Assembly: GCF_003367245.1 (NCBI RefSeq)
Contig: NZ_QRGR01000031.1
Location: forward strand, 1-64,000
Reading direction: 5' to 3'
Length of the DNA stretch: 64,000 bases
Source of the DNA: Pontibacter diazotrophicus
GTDB taxonomy: Bacteria; Bacteroidota; Bacteroidia; Cytophagales; Hymenobacteraceae
In this document: positions 1 to 64,000 of the stretch, piece after piece
Position numbering within the stretch: position 1 is the stretch's first letter
Layout: the number at the start of each line of letters is the position of its first letter
Made by a program: the position numbers and the translations under genes
The notes under the pieces: generated by a model
Told to the model about the DNA's origin: nothing
The model's input: the letters and a program-made list of their open reading frames with translations, nothing else
The model's database searches: none

Positions 1-3000
1 CCTCAAACAATCCTGTATAGGCACTGCCGCTCAGCACAAGGGAGGCATGGGTGTCCTCCAGCATGAAGCGGATGCGCTCCCGGGGGTAGCTGGGGTCAAT
101 CGGCACGTAGGCGCCGCCTGCCTTCAGTATCCCCAGTTGGGCTGTGACAAGCTCTACAGAGCGGTCCAGGCAGACTGGCACCAGCGTCTCCTGCTTTACA
201 CCTCTTTCTTGAAGATAGTGCGCCAGCTGGTTTGCCCGTGCATTCAACTCCCCGTACGTCAGCTGCTCTTCTCCGAAGCTCACAGCCACGGCATCAGGTG
301 CCTTGGCTGCCTGCTGCTCAAAAAGGCCTACCAGCGTGTTGTTCTGTGGATAGGCTACTGCGGAAGGGTTGAACGCCTCAACAAGCTCGGCACGCTCTTC
401 CGCCGTCAACAGCTCCAGCTCCGACAGGTTTAACTCCGGTTGACTTACAATTTGCTGTAGCACGCTTGCAAAGTGACCGCGGATTCTTTCTATTGTTTCT
501 TCGCTTAACAAGCTGGCGTTGTAACTGAAATTCAGCGACAGTTGCTCTATTGCCTGGCAGCTAATGGATAAAGGATAATTTGTTTGCTCTTCTACCTCCA
601 CCTCGCTTACCTTCAGCTGCCACTGGCGTGAGAGCACCTCGCCTACAGGGTAGTTTTCAAATACAAGTAAACTGTCAAACAAGTCTCCCTTCAGTCCCTG
701 CCAGTTTTGTATTGTGCTAAGCGGTGTATAGGCGTAATCTCTGGCTTCTATGTGTGCCTGCTGCAACTCTTCCAGCCAGGCATGCACGGCCTTGTCTTCT
801 TCTATTCTGCTGCGCAAGGGCAGTGTATTGATGTATAGACCTACCCGCTGCTCTGCCCCTGCCAGTTCTGCAGGTCTTCCCGCAACTGTAACGCCATACA
901 AGGCATCCGGCTGGCCACTATATTTTGATACTAAGAATGCCCATACACCCTGAATCAGCGTGTTGAGTGTCAGGTGGTGCGATTGGCTGTATGCCTGCAA
1001 TGCATGGTGCAGGGACTCTTCCACCTTCCACTCCACTTTCTGGTAAAGCTTGTCCGCTCCTTTGTTCCTGTTCTGTTTATCATTTACAAAAGGCAGCAGG
1101 CTGGTTCCTTCGACACCAGACAGGTAGCGCTTCCAGAATTGCTCTGCTTCCTGCTCGTCTTTCTTCTGGATGTATTGGATGAAGTCCTCATAGCGGTCTT
1201 CATTTCCTGTTTCATGCGTTTCTTCCTGTAAAAGATGTTCATAAGTGCTAAGCATCTCATGCATCAGCACCGGCATAGACCAACCGTCCAGCAGCAGGTG
1301 GTGGTACGTCCAAACCATCTGGTAAACATCATCTGTTAGTTGAATGATTGTAATCCGGAGCAGCGGTGCCTGTTCAAAGTCAAAGCCTTTTTTCTGATCT
1401 GCAGCCCGGTAAGCAGCAATCTGTTCTTTTTGTTCCTGATTGCTTAAGTGCCGGTAGTCCAGCACCTCAAACGGCAACTCTACTGTGTTGTGTACACACT
1501 GCACCGGCACGCTCAGGTCCTGGTGAAAAGAGCTTCGCAGGATGCTGTGCTTTTGTAACAGATACTCCCAGGTGGTTCTGAACTTATCTACATGCAGTTT
1601 TTCAAACCTGCAGCTCATCTGCTCGATGTAAGACAGGGAGTCCTTATCATACAGGCTATGGAACAATAAACCTTCCTGCAGCGGGCTCAGGCCATACACG
1701 CTGCTAACCTGCTCATGAAGCGGCTTGCTTCCGTATTCTTTTTGCAGGAATCCTTCCAGCTCCTGATAACCTACTTTCCCTGTTAAACCACAATCCGATG
1801 GCGTGTATAGCGGGAAGTCCTTTTGCTGGCAGTGCGTGATAAGACTGGTGAGGTTCTGCAAATACGCTTTTGCTAAGGATGCTATGGTATCAGCTTCATA
1901 TTCTTTTGTGGAGTAGCGCCACTCCAGGCTTAGCTGCCCCTGCACAACGGATGCACCAATATCCAGCTTGCTACCTAATTGGTTCTTCTGGCTAACAGAT
2001 GCCCCTGTCAGTTCTTCTGCCCAGGTAAAATGCCGGCTCCCTTTTAAAGCATTGTCTAACTGACCTAAGTAATTGAACACAATTTCGTATGTCTGGCCTG
2101 ACAGGCTCTGACGTATCGTTTTATCCGGGTGCAGGTAGCGCAGGGCTCCAAAGCCAAGCCCTTTATCCGGCAACTGGCGCAACTGCTCTTTCACCGATTG
2201 GATCACACCTGAGGCTGATTGCTCTTCTTTCAGAGAAAGCAGCACAGGATACAAGTTGGTGAACCAGCCCACTGTATGACTGATATCCACTTCTGAACTG
2301 ATATCCTCTCTGCCGTGGCCCTCCAAACCGATGACTATCTCAGACTGATTTATCCAGCTGCTGATAGTTTTTGCCAGGGCAGCCAACAGTATATCATTTA
2401 TCTGTGTATGATAAGCCTGCTGTACTTCCGTCAATAAAGCCTGCGTCAGAGACTCATTTAATGAAACGCTGTAGCACTGCTGGTCCGCAACAAAGGAGGG
2501 TTCAGCATGCGCTTTATCTATTGGTAGTTTGAATTCCGCTTTTGCAAATTTCTGCCAATAGGTCAACTGCCGTACAGCCTTTGTTTCCGCATACTGCTGC
2601 AGCACCCCTTGCCACTGACGGTAAGAGCTGCCTTTTATTCCCAGGTCAATTTCTTTTCTCTGGCTGATGGCCATCAGGCTTTGCTCCAGGTCTTCCAGCA
2701 ATATGCGCCAGGAAACGCCATCCACTGCCAGGTGGTGTATCACAAGGAGCAGCCGATTTTCTTTTTCTTCTTCAGGAGTTTGCAGCAGCGCTGCCTTAGT
2801 TATTTCTCCTTTCTCCAGATTCAGGCTCTGCTGATAGGCATCGCATACTGTTGTGATGCCCGTTTTGAGGGCACTTCCGGACAAGTCTTTTAAACTGATG
2901 GTATCCACCTTCCCCAACTCAGGCGCATACTTACTATATACCTGACGCCACTTCTCCTTCTTCTGATGGTAAGCGAAACGTAAGGCATCATGCTGCTCTA

Positions 3001-6000
3001 TCAGCGCCGTTAGCGCCTGGCTTAGCTGATCTGAAGAAAGGGCCTTGTCTACTTTCAGTAAAAGGGACTGGTTGAAGTGGTGCGGCTCCCGAAGCTCCTG
3101 CTCAAAGAACCACTGCTGTATCGGCAGTAAACCTGCCTCGCCTGTTAACTCTCCCTGTTCTGCCTGTATCTGCGCCGCTGTTAGTGCCACTGCAGCAAGA
3201 GAAGCCACTGTCTGGTGCTCGAACACGTCCCGCGGCTGGAAAGAGAAGCCTGCTAACTTTGCCCGGCTCACCAGCTGTATGGTAACAATGGAGTCTCCGC
3301 CCAACTCGAAGAAGTTGTCTTCCACGCCCACTCTTTCCACCTGCAGCAGCTCCTGCCATATCTTCGCCAGCTTCTCCTCGGTCTCTGTTCGTGGCGCAAC
3401 GTAGCTGTTTGCCAGCGCCTCGCCTGCGTCCACCTCCGGCAGTGCCTTCTTGTTCACCTTGCCGTTGGCTGTAAGCGGAATCTCCTCCAGCTCCACCAGC
3501 AGGGACGGCACCATGTACTCCGGAAGCTTTGCCTTCATCTGGCTGATGATGGCCTCCCTATCGAACTCCTCCGCCACTGCATACCCGATGAGGCGCTTGT
3601 TGCCGTTGGCATCTGCCTTGGCAACCACTACCGCCTGCTGCACTCCCCGGCACTGGCTCAGCACGCTCTCCACCTCGCCCAGCTCGATGCGGTAGCCGCG
3701 TATCTTCACCTGGTCGTCTATCCTCCCCAGGTACTCCAGGTTACTGTCAGAGAGCCACCTTACCAAGTCTCCTGTCCGGTACATCCTGGCGCCTGCCTCC
3801 TTGCTGAAGGGGTCTTTGACGAACCTCTCCTGCGTCAGTTCTTCTCTGTTGAGGTAGCCCCTTGCCACCTGCACGCCCCCGATGCACAGCTCCCCGGCCA
3901 CGCCCTGCGGCACCAGCCTGCCGGACTTGTCCAGCACGTAGGCGCTGGTGTTGCTGATGGGCTTGCCGATTGGAGGAAGCCCCTGCTGCCGGGCGGCAGG
4001 CAGTGTGTAGGAGGTGGCCACCACCGTGTTCTCCGTTGGGCCGTAGTTGTTGACCAGCCTGTAAGAGAGGTGAGAAGTGTCGATGGAGCGAAGCTGGTCC
4101 CCTCCCGTCACCACGTACTCAAGGGCCAGCCCCTGTGGCTGCTCCTGCCTCACCAGCCCGTCCACCAGGGCGGTGGGAACGAAGCTGTGGGTGATGCCCC
4201 TCTCATTGTAGAAAGCCAGCAGCCTCTCTGCCTCCAGGCGCTGCTCGTCCTCCACGATGTAGAGGCTGGCGCCGGAGACAAGCACCGGCCACACCTCCCA
4301 GGCGGAGGCGTCGAAGCCCACGCCCGCCATCATGGTAGACCTGCTATTGGAGCTTAAGCTGAATTCTTTCATGTGCCAGGAGCACAGGTTCACCACGCCC
4401 CCGTGCTCCACCAGCACGCCCTTGGGCTTGCCTGTAGAACCCGAGGTGTAAATCACGTAGGCAAGGTTCGAGGGCTGCAACTTTACATCAGGTTTCTCTG
4501 ATGATTCTTTCGCTATCTTGTCCCAATCAGAATCCAGCAGCACCAACTCTCTCTCTTCTCCATCCAACAATCCTTTATAGGCACTGCCGCTCAGCACAAG
4601 GGAGGCATCGGTGTCCTCCAGCATGAAGCGGATGCGCTCCTGGGGGTAGCTCGGGTCAACCGGCACGTAGGCACCGCCTGCCTTCAGGATGCCCAGTTGG
4701 GCTGTGACAAGCGCTACAGAGCGGTCGAGGCAGACAGGCACCAGCGTCTCCTGCTTTACTCCTCTTTTCTGCAGGTAGTGCGCCAGCTGGTTTGCCCTGG
4801 CGTTCAGCTCCCCGTACGTCAGCTGCTCTTCTCCAAAGGATACAGCAGGAGCCTCTGGTGTTTTTGCCGCCTGCTCCTCGAAAAGCTCTACCAGCGTTTT
4901 GTCTCCTGGGTAAGCCACTGCGGAAGGGTTGAAGGCCTCAACAAGCTCAACACGCTCGTCCTGCGTTAACAGCTCCAGCTCCGACAGGCTTAACTCCGGC
5001 TGCTTCAGCACCTGTAAGAGCAGTTGCTGGTAGTGCCCCAGCATGCGCTTTACAGTCGACGCTCTGAATAGATCTTTACAGTACTCAACTGTTATAGCTA
5101 TACCCTCCGAAGTCATGGAGACCGTCACGCTAAGGTCAAACTTAGCTGTTGCGCTTTCGAGCTCCTCTTCTGTTAAGCTTACTTCTCCTAATTTGAGTGC
5201 TGAGACAGTACTTGTGTTCTGCAACGTAAACATTACCTGGAACAGCGGTGTACGGCTCAGGTCTCTGGCTACTCCAACAGTTTCCACCACTTTCTCAAAT
5301 GGCACGTCCTGGTGAGCATACGCCTCCAGCGTTGTGGATTTAACTTCCTGCAGTAGTGACCTGAAACTCAGCTCCGGACTGAGATGCGTGCGCAGTGCCA
5401 GTGTGTTAACGAAAAAGCCGATGAGCGGCTCCACTTCTGCCTGGCGACGGCCCGCTATGGGGCTTCCTACGCAAATGTCTTCCTGGCCGCTGTAACGGTA
5501 AAGCAGCACTTTCATCACGGAAAGAAGGCTCATAAAAGAGGTTACTCCTTCTTTTCGGGACAAAGTCTCCAGGGCTTCCCCCACCTTGCGCTCCAGTTGA
5601 AGAGAAACCTTTCCTCCGGTCTTAGCCTGTACAGTCGGACGGGCATAGTCTGTAGGAAGCTCTAATGCCGCCACTCCCTCCAGTTTCTCCTTCCAATAGC
5701 TGAGTTGCTCATCCAGCACCTCCCCCTGCAGGTAACGGCGCTGCCACAAAGCAAAGTCGCTGTACTGCACGTCTAAAGGAGGTAATTCTGCAACAGCGGA
5801 ATCTCCACCTGCCTCATAAAGCCTTGTCAGTTCATTTACCAGTATGGGCACAGACCAGCCATCTGAGGCGATATGATGCAGGACCACTACAAGTAAATGA
5901 TCCTGCTTTGAAAAGCGCACCAGCACAGCCCGCAGCATGAAATCCTGACTCAGGTCGAAGGGGTGCAGCACCGTCTCCTGAATAAAGGCACGCATTTCAG

Positions 6001-9000
6001 CAGCATCCGCAAAGCATACCTCATCCATATAACTTAGATGCCACTCCTCTTCCAGTACCTGCTGATAGGCGCGGCCGACATCCTGCCTTATCACAGTTCG
6101 AAGCACCTCATGGCGCTGGACAATCTTCCGGAGGGAAAGGGAAAGTGATTTTACATCTAAATCGCCTCTGAGTCTGAAGGCTGCAGGAAGATGGTAATGA
6201 CTGCTGCCCTCCAACTGGTCGATGAACCACAGGCGTTCCTGTGAAAAGGATAAAGGTAATTTATCATCTGCACTGTGAGGGACAGCCGCGATGGCAGGCA
6301 GGAGTTTGGATGATTTCTTTGACGTTACCTGTTTTGCAAGCGCTGCTATGGTAGGATGAGAAAACACGTCTTTAATCTGCAGCTCAGACAGAAGGGTTTT
6401 GCGCACCAATGAAACAAGCCTTGTAGCCAGCAACGAATGTCCGCCGAGTTCAAAGAAATTGTCCTCTATCCCCACACGCTCCACTTGCAGGAGATTCTGC
6501 CATATTGCCGCCAGCTTCTCCTCTGTCTCGTTGCTGGGGGCAACGTAGCTGTTGGTTAGCGTCTCTGAAGCGTCCACCTCTGGCAAGGCTTTCTTGTCTA
6601 TTTTGCCGTTTGAGTTCAAAGGAATTTCCTTCAACTCAATCAGAATCGAAGGCACCATATAGTCAGGTAGTTTGGCTTTCATCTGGCTGATGAGCGCTTC
6701 CCTGTCAAACTCTCCGGCGGCTACCACATAGCCGATAAGCCGCTTGCTACCGTTAACATCTTCTTTGGCAACGACTACTGCCTGCTTTACTCCCTGACAA
6801 TGACTTAGTACACTCTCCACCTCGCCCAGCTCAATGCGGTAGCCCCGAACCTTCACCTGGTCATCGAACCGTCCCAGATACTCCAGGTTTCCATCTGCCA
6901 GCCACCTGACAATATCTCCCGTGCGGTACATGCTGGCGCCTGCCTCCTGGCTGAAAGGGTCGTGCACAAACTTCTTCTTAGTCAACTCCTCTCTGTTGAG
7001 GTAGCCCCTTGCCACCTGCACACCGCCGATGCACAATTCTCCGGCGACACCTTGCGGCATCAATCTGCCTGCCTTGTCCAGCACATAGTGCGGGGTGTTA
7101 GCAAGCGGCCTGCCGATAGGCAGTACAGAGCCCTCAAACGAGGAGGAATAGGCATACTCCGTTGAGGTTACCGTTGTCTCTGTTGGCCCGTACTCATTGT
7201 AAAAACGGGTGAAGGCACCCCACTCGCTGGCCAGGCTGACAGGGCATGCCTCGCCTCCGGCAATTACTCTTCTCAGATGCCCGTATTTACCTGCCTTCAT
7301 TTGCTGCAGGTAACTTGGGGTAGCATGCATGTGCGTCACCCCTTCTTTAGTGAGCAACTGTGCCAGACCATCAGGATTAAGCAGCAACTCCTTTGAAACA
7401 AGTATCAGACTTGCACCATTGCACAGGGCCAGGAATATCTGCTCCACAGAAGCATCAAAAGCATAATTAGAAAGCTGCAGTATTTTTTCGTCGCTCTTAA
7501 TAGTGAATTCTTTCGTTTGCTGGCTAACCAGGTTCACCACGCCTTTATGCTCGATGAGTACGCCTTTTGGCCTTCCTGTAGAGCCGGAGGTGTAGATGAC
7601 ATAAGCAAGGTTATCCGGCTGAAGCGCAGTATCAGGTTTGCTAGCCACTTCCTGAGCTATCTGCTCCCATTCCTCATCCAGCAGCACCAGCTTTTTATCT
7701 TCCTCTCCTTCAAACAAACCGGCATAGGCACTGCTGCTCAGCACAAGCGCTGCCTGCGTATCCTCCAGCATAAAGCGGATTCTTTCCTGCGGATAGGTGG
7801 GGTCAATCGGAACATAGGCACCTCCCGCTTTCATCACACCCAACAGGCCCACAATCATTTCAAATGAACGGTCTATGCAGATGGGAACCAGTGATTCCTC
7901 CCGTACCCCCTTCGCCTGGAGATAATTGGCTAGCTGGTTTGCTTTCTGGTCTAGCTGCTGATAGGTAAGCTGCTGCTTATCAAAAATTAGCGCAGTGGCA
8001 TCCGGGGTGCGGGCGGCCTGCTCCTCGAAGAGGTCCAGCAGGGTTTCTTTATGGGGGAATAACGCAGCCGGAGCATTGAATTTTTCCAGCAGCTGCCGCC
8101 GCTCTTTTTCCGGTACAATGTCTAAGTCTGCCACTCTTTCTTCAAGCGCCGCAGGAAACTGTTCCATGATAAACAGCAAGCGCTGCCCCAGCAGCTCGGC
8201 CTCTTCTTTTGTGAAATAGGAAAGGTGGTAATCGATGCGTAACTGTAAAGGCTGGTTTTTACCATAGTCCCGCCACCAGAATTGGATGGGCTGGCTTTCA
8301 TATTGGCTTGACAAATCAAATAAATTTGCCTGTATCCCTTCCATGTCTACCTCAAAATCCAGCATGGCATAATTCACGACTACATCAAATATCTGATTAC
8401 GCCCTTTTGCCATCAGCTTCAACTCCCTGTTCAGGTGACTAATGGGATAACTTTGGTAGCGGTAATCGGTGCGTTGCTGTTGTTTTACAGCTTGTAGTAA
8501 GCTGCTTACAGACATGGTAGGTTCGTAATGCCCCTTGAAAGGAATCATACCTGCAAAAAGCCCCACCGTGCTTCGCTGCTGCTTGTTTCTTCTGTTATGG
8601 ACAGGAATTCCGAAAACAACGTCTTCCCGGTTTTCGGTCCGGGCAAAGTAAATGGTTAAAGCTGCTAATGTTAGTTGTTGCAGGCTTGTGTTGGTTTGCA
8701 GGGCCGCTGCCTCAAAGAGTATTTTCTGAGCTTCTGATATTTCGCTAACAAAAGTTCCACTCTGCCCCTTTAGCCCATTTATCCGCGTTTTTAGCAAAGG
8801 ATCCGGCACCTCTGTAAATTGCTCTTTCCAATGGGCTCCGTCCTTCTGATAAGAATCTGAGTCCAGGTAGGCCAGGGCTTTTGTTACCTCCTTTTCATAG
8901 CTGGCGTACCGAAACGCGAAGAGGTCTGCAGGAGCATTTATCAGGTGAGAGTATTTTCGGGCAACATAATGGGCGAGAACAGCAAATCCAAAACCATCTG

Positions 9001-9451
9001 TTATCAGGTGATGAAAGCGCCCATATAACCAATGCTCCTCCTCTGAAATTTTGAGTAAACTCAATTCATACAGCGTGCCTTCCAGATCGAAAGCAATATT
9101 GAACCGGTCCTGCATCCAGTGCAAAGCCTTCACCTTTGGGTCCGTTTCATCACTGAAATCCTGCTCTTCTATTTCAAGGGCAAAATGTTCCTGCAAAAAA
9201 GTGCAGAAAGGAGCTTCATCTGTACATGCAATCTGCATTCTAAGCACATCGAATACTGTGGGCAGGCTTTTGCAAGCTTCCTTGAACTCTTCCTTTTTTA
9301 GCTGCCCTTTAAGCACCATGTAACCACCGACATTGTAATGCGGACTATCGCAATCTGTCACCTGATCATAATAGATTTCCTGCTGGGCTGGGTGCAGTTG
9401 TACCAGGGCAGAAGAGAGACCTGCCTTCTTTGAGAAGTTCAATGTTTCCAT
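1..9451 (-). CDS. Nonribosomal peptide synthetase, C-A-T-C-A-T-E-C-A(partial)
   Basis: This reading frame is open from an ATG at 9451 to the left edge (about 3150 residues, C-terminus missing). Domains seen, in order: C1 with HHLITDG near 9013-8993; A1 with YTSGSTGRPKG near 7600-7565; T1 with LGGHS near 6440; C2 with HHIASDG near 5880-5860; A2 about 5000-3430; T2 with LGGDS near 3295; an epimerization domain with HHLAVDGVSW near 2735-2705 and VGWFTN near 2270; C3 (the type expected after E) with HHLLLDG near 1300-1280; and the start of A3. My alignment to the GrsA pocket reads A2 as D-A-W-F-V-G-N-V-V-K, one residue from a classic Leu code, so a D-Leu-like residue at position 2 is inferred. 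A1 reads D-A-E-H-I-G-E-V-T-K, which I do not recognise. There is no loading A domain before C1, so the first module probably accepts an acyl group or an upstream peptide. The product is unknown. Confidence 0.95.
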   Translation of the reverse strand, partial: METLNFSKKAGLSSALVQLHPAQQEIYYDQVTDCDSPHYNVGGYMVLKGQLKKEEFKEACKSLPTVFDVLRMQIACTDEAPFCTFLQEHFALEIEEQDFSDETDPKVKALHWMQDRFNIAFDLEGTLYELSLLKISEEEHWLYGRFHHLITDGFGFAVLAHYVARKYSHLINAPADLFAFRYASYEKEVTKALAYLDSDSYQKDGAHWKEQFTEVPDPLLKTRINGLKGQSGTFVSEISEAQKILFEAAALQTNTSLQQLTLAALTIYFARTENREDVVFGIPVHNRRNKQQRSTVGLFAGMIPFKGHYEPTMSVSSLLQAVKQQQRTDYRYQSYPISHLNRELKLMAKGRNQIFDVVVNYAMLDFEVDMEGIQANLFDLSSQYESQPIQFWWRDYGKNQPLQLRIDYHLSYFTKEEAELLGQRLLFIMEQFPAALEERVADLDIVPEKERRQLLEKFNAPAALFPHKETLLDLFEEQAARTPDATALIFDKQQLTYQQLDQKANQLANYLQAKGVREESLVPICIDRSFEMIVGLLGVMKAGGAYVPIDPTYPQERIRFMLEDTQAALVLSSSAYAGLFEGEEDKKLVLLDEEWEQIAQEVASKPDTALQPDNLAYVIYTSGSTGRPKGVLIEHKGVVNLVSQQTKEFTIKSDEKILQLSNYAFDASVEQIFLALCNGASLILVSKELLLNPDGLAQLLTKEGVTHMHATPSYLQQMKAGKYGHLRRVIAGGEACPVSLASEWGAFTRFYNEYGPTETTVTSTEYAYSSSFEGSVLPIGRPLANTPHYVLDKAGRLMPQGVAGELCIGGVQVARGYLNREELTKKKFVHDPFSQEAGASMYRTGDIVRWLADGNLEYLGRFDDQVKVRGYRIELGEVESVLSHCQGVKQAVVVAKEDVNGSKRLIGYVVAAGEFDREALISQMKAKLPDYMVPSILIELKEIPLNSNGKIDKKALPEVDASETLTNSYVAPSNETEEKLAAIWQNLLQVERVGIEDNFFELGGHSLLATRLVSLVRKTLLSELQIKDVFSHPTIAALAKQVTSKKSSKLLPAIAAVPHSADDKLPLSFSQERLWFIDQLEGSSHYHLPAAFRLRGDLDVKSLSLSLRKIVQRHEVLRTVIRQDVGRAYQQVLEEEWHLSYMDEVCFADAAEMRAFIQETVLHPFDLSQDFMLRAVLVRFSKQDHLLVVVLHHIASDGWSVPILVNELTRLYEAGGDSAVAELPPLDVQYSDFALWQRRYLQGEVLDEQLSYWKEKLEGVAALELPTDYARPTVQAKTGGKVSLQLERKVGEALETLSRKEGVTSFMSLLSVMKVLLYRYSGQEDICVGSPIAGRRQAEVEPLIGFFVNTLALRTHLSPELSFRSLLQEVKSTTLEAYAHQDVPFEKVVETVGVARDLSRTPLFQVMFTLQNTSTVSALKLGEVSLTEEELESATAKFDLSVTVSMTSEGIAITVEYCKDLFRASTVKRMLGHYQQLLLQVLKQPELSLSELELLTQDERVELVEAFNPSAVAYPGDKTLVELFEEQAAKTPEAPAVSFGEEQLTYGELNARANQLAHYLQKRGVKQETLVPVCLDRSVALVTAQLGILKAGGAYVPVDPSYPQERIRFMLEDTDASLVLSGSAYKGLLDGEERELVLLDSDWDKIAKESSEKPDVKLQPSNLAYVIYTSGSTGKPKGVLVEHGGVVNLCSWHMKEFSLSSNSRSTMMAGVGFDASAWEVWPVLVSGASLYIVEDEQRLEAERLLAFYNERGITHSFVPTALVDGLVRQEQPQGLALEYVVTGGDQLRSIDTSHLSYRLVNNYGPTENTVVATSYTLPAARQQGLPPIGKPISNTSAYVLDKSGRLVPQGVAGELCIGGVQVARGYLNREELTQERFVKDPFSKEAGARMYRTGDLVRWLSDSNLEYLGRIDDQVKIRGYRIELGEVESVLSQCRGVQQAVVVAKADANGNKRLIGYAVAEEFDREAIISQMKAKLPEYMVPSLLVELEEIPLTANGKVNKKALPEVDAGEALANSYVAPRTETEEKLAKIWQELLQVERVGVEDNFFELGGDSIVTIQLVSRAKLAGFSFQPRDVFEHQTVASLAAVALTAAQIQAEQGELTGEAGLLPIQQWFFEQELREPHHFNQSLLLKVDKALSSDQLSQALTALIEQHDALRFAYHQKKEKWRQVYSKYAPELGKVDTISLKDLSGSALKTGITTVCDAYQQSLNLEKGEITKAALLQTPEEEKENRLLLVIHHLAVDGVSWRILLEDLEQSLMAISQRKEIDLGIKGSSYRQWQGVLQQYAETKAVRQLTYWQKFAKAEFKLPIDKAHAEPSFVADQQCYSVSLNESLTQALLTEVQQAYHTQINDILLAALAKTISSWINQSEIVIGLEGHGREDISSEVDISHTVGWFTNLYPVLLSLKEEQSASGVIQSVKEQLRQLPDKGLGFGALRYLHPDKTIRQSLSGQTYEIVFNYLGQLDNALKGSRHFTWAEELTGASVSQKNQLGSKLDIGASVVQGQLSLEWRYSTKEYEADTIASLAKAYLQNLTSLITHCQQKDFPLYTPSDCGLTGKVGYQELEGFLQKEYGSKPLHEQVSSVYGLSPLQEGLLFHSLYDKDSLSYIEQMSCRFEKLHVDKFRTTWEYLLQKHSILRSSFHQDLSVPVQCVHNTVELPFEVLDYRHLSNQEQKEQIAAYRAADQKKGFDFEQAPLLRITIIQLTDDVYQMVWTYHHLLLDGWSMPVLMHEMLSTYEHLLQEETHETGNEDRYEDFIQYIQKKDEQEAEQFWKRYLSGVEGTSLLPFVNDKQNRNKGADKLYQKVEWKVEESLHHALQAYSQSHHLTLNTLIQGVWAFLVSKYSGQPDALYGVTVAGRPAELAGAEQRVGLYINTLPLRSRIEEDKAVHAWLEELQQAHIEARDYAYTPLSTIQNWQGLKGDLFDSLLVFENYPVGEVLSRQWQLKVSEVEVEEQTNYPLSISCQAIEQLSLNFSYNASLLSEETIERIRGHFASVLQQIVSQPELNLSELELLTAEERAELVEAFNPSAVAYPQNNTLVGLFEQQAAKAPDAVAVSFGEEQLTYGELNARANQLAHYLQERGVKQETLVPVCLDRSVELVTAQLGILKAGGAYVPIDPSYPRERIRFMLEDTHASLVLSGSAYTGLFE

Positions 9452-10257
9452 AAGTAAAGTAGTGTTTACAGAGCAGCTGAGAACGCAATCATGTCAATTT
9501 GATAAAAGCTTATTCAACAATAGAAAATAGCTCCCTTTATACATTGAAAAAATAAATTTTATTACGAAATTATTCAACGAAAAAGCGTTTTTAAATATTA
9601 AAACATGATTTATTTCAAAATATCATTGCTTATTACCTACACAACAGATGATTAGTTATAACATTAAAAAAAATGTTAGTGAATGGTGTAATTTAAGCAG
9701 TAAACCCATTAGAATCTAAGATTAAAACCATCATCAGTGCGTTTATGAGATTCAGGAGAAATCGAAAAAACAATATTTTAAATATTAGAAATATATCGTC
9801 TGTGTGATAAGAATCAAAGTTTAGTCATCGATAATAATCAATACTTCGTTCTAGTTGTATAAAAGCCACTGGATATAATCCTTGGCCGAATAGTTTATAT
9901 AAAAAATTGCACATGTACAGCACTCTGTATACCAGTGCATTAAGCAACAAGTAATACGTTTAGTGTTATGCCCACAACTCAAATTCTTCCAGCTACAATT
10001 ATTTTACATTTTATCTTATTATAATACATATTCTTAAAATCCTGAGTCGTCAGTTCAGTTTCAAAATAAATGTATCTCAGCTAGTTAGGTTGTCTTCTAA
10101 AAATCAATGTGAGGATGTTTTACAATTTTGCTACTGCACCAACTATTATCGGATTGTTTTTGTATACATGCCCCTTTAAGAGCATACTTAGCGTGAAAAC
10201 AAAACCTTTTTCTCCCGATAGACGAACAACACCTCTTCCTAATCGTTAATTTTGTAT
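9452..10257. other. AT-rich intergenic region between divergent genes
   Basis: About 800 nt separate the NRPS start (minus) from the Crp/Fnr regulator (plus). The stretch is clearly more AT-rich than its neighbours and has no convincing open frame on either strand. It must hold the NRPS promoter, but I see no clear -33/-7 pair for it. A TAATTTTG box at 10247-10254 fits the Bacteroidota -7 consensus but ends only 3 nt before the regulator ATG, so it would give a nearly leaderless transcript or is chance. A small hairpin (TAACATT/AATGTTA) lies near 9660-9678. Confidence 0.5.
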
Positions 10258-10908
10258 ATGAGTATCCAGCTTCCACTTATCACAGATCCCCTTCTTCAGG
10301 ATGAGATCGAAAGAAATGGTAAAATCAAGGTGTTTGAGCCTGGACAAACTATCATTGAGCCGGGGCAGTACATCAAGATGGTCCCTATCATTCTAGAGGG
10401 TGCTGTAAAAGTGATGCGTACAGATGAGGAAGGGCATGAGCTTTTTCTGTACTACATAGAAAGCGGTGAAACCTGTGCCGTATCCTTAACCTGTTGCAGT
10501 ACCTCAGACCCCAGCGATATAAAAGCGGTGGCAGAGGAAAAAACAACCGTTATAGGTGTCCCTGTCCGGAAGCATGAGGAATGGACAAACGAATTTCGCC
10601 AGTGGAAAGACTTTGTTGCGATGACTTACCAAAAGCGCTTTCAGGAAATGCTGAAGGCGATTGATGATATCGCATTTAAAAGGATGGATGAACGCTTGCT
10701 GAAGTATTTGATTGTAAAGTCGAAGCAGTTGAACACACTCGAACTCACGATGACTCATCAGCAAATAGCCAGTGAACTGGGGACCTCCAGAGAAGTTATA
10801 TCCAGGCTTCTCAAGCAACTGGAGAAAAGAAAACTGGTTGAGTTGGAAAGGAACAGAGTTTACGTGCGTGATAATTTGGCTGGGTTACTTGAAGACATAG
10901 ACCGGTAA
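10258..10908 (+). CDS. Crp/Fnr-family transcriptional regulator, probable regulator of the sulfur module
   Basis: The protein has 216 residues from the ATG at 10258; a TTG two codons upstream is also in frame. An N-terminal cyclic-nucleotide-binding-like beta-roll is followed by a C-terminal winged helix (MTHQQIASELGTSREVISRL). The recognition helix keeps R-E-x3-R, the arrangement CRP uses to read TGTGA. The segment that forms the cAMP phosphate-binding cassette in CRP lacks its arginine and instead carries C73, C79 and C80 (ETCAVSLTCC), so cAMP is unlikely to be the ligand. The gene lies directly upstream of sulfur genes whose promoters carry TGTGA-N6-TCAC(A/T) palindromes. I infer that it is an activator responding to sulfide, persulfide or redox state through the cysteines. 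Family membership is firm; the signal is inference. Confidence 0.92.
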   Translation: MSIQLPLITDPLLQDEIERNGKIKVFEPGQTIIEPGQYIKMVPIILEGAVKVMRTDEEGHELFLYYIESGETCAVSLTCCSTSDPSDIKAVAEEKTTVIGVPVRKHEEWTNEFRQWKDFVAMTYQKRFQEMLKAIDDIAFKRMDERLLKYLIVKSKQLNTLELTMTHQQIASELGTSREVISRLLKQLEKRKLVELERNRVYVRDNLAGLLEDIDR

Positions 10909-11072
10909 ATGCCAGCTATATATTTTTAAAGATTGTCACTCCTTTCACTTCCTCTAACTTCTATAGAACGGCTCCCCCTTTTACTTATATAGAAGATAAA
11001 GAGCATCCCACAAGTCTTCATCAATCCTTTCACTGATTCCTTCCCTCGCATTCTTCTACCAGGGGAAGCCAA

Positions 11073-11117
11073 TGTGACAAGAGTCACAGACTTTTCTTTA
11101 TGACGTGCCTATCTTTG
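11073..11117 (+). promoter_or_regulatory. Crp-type operator and promoter of the persulfide dioxygenase gene
   Basis: TGTGACAAGAGTCACA at 11073-11088 is a perfect TGTGA-N6-TCACA palindrome. Exactly 21 nt later comes TATCTTTG (11110-11117), matching the Bacteroidota -7 consensus TAnnTTTG, and the ATG follows 29 nt further on. The same spacing recurs at 12591 and 13803, which argues for a functional activator site. Confidence 0.85.
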
Positions 11118-11146
11118 TATCATAAGTTTAAGGAAAAGCAAAAAAC

Positions 11147-12487
11147 ATGAAGACGAAGCAATTTGAAGACAAAGGGCTGGCCCACTACTCCTACGCTATA
11201 CTAAGTGAGGAAAACAGGGAGATTGTATTGATTGACCCTGCCCGTGATCCACAGCCATACTATACTTATGCTCAAGAAAATGACGCTAAAATTGTAGGGG
11301 TGATAGAAACGCACCCACACGCTGACTTTGTGAGTTCGCACCTGGAAATCCATGAGGAAACCGGGGCCACTATATATACCCATAGCATGGTGGGGGCAGA
11401 CTACCCGCACCAAACTTTTGACGAAGGCGCTGTACTGCAGTTGGGCGAAATTAAACTCCGGTCGCTGCACACACCGGGCCACTCCCCTGACGGCATCAGC
11501 ATTGTGCTGGAGCACGGCGGAGAAGATGTAGCCGTGTTTACAGGGGACACACTCTTTATTAGTGACGTGGGCCGGCCGGATTTAAGAGAAAGTGCTGGAA
11601 ACATTACTGCGCAAAGGGAGGAGCTGGCCCGTCAGATGTATCATAGCACCCGTGAAAAACTGATGAAGCTGCATGATGACGTGCTGGTATACCCGGCACA
11701 TGGAGCGGGTACCCTCTGCGGCAAAGGCCTGAGCGAAGCTAACAGCAGTACCATCGGTACCGAGAAAGCCACCAACTATGCCCTGCAGCCAATGAGTGAG
11801 AACGCATTTGTGAGGCTGATTATCGAGGACCAACCTTTTATGCCCAAATACTTTGGTTATGATGTGGGCCTCAATAAGAAAGGAGCACCTGCCTGCCAGC
11901 AATCACTGAAGGGTGTAAAGAGATTAGATAAAAATGCTGCGCCGAAAAAGGCTGTTGTGATAGTGGACGCCCGCCCCCAGGAACAATTTAAGAAAGGGCA
12001 TCTGAAAGGAGCCATCAACATCCAAAACGGCAATAAGTTTGAGACGTGGCTGGGAAGCATTGTTGGTCCGGATGAAAAGTTCTATTTGGTAGCAGCATCA
12101 GAAGAATCCCTGCAAGAGCTTATCCGAAAAGCAGCCAAAATAGGCTATGAGCTTAATATGGCAGGAGCCTTTTTATATGATAAAGAAGATGGTGAAGAGA
12201 GTAAGGCTTTTGACGCAGAAAAGTTTAGAGCCAGGGAAAATGATTTCACAATCGTTGATATACGCAACAGCAGTGAGACCAAGGCCGGAAAATTCTTTGA
12301 CCAGGCCATTACCATACCTTTACCAGAGCTAAGGGAAAGAGCCTGCGAGATTCCGACGGATAAACCCGTTGTGGTGCATTGTGCCGGAGGCTACCGTTCG
12401 GCAGCTGGCAGCAGCATACTGGAGGGGCTGCTTCCTGTTGAAGTTTTGGACATGAGTGAAGCAGTGACAGAACTAAAGGGTAAATAA
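11147..12487 (+). CDS. Persulfide dioxygenase-rhodanese fusion (CstB/ETHE1-like)
   Basis: The protein has 446 residues. Residues 1-210 are a metallo-beta-lactamase fold of the ETHE1 type: H56-P-H58-A-D60, H112 (TPGHS), D134 (TGDT), H185. H56, H112 and D134 match the 2-His-1-carboxylate iron ligands of persulfide dioxygenases; the second His of the usual DH pair is F61. C191 (GTLCGKG) lies where CstB has its conserved MBL-domain cysteine. Residues 265-345 form a rhodanese-like domain without an active cysteine, and 360-446 a second rhodanese domain with C412 in VHCAGGYRS. This MBL, inactive rhodanese, active rhodanese order is that of Staphylococcus CstB, which oxidises low-molecular-weight persulfides and forms thiosulfate. 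It is expected to be cytoplasmic and to work with the transporters downstream. Confidence 0.92.
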   Translation: MKTKQFEDKGLAHYSYAILSEENREIVLIDPARDPQPYYTYAQENDAKIVGVIETHPHADFVSSHLEIHEETGATIYTHSMVGADYPHQTFDEGAVLQLGEIKLRSLHTPGHSPDGISIVLEHGGEDVAVFTGDTLFISDVGRPDLRESAGNITAQREELARQMYHSTREKLMKLHDDVLVYPAHGAGTLCGKGLSEANSSTIGTEKATNYALQPMSENAFVRLIIEDQPFMPKYFGYDVGLNKKGAPACQQSLKGVKRLDKNAAPKKAVVIVDARPQEQFKKGHLKGAINIQNGNKFETWLGSIVGPDEKFYLVAASEESLQELIRKAAKIGYELNMAGAFLYDKEDGEESKAFDAEKFRARENDFTIVDIRNSSETKAGKFFDQAITIPLPELRERACEIPTDKPVVVHCAGGYRSAAGSSILEGLLPVEVLDMSEAVTELKGK

Positions 12488-12590
12488 GGAGTTAAAGAGG
12501 CGCTTTTGAATTTTGCATCTTCTTTACAGGTCCTGCAAGAATGTAGTACCAAATATAAACTCTTCGCTCCTTTAGCATGCATTGTTCCTG

Positions 12591-12635
12591 TGTGATGAAA
12601 GTCACAGTGGCGACGGCGTGTATACTTTAATTTTG
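12591..12635 (+). promoter_or_regulatory. Crp-type operator and promoter of the YeeE/YedE pair
   Basis: TGTGATGAAAGTCACA (12591-12606) is a perfect TGTGA-N6-TCACA palindrome. A 21-nt spacer leads to TAATTTTG (12628-12635), a TAnnTTTG -7 box. The gene starts 78 nt later, so this unit has a longer 5' leader than the other two. Confidence 0.85.
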
Positions 12636-12713
12636 CATCAGTTTATAAGCTGTCTGCTTTATATATCAGGTAGCGGGACAAAAACTGAGCATACAAAAAA
12701 CGTGAATCAGAGA

Positions 12714-13289
12714 ATGGAAAGAATAATAGAATGGATGAGCCAGCCGTGGCCCTGGTATGTGGCGGGCCCCTTGATCACCCTTACCATGCTGTTACTGCTG
12801 TTTGCAGGCAAAAGCTTCGGTGTATCAGACACTTTACGGACAACCTGCGCCATTGGAGGCGGTGGTAAAGTAAGTGACTTCTTTGACTTTGACTGGAGAA
12901 AGCAGGTATGGAACCTTGTTTTCGTTCTTGGTGCAGTTATCGGAGGGTTTATTGCCTCCACCTGGCTACAGCAGCCTGAGCCGATTCCGCTGGCACAGGA
13001 CACCGTCGTGAAGCTGCAGGAACTGGGCATCAGCAACCCCGGGGCAAATTACCTGCCGGAGGAAATCTTTAGCTGGGATAGCCTCTTTACTTTGAGAGGA
13101 TTCGTGATGCTGGTATTCGGAGGGTTTCTCATTGGTTTCGGAGCACGCTATGCGGGGGGGTGTACTTCAGGACACGCCATCAGCGGACTGAGTAACCTGC
13201 AGCTGCCATCGCTGATTGCCGTTATCGGCTTCTTTATCGGCGGTCTTATTATGACCTATCTGCTGCTGCCTGTCATTTTAACCCTTTAA
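12714..13289 (+). CDS. YeeE/YedE-family sulfur transporter, N-terminal half type
   Basis: The protein has 191 residues, starting at [10 protein letters not shown]. In-frame codons upstream to 12582 overlap the operator and promoter, so the later ATG is chosen. It is an integral membrane protein with several helices and the family cysteine motifs TTCAIGG and [11 protein letters not shown]. YeeE/YedE (TsuA-like) proteins conduct thiosulfate or related sulfur compounds through a pore lined by conserved cysteines. Here the family is split into two genes; the partner begins 12 nt downstream and the two probably form one unit, as in PmpA/PmpB-type pairs. The operator upstream and the dioxygenase next door point to import or export of sulfane sulfur species. 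Confidence 0.88.
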
Positions 13290-13301
13290 TAATTAGATAT
13301 T

Positions 13302-13715
13302 ATGAAATATTTCACTTATTTATCTATCGGCACCTTGTTTGGGATTATCATGACCAAATCACAGGCTATTTCCTGGTACAGGATCTACGAAATGTTCCGC
13401 TTCGATGCCTTCCACATGTACGGTATCATTGGGTCGGCCGTCATACTGGGCATCATCAGCGTTGCTCTCATTAAGAAATACAAGTTCAAATCAACAGAAG
13501 GTATGCCAATTTCCTTCACCGCTAAGAACATGAGTATTCCGCGCTACCTTTTTGGCGGCACCATCTTTGGCTTAGGATGGGCCATGACGGGCGCCTGCCC
13601 CGGTCCGATTTACACGCTGCTAGGGACTGGATACAGCGTTATTCTGGTCGTTCTCTTAAGTGCTATTCTGGGAACACTTACATATGGTGTCGTCAAAAAC
13701 AGGCTTCCTCATTAG
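13302..13715 (+). CDS. YeeE/YedE-family sulfur transporter, C-terminal half type
   Basis: The protein has 137 residues and about four membrane segments, with GWAMTGACPGPIYTLLGTGY supplying the third conserved cysteine of the YeeE/YedE family. It follows the first half gene by 12 nt and is surely co-transcribed with it. The last codons lie within a hairpin that looks like the terminator of this transcript. The exact substrate cannot be read from sequence. Confidence 0.88.
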   Translation: MKYFTYLSIGTLFGIIMTKSQAISWYRIYEMFRFDAFHMYGIIGSAVILGIISVALIKKYKFKSTEGMPISFTAKNMSIPRYLFGGTIFGLGWAMTGACPGPIYTLLGTGYSVILVVLLSAILGTLTYGVVKNRLPH

Positions 13716-13725
13716 GGGAAGCCTG
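13700..13725 (+). terminator. Hairpin overlapping the stop codon of the second YeeE gene
   Basis: CAGGCTTCC (13700-13708) pairs with GGAAGCCTG (13717-13725) around an 8-nt loop that contains the TAG stop codon, followed by a short T-rich stretch. Its position before the next operator suggests that the YeeE pair and tauE are separate transcripts. Confidence 0.6.
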
Positions 13726-13802
13726 TGCTTTAACTGAATGTTCTATGTTCGTTTTGATTAACGCAGGTAGCTATTATGAGCCCCTTTAGCTTCGCTTTCC
13801 TG

Positions 13803-13847
13803 TGTGATATTTGTCACTGTACCCGCCTAAATGCTACACTAGCTTTG
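13803..13847 (+). promoter_or_regulatory. Crp-type operator and promoter of the TauE/SafE gene
   Basis: TGTGATATTTGTCACT (13803-13818) matches TGTGA-N6-TCACA at all but the last base. After the same 21-nt spacer comes TAGCTTTG (13840-13847), a TAnnTTTG -7 box, 25 nt before the ATG. This is the third operator of the module with identical geometry. Confidence 0.82.
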
Positions 13848-13872
13848 TAGTATAAACTATGGCAACACATAA

Positions 13873-14715
13873 ATGGAATTAATCGGATACATCGCGGCCC
13901 TAGTTATCGGGCTTTCATTGGGGCTCATCGGCGGGGGTGGCTCTATTTTAACGGTACCGGCACTGGTTTACCTGCTGGGCTTTAGCCCTGTCATCTCAAC
14001 AGCCTACTCTCTTTTTATTGTGGGACTCACCAGCCTGGTAGGGAGCTATCAGTTTTACAAAAAGGGTTTGGTGAGCCTTAAGACAGCGCTTGTTTTCGGA
14101 ATCCCTTCTATTGTGGCAGTTTATACTACGCGGCGCTACATAGTACCGGCCATTCCGGACAGCATCTTTACCATTGGCGGCTTTGAAGTAACTAAAGGTA
14201 TCCTGCTCATGCTGCTCTTTGCAAGCCTGATGGTCTTCGCCTCCATCAGCATGATCAGGCAAAAGCATAAGCCAGGTGGCACTGCTGACGAGAACATGGG
14301 CCGTGACATACTGGATGAGCACGAACAGCCAAAAGACCAAAATCAAAAGTTCAACTACGGCGGCATTCTGGCCGAAGGTGCCGTGGTGGGTACATTAACC
14401 GGCCTGGTGGGAGCAGGTGGCGGTTTCCTGATCATACCGGCGCTGGTGCTGTTTAGCAAGCTGGACATGAAGATGGCTGTAGGTACTTCGCTGCTGATTA
14501 TTGCTGTGAAATCACTGTTCGGCTTTATTGGGGATATCTATAATTACGAAGTAGACTGGTCCTTTCTGGGCTTTTTCTCGCTTCTGTCTATTGCGGGTAT
14601 CTTTCTGGGGTCTTTCCTATCTACCAAAATTCAGGCGGACAAGCTTAGGACAGCCTTTGGGTGGTTTGTGCTGGTGATGGGTATTTATATCATCGGGAAA
14701 GAAATATTCTTCTAA
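13873..14715 (+). CDS. TauE/SafE-family sulfite exporter-like permease
   Basis: The protein has 280 residues and about eight membrane helices in two inverted DUF81 repeats, each beginning with a glycine-rich helix: GLSLGLIGGGGSILTVPALV near residue 16 and GTLTGLVGAGGGFLIIPALV near residue 173. A charged cytoplasmic loop (about residues 130-160) separates the halves. TauE/SafE proteins export sulfite, sulfoacetate and other anions; beside a persulfide dioxygenase, which makes sulfite, sulfite efflux is the natural role. It has its own Crp-type operator. Confidence 0.9.
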   Translation: MELIGYIAALVIGLSLGLIGGGGSILTVPALVYLLGFSPVISTAYSLFIVGLTSLVGSYQFYKKGLVSLKTALVFGIPSIVAVYTTRRYIVPAIPDSIFTIGGFEVTKGILLMLLFASLMVFASISMIRQKHKPGGTADENMGRDILDEHEQPKDQNQKFNYGGILAEGAVVGTLTGLVGAGGGFLIIPALVLFSKLDMKMAVGTSLLIIAVKSLFGFIGDIYNYEVDWSFLGFFSLLSIAGIFLGSFLSTKIQADKLRTAFGWFVLVMGIYIIGKEIFF

Positions 14716-14826
14716 AACAGGCTTCCCAGACTTTGTGAATCACGCATAAAAAAACTCAAATGCCCCCCTTTTTCAGGCTGTTATTTAATAGCTGTACCTT
14801 TATAAATTATCAGAGGAACCCAACGC

Positions 14827-15462
14827 ATGCAGAAGAATAAACTATCACTTAAAGATATACCGGGCTGGGCTATCATACTAGTCTTATTTGGAGGACTTTA
14901 CATAGCTGGTTTGCATACAGAAGCCATCGGGCAGGTACAGCGATTGCTATTGGCAACAGGCGTCATGAAAGCGGATGTACCTGAACCTGCGGCGGCTGTG
15001 AACTATCATGATGCAGGAGAGTCCGCTGCTTCCGGTTCAGCGGATATGGTAGGAGCCGGTTTCCAACTGGTAAGTCTGGACGGGAAAGCAGTGCCTTTTG
15101 AGAGCCTGAGAGGGAAAGTTGTTTTCATGAACATCTGGGCGACCTGGTGCCCGCCTTGTATAGCCGAAATGCCAAATATTCAGAGCCTGTACGAGAAGAT
15201 AGACTCCGACAAGATAGCTTTTGTCATGCTTTCGGTAGATGAGGGCGGCACAGAGAAGGTAAAAAAATTCATAGACAAGAAAGGCTATACTTTCCCGGTG
15301 TATATGCCAGCTAGTCAGTTCCCGCAGGAGTTTCACTCGAACGCCATCCCAACCACCTTCATCATTTCGCCTGAAGGCAAGATTGTAGCCAAACAAGAAG
15401 GCATGGCTGAATACGACACAAAAGAAGTGCGGGATTTTCTGCAAAGTATGGTTAAGGAATAA
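14827..15462 (+). CDS. TlpA-like membrane-anchored thioredoxin
   Basis: The protein has 211 residues. A hydrophobic segment at about 14-33 anchors it to the inner membrane. After a linker rich in Ala and Ser, a thioredoxin/AhpC-TSA domain (about 80-205) carries WATWCPPC, and the cis-Pro segment is NAIPTTFI. It is expected to be a periplasmic thiol-disulfide reductase. It lies 111 nt after tauE without a clear TGTGA operator; a weak TACCTTTA box precedes it at about 14794. Its place at the end of the sulfur module suggests reduction of persulfides or disulfides in the periplasm, but a general role such as cytochrome maturation cannot be excluded. Confidence 0.88.
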   Translation: MQKNKLSLKDIPGWAIILVLFGGLYIAGLHTEAIGQVQRLLLATGVMKADVPEPAAAVNYHDAGESAASGSADMVGAGFQLVSLDGKAVPFESLRGKVVFMNIWATWCPPCIAEMPNIQSLYEKIDSDKIAFVMLSVDEGGTEKVKKFIDKKGYTFPVYMPASQFPQEFHSNAIPTTFIISPEGKIVAKQEGMAEYDTKEVRDFLQSMVKE

Positions 15463-15752
15463 AAGGCTCTAAGGCTCACAGTAAAAGAAATGCTAATGCC
15501 CACATTTAAAACCTACCCGCTTGCCTTCATTAGAATTTGATGTAATCAGGTTTAGTTTTTTGGGAGACAGCAATTTTACCACTTCAACTGAACTATGCGC
15601 CATAGCTTCTCAAGGAATTTTTGAGCCAAGGGCCTCCGAGAAAATTTGATGCTGTCTGTTTTCGAAAATTGATGACAGTGGTTATTCTGGCAAAAGCATT
15701 GATGAGAAAAGCGGAAGTAGTGGAGCAAAATTGAAACATAAGAGAATTACTC

Positions 15753-15944
15753 ACTGAGGTTACGCAACACCAAATTATAGTTTGCTTTAACCTGTAGATT
15801 GCCTGACGGTTAGAAACTGCCCTTAGCTCCAGCGGAGTGGCCTGTAAACATATCCCCAACAGGTCGCTCCTCTGGAGCTAAAGATTAGAGAAAATCTTTT
15901 TCTATCAACAGGTCTTCCCGCTGGGACTTCTGGGTAACGTCAGT
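15753..15944. repeat. Fold-back MITE-like element, copy 1
   Basis: This 192-bp element lies in the 830-nt gap 15463-16293, which otherwise holds no convincing gene. Its ends are imperfect inverted repeats (ACTGAGGTTACGCAA on the left; ...GGGTAACGTCAGT on the right) flanked by the direct repeat TACTC (15748-15752 and 15945-15949), a likely target-site duplication. Inside, CTTAGCTCCAGCGGAG and CTCCTCTGGAGCTAA form a stem around an ACAGGT-bearing loop. Its right half closely matches the element at 42706. The left outer arm present in that copy is missing here. Confidence 0.8.
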
Positions 15945-16293
15945 TACTCATTATAAGAAAGTAAGCTGCTGAAGACATGCCCCAAAGTCCTCTGCTCGGC
16001 CCGCCTGCATGAAATTGCTCACTTCAATTAACACACTGACAAATAACCTCCATACATACCGGGCGCAGAGCAAGATGAAGCAAATGAAAAACCAGTCCCT
16101 CATCAACTTGCCCACTACTACCATGCCTCTTAAGCCAGAAAGCTTAAGCTGCTCTAATAGCCAGAAAGCCAGTTTATCTTGCTGGTTAGGCCAGGAATAA
16201 TTATCAGCCGCTTGTATATGATATCAGGAGTTTCCAGCATATCTTAATACCGTTTTATATAGCTGTCAAGGCATCCGGTAAAAGAGATATTGT

Positions 16294-17721
16294 ATGGATA
16301 AAAATAGCCAACTCAACCGAACACTGGGCCTGCGCCTTGTCATTGTGGTTGTTATCGGGAACATTATAGGGTCCGGTGTGTACAAGAAAGTGGCTCCTAT
16401 GGCAGCAGAACTCCAGTCACCGGGATGGGTACTTATCTGCTGGGTGCTGGGAGGTATAATTACTTTGTTCGGGGCATTAAGTAATGCGGAGGTGGCGGGT
16501 CTGCTGGCAGACACGGGCGGGGAGTATGCTTATTACAAGAAGATTTACAATCGCTTCTTTGCCTTTATTTTCGGGTGGTCCTTGTTTACCGTTATTCAGA
16601 CAGCGGCCATTTCTTCGCTGGCCTATGTTTTTGCGCAGTCTCTCAACAGCATTCTTCCCCTGCCGCAGCTTCTGGGTTCCCTGGCAGATTTCTCCATTGG
16701 TGGCGTTTTTTTTCCGTTCGCTGATCTGAGTGTAAAGCTTACGGCCATTCTCCTTATTGTTGTGCTGACCTGGGTGAACATGAGAGGGATTAAATCCGGG
16801 GCAGGACTTAGCACCGCTATTCTGCTGCTGGTATTTGCAGGCATAGGCGTTATTGTCTTTTTCGGGCTTGGCAACAGCCAGGCCGAGATAGGACGAAACT
16901 TTGAACTGGCAACAACTTCCCCTACCCCCGTTACCTTCAGCGCTGTTTTCGCGGCCATGCTGTCTGCGTTCTGGGCTTACCAGGGCTGGGCGGCCATCGG
17001 CTATGTTGGTGGGGAGATAAAAGACGCCCATCGCAATATCCCGCGGGGCATCACCATTGGCGTGTTCACGGTTGTTGTTATTTATTTGCTGGTGAACATG
17101 ACCTACCTTTCTTTATTGCCTGTTTCAGTTCTGGAGCAGGTTCATGAGGCAGGAAACCAGATTGCGGCCGTGGAGGCTATCAGAAGCTTCTGGGGGTATG
17201 GTGGTGCAGTATTCATTTCTGTGCTTATCCTCGTTACCACCCTGGGCTGCACCAATGCCACGATTCTTGCAAGCTGCCGCACCTATTATGCCATGGCCAG
17301 GGAGGGTCTCTTCTTTCCTAAAGCAGCAGAGCTGAACCAGGAGCAGGCACCGGCCAGTTCACTTCGCTACCAGTGTATCTGGGCTTGCCTGCTGGTGCTC
17401 TCCGGCACATTCGACCAGCTGACAGACATGATCATTTTTGCAGTATTCATCTTTTATGGGGCCACTACGCTAGGCGTATTTATTCTAAGAAAGAAAATGC
17501 CGCATGCGCACCGCCCTTACAAGGTATGGGGTTACCCGGTGGTTCCTGCTATTATGATACTTTTCTGTGCTGCCCTGTTCTTTAACACGATTTTAGTGCG
17601 TCCGCGTGAAGCGTCGATCGGGATGGTGCTGATGCTTACCGGCATACCGATGTACTGGTGGTTCAACAAAAAGAGAAGGGAAAGAGCCCAGGTTCCAACG
17701 AATGAGAAGGTTGTTTCTTAA
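16294..17721 (+). CDS. APC-superfamily amino acid permease
   Basis: The protein has 475 residues and about 12 hydrophobic segments. Helix 1 carries the unwound substrate-binding motif of the APC fold, GNIIGSGVYKK, and the helix 6 region reads AFWAYQGWAAIGYVGGEIKD. This matches the LAT/SteT-YfnA-type amino acid exchangers and symporters. It acts in the inner membrane; the substrate cannot be assigned from sequence. It stands alone, with a fold-back element upstream and a convergent DUF983 gene downstream. No regulator is visible. Confidence 0.9.
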   Translation: MDKNSQLNRTLGLRLVIVVVIGNIIGSGVYKKVAPMAAELQSPGWVLICWVLGGIITLFGALSNAEVAGLLADTGGEYAYYKKIYNRFFAFIFGWSLFTVIQTAAISSLAYVFAQSLNSILPLPQLLGSLADFSIGGVFFPFADLSVKLTAILLIVVLTWVNMRGIKSGAGLSTAILLLVFAGIGVIVFFGLGNSQAEIGRNFELATTSPTPVTFSAVFAAMLSAFWAYQGWAAIGYVGGEIKDAHRNIPRGITIGVFTVVVIYLLVNMTYLSLLPVSVLEQVHEAGNQIAAVEAIRSFWGYGGAVFISVLILVTTLGCTNATILASCRTYYAMAREGLFFPKAAELNQEQAPASSLRYQCIWACLLVLSGTFDQLTDMIIFAVFIFYGATTLGVFILRKKMPHAHRPYKVWGYPVVPAIMILFCAALFFNTILVRPREASIGMVLMLTGIPMYWWFNKKRRERAQVPTNEKVVS

Positions 17722-17903
17722 ACCTAACTCTGAATGTCCTAGGAAAATACACGCTTCTTACAGGCTTCATTTGATGACATGGCCATTAACCTGATTTCAT
17801 TTTCTCTACTCCACCCGCATAACATCAGGCGCCTTCAGGAAATGTTTATCCAAGCGCTTCATTATAGATTCATCTATGTCTTCTGGAGATAGAAGACTTA
17901 CTA

Positions 17904-18302
17904 TTAATGCACTTTCTTCGGGATTTGACTACAGGGTCCTTCGTACCTGATAAAAATATTGATCCACAGCGCCCTGGACAGCCTGAAGATGATTGGTAGA
18001 AAACCTATAACAACAACGGCTACAACGCCCATCATCATAGCCATGGTTACTTCCTCCACAAACTGATAAAGGATTGCCAGCGTGACTAAAAAGATAGCCA
18101 CATTAAAGCCGAAGCTAACGTACATGGCTCCATAGTAATATCCTGGCTCCGGCTCAAAAGACTGTCCGCAGCAAGGGCAGTACTCGTGCATGTTCGCAAA
18201 TTTAGTGCTGTACAAGGTGCCTTCCGGAAACATATTCCCTTCCCGGCATCTGGGGCACTTCACTGCTGCAATGCTATATAATAAAGAATGTCTCTGGCTC
18301 AT
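17904..18302 (-). CDS. DUF983 family membrane protein
   Basis: The protein has 132 residues. An N-terminal zinc-ribbon-like part has two CxxC pairs (CPRCREG and CPCCGQ), followed by two or three membrane helices (from about residue 55). The stretch EPGYYYGAMYVSFGFN is characteristic of DUF983. The function is unknown; homologues are common in Bacteroidota and Alphaproteobacteria. It converges on the permease gene with a 182-nt gap and appears monocistronic. Confidence 0.88.
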   Translation of the reverse strand: MSQRHSLLYSIAAVKCPRCREGNMFPEGTLYSTKFANMHEYCPCCGQSFEPEPGYYYGAMYVSFGFNVAIFLVTLAILYQFVEEVTMAMMMGVVAVVVIGFLPIIFRLSRALWINIFIRYEGPCSQIPKKVH

Positions 18303-18869
18303 TTCACTAAAATTTACTTACTCACACAATTCAGATACGAAGCATTTTGCCCTGTATACGGGACTAAGGCTTCAATTTACAATGCTTTTATTATAAATTA
18401 TATAAATTCGGATTACTATAGATAGCTCATATAAGCACATTTTTGATTTCCAATCAGGGAGACTAAAAGGCCTTGTAAAACAAAAATTTGAAATCAAGAC
18501 CGCCTCCACATTGGTGGCTGAAAAGTTTGTCTATCTAACCAAATCATAACCTCGAAGCCTTTTAAAAAGTGTACACCAAAATCCAAAGCTGTGTACCCCC
18601 TTCTTCTGGTCTTTGCTATACAAACCACTTCTTACTCATCTTCCTGGTTCTCAATGCAAAACTTTTGTTTTACAGCTTGTCGCTGAAAATTGTGATTCTG
18701 TTTTCCTGTAGCAGCGTCTCCCTTTTTTTGCTATATTTAGACTATGGCAGTGAGCGCTGGTGGTCATACAATATAGAGGTTCGGCGAACTTTATTTTATT
18801 TGATTTCCCGCCCATTGCTAATGCCCATCAGCAACACCCTTGCTTTTAGTACTTTATCCAGCTAAGCAT
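18303..18869. other. Intergenic region between DUF983 and receptor genes
   Basis: About 570 nt separate two divergent genes. I see no convincing coding frame; the longer frames here have low-complexity hydrophobic translations and no family resemblance. Promoters for both flanking genes should lie here, but no clear -33/-7 pair stands out. Confidence 0.4.
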
Positions 18870-21335
18870 ATGACAAGAGCTCTCTATTCCATAAAAAACA
18901 GCACGCGTTATACCGCTGTTGCCTTCCTGCTTCTCCTGTTGTTTCCGCTGCTGAGCCTGGCGCAGGTAAACAGAAAAGCTGCCGTACGCGGCAAGGTGCT
19001 GGATGCACAAACAGGACTGCCGCTGCCTTACGCCAATGTGAGGCTTTTTAAAAGCGTTGACAATGGATTGATATCAGGAAACATGACAGATGAAGAAGGG
19101 CAGTTTACGTTGGATGCTCCGCTTGGGGAGCACTATGCCCTGATAGATTTCATGGGATACAAAGCCTTGAAATCAACAGTGTTTACGCTTACGCCTGAGA
19201 ACCCAACTCACCATTTGGGCACATTGAAGCTATTAGTAGCGGAAGCCACCGCCTTGAAAGAGGTGGTGGTGCAGGCCGAAAAAAGCACCATGGAGTTGTC
19301 GTTGGACAAGAAGATATTTAACGTAGGGAAGGATTTGGCAAACGCAGGCGGCTCGGCTACCGAAATTTTAAGCAATATACCATCCGTTTCAGTAGATGCC
19401 GAAGGAAACGTGAAACTGCGCGGCAGCGGGAATGTACGCATCCTGATTGATGGAAAACCCTCCGGACTGGTTAGTTTTAAAGGAGGAAGCGGACTGCAGC
19501 AATTGCAGGGAAGCCTGATCGAAAAAGTAGAAATTATCACCAACCCCTCAGCCCGCTACGAAGCCGAAGGCATGTCCGGCATCATCAACATTGTGTTAAA
19601 AAAAGAGCGTAAAAGTGGGTTCAACGGTTCTTTCGAGGTAATAGCCGGTGAGCCTACCAATTACGGAGGAGCCGCCAACGTGAATTACCGGCATAAAAAA
19701 ATAAACTTCTTTTTAAATTATGGCCTGGCTTACCGCATTACCCCCAGCCTGGGCTCCCTTTACCAGGAACTGACTAGCAACAATACAACTTCAATTTTAA
19801 GGCAGGAACATGATACCCGGCTGAAGGGCTTCAATAACAACATCCGGGGCGGACTCGATTATTTTTTCACTGAAACAAGTATCCTCACCGCCTCCTATAT
19901 GTTCAGGAGGAGCGATGCCAACCGCGTCCGGAACATCCGCTACGAAGATTACCTGGCCAGCCAGGAACTCCAAAGCTATACCGCCCGACAACAGGTTGAA
20001 GACGAGGACGAGGTGAATGCGGAGTATGCCATCAGCTACAAGAAAACATTTGCCAGGGAAGGACAAGAGCTTAATGTTGATTTCAGGTTCCTGGATTACT
20101 GGGAAAACTCTGACCAGGTATACACCCAAAACACCTTTTTCCCCGACGGTACGCCCGAACCCGCTACAGCATTGTACCAGCGCTCGCTGAATGACGAGTA
20201 TGAAAAACAATACCTGACACAGGTGGATTACGTGCAGCCTATCGGCGAGGGCGGCAAACTGGAGGCAGGCTTAAGGAGCAGTTTCCGGGATATGGTAAAC
20301 GATTACCTGGTAGGAGATCAGAATGCCGCAGGGGAAATAACGCCGCTACCGGGCCTGGAGAACTACTTTATTTATAATGAGAATATCAATGCCCTGTATG
20401 GCATCCTGGGGAATAAAACAAAGAAGGTCTCTTACCAGGTGGGATTGCGTGCCGAACACACCGATGTGAAGACCACACTCCGGGAAACAAACGAAGTGAA
20501 CCCGCGGCGCTACACCAATTTATTTCCGAGCGCACATTTTACATATAACTTACCAAAGGAAAATGCACTGCAAATCAGCTATAGCCGCAGGGTACGCCGA
20601 CCGGTTTATTTCGACCTCAGCCCTTATTTTACTTTGTCCGACAGCCGGAATGTGATGGGTGGTAACCCTAACCTCAACCCGGAGTTTACGAATGCCTTTG
20701 ATTTTGGGCACATCAAGTATTTTGAAAAGGGGTCTATGTCCTCATCCTTGTTTTACCGGCATACCACGGGCAGAATAACAACCATACGACGGGTGAACAA
20801 CGAAGGAATCGCCACTTTACGGCCTGAAAACCTGGAGGCAGAAGACGCGTTTGGCCTGGAGTTGATTGGTTCGTTTACGCCTGCCACCTGGTGGAAAATG
20901 GATCACAGCTTTAACTTCTTCCGGGCGATCATCGACGGCAGTAATTTTGAGGAAAACTTCAGCACCGATACCTACAGCTGGTTTACCCGCCACACGTCCC
21001 GGTTTACGCTCCCCAAGGCTATTGACTTACAGGTGCGGGCAAATTACGAAGCGCCTCAGAAAACACCTCAAGGCACTCAGAAAGCCCTGTACTATGTTGA
21101 CCTGGGTATCAGCAAAGACATATTTAACAGAAATGGCACCATTACCCTCAATGCCCTGGACCTGTTTAACTCCCGCATCACACGGTCTGTGCAACAAGGC
21201 GAAAGTATTGAAGGAGTTTCCTTTTACACCAGCAGTAAAAACCAGGGGCGGAGAAGGCAGGTAAACCTCACGCTCAGTTACCGGCTGCACCAGGCCGCCC
21301 CCACCGGCAGTCCCAAAACCCTGTCTCCCGAATAA
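18870..21335 (+). CDS. TonB-dependent-receptor-like outer membrane beta-barrel protein
   Basis: The protein has 821 residues from the ATG at 18870; this start directly precedes a signal peptide (MTRALYSIKNSTRYTAVAFL, ending near LSLAQ) and is preferred over an in-frame codon 30 nt upstream. A carboxypeptidase-regulatory-like domain (about 35-125) is followed by a plug (about 140-245, with GSGNVRILIDGKPSGL) and a 22-strand-type barrel of the Bacteroidota outer-membrane family 3, ending in a typical beta-strand pattern (RRRQVNLTLSYRL). No SusD partner is adjacent, so it is not a classic SusCD pair. The ligand is unknown. Confidence 0.9.
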   Translation: MTRALYSIKNSTRYTAVAFLLLLLFPLLSLAQVNRKAAVRGKVLDAQTGLPLPYANVRLFKSVDNGLISGNMTDEEGQFTLDAPLGEHYALIDFMGYKALKSTVFTLTPENPTHHLGTLKLLVAEATALKEVVVQAEKSTMELSLDKKIFNVGKDLANAGGSATEILSNIPSVSVDAEGNVKLRGSGNVRILIDGKPSGLVSFKGGSGLQQLQGSLIEKVEIITNPSARYEAEGMSGIINIVLKKERKSGFNGSFEVIAGEPTNYGGAANVNYRHKKINFFLNYGLAYRITPSLGSLYQELTSNNTTSILRQEHDTRLKGFNNNIRGGLDYFFTETSILTASYMFRRSDANRVRNIRYEDYLASQELQSYTARQQVEDEDEVNAEYAISYKKTFAREGQELNVDFRFLDYWENSDQVYTQNTFFPDGTPEPATALYQRSLNDEYEKQYLTQVDYVQPIGEGGKLEAGLRSSFRDMVNDYLVGDQNAAGEITPLPGLENYFIYNENINALYGILGNKTKKVSYQVGLRAEHTDVKTTLRETNEVNPRRYTNLFPSAHFTYNLPKENALQISYSRRVRRPVYFDLSPYFTLSDSRNVMGGNPNLNPEFTNAFDFGHIKYFEKGSMSSSLFYRHTTGRITTIRRVNNEGIATLRPENLEAEDAFGLELIGSFTPATWWKMDHSFNFFRAIIDGSNFEENFSTDTYSWFTRHTSRFTLPKAIDLQVRANYEAPQKTPQGTQKALYYVDLGISKDIFNRNGTITLNALDLFNSRITRSVQQGESIEGVSFYTSSKNQGRRRQVNLTLSYRLHQAAPTGSPKTLSPE

Positions 21336-21419
21336 GGCAGCTGCGTTAATGTTCTTGACACGCCCTTCCTCTGCTAAGAATTTGCTTGGATTGTTGTAGG
21401 TCTTTTACAGCCACTGGTG

Positions 21420-22607
21420 TTAGTGCTGACCTGAAGCATGATAATTAGCGAATTGGATAAAGTTTGCCCAGTCATACTTTGTTAAATCATGAGCACCTTC
21501 CCTGTTGTGGTAACCCAGGTAAGAATTGATGATGGGGCTGTTGACTGCTGGAGGTTCGGGAGTAAGCGCTGAGTGCCTTCTGTATAGTTTATAAGCCTTC
21601 TGGGCATGCAACAGAGAAAGGTATGAGCCCTTTGGGTCGGCCCAAAGATCTTCCGTGGCACTGGTAACATAAACGGGCCTTGGCGCAATGAGGGAAAGCA
21701 GCATATGCTGATCAACCGGCAAGGCAGCTTCATTCTCATTATACTTTTTGTAATTGTCCGCGAACCAATGGGGGAACTGGTCATTGATGACTTTCACAGT
21801 CTCACCGAATCTTCTTCTGGACAAGGCCGCCCCTGTGTTTCCGGAACAGTTGGAGTACACCATGGCAAAGCGCTGATCCTGCGCACCAGCCCACAATGCG
21901 GCCTTCCCTCCACGCGAGTGCCCTACAACCGCAACTCTCCGGGCATCTATATCCTTGTCTTCCTGAAAATAATCCATCACTCTGCTGGCGGCCCATGCCC
22001 AGGCACCTATTGCTTTCGTTCCGTTGTCAGCGCCCTCTTGTTCAGGGTAAAGCTGCAACGCGCCCTCCTGGTAGGTATCTTTGTTATCAGGTGCTGCATC
22101 GCTGACATGGAAAGCGGCTACGGCATACCCACTGTCAATAACCATTTCTGCAGGCCAGAACGCACTTTTGGTAGTTCTTGAGGGATCGGTGTTGCTCTTG
22201 TCGCGGTTATTAATTAACAGGAATGCCGGCACCGGTTTCTGAGGTTTGGTAGGCACGAAAAGAACAAGATTGATATCGGCTGACTTGTTCTTTCTCCAGA
22301 CAGTAATGGTTACCTCTTTTAAATGTGCCTGTCCATCCATGGCATTTACAACATCATTGGTAAGGGTGAAGGCGATGCTGTCATACCCCTGGGGCATTTG
22401 CCCATAGACATTGTTTTCAAAAAGGCGCAGCACTTCCGGTCTTCTCTTTTTTTCCCAGGCTGCTTTATTGTCTACTACAGTTCCGTCTGCCGATGCAAGT
22501 ACTTCTGGTAAAGTATAGGCGGGCACTTTAGACTCATCGTAATTCTGCGCTTGTGCCTTGTTGAAGAGAATCAAAACCGCGAGGCACATTACTATTCCTT
22601 TTATCAT
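21420..22607 (-). CDS. CE15-like glucuronoyl (methyl)esterase, secreted
   Basis: The protein has 395 residues with a signal peptide (MIKGIVMCLAVLILFNKAQA). The alpha/beta-hydrolase nucleophile is S231 in VVGHSRGGKAAL, the G-x-S-R-x-G-K motif of carbohydrate esterase family 15; NNRDKSN forms the expected oxyanion region and H379 or so in the GYHNREGAHD segment fits the catalytic His. CE15 enzymes cleave ester links between glucuronoxylan and lignin alcohols. A second CE15-like gene lies at 39087. It converges on the receptor gene, so the two are not in one operon. The true substrate could be another uronate ester. Confidence 0.85.
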   Translation of the reverse strand: MIKGIVMCLAVLILFNKAQAQNYDESKVPAYTLPEVLASADGTVVDNKAAWEKKRRPEVLRLFENNVYGQMPQGYDSIAFTLTNDVVNAMDGQAHLKEVTITVWRKNKSADINLVLFVPTKPQKPVPAFLLINNRDKSNTDPSRTTKSAFWPAEMVIDSGYAVAAFHVSDAAPDNKDTYQEGALQLYPEQEGADNGTKAIGAWAWAASRVMDYFQEDKDIDARRVAVVGHSRGGKAALWAGAQDQRFAMVYSNCSGNTGAALSRRRFGETVKVINDQFPHWFADNYKKYNENEAALPVDQHMLLSLIAPRPVYVTSATEDLWADPKGSYLSLLHAQKAYKLYRRHSALTPEPPAVNSPIINSYLGYHNREGAHDLTKYDWANFIQFANYHASGQH

Positions 22608-22704
22608 AAGCCTTTACTTTTCTGTTGAACCTGTTAGCTGAGTTAATTGGAAACAACCAACGGGAAAGAGATAGCTGCAGCACTTGCTCCTCATCCCATT
22701 AGCA

Positions 22705-22958
22705 ACTGAAGTTACGCAAAAATTTACTTAAGCTGGAAAAGTACCCTTCGATAATAAGGGTGTTTAATTCTAGGCGATTCTCCCCTTGAGGGGAGCAAGA
22801 GGGGTGTTTACATGTGCAGAGAAATTGCTATAAAACCACTTTTCTAGTCGTCTGCCTCCGTTACGGACACCCCTATAATCCCCTCAAGGGGATAGTACCG
22901 GATAGTGAAACAGCCTTATCATTAAAAGGAGACAAAAAACTACTTGCGTAATATCAGT
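22705..22958. repeat. Fold-back MITE-like element, copy with a different core
   Basis: This 254-bp element lies in the 489-nt gap 22608-23096, which otherwise looks empty. The ends are ACTGAAGTTACGCAA and TTGCGTAATATCAGT (inverted), flanked by TAGCA and TAGTA. A second arm pair (CCTTCGATAATAAGGG / CCTTATCATTAAAAGG region) nests inside, and the core pairs CTCCCCTTGAGGGGAG... (22780-22807) with ACACCCCTATAATCCCC... (22867-22895). The whole element is therefore one long imperfect palindrome. It shares termini with the elements at 15753 and 42706 but not their core. Confidence 0.8.
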
Positions 22959-23096
22959 TAGTAAGATAACATTTTTATTTCTCCTACAGATCTTAAGGCT
23001 GTCAACTAAGCTAATTTTTGGAGTATACTTTTGAACTGCTCACAAGTAATAGAAGTAGGCGACGTTGCCACAATCACACGGAAGCTTATTCTCTGT

Positions 23097-26000
23097 TCAG
23101 GCTTCTTTTAACACTTTCTCCTTGCTCGTGGTCATTTCAACGATATCATGCAGGATCATGTAGAGGCAAGGTACAATCACTAAAATAATGGCTGTGGCGA
23201 AAATAATCCCGAAACCGAGCGAAATAGCCATTGGGATAAGCTGGTAAGCTTGTCTGGATGTTTCCAGGATGATGGGTGTCAGTCCGCCGAAGGTAGTAAG
23301 GGTAGTGAGGATGATTGGTCTGAATCTCCTGATGCCTGCTTCGTGGATGGCATCATAAGCAGAGAGTTCTCCCCTGTGTTTGTTGGCATAATCGATCATG
23401 ATCAGCGAATCGTTCACCACCACCCCTGAGAGTGCGATGATGCCCATCAGGCTCACCAGAGAAAGGTCATACCCCAGTAAGATATGGCCTATCACCGCTC
23501 CTACCACGCCAAAGGGAATAGCCAGCATAACAATAATAGGCTGGATGTAGCTGTTTAACGCCACCGCCAACAAGGCGTAAATAAGGAGCATGGCAATGAT
23601 AAAACCTGACCACAGCGCCTGCGTGGATTCCCGCATCTCTGCCTGGCTGCCCTCAAAGGTCCAGGTAATACCCGGGAAATCCGCTTTTAGCTGTGGCAGC
23701 ATTTCTTCGTTCAGCGACTTTAAAACACGGGTCTGGGCATTGGCCGGCTCTACATCCATCCCTACATTCACCACCCTGCGTCCGTCCCTCCTGTTGATAT
23801 TAGTAAACGTTTCCCCTTCAGCTACCTTCACGACGTTAAGCAAGGGTACAGCCGTGCCATCAGGTGCCCGGACGATAAACTCTTCCAAGTTATTCATGTC
23901 CTTCCGCTCTTCCCTAGGCAGCTTCACGCGGATCTCTGTTTCGTTGATGCCACGCAATTGGCGCATGGCCAAAGCTCCGAAAAACGCGTCCCGCACCTGC
24001 TGCCCTACAGCGGAGGGTGTTAGGCCCAGGCTTCTGCCTTCCGGTAACAACTCAAAACCCATCTGCACTTTTCCCATGTTAAAATTGTCACTCACATCCC
24101 GGGTCTCTTCAAAAGACTTTACCCGTTCCACAAATGCCTGACTCGCCCGCTCCAGCACTTTAATATCGGTATGGCTCAGGTCCACACTAATGTCCTGCCG
24201 GGCACCTCCGGGTCCCCTTTCCGCCTCAAAAGTAATCTGATCCACCCCCTCAATGTCACCTATTTCATCACGCCACAAGGCAATGAGCTCTTTGGCGCTC
24301 ATGTCCCTTTCATCAGGCGGTTTCATCACTACCTCCACATCAATGAAATCCTTTCCGCGTACATTGGTTTTGATACCTTCGGCTACTTCATACAGATTGT
24401 GCTCCTCGAACATGCGCTGCGTGGAGTTAGTGATTTCCGTGGCTACTTTAGCGGCCTGCTCGGTGGTGGTGCCCACAGGCAATCTTACTGCGGCCTCTAT
24501 TTCATCGGCAGCTACTTCGGGCATCAGGACCATGCCCATGTGATCGCTGTATCCAAAGCCCCCTACTAAAAGCAACAAGGCCATTGCCGTACTCAGGGTG
24601 ATGTACCGGTTACGCAGGCAAAGATCCAGGAAAGGGCGGTAGAAGCGGTGGACAAAGCGATTGAAAGCCTCCGCAATGGACTTTTGCCAGCCCTCCAGCT
24701 TCCGCACTGCCTTAGACGAGTTCTTCTTTGGCTTGTGCGCCACATGAGAGGGAAGTATGAACAGCGCCTCAAAAAGCGAAACTACCAGCACCACAATAAC
24801 AACCATCGGTAAGGGCCACCAGTATTTACCGGTCTCCCCGGGAATAAACAGGAGTGGCACAAAAGCGATAATAGTAGTCAGAATACTGAAAACAACGGGT
24901 TTAGAAACGTCTTTGGCACCCAGTATGGCCGCATCCATAAAGCTGTAACCCTTCTGGCGATACTCATAAATGTTCTCACCCACCACAATGGCGTCATCCA
25001 CCACTATACCCATCACAATCAGGAACCCAAACATGGAAATCATGTTAATGCTGATGTCCACCAGCGGTAGAAACACCATCGCCCCAACAAAAGAAATAAT
25101 CATTCCCATCATCACCCAGAATGCCAGCCGGTATTCCAGAAAAAGCCCGAGGATCACCATTACGATCACGATGGCAAGTAAACCGTTCTCTGTTAAAAGC
25201 GACAAACGCTCCCTGAAATCTTCTGCCCTGTTACTATCAATCCTAACGCTTACACCGGGTGGAAGGGATTTCTCGTAGTCTGCCAGAATTTCCTTTACAA
25301 TATCTTCAATTTCCAGCGGGGATTGTTGGCCTATCCGGAAGACTTCCAGATCCACGGTGTTCTGCTGGTTAAACTGCCCGTGAAATCCTGTTTCCTCGAA
25401 TCCATCGGTAATGGTGGCTATATCGCCCAGTTTCACGGTGGCGCCCGATTCCGAGGAAATGATGTCGATGTTGCTATACTCTTCTGCCCAGAGCTTGCGC
25501 TCCTCCATTCTCAGCAATATCTCTCCGGCCTGCGTTTCTATAGAGCCGGCGGGCACATCCTGGCTCGACTGACGGATAATGTTGGCTATCTGGCCCAGCG
25601 TCAGATTATATTCCCGCAGGCGGTGCTCGGGGATTTCCACATGGGTGATAAAGTCGGGAACGTTTCCGATCTCTACCTGCGTAATTTCATCGTTGGCCAG
25701 AAGCTGGTTGCGTAATCTTTCTGCTAGTATGCGAAGTGTCCATACCTCTACGTCCCCGAACAAGCCTATTTGCATCACATCCTGCTGCCGATCCTGCAAG
25801 ACAACCTGCGGCTGTTCTATATCATCCGGAAAAGTCTGTATCCGGCTTACAGCCTGGTCAATATCCTGAAATGCTTTCATCCTGTCGGTACCCGGCACCA
25901 GCTCTACCGTCACATTTCCGGAGCCTTCGTTGGCGACGGAGGTGACCTCCTTTATCCCCTGCACACCTTTGATGGCTTCTTCAACAGGAAGCACAATCCC

Positions 26001-26219
26001 CTGCTCTGTTTCAGTTGGTGCAGCCCCGGGATATACCACGCTTATCTGCACATAATCCAGCTGGAATTGTGGGAATACCTCTTTCTGGATGTTGTACATG
26101 GTCCAGAATCCGCCCCCTATCAGTATAAACATTAGGAGAGTCGTAATAATGGGGTTGCGTGCCATGAATGCGATGGCACCTTTGTGCGTTTCTTCAGCCG
26201 GTTCTTTTGATTCCTCCAT
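23097..26219 (-). CDS. RND efflux transporter permease subunit (HAE1 family)
   Basis: The protein has 1040 residues and the RND layout: helix 1 (about 19-38), a large periplasmic loop, helices 2-6, a second large loop, and helices 8-12. The proton-relay DD pair of helix 4 is present in [18 protein letters not shown], with the helix 11-equivalent motif in [18 protein letters not shown]. It is the inner-membrane pump of a tripartite system; the adaptor gene ends 5 nt upstream. The broad HAE1-type sequence points to hydrophobic or amphiphilic compounds rather than metals, but the substrate is unknown. No regulator gene is adjacent. Confidence 0.95.
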
Positions 26220-26224
26220 AAGCT

Positions 26225-27430
26225 TTATTCCTGAACCTCTTCATTTTCCGTCGTGTCCTGCGGAGACTCCTCTCCCTCTGTACGTAAACCAGAGCCCTCC
26301 ACTACTGTGGACAGGTCTGTCGTTACAACTTTATCATCATCGGAAAGGCCTTTCCTGATATAGGCATAATCGGCATCCTCAAACAGGATGTCCACCTCCC
26401 GGATACGCAGCTTTCCCTCGTCCATGACCCAAACGGTTTCGCCCTGCCGGAGGTAGTCGCGGTTAAGCCGGATGACATCCGGTATCTCCCTGGCCTGAAT
26501 ATGGGCTTCCACGAAGGTGCCAATCATGAGCGGTGGTATCGTATCCCGTTCTGTTTTACGTACCAGCGGATCCGGAACCGACACCAGCACCCTCGCCATT
26601 CGCGTCTGCACATCAAGCGCTCCCACTAACCGGAACAACCTGCCCTCCCTATACTGGCCCTCCGGCCAGCTGCTGGCATTTATGATCTTCACATCCGAGC
26701 CGGAATTGGCCTCTGCTTCCGCAAAAGTGAGCCAGTTTACTTTGGCAACGGGAACATTGGCGGCTACCCAGTACTCGTCCATTCCCACTAATTGCCCCAG
26801 CTCTGTTCCCGGTGCCAGCTGAGAGCCTACATTGGCATTTCTACTGATGATGTGGGCATCAAACGGAGCCCTGATGGTTGTGCGCTGCAGGTTAAGCCGG
26901 GCTTGCTGTACGGCAGCCTCTGCCGCAGCAACAGTAGCCCTGGCAGATTCCAGTTGGGGCCTGCGGAGCACGAGGTCCTGGTTTTCACCGGAGAGTTCTT
27001 CTCCAATCAGCTCATAATCCTTCCGGGCAACATCCTGCCGCCCCATCTCAACACTTAAATCTGCTTTGGCCAATTGCAGATCACTCATTCTCAGTTGCAG
27101 GGTGTTTCTATAATCAGCAGGGTTTATCTGGAGCAGTACTTCGCCTTTTTTCACAAAAGAACCCGGGATAAAGTTTTCTGAAATGCTTACCACCTCCCCT
27201 CCTACCTGTGTACTTAATGTAATGTCTTTTGCCGCCTGCACGGTTCCTGTCGCAACCACTGTAGGGGTATAGTTGCCTCTGTTCACCTGCACCACGTCCA
27301 CCAGCATGGCAGTCCTTTTAGCTGCTCCTTCACGCTGCGCTTCCGGTGCTGTCATAAATACAAGCAAGGTAATGGCAACACTTACCAGAAGTATAGCTCC
27401 ACTGATGATGAACGTTTTCTTTTTTGTCAT
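26225..27430 (-). CDS. RND efflux periplasmic adaptor (membrane fusion protein)
   Basis: The protein has 401 residues. An N-terminal anchor helix (about 6-27) is followed by a lipoyl-like half ([20 protein letters not shown]), an alpha-hairpin (about 110-180), the second lipoyl half ([20 protein letters not shown]) and beta-barrel domains. This is the HlyD/AcrA adaptor order. It links the RND pump to the TolC-like channel. The gene lies between the outer-membrane factor (39 nt) and the pump (5 nt), so the three form an operon. Confidence 0.95.
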
Positions 27431-27469
27431 CTACATAAATAAATTAGACTTAAGCCTGTGCTAGTGATT

Positions 27470-28900
27470 TTACGGTTCTTCCTCCAGCATAGGCTCTCTT
27501 TCTGTTTCAAAGCCACCTGCCAGCGCCCGGTACAAGGCTATCCTTATTTCCAGCAGCTCCAGTTCTGCATTGATGAGATCCCTTTGAAGCTGTTGTTGCT
27601 GATTCAGGGTCACCAGCACATCGAGGTAGGCGAGTGACCCGTTGAGGTATTCCACCCTTAGCTGGCCAAAAGTTTTCTCTGCCAGCTCCACCTGGTTCTG
27701 AATCACTTCTACCCTTTCGAGCTGCTTTGTTTCCTGAATCAGAGCATTTTCAATTTCCTGGAAAGCGAGGAGCACCGTCTGCCCGTAATCGTATCGCAAT
27801 TGCTGCCGGATAGCCTCTGCCTGGTTTACCTGTGCCCTTAACCTGCCTCCGTAAAAAACGGGTGCCAGCAAGCTGCTGCCAAGCGAAATAGCTTGTGACT
27901 CGAACAATCCTATCAGCGTATTTGATCGGAGGGCTGCATTGAGCGAGAGGTTTAGCCGCGGATATCTGTTGCTGATGGCGGCAGCCACTTCCCTATCGGC
28001 TGCCTGTAGCCTGTAAAACGAGCTTAGTACATCAGGCCTTCGGTTGACAAGCTGTAACGGCACACCGGTCAGGGGTAATGGCGGTAAATCGGGTAGTTGG
28101 GCAGGGGCCTCCAGCAGCTCACCGGGCGGCTGACCGAGCAGGATGGAGAGCTGGTTTTCAAGCATTTCCTTTTGCAACTCCAGCGCTATCTGTTGCTGTA
28201 CAGTGCTTTCTATGAGCTGCTGCTGCCGCAGAATATCGACACCCCTTACCTGCCCGCTGGCAAACCTGTTCCGAATAAGCGCCAGCACCTGTTCATTGGT
28301 TTCTATCTGTTCGCCCAGCAGTTGAAGCTGAATATTGGTGGCTTTTAGCCTGAACCATGCCAAAGCAACTTCACCTGTCAGCGTGACTGCCGCTGTTTTG
28401 TAATCATAAAAACTGGCTTTGAACCTATACTCTTCAGCATGTATGCTATACCTAATCCGGCCCCAAAGATCTGCTTCGTAATTTGCCCGCAGGGAAAGCT
28501 GTGTATTCTCCCCCCCTACAAAATCAGGTTCAGGCCGGCTTATCCCGCTTTGTAGCTGTAGAAACACGTCAGGCACCCTGGCTGATGACGCTATATTCAC
28601 CAGTGCCCGGGCCTCCTGAAACTGGTACCAGAAAGCATTCAATGGTAAAGTGGAAGCTAATGCGGAGTCTACCAATAGATTGAGTTCCGGATCTTCAAAG
28701 GCCTGCCACCATTGGTCCGGCGCCTCCGTTTCGCCAGGCAGGGAAAAAGTCTGTAAAGTTTCATAGGGCAGGTTGACTTCGGCAACCTTGCGGGAACACC
28801 CCATTAGCCAGCAGATAGTAAAGCAGCAAAGAAGCGACATACCAGGTATAGAACATACCGGTGCTTTGGTGGAGGTGCTTATAAAAATGCCTTTTTTCAA
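27470..28900 (-). CDS. RND efflux outer membrane factor, TolC/OprM-like lipoprotein
   Basis: The protein has 476 residues and is the first gene of the efflux operon. The N-terminus has a lipobox-like LMGC, so it is probably lipid-anchored like OprM; an internal Met (MSLLCCF...) nearer to the lipobox could be the real start. Two outer-membrane-efflux repeats follow, with helical segments rich in Gln and Ala (AREALVNIASSARVP and AEKTFGQLRVEYLNGSLAYL). It forms the outer-membrane exit duct for the pump encoded downstream. Confidence 0.92.
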   Translation of the reverse strand: MKKGIFISTSTKAPVCSIPGMSLLCCFTICWLMGCSRKVAEVNLPYETLQTFSLPGETEAPDQWWQAFEDPELNLLVDSALASTLPLNAFWYQFQEARALVNIASSARVPDVFLQLQSGISRPEPDFVGGENTQLSLRANYEADLWGRIRYSIHAEEYRFKASFYDYKTAAVTLTGEVALAWFRLKATNIQLQLLGEQIETNEQVLALIRNRFASGQVRGVDILRQQQLIESTVQQQIALELQKEMLENQLSILLGQPPGELLEAPAQLPDLPPLPLTGVPLQLVNRRPDVLSSFYRLQAADREVAAAISNRYPRLNLSLNAALRSNTLIGLFESQAISLGSSLLAPVFYGGRLRAQVNQAEAIRQQLRYDYGQTVLLAFQEIENALIQETKQLERVEVIQNQVELAEKTFGQLRVEYLNGSLAYLDVLVTLNQQQQLQRDLINAELELLEIRIALYRALAGGFETEREPMLEEEP

Positions 28901-29331
28901 TATTTTTTACATTTCATTAAAAAATATGAATTGGTCTTGTTGATTGATTTTAAATGTGTTGGCCTAGACTATATAACCAATAGTAGCTATATAAGGTTAT
29001 ACTTGACCTAAGATGATTTTCCTCCTTTCTAGTTTAGGGAAGTACTGAAGATTTAAAACGGTAAGGAATTTAGTGGACTGGAGCAGTGCTCACCTAAATC
29101 AATTGCTACAGAACAGGCAATAAAGTCTGCATGAGTGACTACACATTAGTGGGAGAGCTCAGGAAGCTGTTCAGTTTGTAGGAGTTAGGGCTATGACTGA
29201 ACGAATTACTTTGCAGAAGCGGGAGTGCGGCAGAAGGCAGTGTTGCTGAAATGATGGCCTGAGGGGGCCTTTACCTTGGCCTCCCCAGGCAGTAGAACTG
29301 TTTATGATTTTGCAAAGGTGCTGTGTTTTTG
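28901..29331. other. Intergenic region upstream of the efflux operon
   Basis: No convincing gene is seen. On the minus strand, a GC-rich imperfect hairpin at about 29262-29286 (GGGGAGGCC/GGCCCCC) sits just after the stop codon of the lipoprotein gene at 29332 and may end its transcript. The AT-rich part near 28900-29000 probably holds the efflux promoter. Confidence 0.4.
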
Positions 29332-29784
29332 CTACCGCTTAGACAAGCCAATGGTGACAATAACATGATCTGCCTCTTTTATAGTTGAGCCGGCACCATA
29401 CTGCGCTTTCTCTAAACGAACCTGCCACGACATAGCGGAACCTGTAATGGAAGTAATCTCAAAATCATGTAAGCGGCCGTTATGATAAAACTGGAGGTAA
29501 TCATTTCCATTCTTTTGAAAAGAAGTGTAAGTACATGTAGTCCTGGTTCCAGTGTTATAGGTTGTGGTTACCTCAGGCGCATTAAAATGAAAAGTGGTCA
29601 CCTTTTCATCTGTCTCTGCATGCATCAGTTGCCCCGAAGCATTATAATATTTGAGTTCCTGGGTAACCGTGCTCCAGGAGCCTTCCAGTTGAACCTGGTT
29701 TACATCAGGAGTGGGCGCATCTTCTTCTTTGCAGGAGGCCAGGAGAAGGAAGAGCAGGACGGGCAGAAGGAATAGCTTTTTCAT
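29332..29784 (-). CDS. Small lipoprotein, lipocalin-like
   Basis: The protein has 150 residues from MKKLFLLPVLLFLLLASC; a Met two codons earlier is possible. A lipobox (LLASC) follows a short hydrophobic signal. The rest alternates in beta-strand fashion (LEGSWSTVTQELKYY, TTTYNTGTRTTCTYT), resembling lipocalin-like proteins that Bacteroidota encode in number. I do not recognise a specific function. It appears monocistronic. Confidence 0.7.
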   Translation of the reverse strand: MKKLFLLPVLLFLLLASCKEEDAPTPDVNQVQLEGSWSTVTQELKYYNASGQLMHAETDEKVTTFHFNAPEVTTTYNTGTRTTCTYTSFQKNGNDYLQFYHNGRLHDFEITSITGSAMSWQVRLEKAQYGAGSTIKEADHVIVTIGLSKR

Positions 29785-30193
29785 GAACATCCTATACGCA
29801 ATATATATTATAAAGTATATATAAATTTATCTTTTTTATCTGCTACACCTATTTTCGTATTAGTTTAGTTATAACCACAACAATAAAAGCATTTAAATAA
29901 GGATGGCGCATCTCCTTTTATTCCATTTTTATTTAAACATCTTTTTAGCCTTGATATCCCATACAGAGACTATGTGCAGCAAAACAGAGCCTTTAACAAT
30001 GGAAAGCGTATGCATAAAAAGACATATCTTATGTTCAACACCGGTTGCTGTAAAATACGAACTCGCTCCCAAAGCAAACCTATAGTGCAGTAAAGCTGGA
30101 GGTGATGTCAGTGGAAGAGTCCGGGTGGCATTGTGATTATGCCTAGCTGACTAAGAGTAGGAAGAAAAAGAAAGCCCATCAAAATCTCATGTT
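29785..30193. other. Intergenic region
   Basis: This 409-nt AT-rich gap lies between divergent genes. A 60-codon open frame at 29903-30085 has no family resemblance or ribosome binding site and is not accepted as a gene. Nothing else was recognised. Confidence 0.4.
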
Positions 30194-30691
30194 ATGGACA
30201 TTAACGCTCAAAAGGATGCTGTTAGAATTTTCGAATTTGCATTTCAGGAACTAGAACGGAAAGCAAATGAAGGCTTGAATAATTTAAGCAGGTTAACAGG
30301 CTCCGAAAAGGGAATCCATTTGACTGACCTGAATAACAATGATGCCTTAGGCTCGAACACTTTATTAGCTTCACAAACTATACCAGCGATAGTTGTTCTT
30401 AGCTTAGCGATAGAACAGGCTTTGAAAGTGCTGATCAAACAAGAGGGTGAAGTTCCTAAGCATGTGCATGAGTTGAAGATTCTCTTCAACCAGCTGCCCA
30501 TATTTTTACAAGACGAGATAAAAGCCTTTGTAACGACAGACCTGACCATCACGGAAGAAGCCTTTGAGGATCATCTCTTAGAAAACAACAATGCCTTTGT
30601 GAACTGGAGATACTTTTATGAGAAACAGGACACCGGCAGTTTAAGCTTTCTTAAGTCATTCTTTGATAGCCTGAAAACTAAGATTGAATAG
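30194..30691 (+). CDS. HEPN-like helical protein of unknown function
   Basis: The protein has 165 residues and is predicted to be all-helical and cytoplasmic. The middle (about 55-100) reads PAIVVLSLAIEQALKVLIKQ followed by KHVHELKILFNQLP. That is, a long helix, then an H-[DE]-L-x-x-L-[FY]-x-x-L-P pattern, then FVNWRYFYEK. This pattern is typical of HEPN-fold proteins related to the RiboL-PSP/MAE_28990-type families. The RxxxxH RNase motif is not obvious, so a catalytic role is not claimed. It is a lone gene. The assignment is from pattern memory and needs a profile search. Confidence 0.5.
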   Translation: MDINAQKDAVRIFEFAFQELERKANEGLNNLSRLTGSEKGIHLTDLNNNDALGSNTLLASQTIPAIVVLSLAIEQALKVLIKQEGEVPKHVHELKILFNQLPIFLQDEIKAFVTTDLTITEEAFEDHLLENNNAFVNWRYFYEKQDTGSLSFLKSFFDSLKTKIE

Positions 30692-30820
30692 GAGGCACTT
30701 TTAAAGGAGATAGAGAAAGTTAAAAAAACCAACTGTCCCCCTCCGCAAAGTAGTTCACCAAATATATCCTGCATCAGTTTGCCCCCATCATACAAAACGA
30801 CAAATGTAAAGGAGAAGCAT

Positions 30821-31234
30821 ATGGGATTTAAAATGAAACAGCAAATCATTCTGGCCTTTTGCTTCCTGATTACGCTAGGGATAACCGGCTGCCAAACCAG
30901 CACCGCACGAGTTGGAACCGCCAATGCACCAACCGCAAATAATAAAATGGCGCCTCAAAGGGTGGATATTAGGGGAAGTATTATTATGAGCCGTTATGAC
31001 CAGGGGCAGGTCATACTGGAGGTCGAAGGCTTTCCCTCCCAGTACTCCCGCTTTGACCGGGCGTATGTGCTCGTGCTGCCAACCACCCAGATTGTAGGCC
31101 CAGACGGGCAGTCCATCAGCCTAAGCGAGTTACGACAGGGGCAAAATGTGGCGATCCAGCTGAGAGGCGGCGGCCAGGGAAACTTAGTGGGTCTTGGTGT
31201 TGCCCGGCAAGTATGGGTAGAAGAAACTAATTGA
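30821..31234 (+). CDS. Small secreted lipoprotein
   Basis: The protein has 137 residues from the ATG at 30821, chosen because AAAGGAG lies 7 nt upstream and the signal peptide then starts properly (MGFKMKQQIILAF...GITGC). A lipobox at ITGC is followed by a low-complexity linker and a compact beta-rich domain (about 55-137: GSIIMSRYDQGQVILEVEGF, then SLSELRQGQNVAIQLRG). No family is recognised. It converges on the kinase-fusion gene at 31385; a weak hairpin (AAATGAGT/ACTCATTT, 31323-31357) may end both transcripts. Confidence 0.65.
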   Translation: MGFKMKQQIILAFCFLITLGITGCQTSTARVGTANAPTANNKMAPQRVDIRGSIIMSRYDQGQVILEVEGFPSQYSRFDRAYVLVLPTTQIVGPDGQSISLSELRQGQNVAIQLRGGGQGNLVGLGVARQVWVEETN

Positions 31235-31384
31235 CACAATCAGCGGGTTAAGCTGAAAATAAGTTCTTTCAGCGCCTGACTGCGGCTATATTCTCCTCCC
31301 AATAGCGCTGCTATTACATTTAAAATGAGTTTTGTCAGCACCTGAAATCACTCATTTCGCGCTATACACTATGGCACTGTTTGG

Positions 31385-32956
31385 CTATAGCAGCAATGTA
31401 GTTGAAAGCTTCTTAAGCACACGCGCAAGCGTCACCTCTACACCTGCATCAGCATTAATTTTAAACAGGTGCTCAGAAGGTAGTTCATCAGGTTCCTGGT
31501 AAATACTCCTGAGCAAATTAAAATCTTCTAACCGTGCATCTGAAACTACCTGTTTGATTATGTTTCTTACAGCCAGCCTTTTCTTCATCACCGCTTCGGA
31601 GGTCTTCATCTCTAAGAAGTAATATGGAACGCGTGCTTTGGCTAATGCCTGCCCGAACAGATCACGGTGTTTCGCCAGACCGAAAGTTGCATCTATCACT
31701 ACACCCTGGAGGCCTTTTACCCGGGTAAGTGTTTCTTCCAGCAGCGTTTGGTATACTTTATCGGTAATTGGCAGGGAGTATAAGCTTTGCCGTATCTTCG
31801 GGTCAGAACGTTGGTAGAGGGGCAATCCTGCTGTTTCTTTCCGCAATACGTCACTGCTCACACATTTCCAGTTTAATAGCTTGGCTAAACTTTCAGCCAG
31901 GGTCGTTTTGCCACAACCACTTCTGCCGCACACAATCAGCACAGCAGGTCCTGAACCAAAAAGCGCATACTGTAGCGCAAGACTCACGTAGCTCTTAGCC
32001 TCTTCCCTGCTGGCCTCCCGCTCCACAACCGACACCTCCTGTTCACTAGCTTTTATACATTCTACCTTGGCCCGAACACAGGCCCGGTAACATTTATAGA
32101 AATCGACCAACAATAGCATATCCGGGTCATGCAGCAATTCGGCCATGCGAGTAGTAACGTACTTTGACAAATCAGGGCGATCATGATGGTCAAAGTCCAT
32201 TGCCAGAAAAGCAATATCGGAGGCCACATCTATGTAGCGGAAACTGTCATTAAACTCAATGCAGTCGTAGATACAAACTTTATCCTTCCGGATGTGAATG
32301 TGCTCCAGGTGCAGATCGCCATGGCAATCCTGGATTCTTTGCTCCTCCACACGCTTAGAAAACAACCCCTGGTTATCCTGAAAAAAACGCTGGAAGTAGT
32401 GCCGGATGGCCTCCAGAGAGGCCGGGTGCACGGCAATGCCTGTATGCTGTTCTAGTGTGGCGATATTTTCTTCCACTGCCTCCCTGATTTTCCCCAGGTT
32501 GCCGTAATGTGCTATAGAGGATTCTGAAGAATACTTCTCATAAAAATCTTTCAGAATTCCCAGGACTGCACCCAGCATACCAAGGGTAACTTTACCGGCC
32601 TGCAGTAGCTGGTTCAGAAAATAGCCATCCGGCAACTGCTTCATCTGAAGGGCATAATCAACCAGTTCTCCTTCTGTCCCGAAAAGCAGCTGCCCGTCCT
32701 TCATGGCAATTGGAAGTACGGCTATGTAAATGCCGGAACAAAAACGGCTGTTCAACTCAAGTTCTCGCTCGCAGTTCCTTTTTCGCTCCTCCAGTAAGGT
32801 AAAATCAAGAAACCCTAAGTTCACCCGTTTTTTAACTTTATACACAAAAGGAGGTGCTATCGCCAGCACAGAAGCATGTGTTTGCCGGATCTCCACATGT
32901 GGAGGGTGGTGCGGAAAAGACGAAGGGTTACGCAAAAACTCAATAAGTTCTACCAT
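31385..32956 (-). CDS. Aminoglycoside-phosphotransferase-like kinase fused to a P-loop kinase
   Basis: The protein has 523 residues. The N-terminal half resembles the APH/choline-kinase fold: catalytic loop H212-G-D-L-H and metal-binding D231 in YDCIEFND. The C-terminal half has a Walker A motif (CGRSGCGKTT, about 343-352) and resembles small-molecule kinases or zeta-toxin-like P-loop proteins, with VVIDATF as the probable Walker B. This two-kinase fusion is known from many bacteria and is annotated as a bifunctional phosphotransferase/ATP-binding protein, but its substrate has not been established to my knowledge. It is cytoplasmic and monocistronic. Confidence 0.85.
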   Translation of the reverse strand: MVELIEFLRNPSSFPHHPPHVEIRQTHASVLAIAPPFVYKVKKRVNLGFLDFTLLEERKRNCERELELNSRFCSGIYIAVLPIAMKDGQLLFGTEGELVDYALQMKQLPDGYFLNQLLQAGKVTLGMLGAVLGILKDFYEKYSSESSIAHYGNLGKIREAVEENIATLEQHTGIAVHPASLEAIRHYFQRFFQDNQGLFSKRVEEQRIQDCHGDLHLEHIHIRKDKVCIYDCIEFNDSFRYIDVASDIAFLAMDFDHHDRPDLSKYVTTRMAELLHDPDMLLLVDFYKCYRACVRAKVECIKASEQEVSVVEREASREEAKSYVSLALQYALFGSGPAVLIVCGRSGCGKTTLAESLAKLLNWKCVSSDVLRKETAGLPLYQRSDPKIRQSLYSLPITDKVYQTLLEETLTRVKGLQGVVIDATFGLAKHRDLFGQALAKARVPYYFLEMKTSEAVMKKRLAVRNIIKQVVSDARLEDFNLLRSIYQEPDELPSEHLFKINADAGVEVTLARVLKKLSTTLLL

Positions 32957-33629
32957 TGGTTTATCTGTTAAGCCATCAGGCTGATTAAAAGCTTGTACGT
33001 ACCTGTCTCCCCTGCCAACGATGCTATAGGCTCAGCTCAAACCAGCGACAGAAAACGACATTGCCAGTAATAGCAAATACGCTCCTTAGGAAGTACTGAG
33101 AATAACAGCAATCAGGAATAGTAGTACTTTAATCAGAACACTTTACTTTATTATACCTGAAATACTTGAGCCAAATCAATTAAGATTAGTACAACTACAA
33201 TACAGCGTTAGCCTAAAGATTCAGAAGGACAACCTGCTATCCCGAAACGTAAGTTTGCTGCTTACGAGTATTATCAGTAGGAGCATTACACCTGTATAGT
33301 TCATCCTGTTCTAACACACTTCTTCCCCCCTCTTCTACTGATTTTAGGTTTGACCGAAAATCAGATTTATAATCAAACAATCCTCACAGTAACTGTGCTC
33401 AGTTACAGATGAAACAACAACCATACATAAACTGGATCTTCATTTGATTTTAGGAGATAAGAGTGAAACTCCGGAATCCGGTATAGCCATAGCGTATTGT
33501 AATTAGCGCAGCAACAGTAGCACAACAACGCACCACCGATCGCATTTTTGCAAAAAAAGCTATTAAAAACAGATAGTTTTCTATAATTTTCTTCCTAAAT
33601 CATCTAAAACAAATAAATAAACCCAGATA
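32957..33629. other. Intergenic region between divergent genes
   Basis: About 670 nt without a convincing gene on either strand. It should contain the promoters of the kinase fusion (minus) and of the oxidoreductase (plus). An AT-rich stretch just before 33630 is suitable for a promoter, but no clear consensus pair is visible. Confidence 0.4.
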
Positions 33630-34775
33630 ATGAAGAAAATTAAAGTAGGTGTCGTAGGCACGGGCTTTATAGGCCCCGCTCATATAGAAGCGCTTCGGCG
33701 GCTCCCAAACGTAGAAGTAGCCGCCCTCTGTGAGTTAACCGAGGATATGGCCAAAGAAAAGGCTGCCGGACTTGGTATTGAGCGCTCCTATACTTTCGAG
33801 AACCTGTTGAAACAGGACGATATTACAAGCATTCATATCTGCACCCCTAATTTCCTGCATTATTCTCAATCGAAGGCGGCCTTACAGGCGGGCAAGCACG
33901 TGGTGTGCGAAAAACCGTTAGCCAAAAACTTAGAAGAGGCGGAAGAACTGGTACGTATAGCCGCCGAATCCGGCCTGGTAAATGCCGTACACTTCAACCT
34001 GAGATACTACCCGCTGGTGCGACAGATGAAAACCATGCGTGAGAAAGGAGAACTGGGTGAAATTTATTCTTTTATCGGGTCGTATCTGCAGGATTGGTTG
34101 TTCTATAACACCGATTATAACTGGCGCTTAGAACCTGACAAGTCCGGGGATTCCCGCGCAATCGCTGACATTGGCTCGCACCTGATGGATGTTCTCGAAT
34201 ACATCACCGGCCTTAAGACCACTTCGGTAATGGCTGATTTCAACACCATCCACAAAACCCGCAAGAAGCCCCTGAAGCCTGTGGAAACTTACTCCGGCAA
34301 GTTGCTCACTCCCGAGGATTATGCTGATATGGATATTACCACCGAAGACCACGCCAACGTTTTACTTCGCTTCGATAATGGGAATAGCGGAGTTATCACC
34401 GTATCGCAGGTATCTGCTGGCCGTAAAAACCAAATGAAGCTGGAGATTTCCGGTTCAAAGCAAACGTATGCCTGGAATTCGGAGTCGCCCAACGAAATGT
34501 GGGTGGGCAACCGCGACGGCGCAAACCAGGTACTCCTGCGCGACCCGTCGCTGGTGCACCCGGAAGTGCGCTCGCTAATAACTTTTCCTGGTGGCCACAA
34601 CGAAGGATTCCCGGATACCTCGAAGCAAATGTTCAAAGAAGTGTATGCCGCTATCGAAGCGGGCAGGCAGCCCGAAAATCCAACCTTCCCAACATTTGCA
34701 GACGGTTACCGCGAGCTACTAATCTGCGAGCGGATTCTGGAATCGAATCGCAAGCGCGGATGGGTAGCAGTTTAG
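33630..34775 (+). CDS. Gfo/Idh/MocA-family NAD(P)-dependent oxidoreductase
   Basis: The protein has 381 residues. The Rossmann motif VGVVGTGFIG lies at residues 6-15, the family's EKPLAKN at about 95-101, and the C-terminal alpha/beta domain carries the substrate-binding aspartate/histidine region (SRAIADIGSHLMDVLEYITG). Members oxidise or epimerise sugars and inositols with a bound nicotinamide cofactor. There is no signal peptide, so it acts in the cytoplasm. It stands alone but shares the window with hemicellulose-type esterases, a GH43 enzyme and a sugar isomerase, so a role in carbohydrate catabolism is likely. The substrate is unknown. Confidence 0.92.
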   Translation: MKKIKVGVVGTGFIGPAHIEALRRLPNVEVAALCELTEDMAKEKAAGLGIERSYTFENLLKQDDITSIHICTPNFLHYSQSKAALQAGKHVVCEKPLAKNLEEAEELVRIAAESGLVNAVHFNLRYYPLVRQMKTMREKGELGEIYSFIGSYLQDWLFYNTDYNWRLEPDKSGDSRAIADIGSHLMDVLEYITGLKTTSVMADFNTIHKTRKKPLKPVETYSGKLLTPEDYADMDITTEDHANVLLRFDNGNSGVITVSQVSAGRKNQMKLEISGSKQTYAWNSESPNEMWVGNRDGANQVLLRDPSLVHPEVRSLITFPGGHNEGFPDTSKQMFKEVYAAIEAGRQPENPTFPTFADGYRELLICERILESNRKRGWVAV

Positions 34776-34819
34776 TTCGGGAAACATTGTTGAATAAGAA
34801 TCTTTTTTGCTAAAAGTTA

Positions 34820-34851
34820 GAAGAGGGTATCCATTCTGGGTACCCTCTTTA
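34820..34851 (+). terminator. Rho-independent terminator after the oxidoreductase gene
   Basis: AAGAGGGTA and TACCCTCTT form a strong stem around an 11-nt loop, followed by TAAAT. It lies about 45 nt downstream of the stop codon, and no other gene follows on this strand. Confidence 0.75.
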
Positions 34852-35001
34852 AATAACCGCCTAAGCTTCTCCGGGAACTATCTCAATGGGCCTTATTATG
34901 TAATGCGACATAGTATGATAAAGGCTTTCCACTGTGTCAGCTTATAAAGTAGGTATAGGAAAAGTTAAGGCAACTTTCTTCATCCATTAATCTTCAACAG
35001 T

Positions 35002-36117
35002 TCAGTTAATTTCTTTGTCCAGCACCTTTAATGCCCCTACCAGACCGTCCTGACCTATTCCCCTGTAAACAATGTTGCCCTGTGGGTTAATCAATATGAC
35101 GGAAGGGAAGGAAGTAACTCTGTAGCTTCGAACGACACCCTTTTTGCTTTCGTCAGACATATTTTGGAAAATTTGCGGCCACGCCATTCCGTGCTTTTCT
35201 ATCATCCCGCTGAGCTTAGCCCTGTCCTTTTCCTCGTCATAGGCAATGCCCATGAACTGCACCTTTTTGCCCTTGTACTTTTCATATGCTGCCTTCGTCT
35301 CGGGTATTAGTTTGATGCACGGGCCACACCATGAGCCCCAGAAATCAAGCAGCACATATTGCCCTCTGTAATCCGAGAGCGAAACTGCATTGCCTTTCAT
35401 GTCCTGAACAGTGAAGCCTGGCGCAGGTTTGCCTGCACTCACAGAGGCCTCAAGCTGGGCTTCTTCCCGAATAGCCTTCGCAATGGAATGTTCCTGAAGC
35501 TCCTCGCCAAGGATATCCAGCAGCTGCCTTTTCTTTTCTTTTCCAAAAATCTGCAATTTAAACAGGCTTAAATACGAATCAGGATGTTCTTTAATATACT
35601 TTTCTGACCGAAGACGCTCCGCGTCCATAATCTCCTGCTGCTGCTTTTCAAGCTCTACTCTCCTGCTTGGGTCCAGGTTTGGGGCCTGCATGCTGTCGGA
35701 TAGGGCAAATAGCCTCTGCCTCGCAGGTATAATAAATTGTTTGTCATAAACTTTGAATTCATCTGTTAAACGTGAACCCGTCACAGATGACTCCCATATT
35801 GCCTTACTGTCTCCCTCTATTTGCACGTTGCTGTCCAGGAAGAATAATATACCTCCAGGCACACTGTCAACAGTTACAGTATAATAATTAAGCTCTCCAG
35901 GCTCATGAGTAAAGGCAAACTTGTCCTTTGCAGACACAGTAGAGTCCAGTAGTATGTCCTGATTATGCGCGTCTCTCACAAAGAGATACACCTTCTTGTT
36001 GCCAATACCGTCTATCTTACCCTCGACAGACAGGCTTTGCCCGAAACAACACAGTGGAGCAAAAACTACCGCTGCTAATAACAGAAATTGAAAAGCTTTT
36101 TGAGAAAGTGTCTTCAT
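35002..36117 (-). CDS. TlpA-family thioredoxin with N-terminal DUF4369 domain
   Basis: The protein has 371 residues with a signal peptide (MKTLSQKAFQFLLLAAVVFA...). A DUF4369 beta domain (about 28-130) is followed by a helical linker and a C-terminal AhpC/TSA-thioredoxin domain (about 235-365) with WGSWCGPC and the cis-Pro stretch RVTSFPSVILINP. It is expected to be a periplasmic or envelope thiol-disulfide oxidoreductase. DUF4369-TlpA proteins are abundant in Bacteroidota, with little known of their partners. The gene at 36815 encodes a relative, divergently transcribed. Confidence 0.9.
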   Translation of the reverse strand: MKTLSQKAFQFLLLAAVVFAPLCCFGQSLSVEGKIDGIGNKKVYLFVRDAHNQDILLDSTVSAKDKFAFTHEPGELNYYTVTVDSVPGGILFFLDSNVQIEGDSKAIWESSVTGSRLTDEFKVYDKQFIIPARQRLFALSDSMQAPNLDPSRRVELEKQQQEIMDAERLRSEKYIKEHPDSYLSLFKLQIFGKEKKRQLLDILGEELQEHSIAKAIREEAQLEASVSAGKPAPGFTVQDMKGNAVSLSDYRGQYVLLDFWGSWCGPCIKLIPETKAAYEKYKGKKVQFMGIAYDEEKDRAKLSGMIEKHGMAWPQIFQNMSDESKKGVVRSYRVTSFPSVILINPQGNIVYRGIGQDGLVGALKVLDKEIN

Positions 36118-36814
36118 GGTTTTGTTTGGTTACAGCAAAGCATCTGCTTTACATTTTGAGAGAAAAATAACAGGAATTAAAACAAGCAATACTTCATATG
36201 TCGTTTAGCAATTATACCCCTTCTTGTTCATACATGAGACATAAGTTATTGAACATTAAATAATTGTTTGGCTTAGGCATGTTGTATAAAAGAATAAATT
36301 GCAGAATCATGCCTGTTGCTTTCATATACAAGTTTTGACTAAACTTTCATCTTAATGGGTTATATTATAAATATACTAATTTAAATCAATACATTATATA
36401 ATAGTGTAGTGATAAAATACTATCGGAAATAATACAGACTTACACAACTGACGTAGAGCAGAGCCTGAGCAGCTGTTTCAGGTTTTCGTCTCTGCAAGAA
36501 ACTGTGATTAGGATTATGTATGCAGAAACAGAGCTTTGCAGCGGCCACACCCTCAGCTCTATAAATCCCTATGTCTCTCCCGCTGAATCAGAAGGCAAGA
36601 GGCTGATATTCTCCTAAAAATTATTACATTGAAGAAGCTGGTTACGATAATCCGAATCAGTAAACTCCAACACCGGATTTAAATGCAAATGGTTTATTTA
36701 TAACATCCAGCCCTATCAAGAACAAAAATTCACTGAGGCTGACAAATACAATTTCGCTGCGTATGGCGTTCCCATAATAAAGGTATGGTTAGCCTCATTT
36801 ATAAAGCAAACAAC
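36118..36814. other. Intergenic region between two divergent thioredoxin genes
   Basis: About 700 AT-rich nt with no convincing gene on either strand. The region presumably carries the promoters of both flanking genes. I see no repeat or RNA structure that stands out. Confidence 0.4.
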
Positions 36815-37951
36815 ATGAAAACATCAGTAAGATTGATAGCCATTTTATTGGTGTTGGCGGCCTGTTCAAGGCAGGAAAAGCCCGATGAAATATTGATTGA
36901 GGGCTTTGTAAATGTAGTCCCGGATGGAAAGGTATACCTCACCCATGCGCACGACCCTAAAGAGATCGTGGATTCTACTGAAGTTGTAAACGGACACTTT
37001 AAATTTGTGTTAAAACCTGACGCTTCCTTTGTGCCGTTTCTGGCAAGTATCCATTATCGTGATAGTACATTTGTTGAAAACAACATGATAAGACAAATAG
37101 CCTTTCTGAACACCTACCAATCAAGCGTAAAAAAGAAAGCTGGAATTTCGGCTTTTTTTCAGGGAAGAGAAAACACGAAAATAATAGCGGATCCAAGTAC
37201 TCCCAATACTCCGGTGATGTGGACGTTTCACCTGATTACCGGTGGGAAAGACAACATGCTGTACCAGAAATTCATGAACAAAGGCTTCGGCAGCCTTGAT
37301 GTTCCTGACTCCGCAAAGAGGCTAGCCAGGCTAAGCTATTTCATGAAAACCATTAAGCAGCATCCTGATTCATACTTCTTGTTATCAGAAATTTACCAGA
37401 ACAAAGAAGCCTATACACAAAAAGAGCTGAACAGTTTTTTGTCTCTTTTCGATAAAGACGTTCTGAATTCAAGCACCGGGAAGAAGTTCTACAGCTACCT
37501 TGCCAACATGCCCTCTCCGAACAAGCCCTATCCCAATCTGCTCCTCACCAACGCTATGAATGAAAAACAGAGAATCCTGAGCCCCGACGCCCGGATGAAT
37601 TTGTTAGTGTTCTGGGCCAGCTGGTGCGGCCCTTGCCGCCAGGAAATACCAGCTTTAAAAGAGATAAATCATACCTTCAAAGATAAGGGCCTGAACCTGG
37701 TCAGTATCTCTATAGACAGAGACACCAGCAGTTGGCGAAAGGCTTTGACACAGGAAAAGATGGACTGGCAACAGTATATTGTCTCGAAAGAACAAATGGA
37801 GTCAGTTCAACAGCAGTTTAATTTTTCGGCTATTCCGTTTATCGTGCTAACTGACAATTCAGGCAAAGAAGTTCTGAAAATACTGGGCTACAACGAAAAC
37901 AATATAAAAGAAATAAATGCGGCTATCCGAAAGAATTTAGCAAGTAAATAA
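36815..37951 (+). CDS. Thioredoxin-domain lipoprotein with DUF4369-like N-terminus
   Basis: The protein has 378 residues from the ATG at 36815, which places a signal with lipobox correctly (MKTSVRLIAILLVLAACS); an in-frame codon 30 nt upstream is rejected for that reason. A DUF4369-like domain (ILIEGFVNVVPDGKVYLTHA) is followed by a helical middle and a thioredoxin domain with WASWCGPC and FSAIPFIVL. It is probably attached to a membrane facing the periplasm. Unlike typical TlpA proteins, the segment just before the CXXC strand is short. Its redox partner is unknown. Confidence 0.88.
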   Translation: MKTSVRLIAILLVLAACSRQEKPDEILIEGFVNVVPDGKVYLTHAHDPKEIVDSTEVVNGHFKFVLKPDASFVPFLASIHYRDSTFVENNMIRQIAFLNTYQSSVKKKAGISAFFQGRENTKIIADPSTPNTPVMWTFHLITGGKDNMLYQKFMNKGFGSLDVPDSAKRLARLSYFMKTIKQHPDSYFLLSEIYQNKEAYTQKELNSFLSLFDKDVLNSSTGKKFYSYLANMPSPNKPYPNLLLTNAMNEKQRILSPDARMNLLVFWASWCGPCRQEIPALKEINHTFKDKGLNLVSISIDRDTSSWRKALTQEKMDWQQYIVSKEQMESVQQQFNFSAIPFIVLTDNSGKEVLKILGYNENNIKEINAAIRKNLASK

Positions 37952-38043
37952 AAGCTATAACTCATAGTATATGAGGTATATAATAATGCCCTGTAATGTA
38001 GAGCCACTCAAATAAACATAAGCTAAAACGTACACAGACGAAC

Positions 38044-38931
38044 ATGGACGAAATCAAAAAAGAAGACATTAAACAGGAAGTATTTGACCTTTACGATGAC
38101 TATGCGCACAACCGGGTTAACAGGCGCGAGTTTGTGCAAAAGCTTTCCACCTATGCAGTGGGAGGGCTTACAGTAGCGTCACTGATGAGTTTTCTCATGC
38201 CTAATTACAAGGGCTCCATTCAGGTGAAAGCAGATGACCCTCGCTTAAAATCAGAGTATATCCAGTATCAGTCTGAAAAAGGTGGCGGAACAATGAAAGC
38301 GTTATTGTCAATGCCTGCTGATACCCAAAAGAAGCTGGGAGGCATTGTCGTTGTTCATGAAAACCGGGGATTGAACCCATACATTGAAGATGTGGCAAGG
38401 CGGGCAGCGCTGGCAGGCTTTATTTCGATTGCTCCTGATGCTTTAACGCCATTAGGCGGCTATCCGGGTACCGACGATGAAGGCCGTGCAATGCAAAGCA
38501 AACGGGACAGAAATGAAATGCTGCAAGATTTTATAGCTGCACATGACTATCTGCGAAACCACGAAAGTTGTAATGGTAAAGTTGGTGTTGTAGGTTTTTG
38601 CTTTGGTGGGTGGGTTGCTAACATGATGGCAGTACAAGTTCCGGATCTGGCGGCAGCCGTTCCTTTTTATGGAGGTCAGCCGGCAAGTGAGGATGTTCCT
38701 AAAATTGAGGCTCCCCTCCTCTTGCACTTTGCAGAACTGGATACCCGTGTGAATGAGGGTTGGCCAGCGTATGAAGCTGCATTAAAAGAGCATGACAAAG
38801 AATATACCGCTTACATGTATGCCAATGCAAACCATGGCTTTCATAACGACACTACACCCCGCTATGACAAAGCAGCGGCAGAACTTGCCTGGCAGCGTAC
38901 GATTGATTTTTTCAATGAGAAGTTGAAGTAA
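38044..38931 (+). CDS. Dienelactone hydrolase family protein
   Basis: The protein has 295 residues. The catalytic triad of dienelactone hydrolases is visible: C186 in GFCFGG, D233 in [10 protein letters not shown]264 in NANHGFH; E106 in HENRG matches the conserved glutamate. Residues 24-52 carry [20 protein letters not shown], a twin-arginine-like signal or an anchor that starts unusually far from the N-terminus. The real substrate of such family members is often unknown; carboxymethylenebutenolidase activity is only the family name. It is followed by a strong terminator shared with the convergent esterase gene. Confidence 0.9.
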
Positions 38932-39007
38932 CGATTAAATGGTTCTACCTTCTTGCTAAAGAGAAGAACTGGCAAGACATCAGTCTATGTGCTTACCTGA
39001 TGTTTAC

Positions 39008-39075
39008 CCTCAAAACAAGAAACAAGTAGCAGGAGCTTTTAATAGTTCTTGCTACTTGTTTCTAGTTTTGAGGGG
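39008..39075. terminator. Bidirectional terminator hairpin
   Basis: A very long, nearly perfect stem (CCTCAAAAC, then AGAAACAAGTAGCA, pairing with TGCTACTTGTTTCT and GTTTTGAGG) sits between the convergent genes at 38931 and 39087. It should end both transcripts. Confidence 0.8.
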
Positions 39076-39086
39076 CTTAGGCTGGT

Positions 39087-40616
39087 TTACTTTTTTATGA
39101 ACCTATCAGCCCATGGAATAAAGTACTTGATGTTGGGGGCATCGGTATGGCCGCCATCGTGTTGCCGCCATGCCAGCTCCCCGTCCAGCAAACTGACGTT
39201 TACCCCGGGCATTTTAGCCGTCTTGTAATCGTGGCCTACGCCCAGGTCCCGGGCCCCTAAAAGCTGAAACACCGGGCCGGCCGCTACAGTGGCCATGTAA
39301 CTCCCCTGCTGGTCCAGCCATTTCGCATCGCCTTTTTCGGGTATGCCATAACTTATAAAAGTAGGACGCGGGGCGCATAAGGCAATAAGCTGATGCGCAT
39401 CTACCGGGATATCATTCGCGTTTTTATTGCCGAAAGTAGCCTCCGAGGCTCCATACTTCAGGAAGTTACCTGCCATCCAATGGTACTCTCCGCTACTGGT
39501 CAGGCTTTCCACGGCTTCACCGAAATTGCGCCGGTGCAACTTGGCACCGCCCTCTCCGGAAGAGCCAACCAGGGCCGTAAAAAACCGCTGATCAAATGCC
39601 ATGGCCACCAGTGCCGCCTTGCCAAACCGCGACACGCCTTCTATACCTACATGTTTGGCATCTACCGCCGGATCTGTTTCCAGGTAATCCAGTCCGCGCG
39701 AAGCGCCCCAGGCCCATGCCCTTAGTGCGCCCCAGTCGTCGGGTTTGCGGGGTTGCCCTTTGTTCACCAGGCCAATGATGCCTTTGGTGAGGTCCGCACC
39801 ATTGTCAGCCTGTATGCTGCCCGGCTCAATTAAAGCATAGCCCCAGCCTGCCGCCAGCAGTTGCTGCGGAGTAGGCGGGTCACCAGCCGGTGGAGGGCCA
39901 AAAGTGGGAGCCTGGGATGCAATGGGGTTATAAGCCGGATACTGCTCAAACACCTCCCGGAGCGAAGGATCAGCCTTTACCAGCAGCTCCTTCAGGGCAG
40001 CGTTTACTTTTTCGAGGCTTTCCTTAGGCGGCTGCGCCGGGGCTGGCAACGCGCTGCGCCCAAACATCATTAACACCGGCACCGGCCCCTTGGCGTTGGC
40101 TGGTGTCACGACTGTCATATTTATCTTTACGTCTAGCAAAGGATAGGCTGAGTTATCTACCTGCCCCACCAGTTGTTTTGCATTTACCAGTATCCAGCCC
40201 ACATATTCCCGTTCTGAAATAAGGGTTTTCCAGGTGACCTGCGGCACATTCTCCGGCACCCGCCCGAATACCTCCCGCTCAAACTCCTCCACAATCTCGG
40301 GTCGCCGCTTCTTCCACCACATCTCCGGTGTAGTTACCTTCTTGCCGTTCTTCAGGGTCAGCAGTTCCGGCAGGTTGGGATACGGGTTAGCCAGCGCTTC
40401 ATCGTAGTTGGCGTGATTGGGTGCCGACTCGTCTCCGCTGGGCCCGGGCCGCAGCGCTTTAATGCCCAGCTGCTGCATCATGTGCTGATGATCCTGCTGA
40501 GCGGTAAAATCGACGACCGCCGGATAGGTAGTACCGGCGCTGGCGGTTGCCTGCTGGGCAGAGGCCGGAGCCGAGGCCATTGCCAGGGCAAACAGTACGT
40601 AAATTGCCTTTTTCAT
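39087..40616 (-). CDS. CE15-like esterase, secreted (second copy)
   Basis: The protein has 509 residues with a signal peptide (MKKAIYVLFALAMASAPASA). The nucleophile motif is GVSRFGKAAL, a G-x-S-R-x-G-K variant of carbohydrate esterase family 15, and the catalytic His is likely in QHDGGHTDAP near the C-terminus. Compared with the gene at 21420, it is longer, with an extended N-terminal segment and a proline-rich insertion (about 210-260: GPPPAGDPPTPQQ) typical of large bacterial CE15 enzymes. It follows the sialate-esterase-like gene by 26 nt, so the two are probably one operon devoted to removing ester groups from plant polysaccharide. Confidence 0.87.
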   Translation of the reverse strand: MKKAIYVLFALAMASAPASAQQATASAGTTYPAVVDFTAQQDHQHMMQQLGIKALRPGPSGDESAPNHANYDEALANPYPNLPELLTLKNGKKVTTPEMWWKKRRPEIVEEFEREVFGRVPENVPQVTWKTLISEREYVGWILVNAKQLVGQVDNSAYPLLDVKINMTVVTPANAKGPVPVLMMFGRSALPAPAQPPKESLEKVNAALKELLVKADPSLREVFEQYPAYNPIASQAPTFGPPPAGDPPTPQQLLAAGWGYALIEPGSIQADNGADLTKGIIGLVNKGQPRKPDDWGALRAWAWGASRGLDYLETDPAVDAKHVGIEGVSRFGKAALVAMAFDQRFFTALVGSSGEGGAKLHRRNFGEAVESLTSSGEYHWMAGNFLKYGASEATFGNKNANDIPVDAHQLIALCAPRPTFISYGIPEKGDAKWLDQQGSYMATVAAGPVFQLLGARDLGVGHDYKTAKMPGVNVSLLDGELAWRQHDGGHTDAPNIKYFIPWADRFIKK

Positions 40617-40642
40617 GGGGTGTTGATGAAAGCGTTTGAAAT

Positions 40643-42613
40643 CTATTTATCGGTACGGAAAGGAGAAGCCGGCAAACCTTCTTTGTTGTATAAGTTGGCG
40701 CCATCGGGGTTATCGGCCCAGGCGTAACGCACATATTTTGGCTCCGGCACTTCATCGCTCCACACCACTACCTTGTCTCCCTCAATTCTGGCATTGGCCC
40801 ATACAAATTCCTTGTCGGCTCCGGCTATGGCGAACCAGCTCAGTTCTTCTTCATCGTTAGAAATTAACCCACTCCCCACATTCGTAAAGCTGAGAATGAT
40901 TTCATTTTCATCGATTTCAGCAGATTGAAAAAGCGGGCCAGAAGAAACCACTTTTTTATCGTTGTAAATCAATTTCTGCGCAGCAAGCGCTAAGCGCTCT
41001 CCTACGTCTTTTTTATTGTCCGGGTGGATGTCATTCCACTCTCCCAGGTCAATGGTCACGGCCATGGCGGTGTTTGGCACCGACAAGGTCTGGAGGGCAG
41101 CCTCCCGCATTAGCGCCCAATTACTTTCCGAAGGCAGGTAGTTTACCTCCATAAAGTTCGGAAGTTGCACATAAAGAAAAGGTAAATTGCCTTGCTCAAA
41201 CTTATTTCGCCAATCGCTGATTAAGGCGGGCAGCAGCTTTTTATATTCCGTCGGGTTGCCGGCATTACTTTCTCCCTGGTACCACAGTATGCCTTTCAGA
41301 GTGTAATCTGTAGCCGGTGCCACCATGGCGTTGTATAAAGCCGTTGGCTGGTTTTGCGCGCTGAATCCACCACCAACGCTCCCGCTAACCGGACGGTATA
41401 CCTCTCCTACTTTGTACTGCCAGGTTCCCTTCAGGTCAAGGGTCTGGTTGTTGGCTTCTATGTAATAAGGCTTGTCGGGCACAAACCCGCCTTTACCGCC
41501 AAAGTTCTGCACCCGTATCACAAATGTGTTTTTACCTGGCTTCAGAACGCCTGCCGGCAGGCTGTACCGCCGCTGCGGGTACTGATAGGTGGTATTGCCC
41601 ACCTGTTCTCCGTTGATGTATAAAACATCAGCATCTACAATTCTGCCCAGGAATACTTTTGCCGGCACACCGGCCATGGAGGCAGGCACGTCCAGTTCGC
41701 GGCGATACCAGACAGAACCGTTCAGGTCTTTGATGCCCTGGTCCTCCCAATAACCGGGAATATTGATGTTTCGCCAGCCTTTGGGTTCGTAAGCGGTTTC
41801 GTACCATTTCACTTCCCCCGTCAGCCCCTTGTCCTGCTCTGCTTTTTGTTTGTTAGCATTGGCAGCTGCCTGCGCCTGACGCCTGAAAGAATTCACGTAG
41901 CTGGTGTCTCTGTTTCTATCTATCGCAGCCAGTGCCGTATCAAAGTCCTTCAGTCCTTCTTCGCTCATCCAGGCCTCTATAGGGGTGCCGCCGACACTTG
42001 CATTAATTAAGCCAATCGGAATCTTGTATTCATTGTACAGTTTCCGGGCGAAGAAATAAGCGACTGCCGAGAAATTGTTAACATCCTCCGGGTTCGCTGA
42101 TTTCCACGATCCGGGTGGCAAATCCTGCGCGGGGCCTTCCAGATTGGTTGTGGTAGGAATCCAGAAATGCCTTATCTGCGGGTAGTTGGCAGTGGCAATA
42201 TCATCGGCGTAGGTTATGTTATGCAGCGACATCTGGTGCACCATGTTCGACTGCCCCGAAACCAGGTAAACATCCCCTGCCACTATATCTTTAATGGTAA
42301 TCTGGTTGCTGGCTGTGATGTCCATGGTATAAGGACCGGCTGCTTTTATAGGAGCAAGGGTTATTGCCCAATCTCCGTTGGCATCGGCAGTGGCCCTGTA
42401 CGTTTTGCGGTTGAATTTTACCGTTACCTTTTCGCCGGCTGCTGCCCATCCCCATACTTTCGTTTTCGCATTTCTTTGCAGCACCATGCCATCACTGATG
42501 AGCTCCGGCAGCTTCACCTGGCCCAGGGCTTTGAATGCTGAAAATTGAAAAAGACACAGGGCCAGGAGCCCGGCAAATTTTAATTTATCAATCTTTATCT
42601 GTTTGTGATACAT
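40643..42613 (-). CDS. Sialate O-acetylesterase-like SGNH carbohydrate esterase
   Basis: The protein has 656 residues and a signal-like N-terminus (LKFAGLLALCLFQFSAFKAL). SGNH landmarks: block I VSGQSNMVHQ with the catalytic Ser, NASVGGTPIEAWMS, GILWYQGESNA, and the late block DIHPDNKKDVG with the Asp-x-His pair. A galactose-binding-like beta-sandwich insertion (about 275-400) separates the two parts of the catalytic domain, as in Bacteroidota sialate O-acetylesterases. Such enzymes also deacetylate xylan. Co-transcription with a CE15 esterase makes a hemicellulose substrate more likely than sialic acid. Confidence 0.9.
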   Translation of the reverse strand: MYHKQIKIDKLKFAGLLALCLFQFSAFKALGQVKLPELISDGMVLQRNAKTKVWGWAAAGEKVTVKFNRKTYRATADANGDWAITLAPIKAAGPYTMDITASNQITIKDIVAGDVYLVSGQSNMVHQMSLHNITYADDIATANYPQIRHFWIPTTTNLEGPAQDLPPGSWKSANPEDVNNFSAVAYFFARKLYNEYKIPIGLINASVGGTPIEAWMSEEGLKDFDTALAAIDRNRDTSYVNSFRRQAQAAANANKQKAEQDKGLTGEVKWYETAYEPKGWRNINIPGYWEDQGIKDLNGSVWYRRELDVPASMAGVPAKVFLGRIVDADVLYINGEQVGNTTYQYPQRRYSLPAGVLKPGKNTFVIRVQNFGGKGGFVPDKPYYIEANNQTLDLKGTWQYKVGEVYRPVSGSVGGGFSAQNQPTALYNAMVAPATDYTLKGILWYQGESNAGNPTEYKKLLPALISDWRNKFEQGNLPFLYVQLPNFMEVNYLPSESNWALMREAALQTLSVPNTAMAVTIDLGEWNDIHPDNKKDVGERLALAAQKLIYNDKKVVSSGPLFQSAEIDENEIILSFTNVGSGLISNDEEELSWFAIAGADKEFVWANARIEGDKVVVWSDEVPEPKYVRYAWADNPDGANLYNKEGLPASPFRTDK

Positions 42614-42705
42614 AAAAGTGATTATGGTAAAAGTTACAAATGAGCAAGCCAGGCCATTATCTAACTCACAAATAGTGCCGCTATTGCCCCTTTTTGTTGC
42701 TTATT

Positions 42706-42912
42706 AAAGACATTAGGCAACACCAGACATAGTTTTTTTTCAAGTCCCGGCGGGACGACCTGTTAATAGCCTGATATCCAGAACCCGCCCTTAGCTCCAG
42801 CGGAGCGGCCTGTAAAAATATCATCAACAGGTCGCTCCGCTGGAGCTAAAAAACAGTTAGACTCTTTTTCTATCGACAGGTCGTCCCGCAGGGACTTTTG
42901 CGTAATGTCGGT
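42706..42912. repeat. Fold-back MITE-like element, most complete copy
   Basis: This 207-bp element lies in the gap 42614-43371. The right end TTGCGTAATGTCGGT pairs imperfectly with the left AAAGACATTAGGCAA, flanked by TTATT and TATTA. Nested inside are an outer arm pair, AGTCCCGGCGGGACGACCTG against CAGGTCGTCCCGCAGGGACT, and an inner pair, TTAGCTCCAGCGGAG against CTCCGCTGGAGCTAA, around a loop of about 13 nt. From the left third onward it aligns with the element at 15753. No open frame exists inside, so it could move only with a transposase supplied elsewhere. Confidence 0.8.
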
Positions 42913-42955
42913 TATTATATAACTCAAGTCGCGATTGTTCCTTTGCAGTTGAATG

Positions 42956-43035
42956 AACCCATCCCTAACCCCTCCAGGGAGGGGAGTCTTACTTGTAGGC
43001 CGAAATTCCCCTCCCTGGAGGGGCAGGGGTGGGTT
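42956..43035. repeat. Long palindrome beside the fold-back element
   Basis: Two arms of about 32 nt (42956-42987, beginning AACCCATCCCTAACCCCTCC; 43004-43035, ending GGGGTGGGTT) pair with few mismatches around a 16-nt loop. Its CCCCTCC...GGAGGGG composition resembles the core of the element at 22705. It could be the core of another, end-less copy. The rest of the gap up to 43371 holds nothing else I recognise. Confidence 0.75.
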
Positions 43036-43371
43036 TTCAATGGTAGCGAAACAGTGAAATGTGCTCATCGCAACTTTTATTAAATAGTCCAAAGTAAAGA
43101 AATCCAGGCTGAATATTTTACTAAAAGCTTAGTAAAAACAAAATTGTAATTAAAAATCAGCAATAGCTGAGTTAAAACATTAACATCAGCTGCAGGTTTC
43201 ATGCGCTCCCCTCCCTGAAACAGAGACAATGACAGGAACACATTAAGCAGCGTTTAAAGTCCCGTTGGGTTACCTGTTCTTTAGAACATTATAATATTTC
43301 TATATCACCTCCCCTGCATTTAATGGTAAATTCACTACCTTATGCTTCTGTTTAAACACCGAGTAAATTAC

Positions 43372-43661
43372 ATGCCAAAACCAATACGCCAGCAGCTAGA
43401 TTTAGGAAACATACTCTGGAACGCCGCCAAAGTATTGCTTGATGCTGTAGCCGAACACCGAGCCGCTACGTGGGCTCCGAAGCCGAGGAAGACGACGGTG
43501 TTCCCTTCGAAGAGAAGATGAAGCTGCTGACCACTGAACTGGCGACTCAGTTTGAGGAAAGTGCCTTGCTGGAGAAGCGGATTCGGGAGAATCTGGAGGG
43601 GATTGGATTTACTGTCTTAATTGGGATTCGTCAGATGAATGGATTTCAGGAGAATAAGTGA
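43372..43661 (+). pseudogene. hsdM: Remnant of type I restriction methyltransferase subunit (hsdM)
   Basis: From the ATG at 43372 the translation begins MPKPIRQQLDLGNILWNAAK, the typical start of Bacteroidota HsdM. The frame then fails and stops at 43521. In another frame, from about 43455, it continues with the family C-terminus (RYVGSEAEEDDGVPFEEKMK, then LEKRIRENLEGIGF). Nearly the whole methylase core, including NPPY, is therefore deleted, with a frame change at the junction. The last codons run into a palindromic repeat at 43614. This is a dead gene and part of a decayed type I system with the hsdR remnant at 47105. Confidence 0.8.
43567..43591. repeat. 25-bp direct repeat, left copy (right copy 44216-44240)
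   Basis: A 25-nt stretch of the hsdM remnant (TGCTGGAGAAGCGGATTCGG and five more bases) recurs exactly at 44216-44240, just after the right palindromic repeat. The two copies bracket the GxxExxY gene and its repeats, as a duplication made on insertion or an unequal recombination would do. Confidence 0.85.
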
Positions 43662-43714
43662 AGAATAAAAAAAGATTCCAATAATCTAAAAATCCCGCTT
43701 ATCCAAATTCAGAC
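43614..43714. repeat. Palindromic repeat left of the GxxExxY gene
   Basis: This 101-nt element begins GTCTTAATTGGGATTCGTCA and ends ATCCAAATTCAGAC, giving imperfectly complementary ends. It aligns with the element at 44110-44205 to the right of the gene (shared TTGGGATT-GTCAGAT, TAATC-AAAAATCC, CCAAATTCAGAC). It starts within the tail of the hsdM remnant and ends 8 nt before the GxxExxY ATG. Confidence 0.75.
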
Positions 43715-43722
43715 AACAGCAC

Positions 43723-44115
43723 ATGGAAAAGGAAAAGATTGAAGACGAACTGACCTACAGGATTATCGGGTGTTCGATGAAGGTACACGGCACGCTTGGC
43801 AATGGCTTTCAGGAAGTAATCTACCAAAGAGCGCTGGCCATTGAATTAGAAAAGGCGCAGCTTAGCTTTGCAAGAGAACTGGAGATGCCTATTTTTTATG
43901 ATATGATAGAAATAGGCAGCAGACGGGTTGATTTCCTGGTTGAAAACAAAGTACTGGTAGAACTAAAGGCGCTGGTAAAGCTGGAAGATGTTCATCTTGC
44001 CCAAGGCCTTAATTACCTGATAGCTTACAAATTAGATATAGGCTTGTTGCTGAACTTCGGAGCAAAAAGCCTGGAAGTAAAAAGGCTGCGCCACCCGCTG
44101 AATAAACGTGTCTGA
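43723..44115 (+). CDS. GxxExxY protein (PD-(D/E)xK nuclease-like)
   Basis: The protein has 130 residues. The family signature GNGFQEVIY (G-x-x-E-x-x-Y with E34 or so) is near the N-terminus, followed by VDFLVENKVLVELKAL, which gives the D-x(n)-E-x-K arrangement of the PD-(D/E)xK nuclease fold, and by a conserved Q (HLAQGLNYL). It is small and cytoplasmic. The GxxExxY family is common in Bacteroidota and its function is not established to my knowledge. The gene is tightly framed by two related palindromic repeats and inserted into an hsdM remnant, which suggests a mobile gene-repeat unit. Confidence 0.88.
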   Translation: MEKEKIEDELTYRIIGCSMKVHGTLGNGFQEVIYQRALAIELEKAQLSFARELEMPIFYDMIEIGSRRVDFLVENKVLVELKALVKLEDVHLAQGLNYLIAYKLDIGLLLNFGAKSLEVKRLRHPLNKRV

Positions 44116-44205
44116 ATTGGGATTTGTCAGATTTATGGATGAAAAGATTAGAAAGCAAAATCTTAAATCCATAAATTCAATAATCCCAAAAATCCAAATT
44201 CAGAC
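44110..44205. repeat. Palindromic repeat right of the GxxExxY gene
   Basis: This 96-nt element overlaps the gene's last codon. The left arm GTCTGAATTGGGATTTGTCA... pairs with the right arm ...CCCAAAAATCCAAATTCAGAC; ATTTATGGAT and ATCCATAAAT form the inner stem. It is a more regular copy of the element at 43614. It can also act as the gene's terminator. Confidence 0.8.
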
Positions 44206-44306
44206 TAAAGGGCTCTGCTGGAGAAGCGGATTCGGGAGAAAGCTAAACTATGTAAATTTTCTGAACTGATTTTAAATAACTTATAACATTACTAACTGCA
44301 ACTAAA

Positions 44307-46658
44307 ATGGCTTTTATTGATCAAACTAAAGTTATAGAGATTGAGAAAAAAATAACTAGTGATTTATCATTTTTAGGGAAAGTTTATAAAGCCAAAAAGA
44401 ATAGTCATCAAACTATAAGTATAGATCATTCTTTAGTTGATAGCTATATAAAAGTTGGATGGGAAGAATACACTAAACCATTAAAAACTAAAACAAAATT
44501 ACGTAAGCCTAGATCTCATTCTAAACAATTTGAGGATGATGTTTGGTGTCAGTTTTATGAGCTAGGTTACAGAACAATGAACTTTGACGAAAGTTTAAGT
44601 TTGTATTTTAGTAATAACAGCAATGACAAAAAACAAATTGACGTAATAGCAATAAATAATGATACAGCCTTCATTATTGAGTGCAAATCAAGTGAAAAGT
44701 TCAAAAAAGCGCCAAGTTATAAAGATGAATTTGAACTACTTGGTCTTCGCCTAGATGGGTTTAAAAAAGTATTACATCAAATTTATGGGAGAAATCTTAA
44801 AATTAAATATGTTTTTGCGACAAGGAATCTGAGAATTGATAAGGATAGTGAAGACATGAAAAGATTTAATTCAACAAATTCTTTTCTCTATAACAACAAC
44901 ATTTTCAATTATATAAATAGCTTAATTAAGAATTATAAAGGAGTAGCATTTTATCAATTTTTAGGCCTAGTGTTTAAGAATGAATTGATTAGTAAAGACA
45001 GAATCGAAATACCAGCAATCAAGGGAGAGATGGGCACTAAATCATACTATATGTTTTCACTAGAACCATCGCTATTACTTAAAATGGGATTCATTTTGCA
45101 TAGAACAAAAGTTAATGAATCTGAACTGCCAACATATCAAAGATTACTGGTACCTAGTAGGCTATCAGGAATAACTAAATTTATAGACGAAGGAGGTTAT
45201 TTCCCAAACTCAATAATAATAAACTTCAGTAATAAGAAGCATAAGATACAGTTTGAAGCTAGTTCAAAAGCCTCAGCATCTAACTCTTGCTTTGGTACTT
45301 TAAAGGTTCCTAATAGCTATGGCATAGCCTATATCATAGATGGCCAACACAGAGTATATGGATATGCTAATTCTAATTATAAAAACTCTAACACAATTCC
45401 TGTTGTAGCCTTTGATAATTTAGATACTAGTGAGCAATTGAAGATCTTCATGGACATCAATGAAAATCAAAAAGCAGTTAGCCCGAGTTTAAGATTAGAC
45501 TTAGAAGAAGATTTGTATTGGAATTCTGATAGAGCAGATTCAAGAATAAAAGCCTTAAGATCATCAATTATCAAAAAACTTGCTAATTCTCAGTCAAGTC
45601 CATTGTTTGAAAAAATTTCTGTAGGAGAAGACAAAGCAGTATTAGCTTTCAAACCATTTTCAACAGCGCTGTCATATAGTGATTTATTACCTAGTGCAAA
45701 GGGTAATCATTTTTCTGAAAATGCTATAAAATACTCTCTTTATAATGTATCTAATCATGACCATAATAAAGAAATGTATAGTTGCCAAAAAAGAATTGTT
45801 AGTCTATTAACTCTATGTTATGATTTTGTAGAACAAGATTACTCTGACATTTATTACGCTGAAAGTTCATTTATATTTTCTAATAGAGGAACTTTTGCTT
45901 TTATCTGCCTTATAGGAAACTTACACAGACACTTGATTGACAAAGCACTAATCAATAAAGATACTGATATCGATGTACGCTTTACCTTAATCAAAAGCTA
46001 TTTATCTTCATTACTTGAGTATTTAAGAAATAAAATGACTGATGATGAAAAAGAAAAGCAATTAAGTTTACTTGGTGCAGGAGCAGATATAAAGTGGCTG
46101 AGGTTCTTTCAAAGTATAATTAATAAATCTCACCTTGATTACTACCCTACAGAACTTATTGATTGGAATGAGAGGCAAGATGAGGAGCTACAGAACAAAG
46201 GTCGAACATTAGGTGTAGAAATTGAGAAAAAAATGAAAGCTCTTGTGCTCAATAAGATGAAGACTATCTATGTTGAGGATTGGGAATTAGAAATTAACAG
46301 TATTAAACGCGAATGTCAGAATAGAGCAGAACAAGAGATGGAGAAGCATTATAAGGAAGGATTAGGAAGAAAAACCGTTCATTGGACAGAAATGTTTAAC
46401 ATAAATGATTACAAAACTATAATTGAAAAATATTGGACCAAGCTCCCCGAACAGAAAAACGGTGATTTTAAGACTTTTGAAAAGGATTTTGCCATAGATG
46501 TTGGTGAAGGGTTGGGTAGCAAGTCAAAATCTTTAAAATGGATTTCATTCTTTAACTCATACAGAAACTTGTGGGCACATGAAGGAACTAAAGAAAAGAG
46601 GTTGAATAAGGAAGAGGTCAACTTTATTGAAAAAATACATAGCCATTTCTACAATTGA
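44307..46658 (+). CDS. PD-(D/E)xK-DGQHR-HEPN multidomain protein, putative defence protein
   Basis: The protein has 783 residues. N-terminal part (about 70-175): FEDDVWCQFYELGY with E76, then D112 and E125-C-K127 spaced as in PD-(D/E)xK nucleases. Middle (about 230-420): DGQHR domain with IIDGQHRVYGY (D345-R349) and IFMDINENQKAVSPSL, as in DndB and related proteins of DNA-modification systems. A charged, coiled-coil-like stretch (about 640-700) leads to a C-terminal domain ending in YRNLWAHEG, where R753-N-L-W-A-H758 matches the RNxxxH motif of HEPN RNases (Swt1-like region). The gene is far more AT-rich than its neighbours and lies between hsdM and hsdR remnants, so recent acquisition is likely. 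No dndCDE genes are nearby. Role inferred: a self-contained anti-phage effector. Confidence 0.85.
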   Translation: MAFIDQTKVIEIEKKITSDLSFLGKVYKAKKNSHQTISIDHSLVDSYIKVGWEEYTKPLKTKTKLRKPRSHSKQFEDDVWCQFYELGYRTMNFDESLSLYFSNNSNDKKQIDVIAINNDTAFIIECKSSEKFKKAPSYKDEFELLGLRLDGFKKVLHQIYGRNLKIKYVFATRNLRIDKDSEDMKRFNSTNSFLYNNNIFNYINSLIKNYKGVAFYQFLGLVFKNELISKDRIEIPAIKGEMGTKSYYMFSLEPSLLLKMGFILHRTKVNESELPTYQRLLVPSRLSGITKFIDEGGYFPNSIIINFSNKKHKIQFEASSKASASNSCFGTLKVPNSYGIAYIIDGQHRVYGYANSNYKNSNTIPVVAFDNLDTSEQLKIFMDINENQKAVSPSLRLDLEEDLYWNSDRADSRIKALRSSIIKKLANSQSSPLFEKISVGEDKAVLAFKPFSTALSYSDLLPSAKGNHFSENAIKYSLYNVSNHDHNKEMYSCQKRIVSLLTLCYDFVEQDYSDIYYAESSFIFSNRGTFAFICLIGNLHRHLIDKALINKDTDIDVRFTLIKSYLSSLLEYLRNKMTDDEKEKQLSLLGAGADIKWLRFFQSIINKSHLDYYPTELIDWNERQDEELQNKGRTLGVEIEKKMKALVLNKMKTIYVEDWELEINSIKRECQNRAEQEMEKHYKEGLGRKTVHWTEMFNINDYKTIIEKYWTKLPEQKNGDFKTFEKDFAIDVGEGLGSKSKSLKWISFFNSYRNLWAHEGTKEKRLNKEEVNFIEKIHSHFYN

Positions 46659-46701
46659 TCTTTTAAAAGATTATTTAGTTACTCCATTACTTTTAAAGAC
46701 A

Positions 46702-46815
46702 GCGTCACAACTTATTGGGAATGTGAAATACCAGAAGCAACCTTTTACATAAAGCTTTCGAGCTGTATGGTGAGGTCAAATATAAACAATACTAAATTCC
46801 GATAAGTTGTGACGC
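46702..46815. repeat. Inverted-repeat element of about 115 bp
   Basis: GCGTCACAACTTAT (46702-46715) is perfectly complementary to ATAAGTTGTGACGC (46802-46815), and the match extends imperfectly for several more bases into GGAAT. The 85-nt centre has no gene. It could be a MITE, an IS end pair or the remnant of one. No clear target duplication is visible. It marks the right side of the AT-rich insert. The rest of the gap 46659-47104 has nothing else recognisable. Confidence 0.7.
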
Positions 46816-47104
46816 CCTCTATATACTTTGGAAAATTCTCATTGATTTAGTACTGTAATTACATTAGATGATAGCCAAGCAGACTAAACCTTGCGTGGCT
46901 ATCATACATTCTTACCTACTGTACTCTACTCCACCTCAGCCCCTGTACGTACGCCTGTTGAGTTCAGAGGCGAACGTACAGCAGATTAATAAAAGCTATT
47001 TCGTATAGCAACAATGCCTAAGTTTAGTATTGTTTTACCATTTCACGTAGCAGTTAGTAGAAAAAGAGGTAGCAGTTGAAAAATATAAAATATAATCAAC
47101 TCAG

Positions 47105-47404
47105 GTGCAGTATAGAGATCTTGCTGATGGTAAATTCAGAGATGGACTAAAAGAGTTGAAAGACGATACCGGCAAAGACCACTTTGGCCACTTCTACCCT
47201 ATCGCCTACGATGCTGTTTCGCAGAACGAGTTCCTGGTGGTCAATCAGTTCAGCATAGAAGGCAAAAACAAGCATCGCCCCGATTTACTTTTGTTCGTGA
47301 ACGGCCTGCCGCTGGTGCTCTTCGAATTCAAGAACCGGTTCGATGCCAACGCCACCATCGAAAAGCTTTCAACCGGGCAAGACCACGAAAATGGCGTGCA
47401 ATAA
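47105..47404 (+). pseudogene. hsdR: Remnant of type I restriction subunit (hsdR), N-terminal part
   Basis: The 99-residue frame from a GTG matches the HsdR N-terminal nuclease region: NEFLVVNQFSIEGKNKHRPD followed by LLLFVNGLPLVLFEFKNRFD, which holds the D-x(n)-E-x-K nuclease motif. It lacks the true N-terminus and all helicase and translocation domains (a full HsdR is about 1000 residues), and stops after an unrelated tail (ENGVQ). It is a decayed partner of the hsdM remnant at 43372, left on the far side of the inserted genes. Confidence 0.8.
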
Positions 47405-47433
47405 CTTAACAAGTACCTTTCCGGATGTAAAAA

Positions 47434-47459
47434 AAGCCTCTCCGGAAATGGAGAGGCTT
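47434..47459. terminator. Terminator hairpin after the metallopeptidase gene
   Basis: AAGCCTCTCC and GGAGAGGCTT form a perfect 10-bp stem around a 6-nt loop. On the minus strand the stem is followed by a T-run, so it fits the end of the gene whose stop is at 47499. Confidence 0.8.
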
Positions 47460-47498
47460 CCTGTTTTGCTACTGGTGTATAGCGGTTAAGCTGTTTAT

Positions 47499-48398
47499 TT
47501 ATAACTCGGTGGCGTTGAAGGTATCACCCTGTGACAAATCGCCTGTCTCGAAGCCTTTTCTGAACCAGCGGACTCTTTGGGCAGAGGTGCCGTGTGTGAA
47601 GGAGTCTGGCACCACTCTTCCTGTGGCTTGCTTTTGAAGACGGTCATCACCGATGGCACTTGCTGCATTCAGGGCTTCTTCCAGGTCGCCGGGCTCCATA
47701 AACCCTGTCGCTCTTTGGGTATGATGCGCCCACACACCGGCATAGAAATCAGCCTGAAGCTCTACTCTTACCATGAGTTTATTAAATTCCACTTCGGATA
47801 GTTGGCCCCGCATGGCGTTTACCTGCTCCATCGTACCCGTGAGATTCTGCACATGGTGCCCCACCTCATGGCCAACCACATAGGCCTGCGCAAAGTCTCC
47901 TTCAGCACCCAGCTTGCGTTCCATCTCGCCAAAAAAGCTTAAGTCGATGTACAGTTTTTCATCGCCGGGGCAGTAAAAAGGTCCAGATGCAGAGGACGCT
48001 GTACCGCAGGCGGAGTTTACCTGCCCCGAAAACAGCACCAGGGTAGGTTCTCTGTACCCTTCTAACATCCTGTTCCAGACATCTTCGGTATCTGCCAGCA
48101 CCACGGCCGTCTGGTCGGCCAGTTCCTGCTCTTCCGGGCTTGGCTGGTAATTGGTTGACTGTGTATATTGCGGTTCCCCGCCCACAAACTGCTGCAGCAG
48201 CGCTATCGGGTTGGTTCCTGTCAGGAACATTACCGCCACCAGCACCGCCACAATAATCAGCCCTACTTTCGAGAAAAGGAGCCGGAACAAAGGTATAAGC
48301 AGCATCGGACTGAGCCCTCTGCCTCCTCCAAAACCGCCTCCTGATTGTCCTCTACGGTCTTCTATATTGCCGCTTTTTCTTCTGCCCTGCCATTTCAT
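47499..48398 (-). CDS. Neutral zinc metallopeptidase (YpfJ family)
   Basis: The protein has 299 residues. A glycine-rich start (KWQGRRKSGNIEDRRGQSGG) is followed by one membrane helix (about 38-62) and the peptidase domain with the zincin motif HEVGHHVQ, the upstream CGTASSASGPFYCPGDEKLY segment and ELQADFYAGVWAH supplying the third ligand region. This layout is that of COG2321/YpfJ. It is a membrane-anchored peptidase facing the periplasm, with unknown substrates. It appears monocistronic. Confidence 0.92.
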   Translation of the reverse strand: MKWQGRRKSGNIEDRRGQSGGGFGGGRGLSPMLLIPLFRLLFSKVGLIIVAVLVAVMFLTGTNPIALLQQFVGGEPQYTQSTNYQPSPEEQELADQTAVVLADTEDVWNRMLEGYREPTLVLFSGQVNSACGTASSASGPFYCPGDEKLYIDLSFFGEMERKLGAEGDFAQAYVVGHEVGHHVQNLTGTMEQVNAMRGQLSEVEFNKLMVRVELQADFYAGVWAHHTQRATGFMEPGDLEEALNAASAIGDDRLQKQATGRVVPDSFTHGTSAQRVRWFRKGFETGDLSQGDTFNATEL

Positions 48399-48915
48399 AA
48401 ATATTGTTTTAAAGAAGTGAAGGATTGTAGGGCTTGCATATTATCCGCCTTGCCAGACCGAAAGCCTATACCCATATCCGAACGGTATAACGGGGAGCAA
48501 CTTCACTTGGATACATACAATTTAAACAGGATGCCTATACCGGTGTGCAGATGAGCTGTCAATACCATTATTTTACCTGTTTCCCATACCGTGCCTCCAT
48601 CATCACCGGGAATTAGCGTCAAGGCCAATCCACTCTCTATGGAGTTGCTACCTTTGCATGGTAAACCGACACATGGGAAACGTTCACCACCAATGCCACC
48701 CCCACAACGTCCTTCCCTTGTCCAGCAGGAACCTTAACAGTTATCAAGCGCACAAGTACTGTTTTAATTTTGCCCCTCCTGCTATCACTGTAGCAGGTGA
48801 ATCCTTATACACCCTGCCGCACCGGAAAAAGTTAAAAGCGCGGCTGTATGTAAGGGAGGAGGATGTGTTTCAGTGCGTTGGAGACTTAAGAAACGGGGGG
48901 AGAGAATGCCAACTC
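48399..48915. other. Intergenic region upstream of the metallopeptidase
   Basis: About 517 nt between two minus-strand genes. Longer plus-strand frames here continue antisense into the transporter gene and have no family resemblance. It should carry the metallopeptidase promoter; nothing specific stands out. Confidence 0.35.
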
Positions 48916-49992
48916 TTATACCTCCACGTTCTCATCCCCCAGCACATCGTGCACATAAAGCATCTTCACCAGCACCATCACTACAACCATGATCGGGGTG
49001 GCAAGTATGAGGCCGAGTGTTCCGGTGAAAATGGCCAGCAACAGCTGGCTTATGATGATGAGGGCCGGTGGTATCTCCACCATCTTTTTCTGCACCAGCG
49101 GGGTGATAATATTGCTCTCCACTGCCTGTATCCCGACATAGAGTAACACGACGTAGAGCGCCTGGCTGGGTCCTTCCAGGAAAGCAATCATCACGGCGGG
49201 CACCAGGGCGATGAGCGGCCCGAAGTTCGGGATAAAGGACAGCAGGCCGGCGAGTAGCCCCAGCACCAGCGCCATCGGGATACCCAGCAAGGATAGCCCG
49301 ATGGCTGTGAAGACGCCCACCACCAGCATGGAGAAGAGCTTACCCAGCAGCCACTTGTAAAGTGTGGAGCCCAGAGTGTCGAGCACCTCCCGGGCCCGGG
49401 CCCGCCTGGGCAGTGGTATAAGCAGTACTATTCCACGCCTGTAGATGCCGGGCTGGGCCGTAATAAAGAGCCCCAGGAACAGCACCACATACAGGTCGGC
49501 CAGCACGCCGAAGGTGGTGGATAGCACACCCAGGCTCTGCTGCAGCCAAGTGCCCCTGTTTTCCAGCAGACTATCCATTGTAGGAGCTTCGTCTATGAGT
49601 TTCCTGCCCCACTTGTAGTGCGCTACTCTGTCTCTGAAGTTTGCTGTCGCTTTCGGCAGTTCCTCGCTCAGGGCGTTCACCTGCTCGATCACCTGCGGGG
49701 CCAGCAGCCAGACAGTGGCGGTAATCAGCGCCAGCACCCCAACCGCCACGATAGCCAGAGACCATTTTCCGGACAGGGCAGTGCGGCTGCTCAACACATG
49801 GGCCGTTCCCCTGAAGAACACGGCGAAGAGCACCCCGGCAAAAATCAGCAGCAGCACGTTAAAAGCCCTGCCGATAAGTATGATGAGGAGCAGCGCACCC
49901 AGCACAATGCCCAGCGCCTTCAGGACCTTGCGGGTGAAACTGTCGGGATCTTTACCTGAGGTGGTTTCTGTGTTTTGGGGGGAGTTGTTCAT
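48916..49992 (-). CDS. AI-2E family transporter
   Basis: The protein has 358 residues and about eight membrane helices. The family hallmarks are present: the N-terminal helix pair (LLLIILIGRAFNVLLLIFAG), a central soluble segment (about 95-150) and the conserved GLLAGLLSFIPNFGPLIALV followed by QAVESNIITPLVQKKMVEIP. These proteins are named for TqsA but many move other substrates or act as Na+/H+ antiporters, so an autoinducer role is not implied. It seems to be a single gene. Confidence 0.92.
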   Translation of the reverse strand: MNNSPQNTETTSGKDPDSFTRKVLKALGIVLGALLLIILIGRAFNVLLLIFAGVLFAVFFRGTAHVLSSRTALSGKWSLAIVAVGVLALITATVWLLAPQVIEQVNALSEELPKATANFRDRVAHYKWGRKLIDEAPTMDSLLENRGTWLQQSLGVLSTTFGVLADLYVVLFLGLFITAQPGIYRRGIVLLIPLPRRARAREVLDTLGSTLYKWLLGKLFSMLVVGVFTAIGLSLLGIPMALVLGLLAGLLSFIPNFGPLIALVPAVMIAFLEGPSQALYVVLLYVGIQAVESNIITPLVQKKMVEIPPALIIISQLLLAIFTGTLGLILATPIMVVVMVLVKMLYVHDVLGDENVEV

Positions 49993-50155
49993 GGGAGGCT
50001 TTTATCATGATTTTCAGGGGAAGCCACAGTGGTATACCCCGCCAAGCGAAAATATCCCCCAGAACCACTGTACGTATCCGCCTCTGCTAAGGCTTTGTGC
50101 TGCCTTTGTTTCTGCCGGTATATACATGCTCACAAGGCTGATGATGCTTCCTCTG

Positions 50156-51157
50156 TCATTTCCGCATCACCAGTTCTACATATATCGGGAAATGGTCGGA
50201 GCCAAAAGGCGGAAGCCTTTCAAAGTCGACTACCCTGAACTCCCCCGACACATAGACATGATCCAGCGGCCACCGGAGCACAGGGGATGTAGCGTCGAAT
50301 GTGTTGTAGAGCCCCCGCCCTATCCGCACATCCCCAAGCCCGCTCTCGATGCCGAACAGGCGGTTAGTCTTTGACCAGGCCACGTCATTAAAATCTCCTG
50401 CCACAATGGAAGGCATTTTTGTTCGCGCCACCATCTCTCCCACTTTCAGAAGCGCCACTTCTTCCTCCCCTATATTGTCAGGGTATTCACTGGGCTTGGG
50501 AGGCACCGGGTGCACGGCATGCAGCATAAATGAGGAGCCGTCCGGGAGCCTTACCTCTGTGTGTATGGAAGGCACAGTCTCGTGGCTGAGAAACATAACC
50601 TCCGTGTTGTTTAGCGGCAGCTTAGAATAAAGGGCCATGCCGTAGGTGTTGTCCTGCGGGTAGAGCACCCTGTGCGGATACTGTTCCCGGAGAGGCGCCA
50701 GGTGCTTGACCCACCATTCGGTGGTCTCCATGGCCAGTACTATATCCGGGTCTGATTCAGCCACGAGGTCGAGGAAAGCCTCCACCTGGTTATTTTTAAT
50801 CCAAACGTTGGCTATCAACATGCTAAAGCTCCGTGCGGGTTCGACAGAGAGGGGCTCAGCAGACTCCACCACAACATCAGTTAAAGGAGTGTAAGGCAAG
50901 ATGATCCGGGCCTGCAGTACAATGGAAGCTATCAGGCCCAGCACGAACAAAACAGACGGGAGTTCCCAGCCTTTGTTTACAAGAACAAACAATACCAGAC
51001 AGGCGAGCAAGCCGACAAGCACCTGCACCCGCGGAAAATCCAGCACTTTAAGATACCAGTACGTCACGTCGTACAGCAGGGAAAGCAGTGTAGCGATTAT
51101 CAGCAGGGTTCCCGCCACCAGCACTAAAAAGAAGGTAATTCGTCTTACAGTAGGCAT
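50156..51157 (-). CDS. Endonuclease/exonuclease/phosphatase (EEP) family membrane protein
   Basis: The protein has 333 residues. Three hydrophobic segments (about 8-100) are followed by an EEP domain with ANVWIKNN, the catalytic VAGDFNDVAWS and the C-terminal LDHVYVSG and GSDHFPIYVEL motifs, so the metal-binding Asp, Asn and His residues are intact. Membrane-anchored EEP proteins of this layout face the periplasm and are thought to be phosphodiesterases or nucleases; the substrate is not known. It lies 163 nt from the AI-2E gene and 141 nt from the DUF2723 gene, on the same strand. Confidence 0.9.
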   Translation of the reverse strand: MPTVRRITFFLVLVAGTLLIIATLLSLLYDVTYWYLKVLDFPRVQVLVGLLACLVLFVLVNKGWELPSVLFVLGLIASIVLQARIILPYTPLTDVVVESAEPLSVEPARSFSMLIANVWIKNNQVEAFLDLVAESDPDIVLAMETTEWWVKHLAPLREQYPHRVLYPQDNTYGMALYSKLPLNNTEVMFLSHETVPSIHTEVRLPDGSSFMLHAVHPVPPKPSEYPDNIGEEEVALLKVGEMVARTKMPSIVAGDFNDVAWSKTNRLFGIESGLGDVRIGRGLYNTFDATSPVLRWPLDHVYVSGEFRVVDFERLPPFGSDHFPIYVELVMRK

Positions 51158-51298
51158 GCCTCAACATTATTTCCTGTAAGGACGTACGGGAAGGCGAATG
51201 GGTTGGGATGTCTCTCCGCCAGCTCACTTCAGAGGAAGAACTTCAGCTCTGCTGGGTTTGTCACGTTGGACAGCGATAGCCGAATCTGCACATGCCAC

Positions 51299-54250
51299 TC
51301 ACTGCCGCATGTGCTGGAGGTATTGCCTAAAGGGCTGCTGAAGTGCCACCGCCTGCTGTTGCATTCCACTGTCCTGGGCAGCGATGATCAGGTTCTGTAG
51401 TTGCAGCATGTTCAGTTGCACCTTCCGCTCAAACAAAGCTCCTTTTGCGAAATAGTAATCCAGTTCATGCTGTGTCTCCCGGGCTATTGTGTCCAGCAGC
51501 GCTTCCGCCTGCCGGGGCTCTCCTACCGCCGCTAAAACCGGTATAAACCGGGGTGTGAAAATATCCGGCGGCACTGTGTCGAGCGGAATTTTTGCAAAGC
51601 AGAAGTCCACTACCTCTTTGGCTCGGGCGATATTTCCCTCCTCCAGGTAAGCCTCGGCAAGCAGGGCAAACTTTTCACGGGTGCTGGCGGCAAAGCGCAG
51701 GTAGTTCTCGTCCAGGTAAACGGCCTCACTGTCAAGGCTGCGGTAGTTGAATGTATGCAGCAGGTTATTATACATCACCTCCTTGTTCACATACCCCTGC
51801 TCCTCTTTGCTTTCCGATTTCACCGGCACAATTCTATAGGCAAAGCCTTCCAGCTGTGAGTAGTTGTCTAGCCCCACATAGTCTGCTACAGGAATAGTGC
51901 TGGAGAAATACACGGGCCTTTCCCAGTTGTTGCTGCTCAGCAGGTCGAGAATCACGAGGTGGCGCTTTTCTAGGTAAGGCACGTTTACCTGCAGGTGCAT
52001 GCTGCCGACGATGCTGTCCTGCTTTTCCTGTGGCACGAAACCCTGCTCCTTCACCTGCTGCTTGTTAACACCCAGGTAAAAGTTTTTGGTAGGGAAGGTA
52101 AGCATGGAAGTTCCGGAGCCATACTGTACCTGCAGGGCTGGGTGGTTTTCCTTTACCAGCTGAATAAACTGCTGTAGGTCAATGCCCGCCGCTACCTGGG
52201 AGCGCTCCACAAAAGGCAGGTAATCGTTGGTGCCTTGCTGGTAGTTCTCCTTTTCCAGTGTCAGCGGCCATGCTTCTGTTTCATGGGCTGGCTGCATCAT
52301 TTGGTTTACGTACCAGTCCGTGTTCAGAAAGGTCATCACGGCCACCCGTACGTCGGTCCGGTAGCCTTCCACCTCCTGCGCATACCAGATGGGGTAGGTG
52401 TCGTTGTCGGCGTAGGTGAAAAGGATGGCGTTGGGTGCGCAGGAATCCAGCAGGTGTTTGGCGGAAGCCGTGGAGAAATATCTATGAGAGCGGTCGTGGT
52501 CGTCCCAGTTTTCTGCTGCCATAATAGCCGGAACAGACAGGCACAGGGCAAAAGCCAGCCCCGCTGTAACTGTTTTGTTCCGAAGCAGCTTTTGCAGCAG
52601 CTCGGCCAGCGCCAGCACCCCAAGCCCTATCCAGATGCAGAAGGCGTAAAAGGAAGCCGCAAAAGTGTAATCGCGCTCCCGGGGTTCTGCCGGCGGCTGG
52701 TTCAGGTATAAAGCAATGGCCATACCTGTGAAGAAAAAAAGCAGGCCCACGACAAAAGCATCCCGTTGCCGCTTCCGCAGTTGGTACACGAGGCCTAGTA
52801 TCCCCACCAGCAAGGGCAGCAGGTAAAAGCAGTTGCGGGCTTTATTCTGGAGCACACTGGCTGGCAGGCTGCTACTGTCCCCCCTGAACCAAAGCACCCC
52901 TGCGTGCTGCACGTCGCTTTCGCGCCCGACAAAATTCCAGAGAAAATAACGCCAGTACATGTGCCCTAACTGGTAGTTCAGCAGAAAACTGATGTTCTGC
53001 CCGAAGGTAGGCTTTTGCCCCTCGCGCAGGTCCATCCACTTTTTATATTCCTGCACGTCTGCCGGTTTGTCGCTGTAAATGCGCGGCAACAGGGCCATGT
53101 CTTTGCTGTCGTAAATGGGCTCGATGCGTGGAGAAGCGATGTACTTGTCTTCGCCTTTGGTATACCGCAGCGCGCCCTCCTCCTGCCCTATCGGCTGTGC
53201 ATTGTACTGCGGCCCATACAGCAAGGGTCGGTCGCCATACTGCTCGCGTTTCAGGTAAGCCGCAAAACTCATCACGTCCTCCGGGTTGTTGATGTCGATC
53301 GCCGGGTCGTATCCGGAGCGTATCGGGATCATCATATAGGAGGCATATCCTATCAGCACAAACACAAAGCAAAGCAGCGCTGTGTTCAACAGACGGCTGC
53401 TGTGCCGAACCGAATAGTATAACCCATACAGGATAGCACTTACCAGGAGTATGACAAAGGCGATAATACCGGCTCCGAAAGGCAGCCCCAGGCTGTTCAC
53501 AAAAAAGACATCTATGCTTCCGGCCAGCGAAGGCAGCTCCGGAATTACGCCCCAGAGAATGAACAGTAAGATTCCGGCGCTGCTGATGAAAGTGATAGCC
53601 GCTCCCTTTAAATCAGGTGAATACTTCCGGAAGTAAAAGACGAAGGCCAGTGCAGGGATGGCCACCAGGTTGAGCAGGTGCACACCAATCGAGAGCCCCA
53701 CCAGGTAGGCAATCAGGATGAGCCATTTGTCTGATGCGGCCTCTCCCGCCCTTGCTTCCCAACGCAGCATGGCCCAGAATACAATCGCCGTGAAGAAAGA
53801 CGACATGGCATATACCTCCGTTTCAGTGGCAGAAAACCAGCCCGTATCGGTGAAGGTATAAGTGAGCGCCCCCACTACCCCACTTCCTAACACCAACAGC
53901 AAGTTTCCTTTTTTAGGCGGCTCTCCGGATGGACAAAGTAGCTTTCGGGCAAGTATGGTGATAGACCAGAACAGGAACAGGGAAGCAAGCGCACTACACA
54001 GGCCGGAGAGGAAGTTTACCCACCAGGCTACCTGTGAGGCATCCGCAGCAAAGAGCGAAAAGAGGCGGCCCACCAGCAGGTAAAGCGGCGCACCGGGCGC
54101 ATGCGGCACCATCAGTTTATAGGCACAGGCAATAAACTCGCCGCTGTCCCAGAAGCTGGCGGTTGGCTCCAGCGTCAGGGTATAAACGGTGGCGGCAACC
54201 AGAAACACAAGCCAGCCTGTGAGGTTATTGATGAAATTGTAGTTTCGCAT
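51299..54250 (-). CDS. DUF2723 family polytopic membrane protein (TMEM260-like glycosyltransferase)
   Basis: The protein has 983 residues. The N-terminus has the DUF2723 signature LEPTASFWDSGEFIACAYKL, with the Asp-Ser-Gly-Glu of the first luminal loop, then HAPGAPLYLLVGRLF. About 12 membrane helices fill residues 10-580, and a soluble C-terminal part contains TPR-like helices (about 830-960). Eukaryotic TMEM260, which shares this domain, is a protein O-mannosyltransferase, so a role in protein O-glycosylation of the envelope is a reasonable inference. It is divergent from the two-component system at 54480. Confidence 0.9.
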   Translation of the reverse strand: MRNYNFINNLTGWLVFLVAATVYTLTLEPTASFWDSGEFIACAYKLMVPHAPGAPLYLLVGRLFSLFAADASQVAWWVNFLSGLCSALASLFLFWSITILARKLLCPSGEPPKKGNLLLVLGSGVVGALTYTFTDTGWFSATETEVYAMSSFFTAIVFWAMLRWEARAGEAASDKWLILIAYLVGLSIGVHLLNLVAIPALAFVFYFRKYSPDLKGAAITFISSAGILLFILWGVIPELPSLAGSIDVFFVNSLGLPFGAGIIAFVILLVSAILYGLYYSVRHSSRLLNTALLCFVFVLIGYASYMMIPIRSGYDPAIDINNPEDVMSFAAYLKREQYGDRPLLYGPQYNAQPIGQEEGALRYTKGEDKYIASPRIEPIYDSKDMALLPRIYSDKPADVQEYKKWMDLREGQKPTFGQNISFLLNYQLGHMYWRYFLWNFVGRESDVQHAGVLWFRGDSSSLPASVLQNKARNCFYLLPLLVGILGLVYQLRKRQRDAFVVGLLFFFTGMAIALYLNQPPAEPRERDYTFAASFYAFCIWIGLGVLALAELLQKLLRNKTVTAGLAFALCLSVPAIMAAENWDDHDRSHRYFSTASAKHLLDSCAPNAILFTYADNDTYPIWYAQEVEGYRTDVRVAVMTFLNTDWYVNQMMQPAHETEAWPLTLEKENYQQGTNDYLPFVERSQVAAGIDLQQFIQLVKENHPALQVQYGSGTSMLTFPTKNFYLGVNKQQVKEQGFVPQEKQDSIVGSMHLQVNVPYLEKRHLVILDLLSSNNWERPVYFSSTIPVADYVGLDNYSQLEGFAYRIVPVKSESKEEQGYVNKEVMYNNLLHTFNYRSLDSEAVYLDENYLRFAASTREKFALLAEAYLEEGNIARAKEVVDFCFAKIPLDTVPPDIFTPRFIPVLAAVGEPRQAEALLDTIARETQHELDYYFAKGALFERKVQLNMLQLQNLIIAAQDSGMQQQAVALQQPFRQYLQHMRQ

Positions 54251-54403
54251 GATTTAGGATGTGGTATAGTGGCAGGTTGAACATCAATAATCTATAGCTT
54301 AAGCATGAGGCAAGAGTTAAGACAACCAGCAATGGTATTTTTTCAGGCACCTATTAACTTAAGATTGATTTAAACAAAGGAAGCTTTGTTGTTCCAGTTA
54401 CAG

Positions 54404-54475
54404 CGTTAACGCTTGTTAAGAAGTGTTAAATAGTGTTAACGACAGGCTAACTCTGCACCTGAATTATTATATTTG
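54404..54475 (+). promoter_or_regulatory. Four phased TGTTAA-like boxes and promoter of the two-component system
   Basis: CGTTAA (54404) and TGTTAA at 54414, 54424 and 54434 recur at exactly 10-bp steps, so they lie on one face of the helix, as binding sites of OmpR-family regulators do. A TATATTTG -7 box follows at 54468-54475, only 4 nt before the kinase ATG, which implies a nearly leaderless transcript. The same intergenic region serves the divergent DUF2723 gene. Confidence 0.65.
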
Positions 54476-54479
54476 ATCT

Positions 54480-56000
54480 ATGAAGCAGCGGGTAAAATAC
54501 ATTTTGGTTTTGATGTCGGTGTGCACCCTGTGCCTGCTGCTGTTCCAGTTTTACTGGAGTTACCAGGCATTTCAGAGTGCCTCCAAAACCTTTAAGAGCG
54601 ATATAAACGAGGCACTGCAAGCTGCGGTAGACAATGAAATGGAGCGCCGCCAGGACGAGATTGTCGAGAAGTATAAAGGCTGGCTCGCTGACACCAACCT
54701 GGTGGTTATTAAGTGCCACATCGATTCTTTGTCTGGCCTTACTGTCTTTTCAATCAGTGATAAAGCCCCTTCCTATGGCGTTGCTGACAACGATAAAGTA
54801 GAGTTTGCCATTGGCTACCAGGAGTTCGATGAGAAATCGGCCACAATGACGCTCAGGAAAAAGAAGTACTTTATCGATCGCTTTGTAGACACGAAAATCC
54901 GGGAAAATTTGAAAGATGGATATACCACCTATTACACCAGACGCCTGGGTGAAAAGATTGAGGAGTGGTTCAAGGAAGTGAAGCTGGATGAGGCGCGGCT
55001 GCAGCAATTGTATGCAGAAGAACTACGCGAAAGGGGCATCCATACAAAGCACAGCCTGGCCTTCAAGAATAAAGAGGTCGCCAATGCCGAATCTTTTTCT
55101 TATGCCACCCGCAAATTTCAATTTGGCTTCAGAAAACCATTCGATGAAGTAAGAGCCTATTTCCCGGACCCGAACAAAACTCTGTTGCTGCGCATGAAAT
55201 GGGTGCTGCTGAGCTCCCTGGTGCTGATGGCGGTCACTATCTTCTGCTTTGCCTACACTGTACTGACCATTCTGCGCCAGAAAAAGCTGACGGAGCTGAA
55301 GAATGATTTCGTGAACAACATGACGCACGAGCTGCGCACACCGGTGGCCACCATCGGCATTGCCGCCGAAGCCATACAGGAATTCAACCTGAGCAAAACC
55401 TCTGCAGACGAATACCTGACGATTATACGCCAGCAGTCTGGCCGCCTCTCCCACCTCATCGACGGCATTTTGAAGAACCTGGCTTTTGAGCAGGACCAGC
55501 TGGAGTTAAGTCCTCGCCCGATGCCCCTGCAGCAGCTGGCACAACAGGCCATTCTGCAGCACCGGCCACAGCTGGATGTAGCTGGTGCTGCCGTGAAATT
55601 CGATTTTCCTGCGCAGGCTGTACCTGTGAAAGTGGATGAACTCCATTTGCTCAACGTGCTCTCTAACCTCATTGAGAATGCATTAAAATACAGCCGCGGG
55701 ACAATGGTTCTGCAGCTGAGTTGCCGGGAGGAGAATGGACGCGCCATCCTTGCGCTCAAGGACAATGGCATCGGTATTCCAGCCGCAATGCAGTCTAAAG
55801 TATTTGAGAAGTTCTTCCGGGTACCCTCCGGCAACACGCACAACACCAAAGGTTACGGCCTTGGCCTGAGCTATGCCAAAACAATTATAGAACGCCACGG
55901 CGGCAGCATCACACTGCAAAGCCGGGTGCAGGAAGGCACCACTTTTCTTATTTCACTACCAGTGTACCAGCATGAGCCAGCCCCGGGTACTGTTGCTTGA
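54480..56000 (+). CDS. Two-component sensor histidine kinase
   Basis: The protein has 506 residues. Two membrane helices (about 9-27 and 240-262) flank a periplasmic sensor of about 210 residues, with no known domain seen. HisKA has H283 in VNNMTHELRTPVATIG; the ATPase domain has the N box NLIENALKYS, G1 DNGIGI and G2 GYGLGLSYAK. The kinase start lies immediately after the -7 box. The end overlaps the response regulator by 29 nt, so the two are translationally coupled. The stimulus is unknown. Confidence 0.94.
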   Translation: MKQRVKYILVLMSVCTLCLLLFQFYWSYQAFQSASKTFKSDINEALQAAVDNEMERRQDEIVEKYKGWLADTNLVVIKCHIDSLSGLTVFSISDKAPSYGVADNDKVEFAIGYQEFDEKSATMTLRKKKYFIDRFVDTKIRENLKDGYTTYYTRRLGEKIEEWFKEVKLDEARLQQLYAEELRERGIHTKHSLAFKNKEVANAESFSYATRKFQFGFRKPFDEVRAYFPDPNKTLLLRMKWVLLSSLVLMAVTIFCFAYTVLTILRQKKLTELKNDFVNNMTHELRTPVATIGIAAEAIQEFNLSKTSADEYLTIIRQQSGRLSHLIDGILKNLAFEQDQLELSPRPMPLQQLAQQAILQHRPQLDVAGAAVKFDFPAQAVPVKVDELHLLNVLSNLIENALKYSRGTMVLQLSCREENGRAILALKDNGIGIPAAMQSKVFEKFFRVPSGNTHNTKGYGLGLSYAKTIIERHGGSITLQSRVQEGTTFLISLPVYQHEPAPGTVA

Positions 56001-56661
56001 AGATGAGCCGCAGCTCGCCAGAATTGTATCTGAAAGCCTGCAAAGCAGAGCATTTGAGGTAACACACGCTGCCAACGGCTTACAGGGCCTTGATGCTATC
56101 CGCCAGGCTGATTTTGATATCTGTGTGGTGGATGTGATGCTGCCACTCATGGATGGCTTCACGTTTGTGGAGGAGCTACGGAAAACCGACAGCCAGACGC
56201 CAGTGCTCTTCCTGACGGCAAAGTCGATGACAGCGGATGTGGTGCGCGGCTTTGAACTGGGCGGCAACGATTACCTCAAAAAGCCTTTCAGCCTGGAAGA
56301 ACTGGTGCTGCGGCTAAAAGAGCTGCTCCGCAGAAGCGGCAACACCACCGAAGAGAGAGCGCCTGAAACAGTGGCAGTTGGCGCCTATACCTTTGCCCCC
56401 CTTAAGCAGGAACTGTGGTATGCCGGGGAACTGGTATGCAAGCTCTCTCACCGCGAAAGCGAGCTGCTGTGGCTGCTTGTTCAGCAGAAGAACCAGGTGC
56501 TAGACCGCAAAGCCAGTTTGCTGAAACTATGGGGGGACGACAGCTTCTTCAATGGCCGCTCTATGGATGTGTATATCTCTAAACTGCGCAAGCACCTGAA
56601 AAAGGACCCTGCGGTGGAAATCCTCAACATCCGGGGCGCCGGGTATAAGCTGATTTTCTAA
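55972..56661 (+). CDS. OmpR-family response regulator
   Basis: The protein has 229 residues. The receiver domain has acidic E10-D11, phospho-acceptor D54 (VVDVMLPLMDGF) and the lysine in KKPFS. The C-terminal winged helix (about 130-228) has the OmpR pattern ending in NIRGAGYKLIF. The gene overlaps the kinase gene and should be its partner. The phased TGTTAA boxes upstream of the operon make autoregulation likely. The other targets are unknown; the divergent DUF2723 gene is a candidate. Confidence 0.94.
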   Translation: MSQPRVLLLEDEPQLARIVSESLQSRAFEVTHAANGLQGLDAIRQADFDICVVDVMLPLMDGFTFVEELRKTDSQTPVLFLTAKSMTADVVRGFELGGNDYLKKPFSLEELVLRLKELLRRSGNTTEERAPETVAVGAYTFAPLKQELWYAGELVCKLSHRESELLWLLVQQKNQVLDRKASLLKLWGDDSFFNGRSMDVYISKLRKHLKKDPAVEILNIRGAGYKLIF

Positions 56662-56895
56662 AAAACCCTGTTGGCAAAAGCCGTTAAAAGTACCCGCCCC
56701 GGCCGGAACCTAATCCGTTACGTACACTCTCGCCACCACATGATAACCTTCATCAGAAGTTTTAAAACCGGATGCCTGATAAAGCAGAGCAGCTTTGCTT
56801 TGAAGTAGCAGAGCCGGATAGCATCATACTTTATAGCCCTTGATACTGAAGCTTACAGCGGTTTCCATGGCTTGCGCTTTGCCAGCCTCACCGTT

Positions 56896-58068
56896 TCAAG
56901 GAGTGTCCTTGCTGTTATCAGTCTTTACCCCCGAGGGGAGCTTTTGCGGTGTGGTGGTCGGACCGAAGACGTTTATTTTTCCATCTTTCACCTCCATGCG
57001 GTCAATAAATACCACCCTTTCGTCTCCAGTTCGGAGTGTTCTCCCGTGGTAAACGCAGAACATTTCTTTGCCGTCCGGTGAATGTGTGATACTGTTATGC
57101 CCTGTGCCCGTCACCACACCGCCTTCATCGGTATTTTTCTGCAGCACCGGGTTATTGGCTGCTTTTTCATAAGGACCTAAAGGCGAAGCTGCTGTGGCAT
57201 ACCCCACGGCATAATGCTGGCCGCCAAAATAGTTGGCCGAGTACATCATGTAATAGATACCTTCTTTTTTAAACGTGACGGAGCCCTCCGTCCAGCGGCG
57301 GTTCACTTCGCGGGCCGTTACGGAGCGGCTTTCCCACTCGGCCTGCTTGTCGTTGAGGTCAACAGGCGGCCGGAGCAATAAAACCGGCTGGCCAATAACG
57401 CCTGAAAAATCAGGTTTAAGTTCAACGCCATACACCCAGCTTTCTTCAATTTCCTTGAACCATCCTTTCTCTCGGGCCCAGTCAGCTACCTGGCTCTCCA
57501 CCGGGTGTTTGTAGGCCGCACGGGAGTAGTATAAATAGGCTCTGCCATCGGTATCAAAAAACACATTGGCATCAATAATAGGATAGCCAGGGTCAAAAAC
57601 CGGTTTGTTGGCCATATCAATGAAAGGCCCGGTTGGCTTGTCGGCTACTGCCACCCCAATGCGGAAGTTTTCTTCTTCATCTGTAGGGTTTACCTTCCAT
57701 TGTGCACTGTAAAACATGTAAAATTTCCCATTTAACTCGTACACTTCAGGTGCCCAATACGCACCGCCCCAACCGGCATTGGGATCGCTCCAGCCATTTT
57801 TGTTGTCGTGAAAATATACCTGCCCCTCATTCTTCCAGTTCACCAGGTCTTTTGAAGAATAAGAGGCAAAGCCCTTGTCCGCTCCGCCGCCCGTGCCATA
57901 CATGTAATACGTACCCCCGCTGTACAACACGTAAGGGTCTCCGAACTGTATGTTCAGAGGATTTGAAAAGGTGGCATTGGACGTATCAACGCGCTGTGTT
58001 GTCTGGGCCATCACAGGGTGTAAAGACATTCCGAAAAAAAAGAAAAACAAAAGGAGGATATTTTTCAT
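56896..58068 (-). CDS. GH43-family glycoside hydrolase, secreted
   Basis: The protein has 390 residues from the ATG at 58068, chosen because it starts a clean signal peptide (MKNILLLFFFFFGMSLHPVM); an in-frame extension to 58278 is not supported. The five-bladed propeller motifs of GH43 are present: D44 in FGDPYVLYSG (base), DANVFFDTDGRAYLYYS (the second Asp) and RRWTEGSVTF with the catalytic Glu. The family acts on arabinan, xylan side chains or galactan; close substrates cannot be separated by eye. With the CE15 and SGNH esterases it fits degradation of hemicellulose or pectin side chains. Confidence 0.9.
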   Translation of the reverse strand: MKNILLLFFFFFGMSLHPVMAQTTQRVDTSNATFSNPLNIQFGDPYVLYSGGTYYMYGTGGGADKGFASYSSKDLVNWKNEGQVYFHDNKNGWSDPNAGWGGAYWAPEVYELNGKFYMFYSAQWKVNPTDEEENFRIGVAVADKPTGPFIDMANKPVFDPGYPIIDANVFFDTDGRAYLYYSRAAYKHPVESQVADWAREKGWFKEIEESWVYGVELKPDFSGVIGQPVLLLRPPVDLNDKQAEWESRSVTAREVNRRWTEGSVTFKKEGIYYMMYSANYFGGQHYAVGYATAASPLGPYEKAANNPVLQKNTDEGGVVTGTGHNSITHSPDGKEMFCVYHGRTLRTGDERVVFIDRMEVKDGKINVFGPTTTPQKLPSGVKTDNSKDTP

Positions 58069-58642
58069 GTTAACAAGTATACTTCTTTCATACAAAATCA
58101 GGCGAATTATTCTTCGCAGCGTCATGTGGGGATACCTTCGGTGATATTCCGCACAGGGTTCAACCAGAAATAAGGAGAGAACACATCTGACATAAGGCTC
58201 GCGAAGATGATAGCAAACTGTAGTTGAGGCAAAATACGAATAATTCTGCGAATAGCGTAGCCTCTCCGTGGGCAACAAAATCCCCCCGCGGGAAGGCTCT
58301 CACACAATCAAAGGCAAAGGTGGCGTACACGGCTACTCCTGAAGCATAGCGTAACTGCTAAAACGACATAAATGAAATTAGATTGAGGCACCTTTGTTAA
58401 GCATGAAGACAGTGAAAAAGGCTTCCTTGAGATTCTACCATTAAAATTCTTAGAGCATTTTTCCTGGTATTGCCTTGATTCTTTCCTCTGTTTTGTTTCA
58501 TGGTTATGAAGGTAATTATGAAGGGGTTAGTGAGATTTCTTGCATTTATTCTTCATTTGGATTTGTAGCACATGTATTGGAAACGATTTGCAAATTGTTA
58601 ACTTAAAGTGCCTGATTAGGCCAAACCTATTTTGACATTGCC
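58069..58642. other. Intergenic region between divergent sugar genes
   Basis: About 570 nt with no convincing gene. A frame reading into 58278 is an extension of the GH43 frame and is rejected. Promoters of the GH43 gene and of the isomerase must lie here, but I see no clear consensus. Confidence 0.4.
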
Positions 58643-59590
58643 ATGACTGCATTACCTACAAGCCGCCGTAACGCCCTGAAAGTATTGGGTGCAACCGCTG
58701 GAATGTCCTTGCTGCCCGGAGTAGTTGGGGCGGCCTCAACTGCAAAACCTGCCCCCAGAGCAAACTTTATCTACTGCCTCAACATGAGCACGATAAAGGG
58801 CCACAAACTAGGCTTTGTGAAGGAACTGGAAATAGCCTCTAAAGCTGGTTTTCGCTCTGTTGAGATCTGGATGGATTCCCTGCAGGCTTACCTGGAGGGT
58901 GGCGGTACGCTGGCCGAGGCGCGGAAGCGGCTGGATAACCTCGGCCTTAAAGTAGAGAATGCCATCGGCTTTGCCCAATGGATTGTTGACGACGACACTG
59001 CCCGAAAGAAAGGGATGGAGTTGCTAAAACGGGAAATGGAAATGCTCTCACAATTGGGGTGCCACCGTACGGCCGCGCCACCCGTTGGGGCTACCCAAGA
59101 CCCGAGCCTCGACCTGAAAAGGGCTGCCGAACGCTACCGCGCCATTCTGGAGTTGGGCGAGCAAACAGGTGTAGTGCCGCAACTTGAGTTGTGGGGTTTC
59201 TCCCAAAACCTGAGCCGCCTGAGCGAAGTGATGTACGTGGCAATTGAAAGCGGCCATCCCTCCGCCAGGGTACTGCTAGATGTATACCACCTCTACCGGG
59301 GCGATTCCAGCCTGGACAGCCTGCCACTGGTAGGCAACACTGCCATAGAGGTTTTCCATGTGAATGACTACCCGGCTAACACGCCTTCCGCTACTATTAC
59401 AGATGCGGACCGGGTGTATACAGGAGACGGCGTCGCGCCGCTCAGCCGCATTCTGCAATACATTCATAATCCAGAAAAGCCAGTGGTGCTATCCCTGGAG
59501 GTATTCAACAAAGATTATTACGCCCAGGATCCGCTTAAAGTAGCTCAGGCTGGTTTAGTTAAAATGAAATCCATGGCCCGCAGCATGTGA
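58643..59590 (+). CDS. Sugar phosphate isomerase/epimerase-like TIM-barrel protein, Tat-exported
   Basis: The protein has 315 residues. The N-terminus is a twin-arginine signal (TSRRNALKVLGATAGMSLLP), so the protein is exported folded. The xylose-isomerase-like TIM barrel (about 40-310) has GFRSVEIWMD, QLELWGFS, VLLDVYHLYRGDS and VFHVNDYP, which supply the usual metal-binding Glu, Asp and His. Many Bacteroidota have such exported isomerase-like proteins beside glycosidases; the reaction is unknown. It converges on the permease gene with a strong terminator between them. Confidence 0.88.
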   Translation: MTALPTSRRNALKVLGATAGMSLLPGVVGAASTAKPAPRANFIYCLNMSTIKGHKLGFVKELEIASKAGFRSVEIWMDSLQAYLEGGGTLAEARKRLDNLGLKVENAIGFAQWIVDDDTARKKGMELLKREMEMLSQLGCHRTAAPPVGATQDPSLDLKRAAERYRAILELGEQTGVVPQLELWGFSQNLSRLSEVMYVAIESGHPSARVLLDVYHLYRGDSSLDSLPLVGNTAIEVFHVNDYPANTPSATITDADRVYTGDGVAPLSRILQYIHNPEKPVVLSLEVFNKDYYAQDPLKVAQAGLVKMKSMARSM

Positions 59591-59617
59591 TTCGCTGGTG
59601 AATCAGGGGACATATAA

Positions 59618-59654
59618 AAGGAAAGTGGCTGTACACACTACAGCCACTTTCCTT
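59618..59654. terminator. Bidirectional terminator hairpin
   Basis: AAGGAAAGTGGCTGT and ACAGCCACTTTCCTT form a perfect 15-bp stem around a 7-nt loop, between the convergent isomerase gene and permease pseudogene. Confidence 0.85.
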
Positions 59655-59678
59655 CTCCACGGTTTTTCTGCGTTATAT

Positions 59679-60926
59679 TTATTTGGAACGGATGGCTACA
59701 ACCGGGTCCAGGTTGGAAGCCAATACAGCCGGAATAACTCCTGAAAGCATGCCAATTACGGTCGATACGCCAAAGCCTATCATTAAATTGTGAAGGGAAA
59801 ATACTATTTCCATCTCATCCTGAGGAATAAGCGTGAGCAGGAAAACCAGCAATATGCCGATGCCACCTCCTATCACACTCAAAAAGATGGATTCAAACAG
59901 AAACTGGAAGAGGATGAAATAGTTCTTGGCACCCAGCGATTTCTGAATGCCTATGATGTCGGTACGTTCTTTTACGGAGACAAACATAATATTAGCTATC
60001 CCGAAGCCTCCTACCAGCAAGGTGAATGCTCCAATTATCCAACCTCCTTTATTGAGTGCATCAAAAAAGCCTGCTACTACTTTTACTACCATCTCCGTAC
60101 GGTTTAAGGCAAAGTTGTCTTTGTCTTTCGGACGAAGACCACGGACTTTCCGCAGCATGCCCTGCGCTTCGGACTCTAATTCCAGCAATCCGGCATCTTC
60201 CTCTCTCCCCTTTATAAGAATGGTAGCTGAAACTCCCCTGGGTCCTACCTGAAACATCTTACGGAAGGCACCATAAGGTATATAAGCATGCTCATCTATG
60301 TGCGCCATCTCGAGTATGGCCTTGCCCTGCTTTTTCAAAACGCCGGCCACGATAAAATTTAGCCCCCTGATTTTGACCTGTTTCCCAATCGGGTTCTGGT
60401 TTACGAATAGTGCCTCTGCTACGCTATGGCCAATGATGATAACGTTTCGTGCCCCAGCTGCTTCCTGATGCACAAAATAGCGCCCTTGCGCTATGGGTAA
60501 ATCCAGCACATCCTTGTAGCCAAATGTTATCCCATTTAAAGTTATATCTGATATGCTGCTGTTAAGATGCTTTAGTGTAGTATTGTTCCTGGTGGCGAAA
60601 AAGGCAACGCCTGTTGCAGCAGGCGAGTTTCTTTCCAGTTGGCGGTATTCCTGCATCGTAGGCTCCGGGCGCCTGTCATATTCTCACCAGGGAGAGTAGT
60701 TAGAAAAATCCCAGGGCCATTTCTGAACATAAATAACTTTGTCACCCATAAAACTCATGCTTGCCTGCGCATTATGTTCCAGCGAGTCTAAAAACGTAAA
60801 AACTAAAGTGATAGAAAAGATTCCTATCGTGACACCTAGAAGCGACAAAAACGTCCTAAGCAGGTTCGCCTTAAGAGCCTGAACGGCAAACCGAATGCTT
60901 TCTACTATCAGGCGCAGGTAAATCAT
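59679..60926 (-). pseudogene. MacB-type ABC transporter permease interrupted by an in-frame stop
   Basis: From the ATG at 60926 the frame reads MIYLRLIVESIRFAVQALKA, then LLGVTIGIFSITLVFTFLDS (helix 1 of a MacB/FtsX permease) up to SNYSPW, then a TGA at 60684-60686. The same frame continues without a shift as EYDRRPEPTMQEYRQL through the periplasmic MacB domain and the FtsX helices (three, about 59700-60050), ending at 59679. Reading across the stop gives one normal-length protein of about 415 residues. The position is where relatives often have a second Trp, so TGG to TGA is the simplest explanation. It is an inactivated gene or a sequencing error. The cognate ATPase gene is not in the window. 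Confidence 0.85.
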
Positions 60927-60974
60927 TTTGAGTTCAGAACGGGGAAAGCTATCTTATCCTTGCTTCCCATCTTT

Positions 60975-61136
60975 TCATTTAGCATAATTCTTTTCGAAAT
61001 ATGACACCCCTGAAGCAAGATTTTTTAGTAGCAGGGCTACCAGCATTAGCCCGACAAAGAGAACAGCCAGGGTGATGAGAACAACAAATGGCTTGCCCTC
61101 CAGCCAGCCGCATTATTGGCTGGAATACTGACTCAT
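60975..61136 (-). pseudogene. Small membrane protein gene with an early stop
   Basis: From an ATG at 61136 the frame reads MSQYSSQ, then a TAA (61113-61115), then continues in frame as CGWLEGKPFVVLITLAVLFV and a further hydrophobic stretch to KNYAK and a TGA at 60975. The downstream part is a plausible single membrane helix with charged ends. It sits 48 nt upstream of the broken permease gene, on the same strand. I do not recognise a family. It may be a decayed small gene; a frame lying over it in another phase (60979-61191) has a less natural composition. Confidence 0.4.
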
Positions 61137-61221
61137 AAGTCAGGAAGAAAGGTGAAAGCACAAGAAAAGGTATAGCCGGGTTTTTTCGCAATGCCCTTTA
61201 TATGCTTACGCACCTCCCCTC

Positions 61222-61410
61222 CTACCATCTTGCAAAATCCTGTATTTCAGGAATATGCACAACCTCCACAATGTCTAATGTAATGTGCGGCACAGGCTGC
61301 TCTGATTCTGAATCCAGGGTAACTAAGGCTGGTTTGGTTTCCTTTGCGGCTTCTGTATATGCGAAACTAATGCCTCCTAATAAAGTGAATACAAGAACAA
61401 GGATTTTCAT
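61222..61410 (-). CDS. Small exported protein
   Basis: The protein has 62 residues from MKILVLVFTLLGGISFAYTE; an in-frame Met 27 nt upstream would spoil the signal peptide start. After the signal (cleavage likely near SFA-YTE) comes a short acidic mature part (KPALVTLDSESEQPVPHITL, then DIVEVVHIPEIQDFARW). No family is recognised. Small proteins of this kind are common in Bacteroidota envelopes. It precedes the broken small-membrane-protein and permease genes on the same strand. Confidence 0.5.
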   Translation of the reverse strand: MKILVLVFTLLGGISFAYTEAAKETKPALVTLDSESEQPVPHITLDIVEVVHIPEIQDFARW

Positions 61411-61542
61411 AGCGGTAAGTGTTAGAATGCTTGACAAGAACTAATGATACAAATATACCATACAGTACTATGCAATGCAAGCTACTATAAATAAAAATAA
61501 GAGCCACTTAGACCAACACACTAAATTTATCTGTGAACACCT

Positions 61543-61596
61543 GCGGTTTGCGGACTAACAGCAAAAAGTAATTCCCGCTGTTAGTCCGCAAACCGC
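61543..61596. repeat. Perfect 20-bp inverted repeat
   Basis: GCGGTTTGCGGACTAACAGC at 61543-61562 is exactly complementary to GCTGTTAGTCCGCAAACCGC at 61577-61596, with a 14-nt loop. It lies in the 566-nt gap 61411-61976, which has no other recognised element. There is no T-run, so it is not a standard terminator. It could be an operator, a recombination site or the remnant of a mobile element. Confidence 0.8.
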
Positions 61597-61976
61597 GGCC
61601 TGTAGTTTCCCATGATCATGATTGATTTCATTGAAAATAAGATTTAATGCTTTTCCCGGATTGTATTGAATGAGTGGGAAGAGAGCTAATGTAAATTGAA
61701 GGCAAGTGATTCCGGATGTTGCCAAGTGGCAGATCCAGCAGTGACTTAGTGCTATCTGCGTCACAAACCCTTGTAGCTAATTCTAATTTTTTGAAAATCA
61801 AAAACATTGAAAATATTTATCACTTCATTTAATGCATTTCAAAATAGTTTACGTACAATTACAAATGCACCTCTGAATCTTCTCTGGAAGATACACCAGT
61901 TAATAGTTGCCTCTACCCTTGGTCAATGATTTACCTGATGTCAAAAAGATAACCCACCATTAAAAAGGAGGTAATA

Positions 61977-63413
61977 ATGAGCACGTACTCAATAGGCAGG
62001 CTTGATGGGTCAACCATTGCGCTTTCGGAAGAGGATGTTTCTAATTTTTCAAAAAGCCTGCACGGCGAACTCCTCACCCCCGATTCTACACAGTATGACG
62101 AAGTACGGGCAGTCTGGAACGGGATGATAGACCGTCGCCCGGGCCTGATCGTGCGCTGCCATGGCGCAGCCGATGTGGTACAGGCAGTGAACTTTGCCAG
62201 ACAGCATAAGATACGTGTTTCTGTGCGCGGCTGCGGTCATAACATTGCAGGTAGTGCTGTATGCGATGGGGGCTTGATGATTGACCTCAAGCTCATGCAT
62301 GCTGTACGCATTGATGCCATGAAACGCACTGCGCGTGTGGAGCCCGGCTGCTCGCTGGCAGACTTTGACCATGAGGCGCAGGCCTTCGGACTTGCCACAC
62401 CAACCGGCATCAACTCCACCACCGGCATCTCGGGGCTCACGCTTGGCGGCGGTTTCGGCTGGCTCAGCCGGAAGTATGGCATGACCATCGATAACCTTCT
62501 GTCTGCCGACGTGGTCACAGCGGATGGCAAACTCATACAGGCCAGCAAGGAGCTGAACCCGGACCTTTTCTGGGCCATCCGGGGTGGCGGCGGCAACTTT
62601 GGCATCGTGACGTCATTTGAGTTTCAGCTGCATCCGGTCGGACCGGAAGTCCTGTCCGGACTCATTTTTCATCCTTTTGAAGATGCAAAGCAGGTACTGG
62701 AGTATTACCGGGATTTTGTAGCTGGCTTGCCTGATGAAACGGTTGTGTTGGTCGTGCTCCGGTTGGCACCGCCTCTCCCCTTTATTCCGGAGAAATGGCA
62801 TGGTAAAGCAGTTGTAGTGTTTGCCGCTTGCCATGCCGGCGATTTAGACGAAGGAGAGCGCATCCTGCAACCCTTGCGAAGCTTTGGCAACCCAATCACC
62901 GATGTGATAGGCCCGCATACGTATGCCGCTTGGCAGCAGGCGTTCGACCCACTGCTCACCGCCGGAGCACGTAACTATTGGAAATCACATAATTTTGAAA
63001 AGCTGAGCGACGGATTATTCGCCACGATGATTGACTACGTCAAGCAAATTCCGTCCCCACACACCGAAATCTTCATAGGTGCTATAGGTGGACAGATGAA
63101 CCGAGTAGAAGAAACAGAAACAGCATACCCCCACCGAAGTTCTGACTACATCATGAATGTGCATGGCCGGTGGGAGACGGCTGCTGAAGATGACGCCTGC
63201 ATCAACTGGGCCCGCAACTTCTTCCGCGACACAACTAAATACGCAACTGGCGGTGCCTATATGAATTTTCTGACAGAAGAGGAGACGGATCGTATCCGTG
63301 CTGCCTATGGCCCCAACTACGACCGCCTTGTTGAAGTGAAAACAAAATATGATCCGGAAAACCTTTTCCGGTCTAACCAGAACATTGTTCCAGGCAAAGT
63401 GGCCCTATCCTGA
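61977..63413 (+). CDS. FAD-linked oxidase (berberine-bridge-enzyme type)
   Basis: The protein has 478 residues. The FAD-binding-4 domain (about 50-185) has VRGCGHNIAGSAV with H88, the usual site of 8-alpha-histidyl FAD attachment, and GLTLGGGFGWLSRKYGMTID; the Gly before GHN is Cys here. The C-terminal BBE motif appears as NFLTEEETDRIRAAYG, then YDPENLFRSNQNI. The cysteine of bicovalent members is not evident. It probably oxidises a sugar or alcohol with oxygen and releases peroxide. AAAAAGGAGG lies 8 nt before the ATG, a strong Shine-Dalgarno sequence, which is uncommon in this phylum. No partner gene is adjacent. Confidence 0.9.
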   Translation: MSTYSIGRLDGSTIALSEEDVSNFSKSLHGELLTPDSTQYDEVRAVWNGMIDRRPGLIVRCHGAADVVQAVNFARQHKIRVSVRGCGHNIAGSAVCDGGLMIDLKLMHAVRIDAMKRTARVEPGCSLADFDHEAQAFGLATPTGINSTTGISGLTLGGGFGWLSRKYGMTIDNLLSADVVTADGKLIQASKELNPDLFWAIRGGGGNFGIVTSFEFQLHPVGPEVLSGLIFHPFEDAKQVLEYYRDFVAGLPDETVVLVVLRLAPPLPFIPEKWHGKAVVVFAACHAGDLDEGERILQPLRSFGNPITDVIGPHTYAAWQQAFDPLLTAGARNYWKSHNFEKLSDGLFATMIDYVKQIPSPHTEIFIGAIGGQMNRVEETETAYPHRSSDYIMNVHGRWETAAEDDACINWARNFFRDTTKYATGGAYMNFLTEEETDRIRAAYGPNYDRLVEVKTKYDPENLFRSNQNIVPGKVALS

Positions 63414-63453
63414 AGCAGTACGTAGATGATGTTACTCAATCCGTAGTCAATAT

Positions 63454-63482
63454 AAAAGCCCCTTCGTGAAGGAGGGGCTTTT
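63454..63482 (+). terminator. Terminator after the FAD oxidase gene
   Basis: AAAAGCCCCT pairs with AGGGGCTTTT around a short loop that can pair further (TTC/GAA), about 40 nt after the stop codon. The T-run at the right end fits transcription from the plus strand. Confidence 0.8.
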
Positions 63483-63666
63483 CTGTTTGCGAGGAAATTG
63501 GTTGGCATGAGTCTATTCCCTGATTTCTTTTGCGGCGGAAATACTCATATACAGCAGAAACAGTTCCTCTACTCGTACATCAGGTAAAGCATTGTTACGT
63601 TTAACAACCTATAGGACATTCATTCCATAAAGACAAATCTGGTGTATTAAGTTAAATCCTTTTCAA

Positions 63667-64000
63667 ATGGCAACGTCCCGTCAACTGGCTGCTATTATGT
63701 TTACCGACATTGCCGGTTACACGGCCTTGATGGGTGCTGACGAACAAAAAGCATTCGAACTGCTAAGAGCAAACCGCCTGTTGCAACAAGCCCACATACA
63801 GGAATATGGAGGCAGGTGGATAAAAGAGCTGGGCGATGGTGTGCTGGCAAGTTTCTCTAATGCTGCTGATGCAGTGCTATGTGCCATAGCCATTCAACGA
63901 TCCAGTGCCGACGTTGCTGATCTTTACCTTCGCATTGGTATTCATAGCGGAGATGTTATTTATATTCGAAGACAATGATGTGTTCGGCGATAGCGTGAAC
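63667..64000 (+). CDS. Adenylate/guanylate cyclase domain protein, 5' end, apparent frameshift
   Basis: The gene starts at 63667 (MATSRQLAAIMFTDIAGYTA) and matches the class III cyclase homology domain: FTDIAGYTALM with the metal-binding Asp, KELGDGVLASF with the second metal-binding Asp, and RIGIHSGDVIY. The frame then stops at 63978. In the next frame EDNDVFGDSVN follows, precisely the expected continuation (GD-V-x-x-x-D-V-FGD-x-VN). One extra base near 63968 therefore shifts the frame, whether by mutation or sequencing error. The gene runs off the window, so further domains (often TPR or periplasmic repeats in relatives) cannot be seen. Confidence 0.8.

Follow-up and report, generated by a model that had tools for sequence, protein, structure and literature searches.

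GxxExxY genes of Pontibacter and the inverted, boxed arms around them may form a compact one-gene mobile element

Homing endonuclease elements are built around a nuclease and are known from recurrent sites, with occupied and empty alleles. The REPs of REP-RAYT systems are 20-40 bp long (PMC3733652), and insertion sequences may be accompanied by MITEs, as exemplified by the IS982-derived MITE of Cardinium (PMC9769881). The intervening sequence (IVS) of Coxiella carries tandem heptamer repeats before its ORF and is called a selfish element, the same paper describing IVS functionality and origin as unclear (PMC4990558). The 23S rRNA IVS is the closest described layout that we found for the locus studied here, a GxxExxY gene within a stretch of 64,000 nucleotides from Pontibacter diazotrophicus (contig NZ_QRGR01000031.1; hereafter, the window). 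Our literature searches combined GxxExxY or PDDEXK_3 with repeats and covered the arm sequence, IVS and four-helix proteins, and Pontibacter palindromes; among the matches listed, and with subscription literature mostly outside the search, we found no paper on the role of GxxExxY proteins and no description of this type of element.

An earlier note, made from the sequence alone, had placed the gene between two related imperfect palindromes, the right one overlapping the stop codon of the gene (Table 1). The coordinates and the relatedness of the two palindromes hold: their direct alignment scored 36, and none of 500 shuffles scored above 20. The TGA of the gene (44113-44115) lies within the right palindrome (44110-44205), as the note had said, and the stop of the hsdM-relic ORF (43659-43661) lies inside the left one. 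By itself, the right palindrome is also beyond chance, with an arm score of 18.0 (maximum of 15.0 in 1000 shuffles) and a single-strand DNA fold at z = -6.0 (0 of 200 shuffles doing as well), whereas the left palindrome alone is within chance by either measure (arm score of 10.5, below the shuffled maximum of 12.5; z = -0.02, with 92 of 200 shuffles doing as well). We take the left palindrome to be a decayed copy, given its kinship with the right one and the presence of a palindrome on each side in L017, a close relative of the window element. Inverted repeats of other types, including CCCCTCCCTGGAGGGG, lie near the element at 42737-43036, and sequences like these are nested within gene-less copies elsewhere.

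Table 1. Coordinates of the window element and of the hsdM remains that adjoin it
Feature	Position	Strand	Remarks
Whole GxxExxY element	43614..44205	+	Left palindrome, gene, right palindrome; 592 nt
Left imperfect palindrome	43614..43714		101 nt; outer half is the left arm; contains the TGA ending the hsdM-relic ORF
GxxExxY gene	43723..44115	+	130 aa; PD-(D/E)XK fold (predicted); D70, E80-x-K82 conserved
Right imperfect palindrome	44110..44205		96 nt; shares 6 nt with the 3' end of the gene, stop included
hsdM relic (type I methylase gene)	43400..43610	+	About 60 nt of the 5' region joined to the last 153 nt
34-nt hsdM 3' fragment, second copy	44207..44240	+	Right of the element; 91% to 43558-43591

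The window protein matched PF13366 (PDDEXK_3; E 2e-37, 128.6 bits against a curated cut-off of 22) and TIGR04256 (GxxExxY; E 4.3e-39, 133.5 bits against a cut-off of 35), and D70, E80 and K82 were invariant across 60 sequences. For the AlphaFold model (pLDDT 91.3), the best solved structural match, and the sole chain with a Z of at least 8, was SSO0001 (4ic1_G; Z 9.6, rmsd 4.0, 102 residues aligned), which we take to be a Cas4-family nuclease; a sequence search of PDB chains gave no match up to E 10. The protein is predicted from these matches to be a member of the PD-(D/E)XK nuclease superfamily, with the D ... E-x-K arrangement in its fold. Profile searches found no known transposase domain in it: PF13366 was the sole match at E up to 0.01, and the Y1/HUH transposase family (PF01797) was absent. 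Nor did the profile search and the model place it in the S23p four-helix family or fold. The likening of the locus to REP-associated elements in the earlier note thus finds no support in the strict sense, the only Y1_Tnp gene concerned being a separate one at the nfi spot described below. The median dN/dS was 0.064 (range 0.035-0.28; of 276 pairs, 7 had a usable dS), and purifying selection acts on the protein. The protein is thus selected to work, yet the gene breaks or is lost repeatedly, at least five broken copies having been found (G002, G003, G007:C18, G044:C2 and G045).

Other roles and origins of the gene were considered and rejected. For a defence protein the sole hint was a weak Cas4b match (E 0.0035); for phage cargo, tblastn gave 0 matches in 50,697 phage records, and for plasmid cargo, matches in 4 of 72,556 plasmid records; of 19 viral-contig candidates, 0 were confirmed. 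At 24-26% identity, its fold nevertheless closely resembles that of two viral proteins (G8DDC4 and a nuclease of Halogranum tailed virus 1; E about 1e-10), so that a distant viral tie may exist.

Of 50 Pontibacter genomes, 25 carried the gene. At 28 of the 29 Pontibacter loci tested, the inverted arms exceeded those of 30 shuffles; some further loci (e.g. G033:C52, G007:C4 and G007:C18) lie outside this set, and a distant homologue (L006, 35% identity) was left out of this test and of the counts of arm similarity, arm period and element length. The packaging of the nuclease gene in its own repeats, which the earlier note had proposed for a single gene, is therefore supported and recurs around other GxxExxY genes, in Pontibacter and, as shown below, elsewhere. 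The arms begin near GTCTGAA, followed by GATT boxes about 9 nt apart, and in some elements, that of the window included, the two sides are each doubled to make a complete palindrome; a second GxxExxY gene in the same genome (C16:62318) has single inverted arms, GTCTGAATCAGGATTTGCAGGAT ..., on both sides. Autocorrelation of the arms peaked at lag 9 (0.40-0.44 against 0.28-0.30 shuffled, for sets of 40 and 28 arms), and the element was 532-592 bp long in 21 of the 25 Pontibacter copies with both ends found. The arms are more alike within one element than between elements (similarity of 0.62 vs 0.29; 27 loci, of which 26 passed, the broken L029 and L030 having been dropped), and arm types differ by protein type (GTCTGAATCAGG..., GTCTGAATTTGG..., GACCAGTGATTA..., GAGACCAGG... 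and TTTGAACCATG...), subfamilies being judged by eye from sequence and arms. Arm type and protein type are correlated in Pontibacter (Mantel 0.73, 0/2000). Gene and arms are inherited together; therefore, this correlation shows one unit and not, by itself, recognition, and it may simply reflect common descent.

Beyond the genus, the named loci were the best 80 of 579 confirmed ones and are thus skewed toward close relatives; 77 are not from Pontibacter, and the remaining three (L066, L078 and L140) were removed for the arm-similarity, period and control-window tests and kept in the motif-density, G-U and mismatched-pair tests. Of the 75 loci from other genera that had sufficient flanking sequence, 36 passed the arm test and 39 failed it, the number passing ranging from 36 to 40 depending on the random shuffles; among 405 control windows taken from these loci, 8 passed. 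The 36 loci belong to Bacteroidota (28), Fibrobacterota (4), Spirochaetota (2), Cyanobacteriota (1) and Calditrichota (1). Either arms or the motif occurred at 66 of the 77 non-Pontibacter loci among the best 80 of 579. The density of a simple version of the motif was about 31-fold higher up to 400 nt from the gene (122 in 62,205 bases) than beyond 800 nt (15 in 240,302 bases), and outward motif arms occurred on both sides in 27, on one side in 23 and not within 400 nt in 30 of the best 80 of 579 loci. A mismatched-pair control, passed by merely 3 of 78 loci, was uninformative because unrelated loci share the motif, and was replaced by the control windows. The correlation of arms with protein was weak outside Pontibacter (0.108, 197/2000). 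On these counts the association of the GxxExxY gene with arms is general.

Evidence of movement came from three close relatives, L021 (genome G014), L024 (G038) and L032 (G028). Over about 549 nt, arms included, the whole elements are 89% (L021/L024), 83% (L021/L032) and 82% (L024/L032) identical, their flanks share no match, and the site of L021 was located elsewhere in the G038 and G028 genomes. We consider it well supported, from sequence comparison, that the GxxExxY gene and its arms make up one unit that has been mobile in the past. Elements this similar at three unrelated sites count against the possibility, improbable in our view, that these are old vertical insertions that are only decaying, with arms that are inert or homogenised by recombination and a unit no longer mobile. 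Purifying selection on the protein counts against it as well, and the broken genes, the gradual decay and the presence of the same sites in several species are in its favour.

The unit is usually found at a gene boundary, its end often overlapping the stop codon of the neighbour. The left end was within 35 nt of the 3' end of an ORF in 18 of 26 loci, 10 of the 26 sharing the nfi site, and overlapped it in 14; at one site (L011, L026 and L033) the element reaches the stop codons of two ORFs that converge. Six recurrent sites (10 loci at nfi, then 3, 3, 3, 4 and 2) account for 25 of 30 loci, each sharing its flanks with at least one other, and 5 are single. Such recurrence favours a homing-type element, as the earlier note had suggested, in which the nuclease would cut alleles lacking the element at one conserved gene end, recombination would copy the element in, and every subfamily would have a site of its own. 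We regard this version as unlikely: it gains from the recurrence of identical sites and loses from the three relatives at unrelated sites, from the many gene-less copies at unrelated places and from the lack of co-conversion reported below. Orientation also varies at a given site, L008 being reversed relative to L007 and L010, and this argues against homing and vertical decay alike.

The largest of the shared sites is the 3' end of nfi (the endonuclease V gene, PF04493), which was read in 49 genomes. Thirteen carry a gene-bearing element there, with the gene intact or broken, and in 12 of the 13 it lies at one codon position. In 9 of these 12 the native nfi stop gives way to the GTC TGA of the arm; G004 and G023 have a TAA variant, and in G007 the element is without the first bases of the arm. 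In G000 the element is about 14 nt downstream of the others, behind an intact stop, and in G047 the gene is reversed; the reversal, like the second insertion point, tells against homing into one fixed site and against vertical descent. A gene-less copy was found in G026, GTCTGAATCAGAC only, with the two ends fused, in G046, and a doubtful remnant in G041. The same nfi spot holds a RAYT-like gene with its own palindromes in four genomes (L208, L218, L246 and L253); Y1_Tnp was recognised for L246, and the other three were judged by eye.

Trees of the nfi site bear on both of these alternatives. On the host-gene tree the 12 nfi carriers need 12 changes, against a shuffled mean of 10.9, so that identical insertions sit in scattered lineages, as homing would have it. 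The host genes flanking the site agree with one another (0.56, 0/2000), and the element gene agrees poorly with either (0.24, 102/2000; 0.11, 465/2000), which vertical inheritance would not lead one to expect. There is one supported conflict suggesting transfer: the G014 element groups with that of G005 (bootstrap 98) and the G014 host genes group with those of G045 (100). The element-gene alignment rejects the host tree (AU p 0.004); this is not decisive, because the two host flanks likewise reject each other's trees. Co-conversion of the nfi flanks was not seen, 311 of 2000 permutations being as low. In favour of vertical descent, the carriers or remnants at a second site in G015, G022, G019, G024, G044 and G026 are grouped in a single region of the nfi tree.

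This second site, also read in 49 genomes, abuts the start codon of a neighbouring gene, which we take from its reading to be an alpha/beta hydrolase gene. Four genomes have an intact GxxExxY gene there, one (G044) a decaying one, and seven (G019, G026, G001, G002, G000, G027 and G041) a gene-less two-ended copy, ends having been accepted with up to 4 mismatches in 16 and the left end of G002 being weak. With intact, decaying and gene-less states at one site, gene-less palindromes can thus be remains of gene-bearing elements. The earlier note had called for empty sites to be found in close relatives; between them, nfi and the second site present intact, decaying, gene-less and fused-end states. 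The empty sites have diverged from the occupied ones and were compared by eye, so that no target duplication is defined.

Gene-less copies are frequent. A search for the repeat with and without the gene, another of the checks named in the earlier note, found the arm motif in 49 of the 50 Pontibacter genomes, up to 84 times per genome and with 0 matches to a reversed control. The genome of the window holds five short two-ended copies of 139-184 nt besides its two gene-bearing elements, and G017, which is without the gene, has 75 arm-motif matches; since the repeats are numerous in such genomes, the gene is not needed for their persistence. The independence of gene and repeats, which the earlier note had named as counting against its reading, therefore holds in one direction: repeats without the gene are common, and the gene without arms is rare (1 of 29 Pontibacter loci). 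Many of the 29 arm copies read in G017 (L402-L430) are the edge of larger mosaic intergenic repeats, mostly 70-85% alike. A pattern search for fused-end scars gave 15 forward matches in 13 of 50 genomes against 6 in the control, most of them unlike fused arms; the pattern cannot match the scar of G046, which is the only clear one. What remains after loss of the gene is a gene-less palindrome, a solo end or a fused-end scar.

In the window, the element adjoins remains of a gene that we take, from its C-terminus, to be hsdM; the 63-aa relic ORF matched no family in a profile search. Positions 1-60 and 59-211 of the relic, used as a query, match about 1.4 kb apart in G000:C36 and merely 28 nt apart in G015. 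Intact hsdM ends are present in other genomes, and several finish ...GAGAATCTGGAGGGGATTGGGTTTGGGTTGTAA (e.g. L365 and L366); the window element therefore starts in the last codons of hsdM. The 34-nt hsdM repeat to its right does not make a clean target duplication. An HsdR N-terminus lies nearby, in a short ORF (47105-47404). Between this ORF and the relic, positions 44307-46658 encode a 783-aa protein with a DGQHR/DndB-like middle domain, preceded by weak nuclease matches, which resembles DpdB in PADLOC. Different sequence follows the hsdM 3' end in nearly every Pontibacter genome read (L363-L381), and this end is a variable cargo spot in Pontibacter.

A further alternative is that the arms act as RNA, either as a hairpin in the transcript of the neighbour, processed by RNase III as in the 23S IVS, or as a terminator or stabiliser with a hitch-hiking gene. 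The inversion of the arms, their position often at gene 3' ends and a layout like that of the Coxiella IVS are consistent with such a role, which we consider highly improbable in view of the arm differences and of the Rfam searches. Differences between the arms of GxxExxY elements do not clearly favour G-U-compatible changes on the sense strand (84+63 = 147 sense vs 69+65 = 134 antisense, binomial p 0.47), so nothing here indicates that the arms are maintained as RNA. No Rfam match up to E 1 overlaps the window element, and at gathering scores the 40 loci scanned gave a single match, to a tmRNA over 1 kb away from the gene. A known RNA family at the arms was looked for and rejected, two sub-threshold miRNA matches falling outside the window element.

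The explanation that we prefer, and to which we give an even chance of being right, is that of a selfish mobile element, mostly 532-592 bp long, whose Cas4/RecB-like nuclease acts on its own arms; we infer cutting by this nuclease. The PD-(D/E)XK protein would bind the boxed arms, one subunit per box, and introduce breaks that let the element insert, or be copied, at gene boundaries. The route could be either transposon-like movement or homing into an allelic empty site. Gene-less palindromes would largely be decay products of the element, and some of them may be moved in trans.

Pontibacter offers a parallel. Genes for four-helix IVS proteins are present in 47 of the 50 genomes, PF05635 being confirmed for L176, and inverted arms were found at 26 of the 30 such genes tested (L176-L205). 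Their period is 7: autocorrelation of 27 arms reached 0.505 at lag 7 and 0.465 at lag 14, against about 0.29 when shuffled. The unit sequences vary widely (TAGATGT, GACACAA, TCGTTGT, GAGTTCT) at an unchanged period, and in Coxiella, too, the heptamers precede an ORF of this kind. We put forward only tentatively, and rather doubt, that the GxxExxY and four-helix elements are two branches of one undescribed selfish class, with ends made of inverted arrays of family-specific period (9 and 7 nt); given the varied units of the four-helix branch, the encoded protein might then recognise, or even generate, the spacing of the units and not their sequence.

If GxxExxY proteins are encoded by a compact element whose ends are defined, the boxed arms become a testable substrate, many intergenic palindromes of Pontibacter are explained as relics, and GxxExxY proteins are linked in layout to rRNA intervening sequences. 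Placement at stop codons would be a way for a selfish gene to live in a genome with little harm.

The locus can now be set against the described systems. With homing endonuclease elements it shares a nuclease, recurrent sites and occupied and empty alleles, and it differs from them in its inverted arms, its dispersed gene-less copies and its relatives at unrelated sites; no co-conversion was detected at nfi. As in REP-RAYT systems, small palindromes surround a gene for a DNA-acting protein and gene-less palindromes are dispersed between genes; the GxxExxY arms, however, are arrays of 9-nt boxes, unlike REPs, and GxxExxY proteins have no Y1/HUH family. Like insertion sequences with MITEs, the element has inverted ends, one gene and short gene-less derivatives with the same ends, and it has both their terminal inverted repeats and, in L021, L024 and L032, the same unit at unrelated sites; it differs in having no transposase family and in ends that are periodic arrays. 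Like the 23S rRNA IVS (S23p/IVP, PF05635), it would on our preferred reading be a small selfish element that has one gene and inverted arms at its ends, and in both these arms are built of short iterated units, heptamers in Coxiella and a period of 9 here. Unlike the 23S IVS, neither positions 40000-48000 of the window nor 40 of the 80 named loci (best 80 of 579) gave an rRNA match, and the GxxExxY element has a predicted PD-(D/E)XK nuclease instead of a four-helix protein, a period of about 9 nt and no sign of selection at the RNA level.
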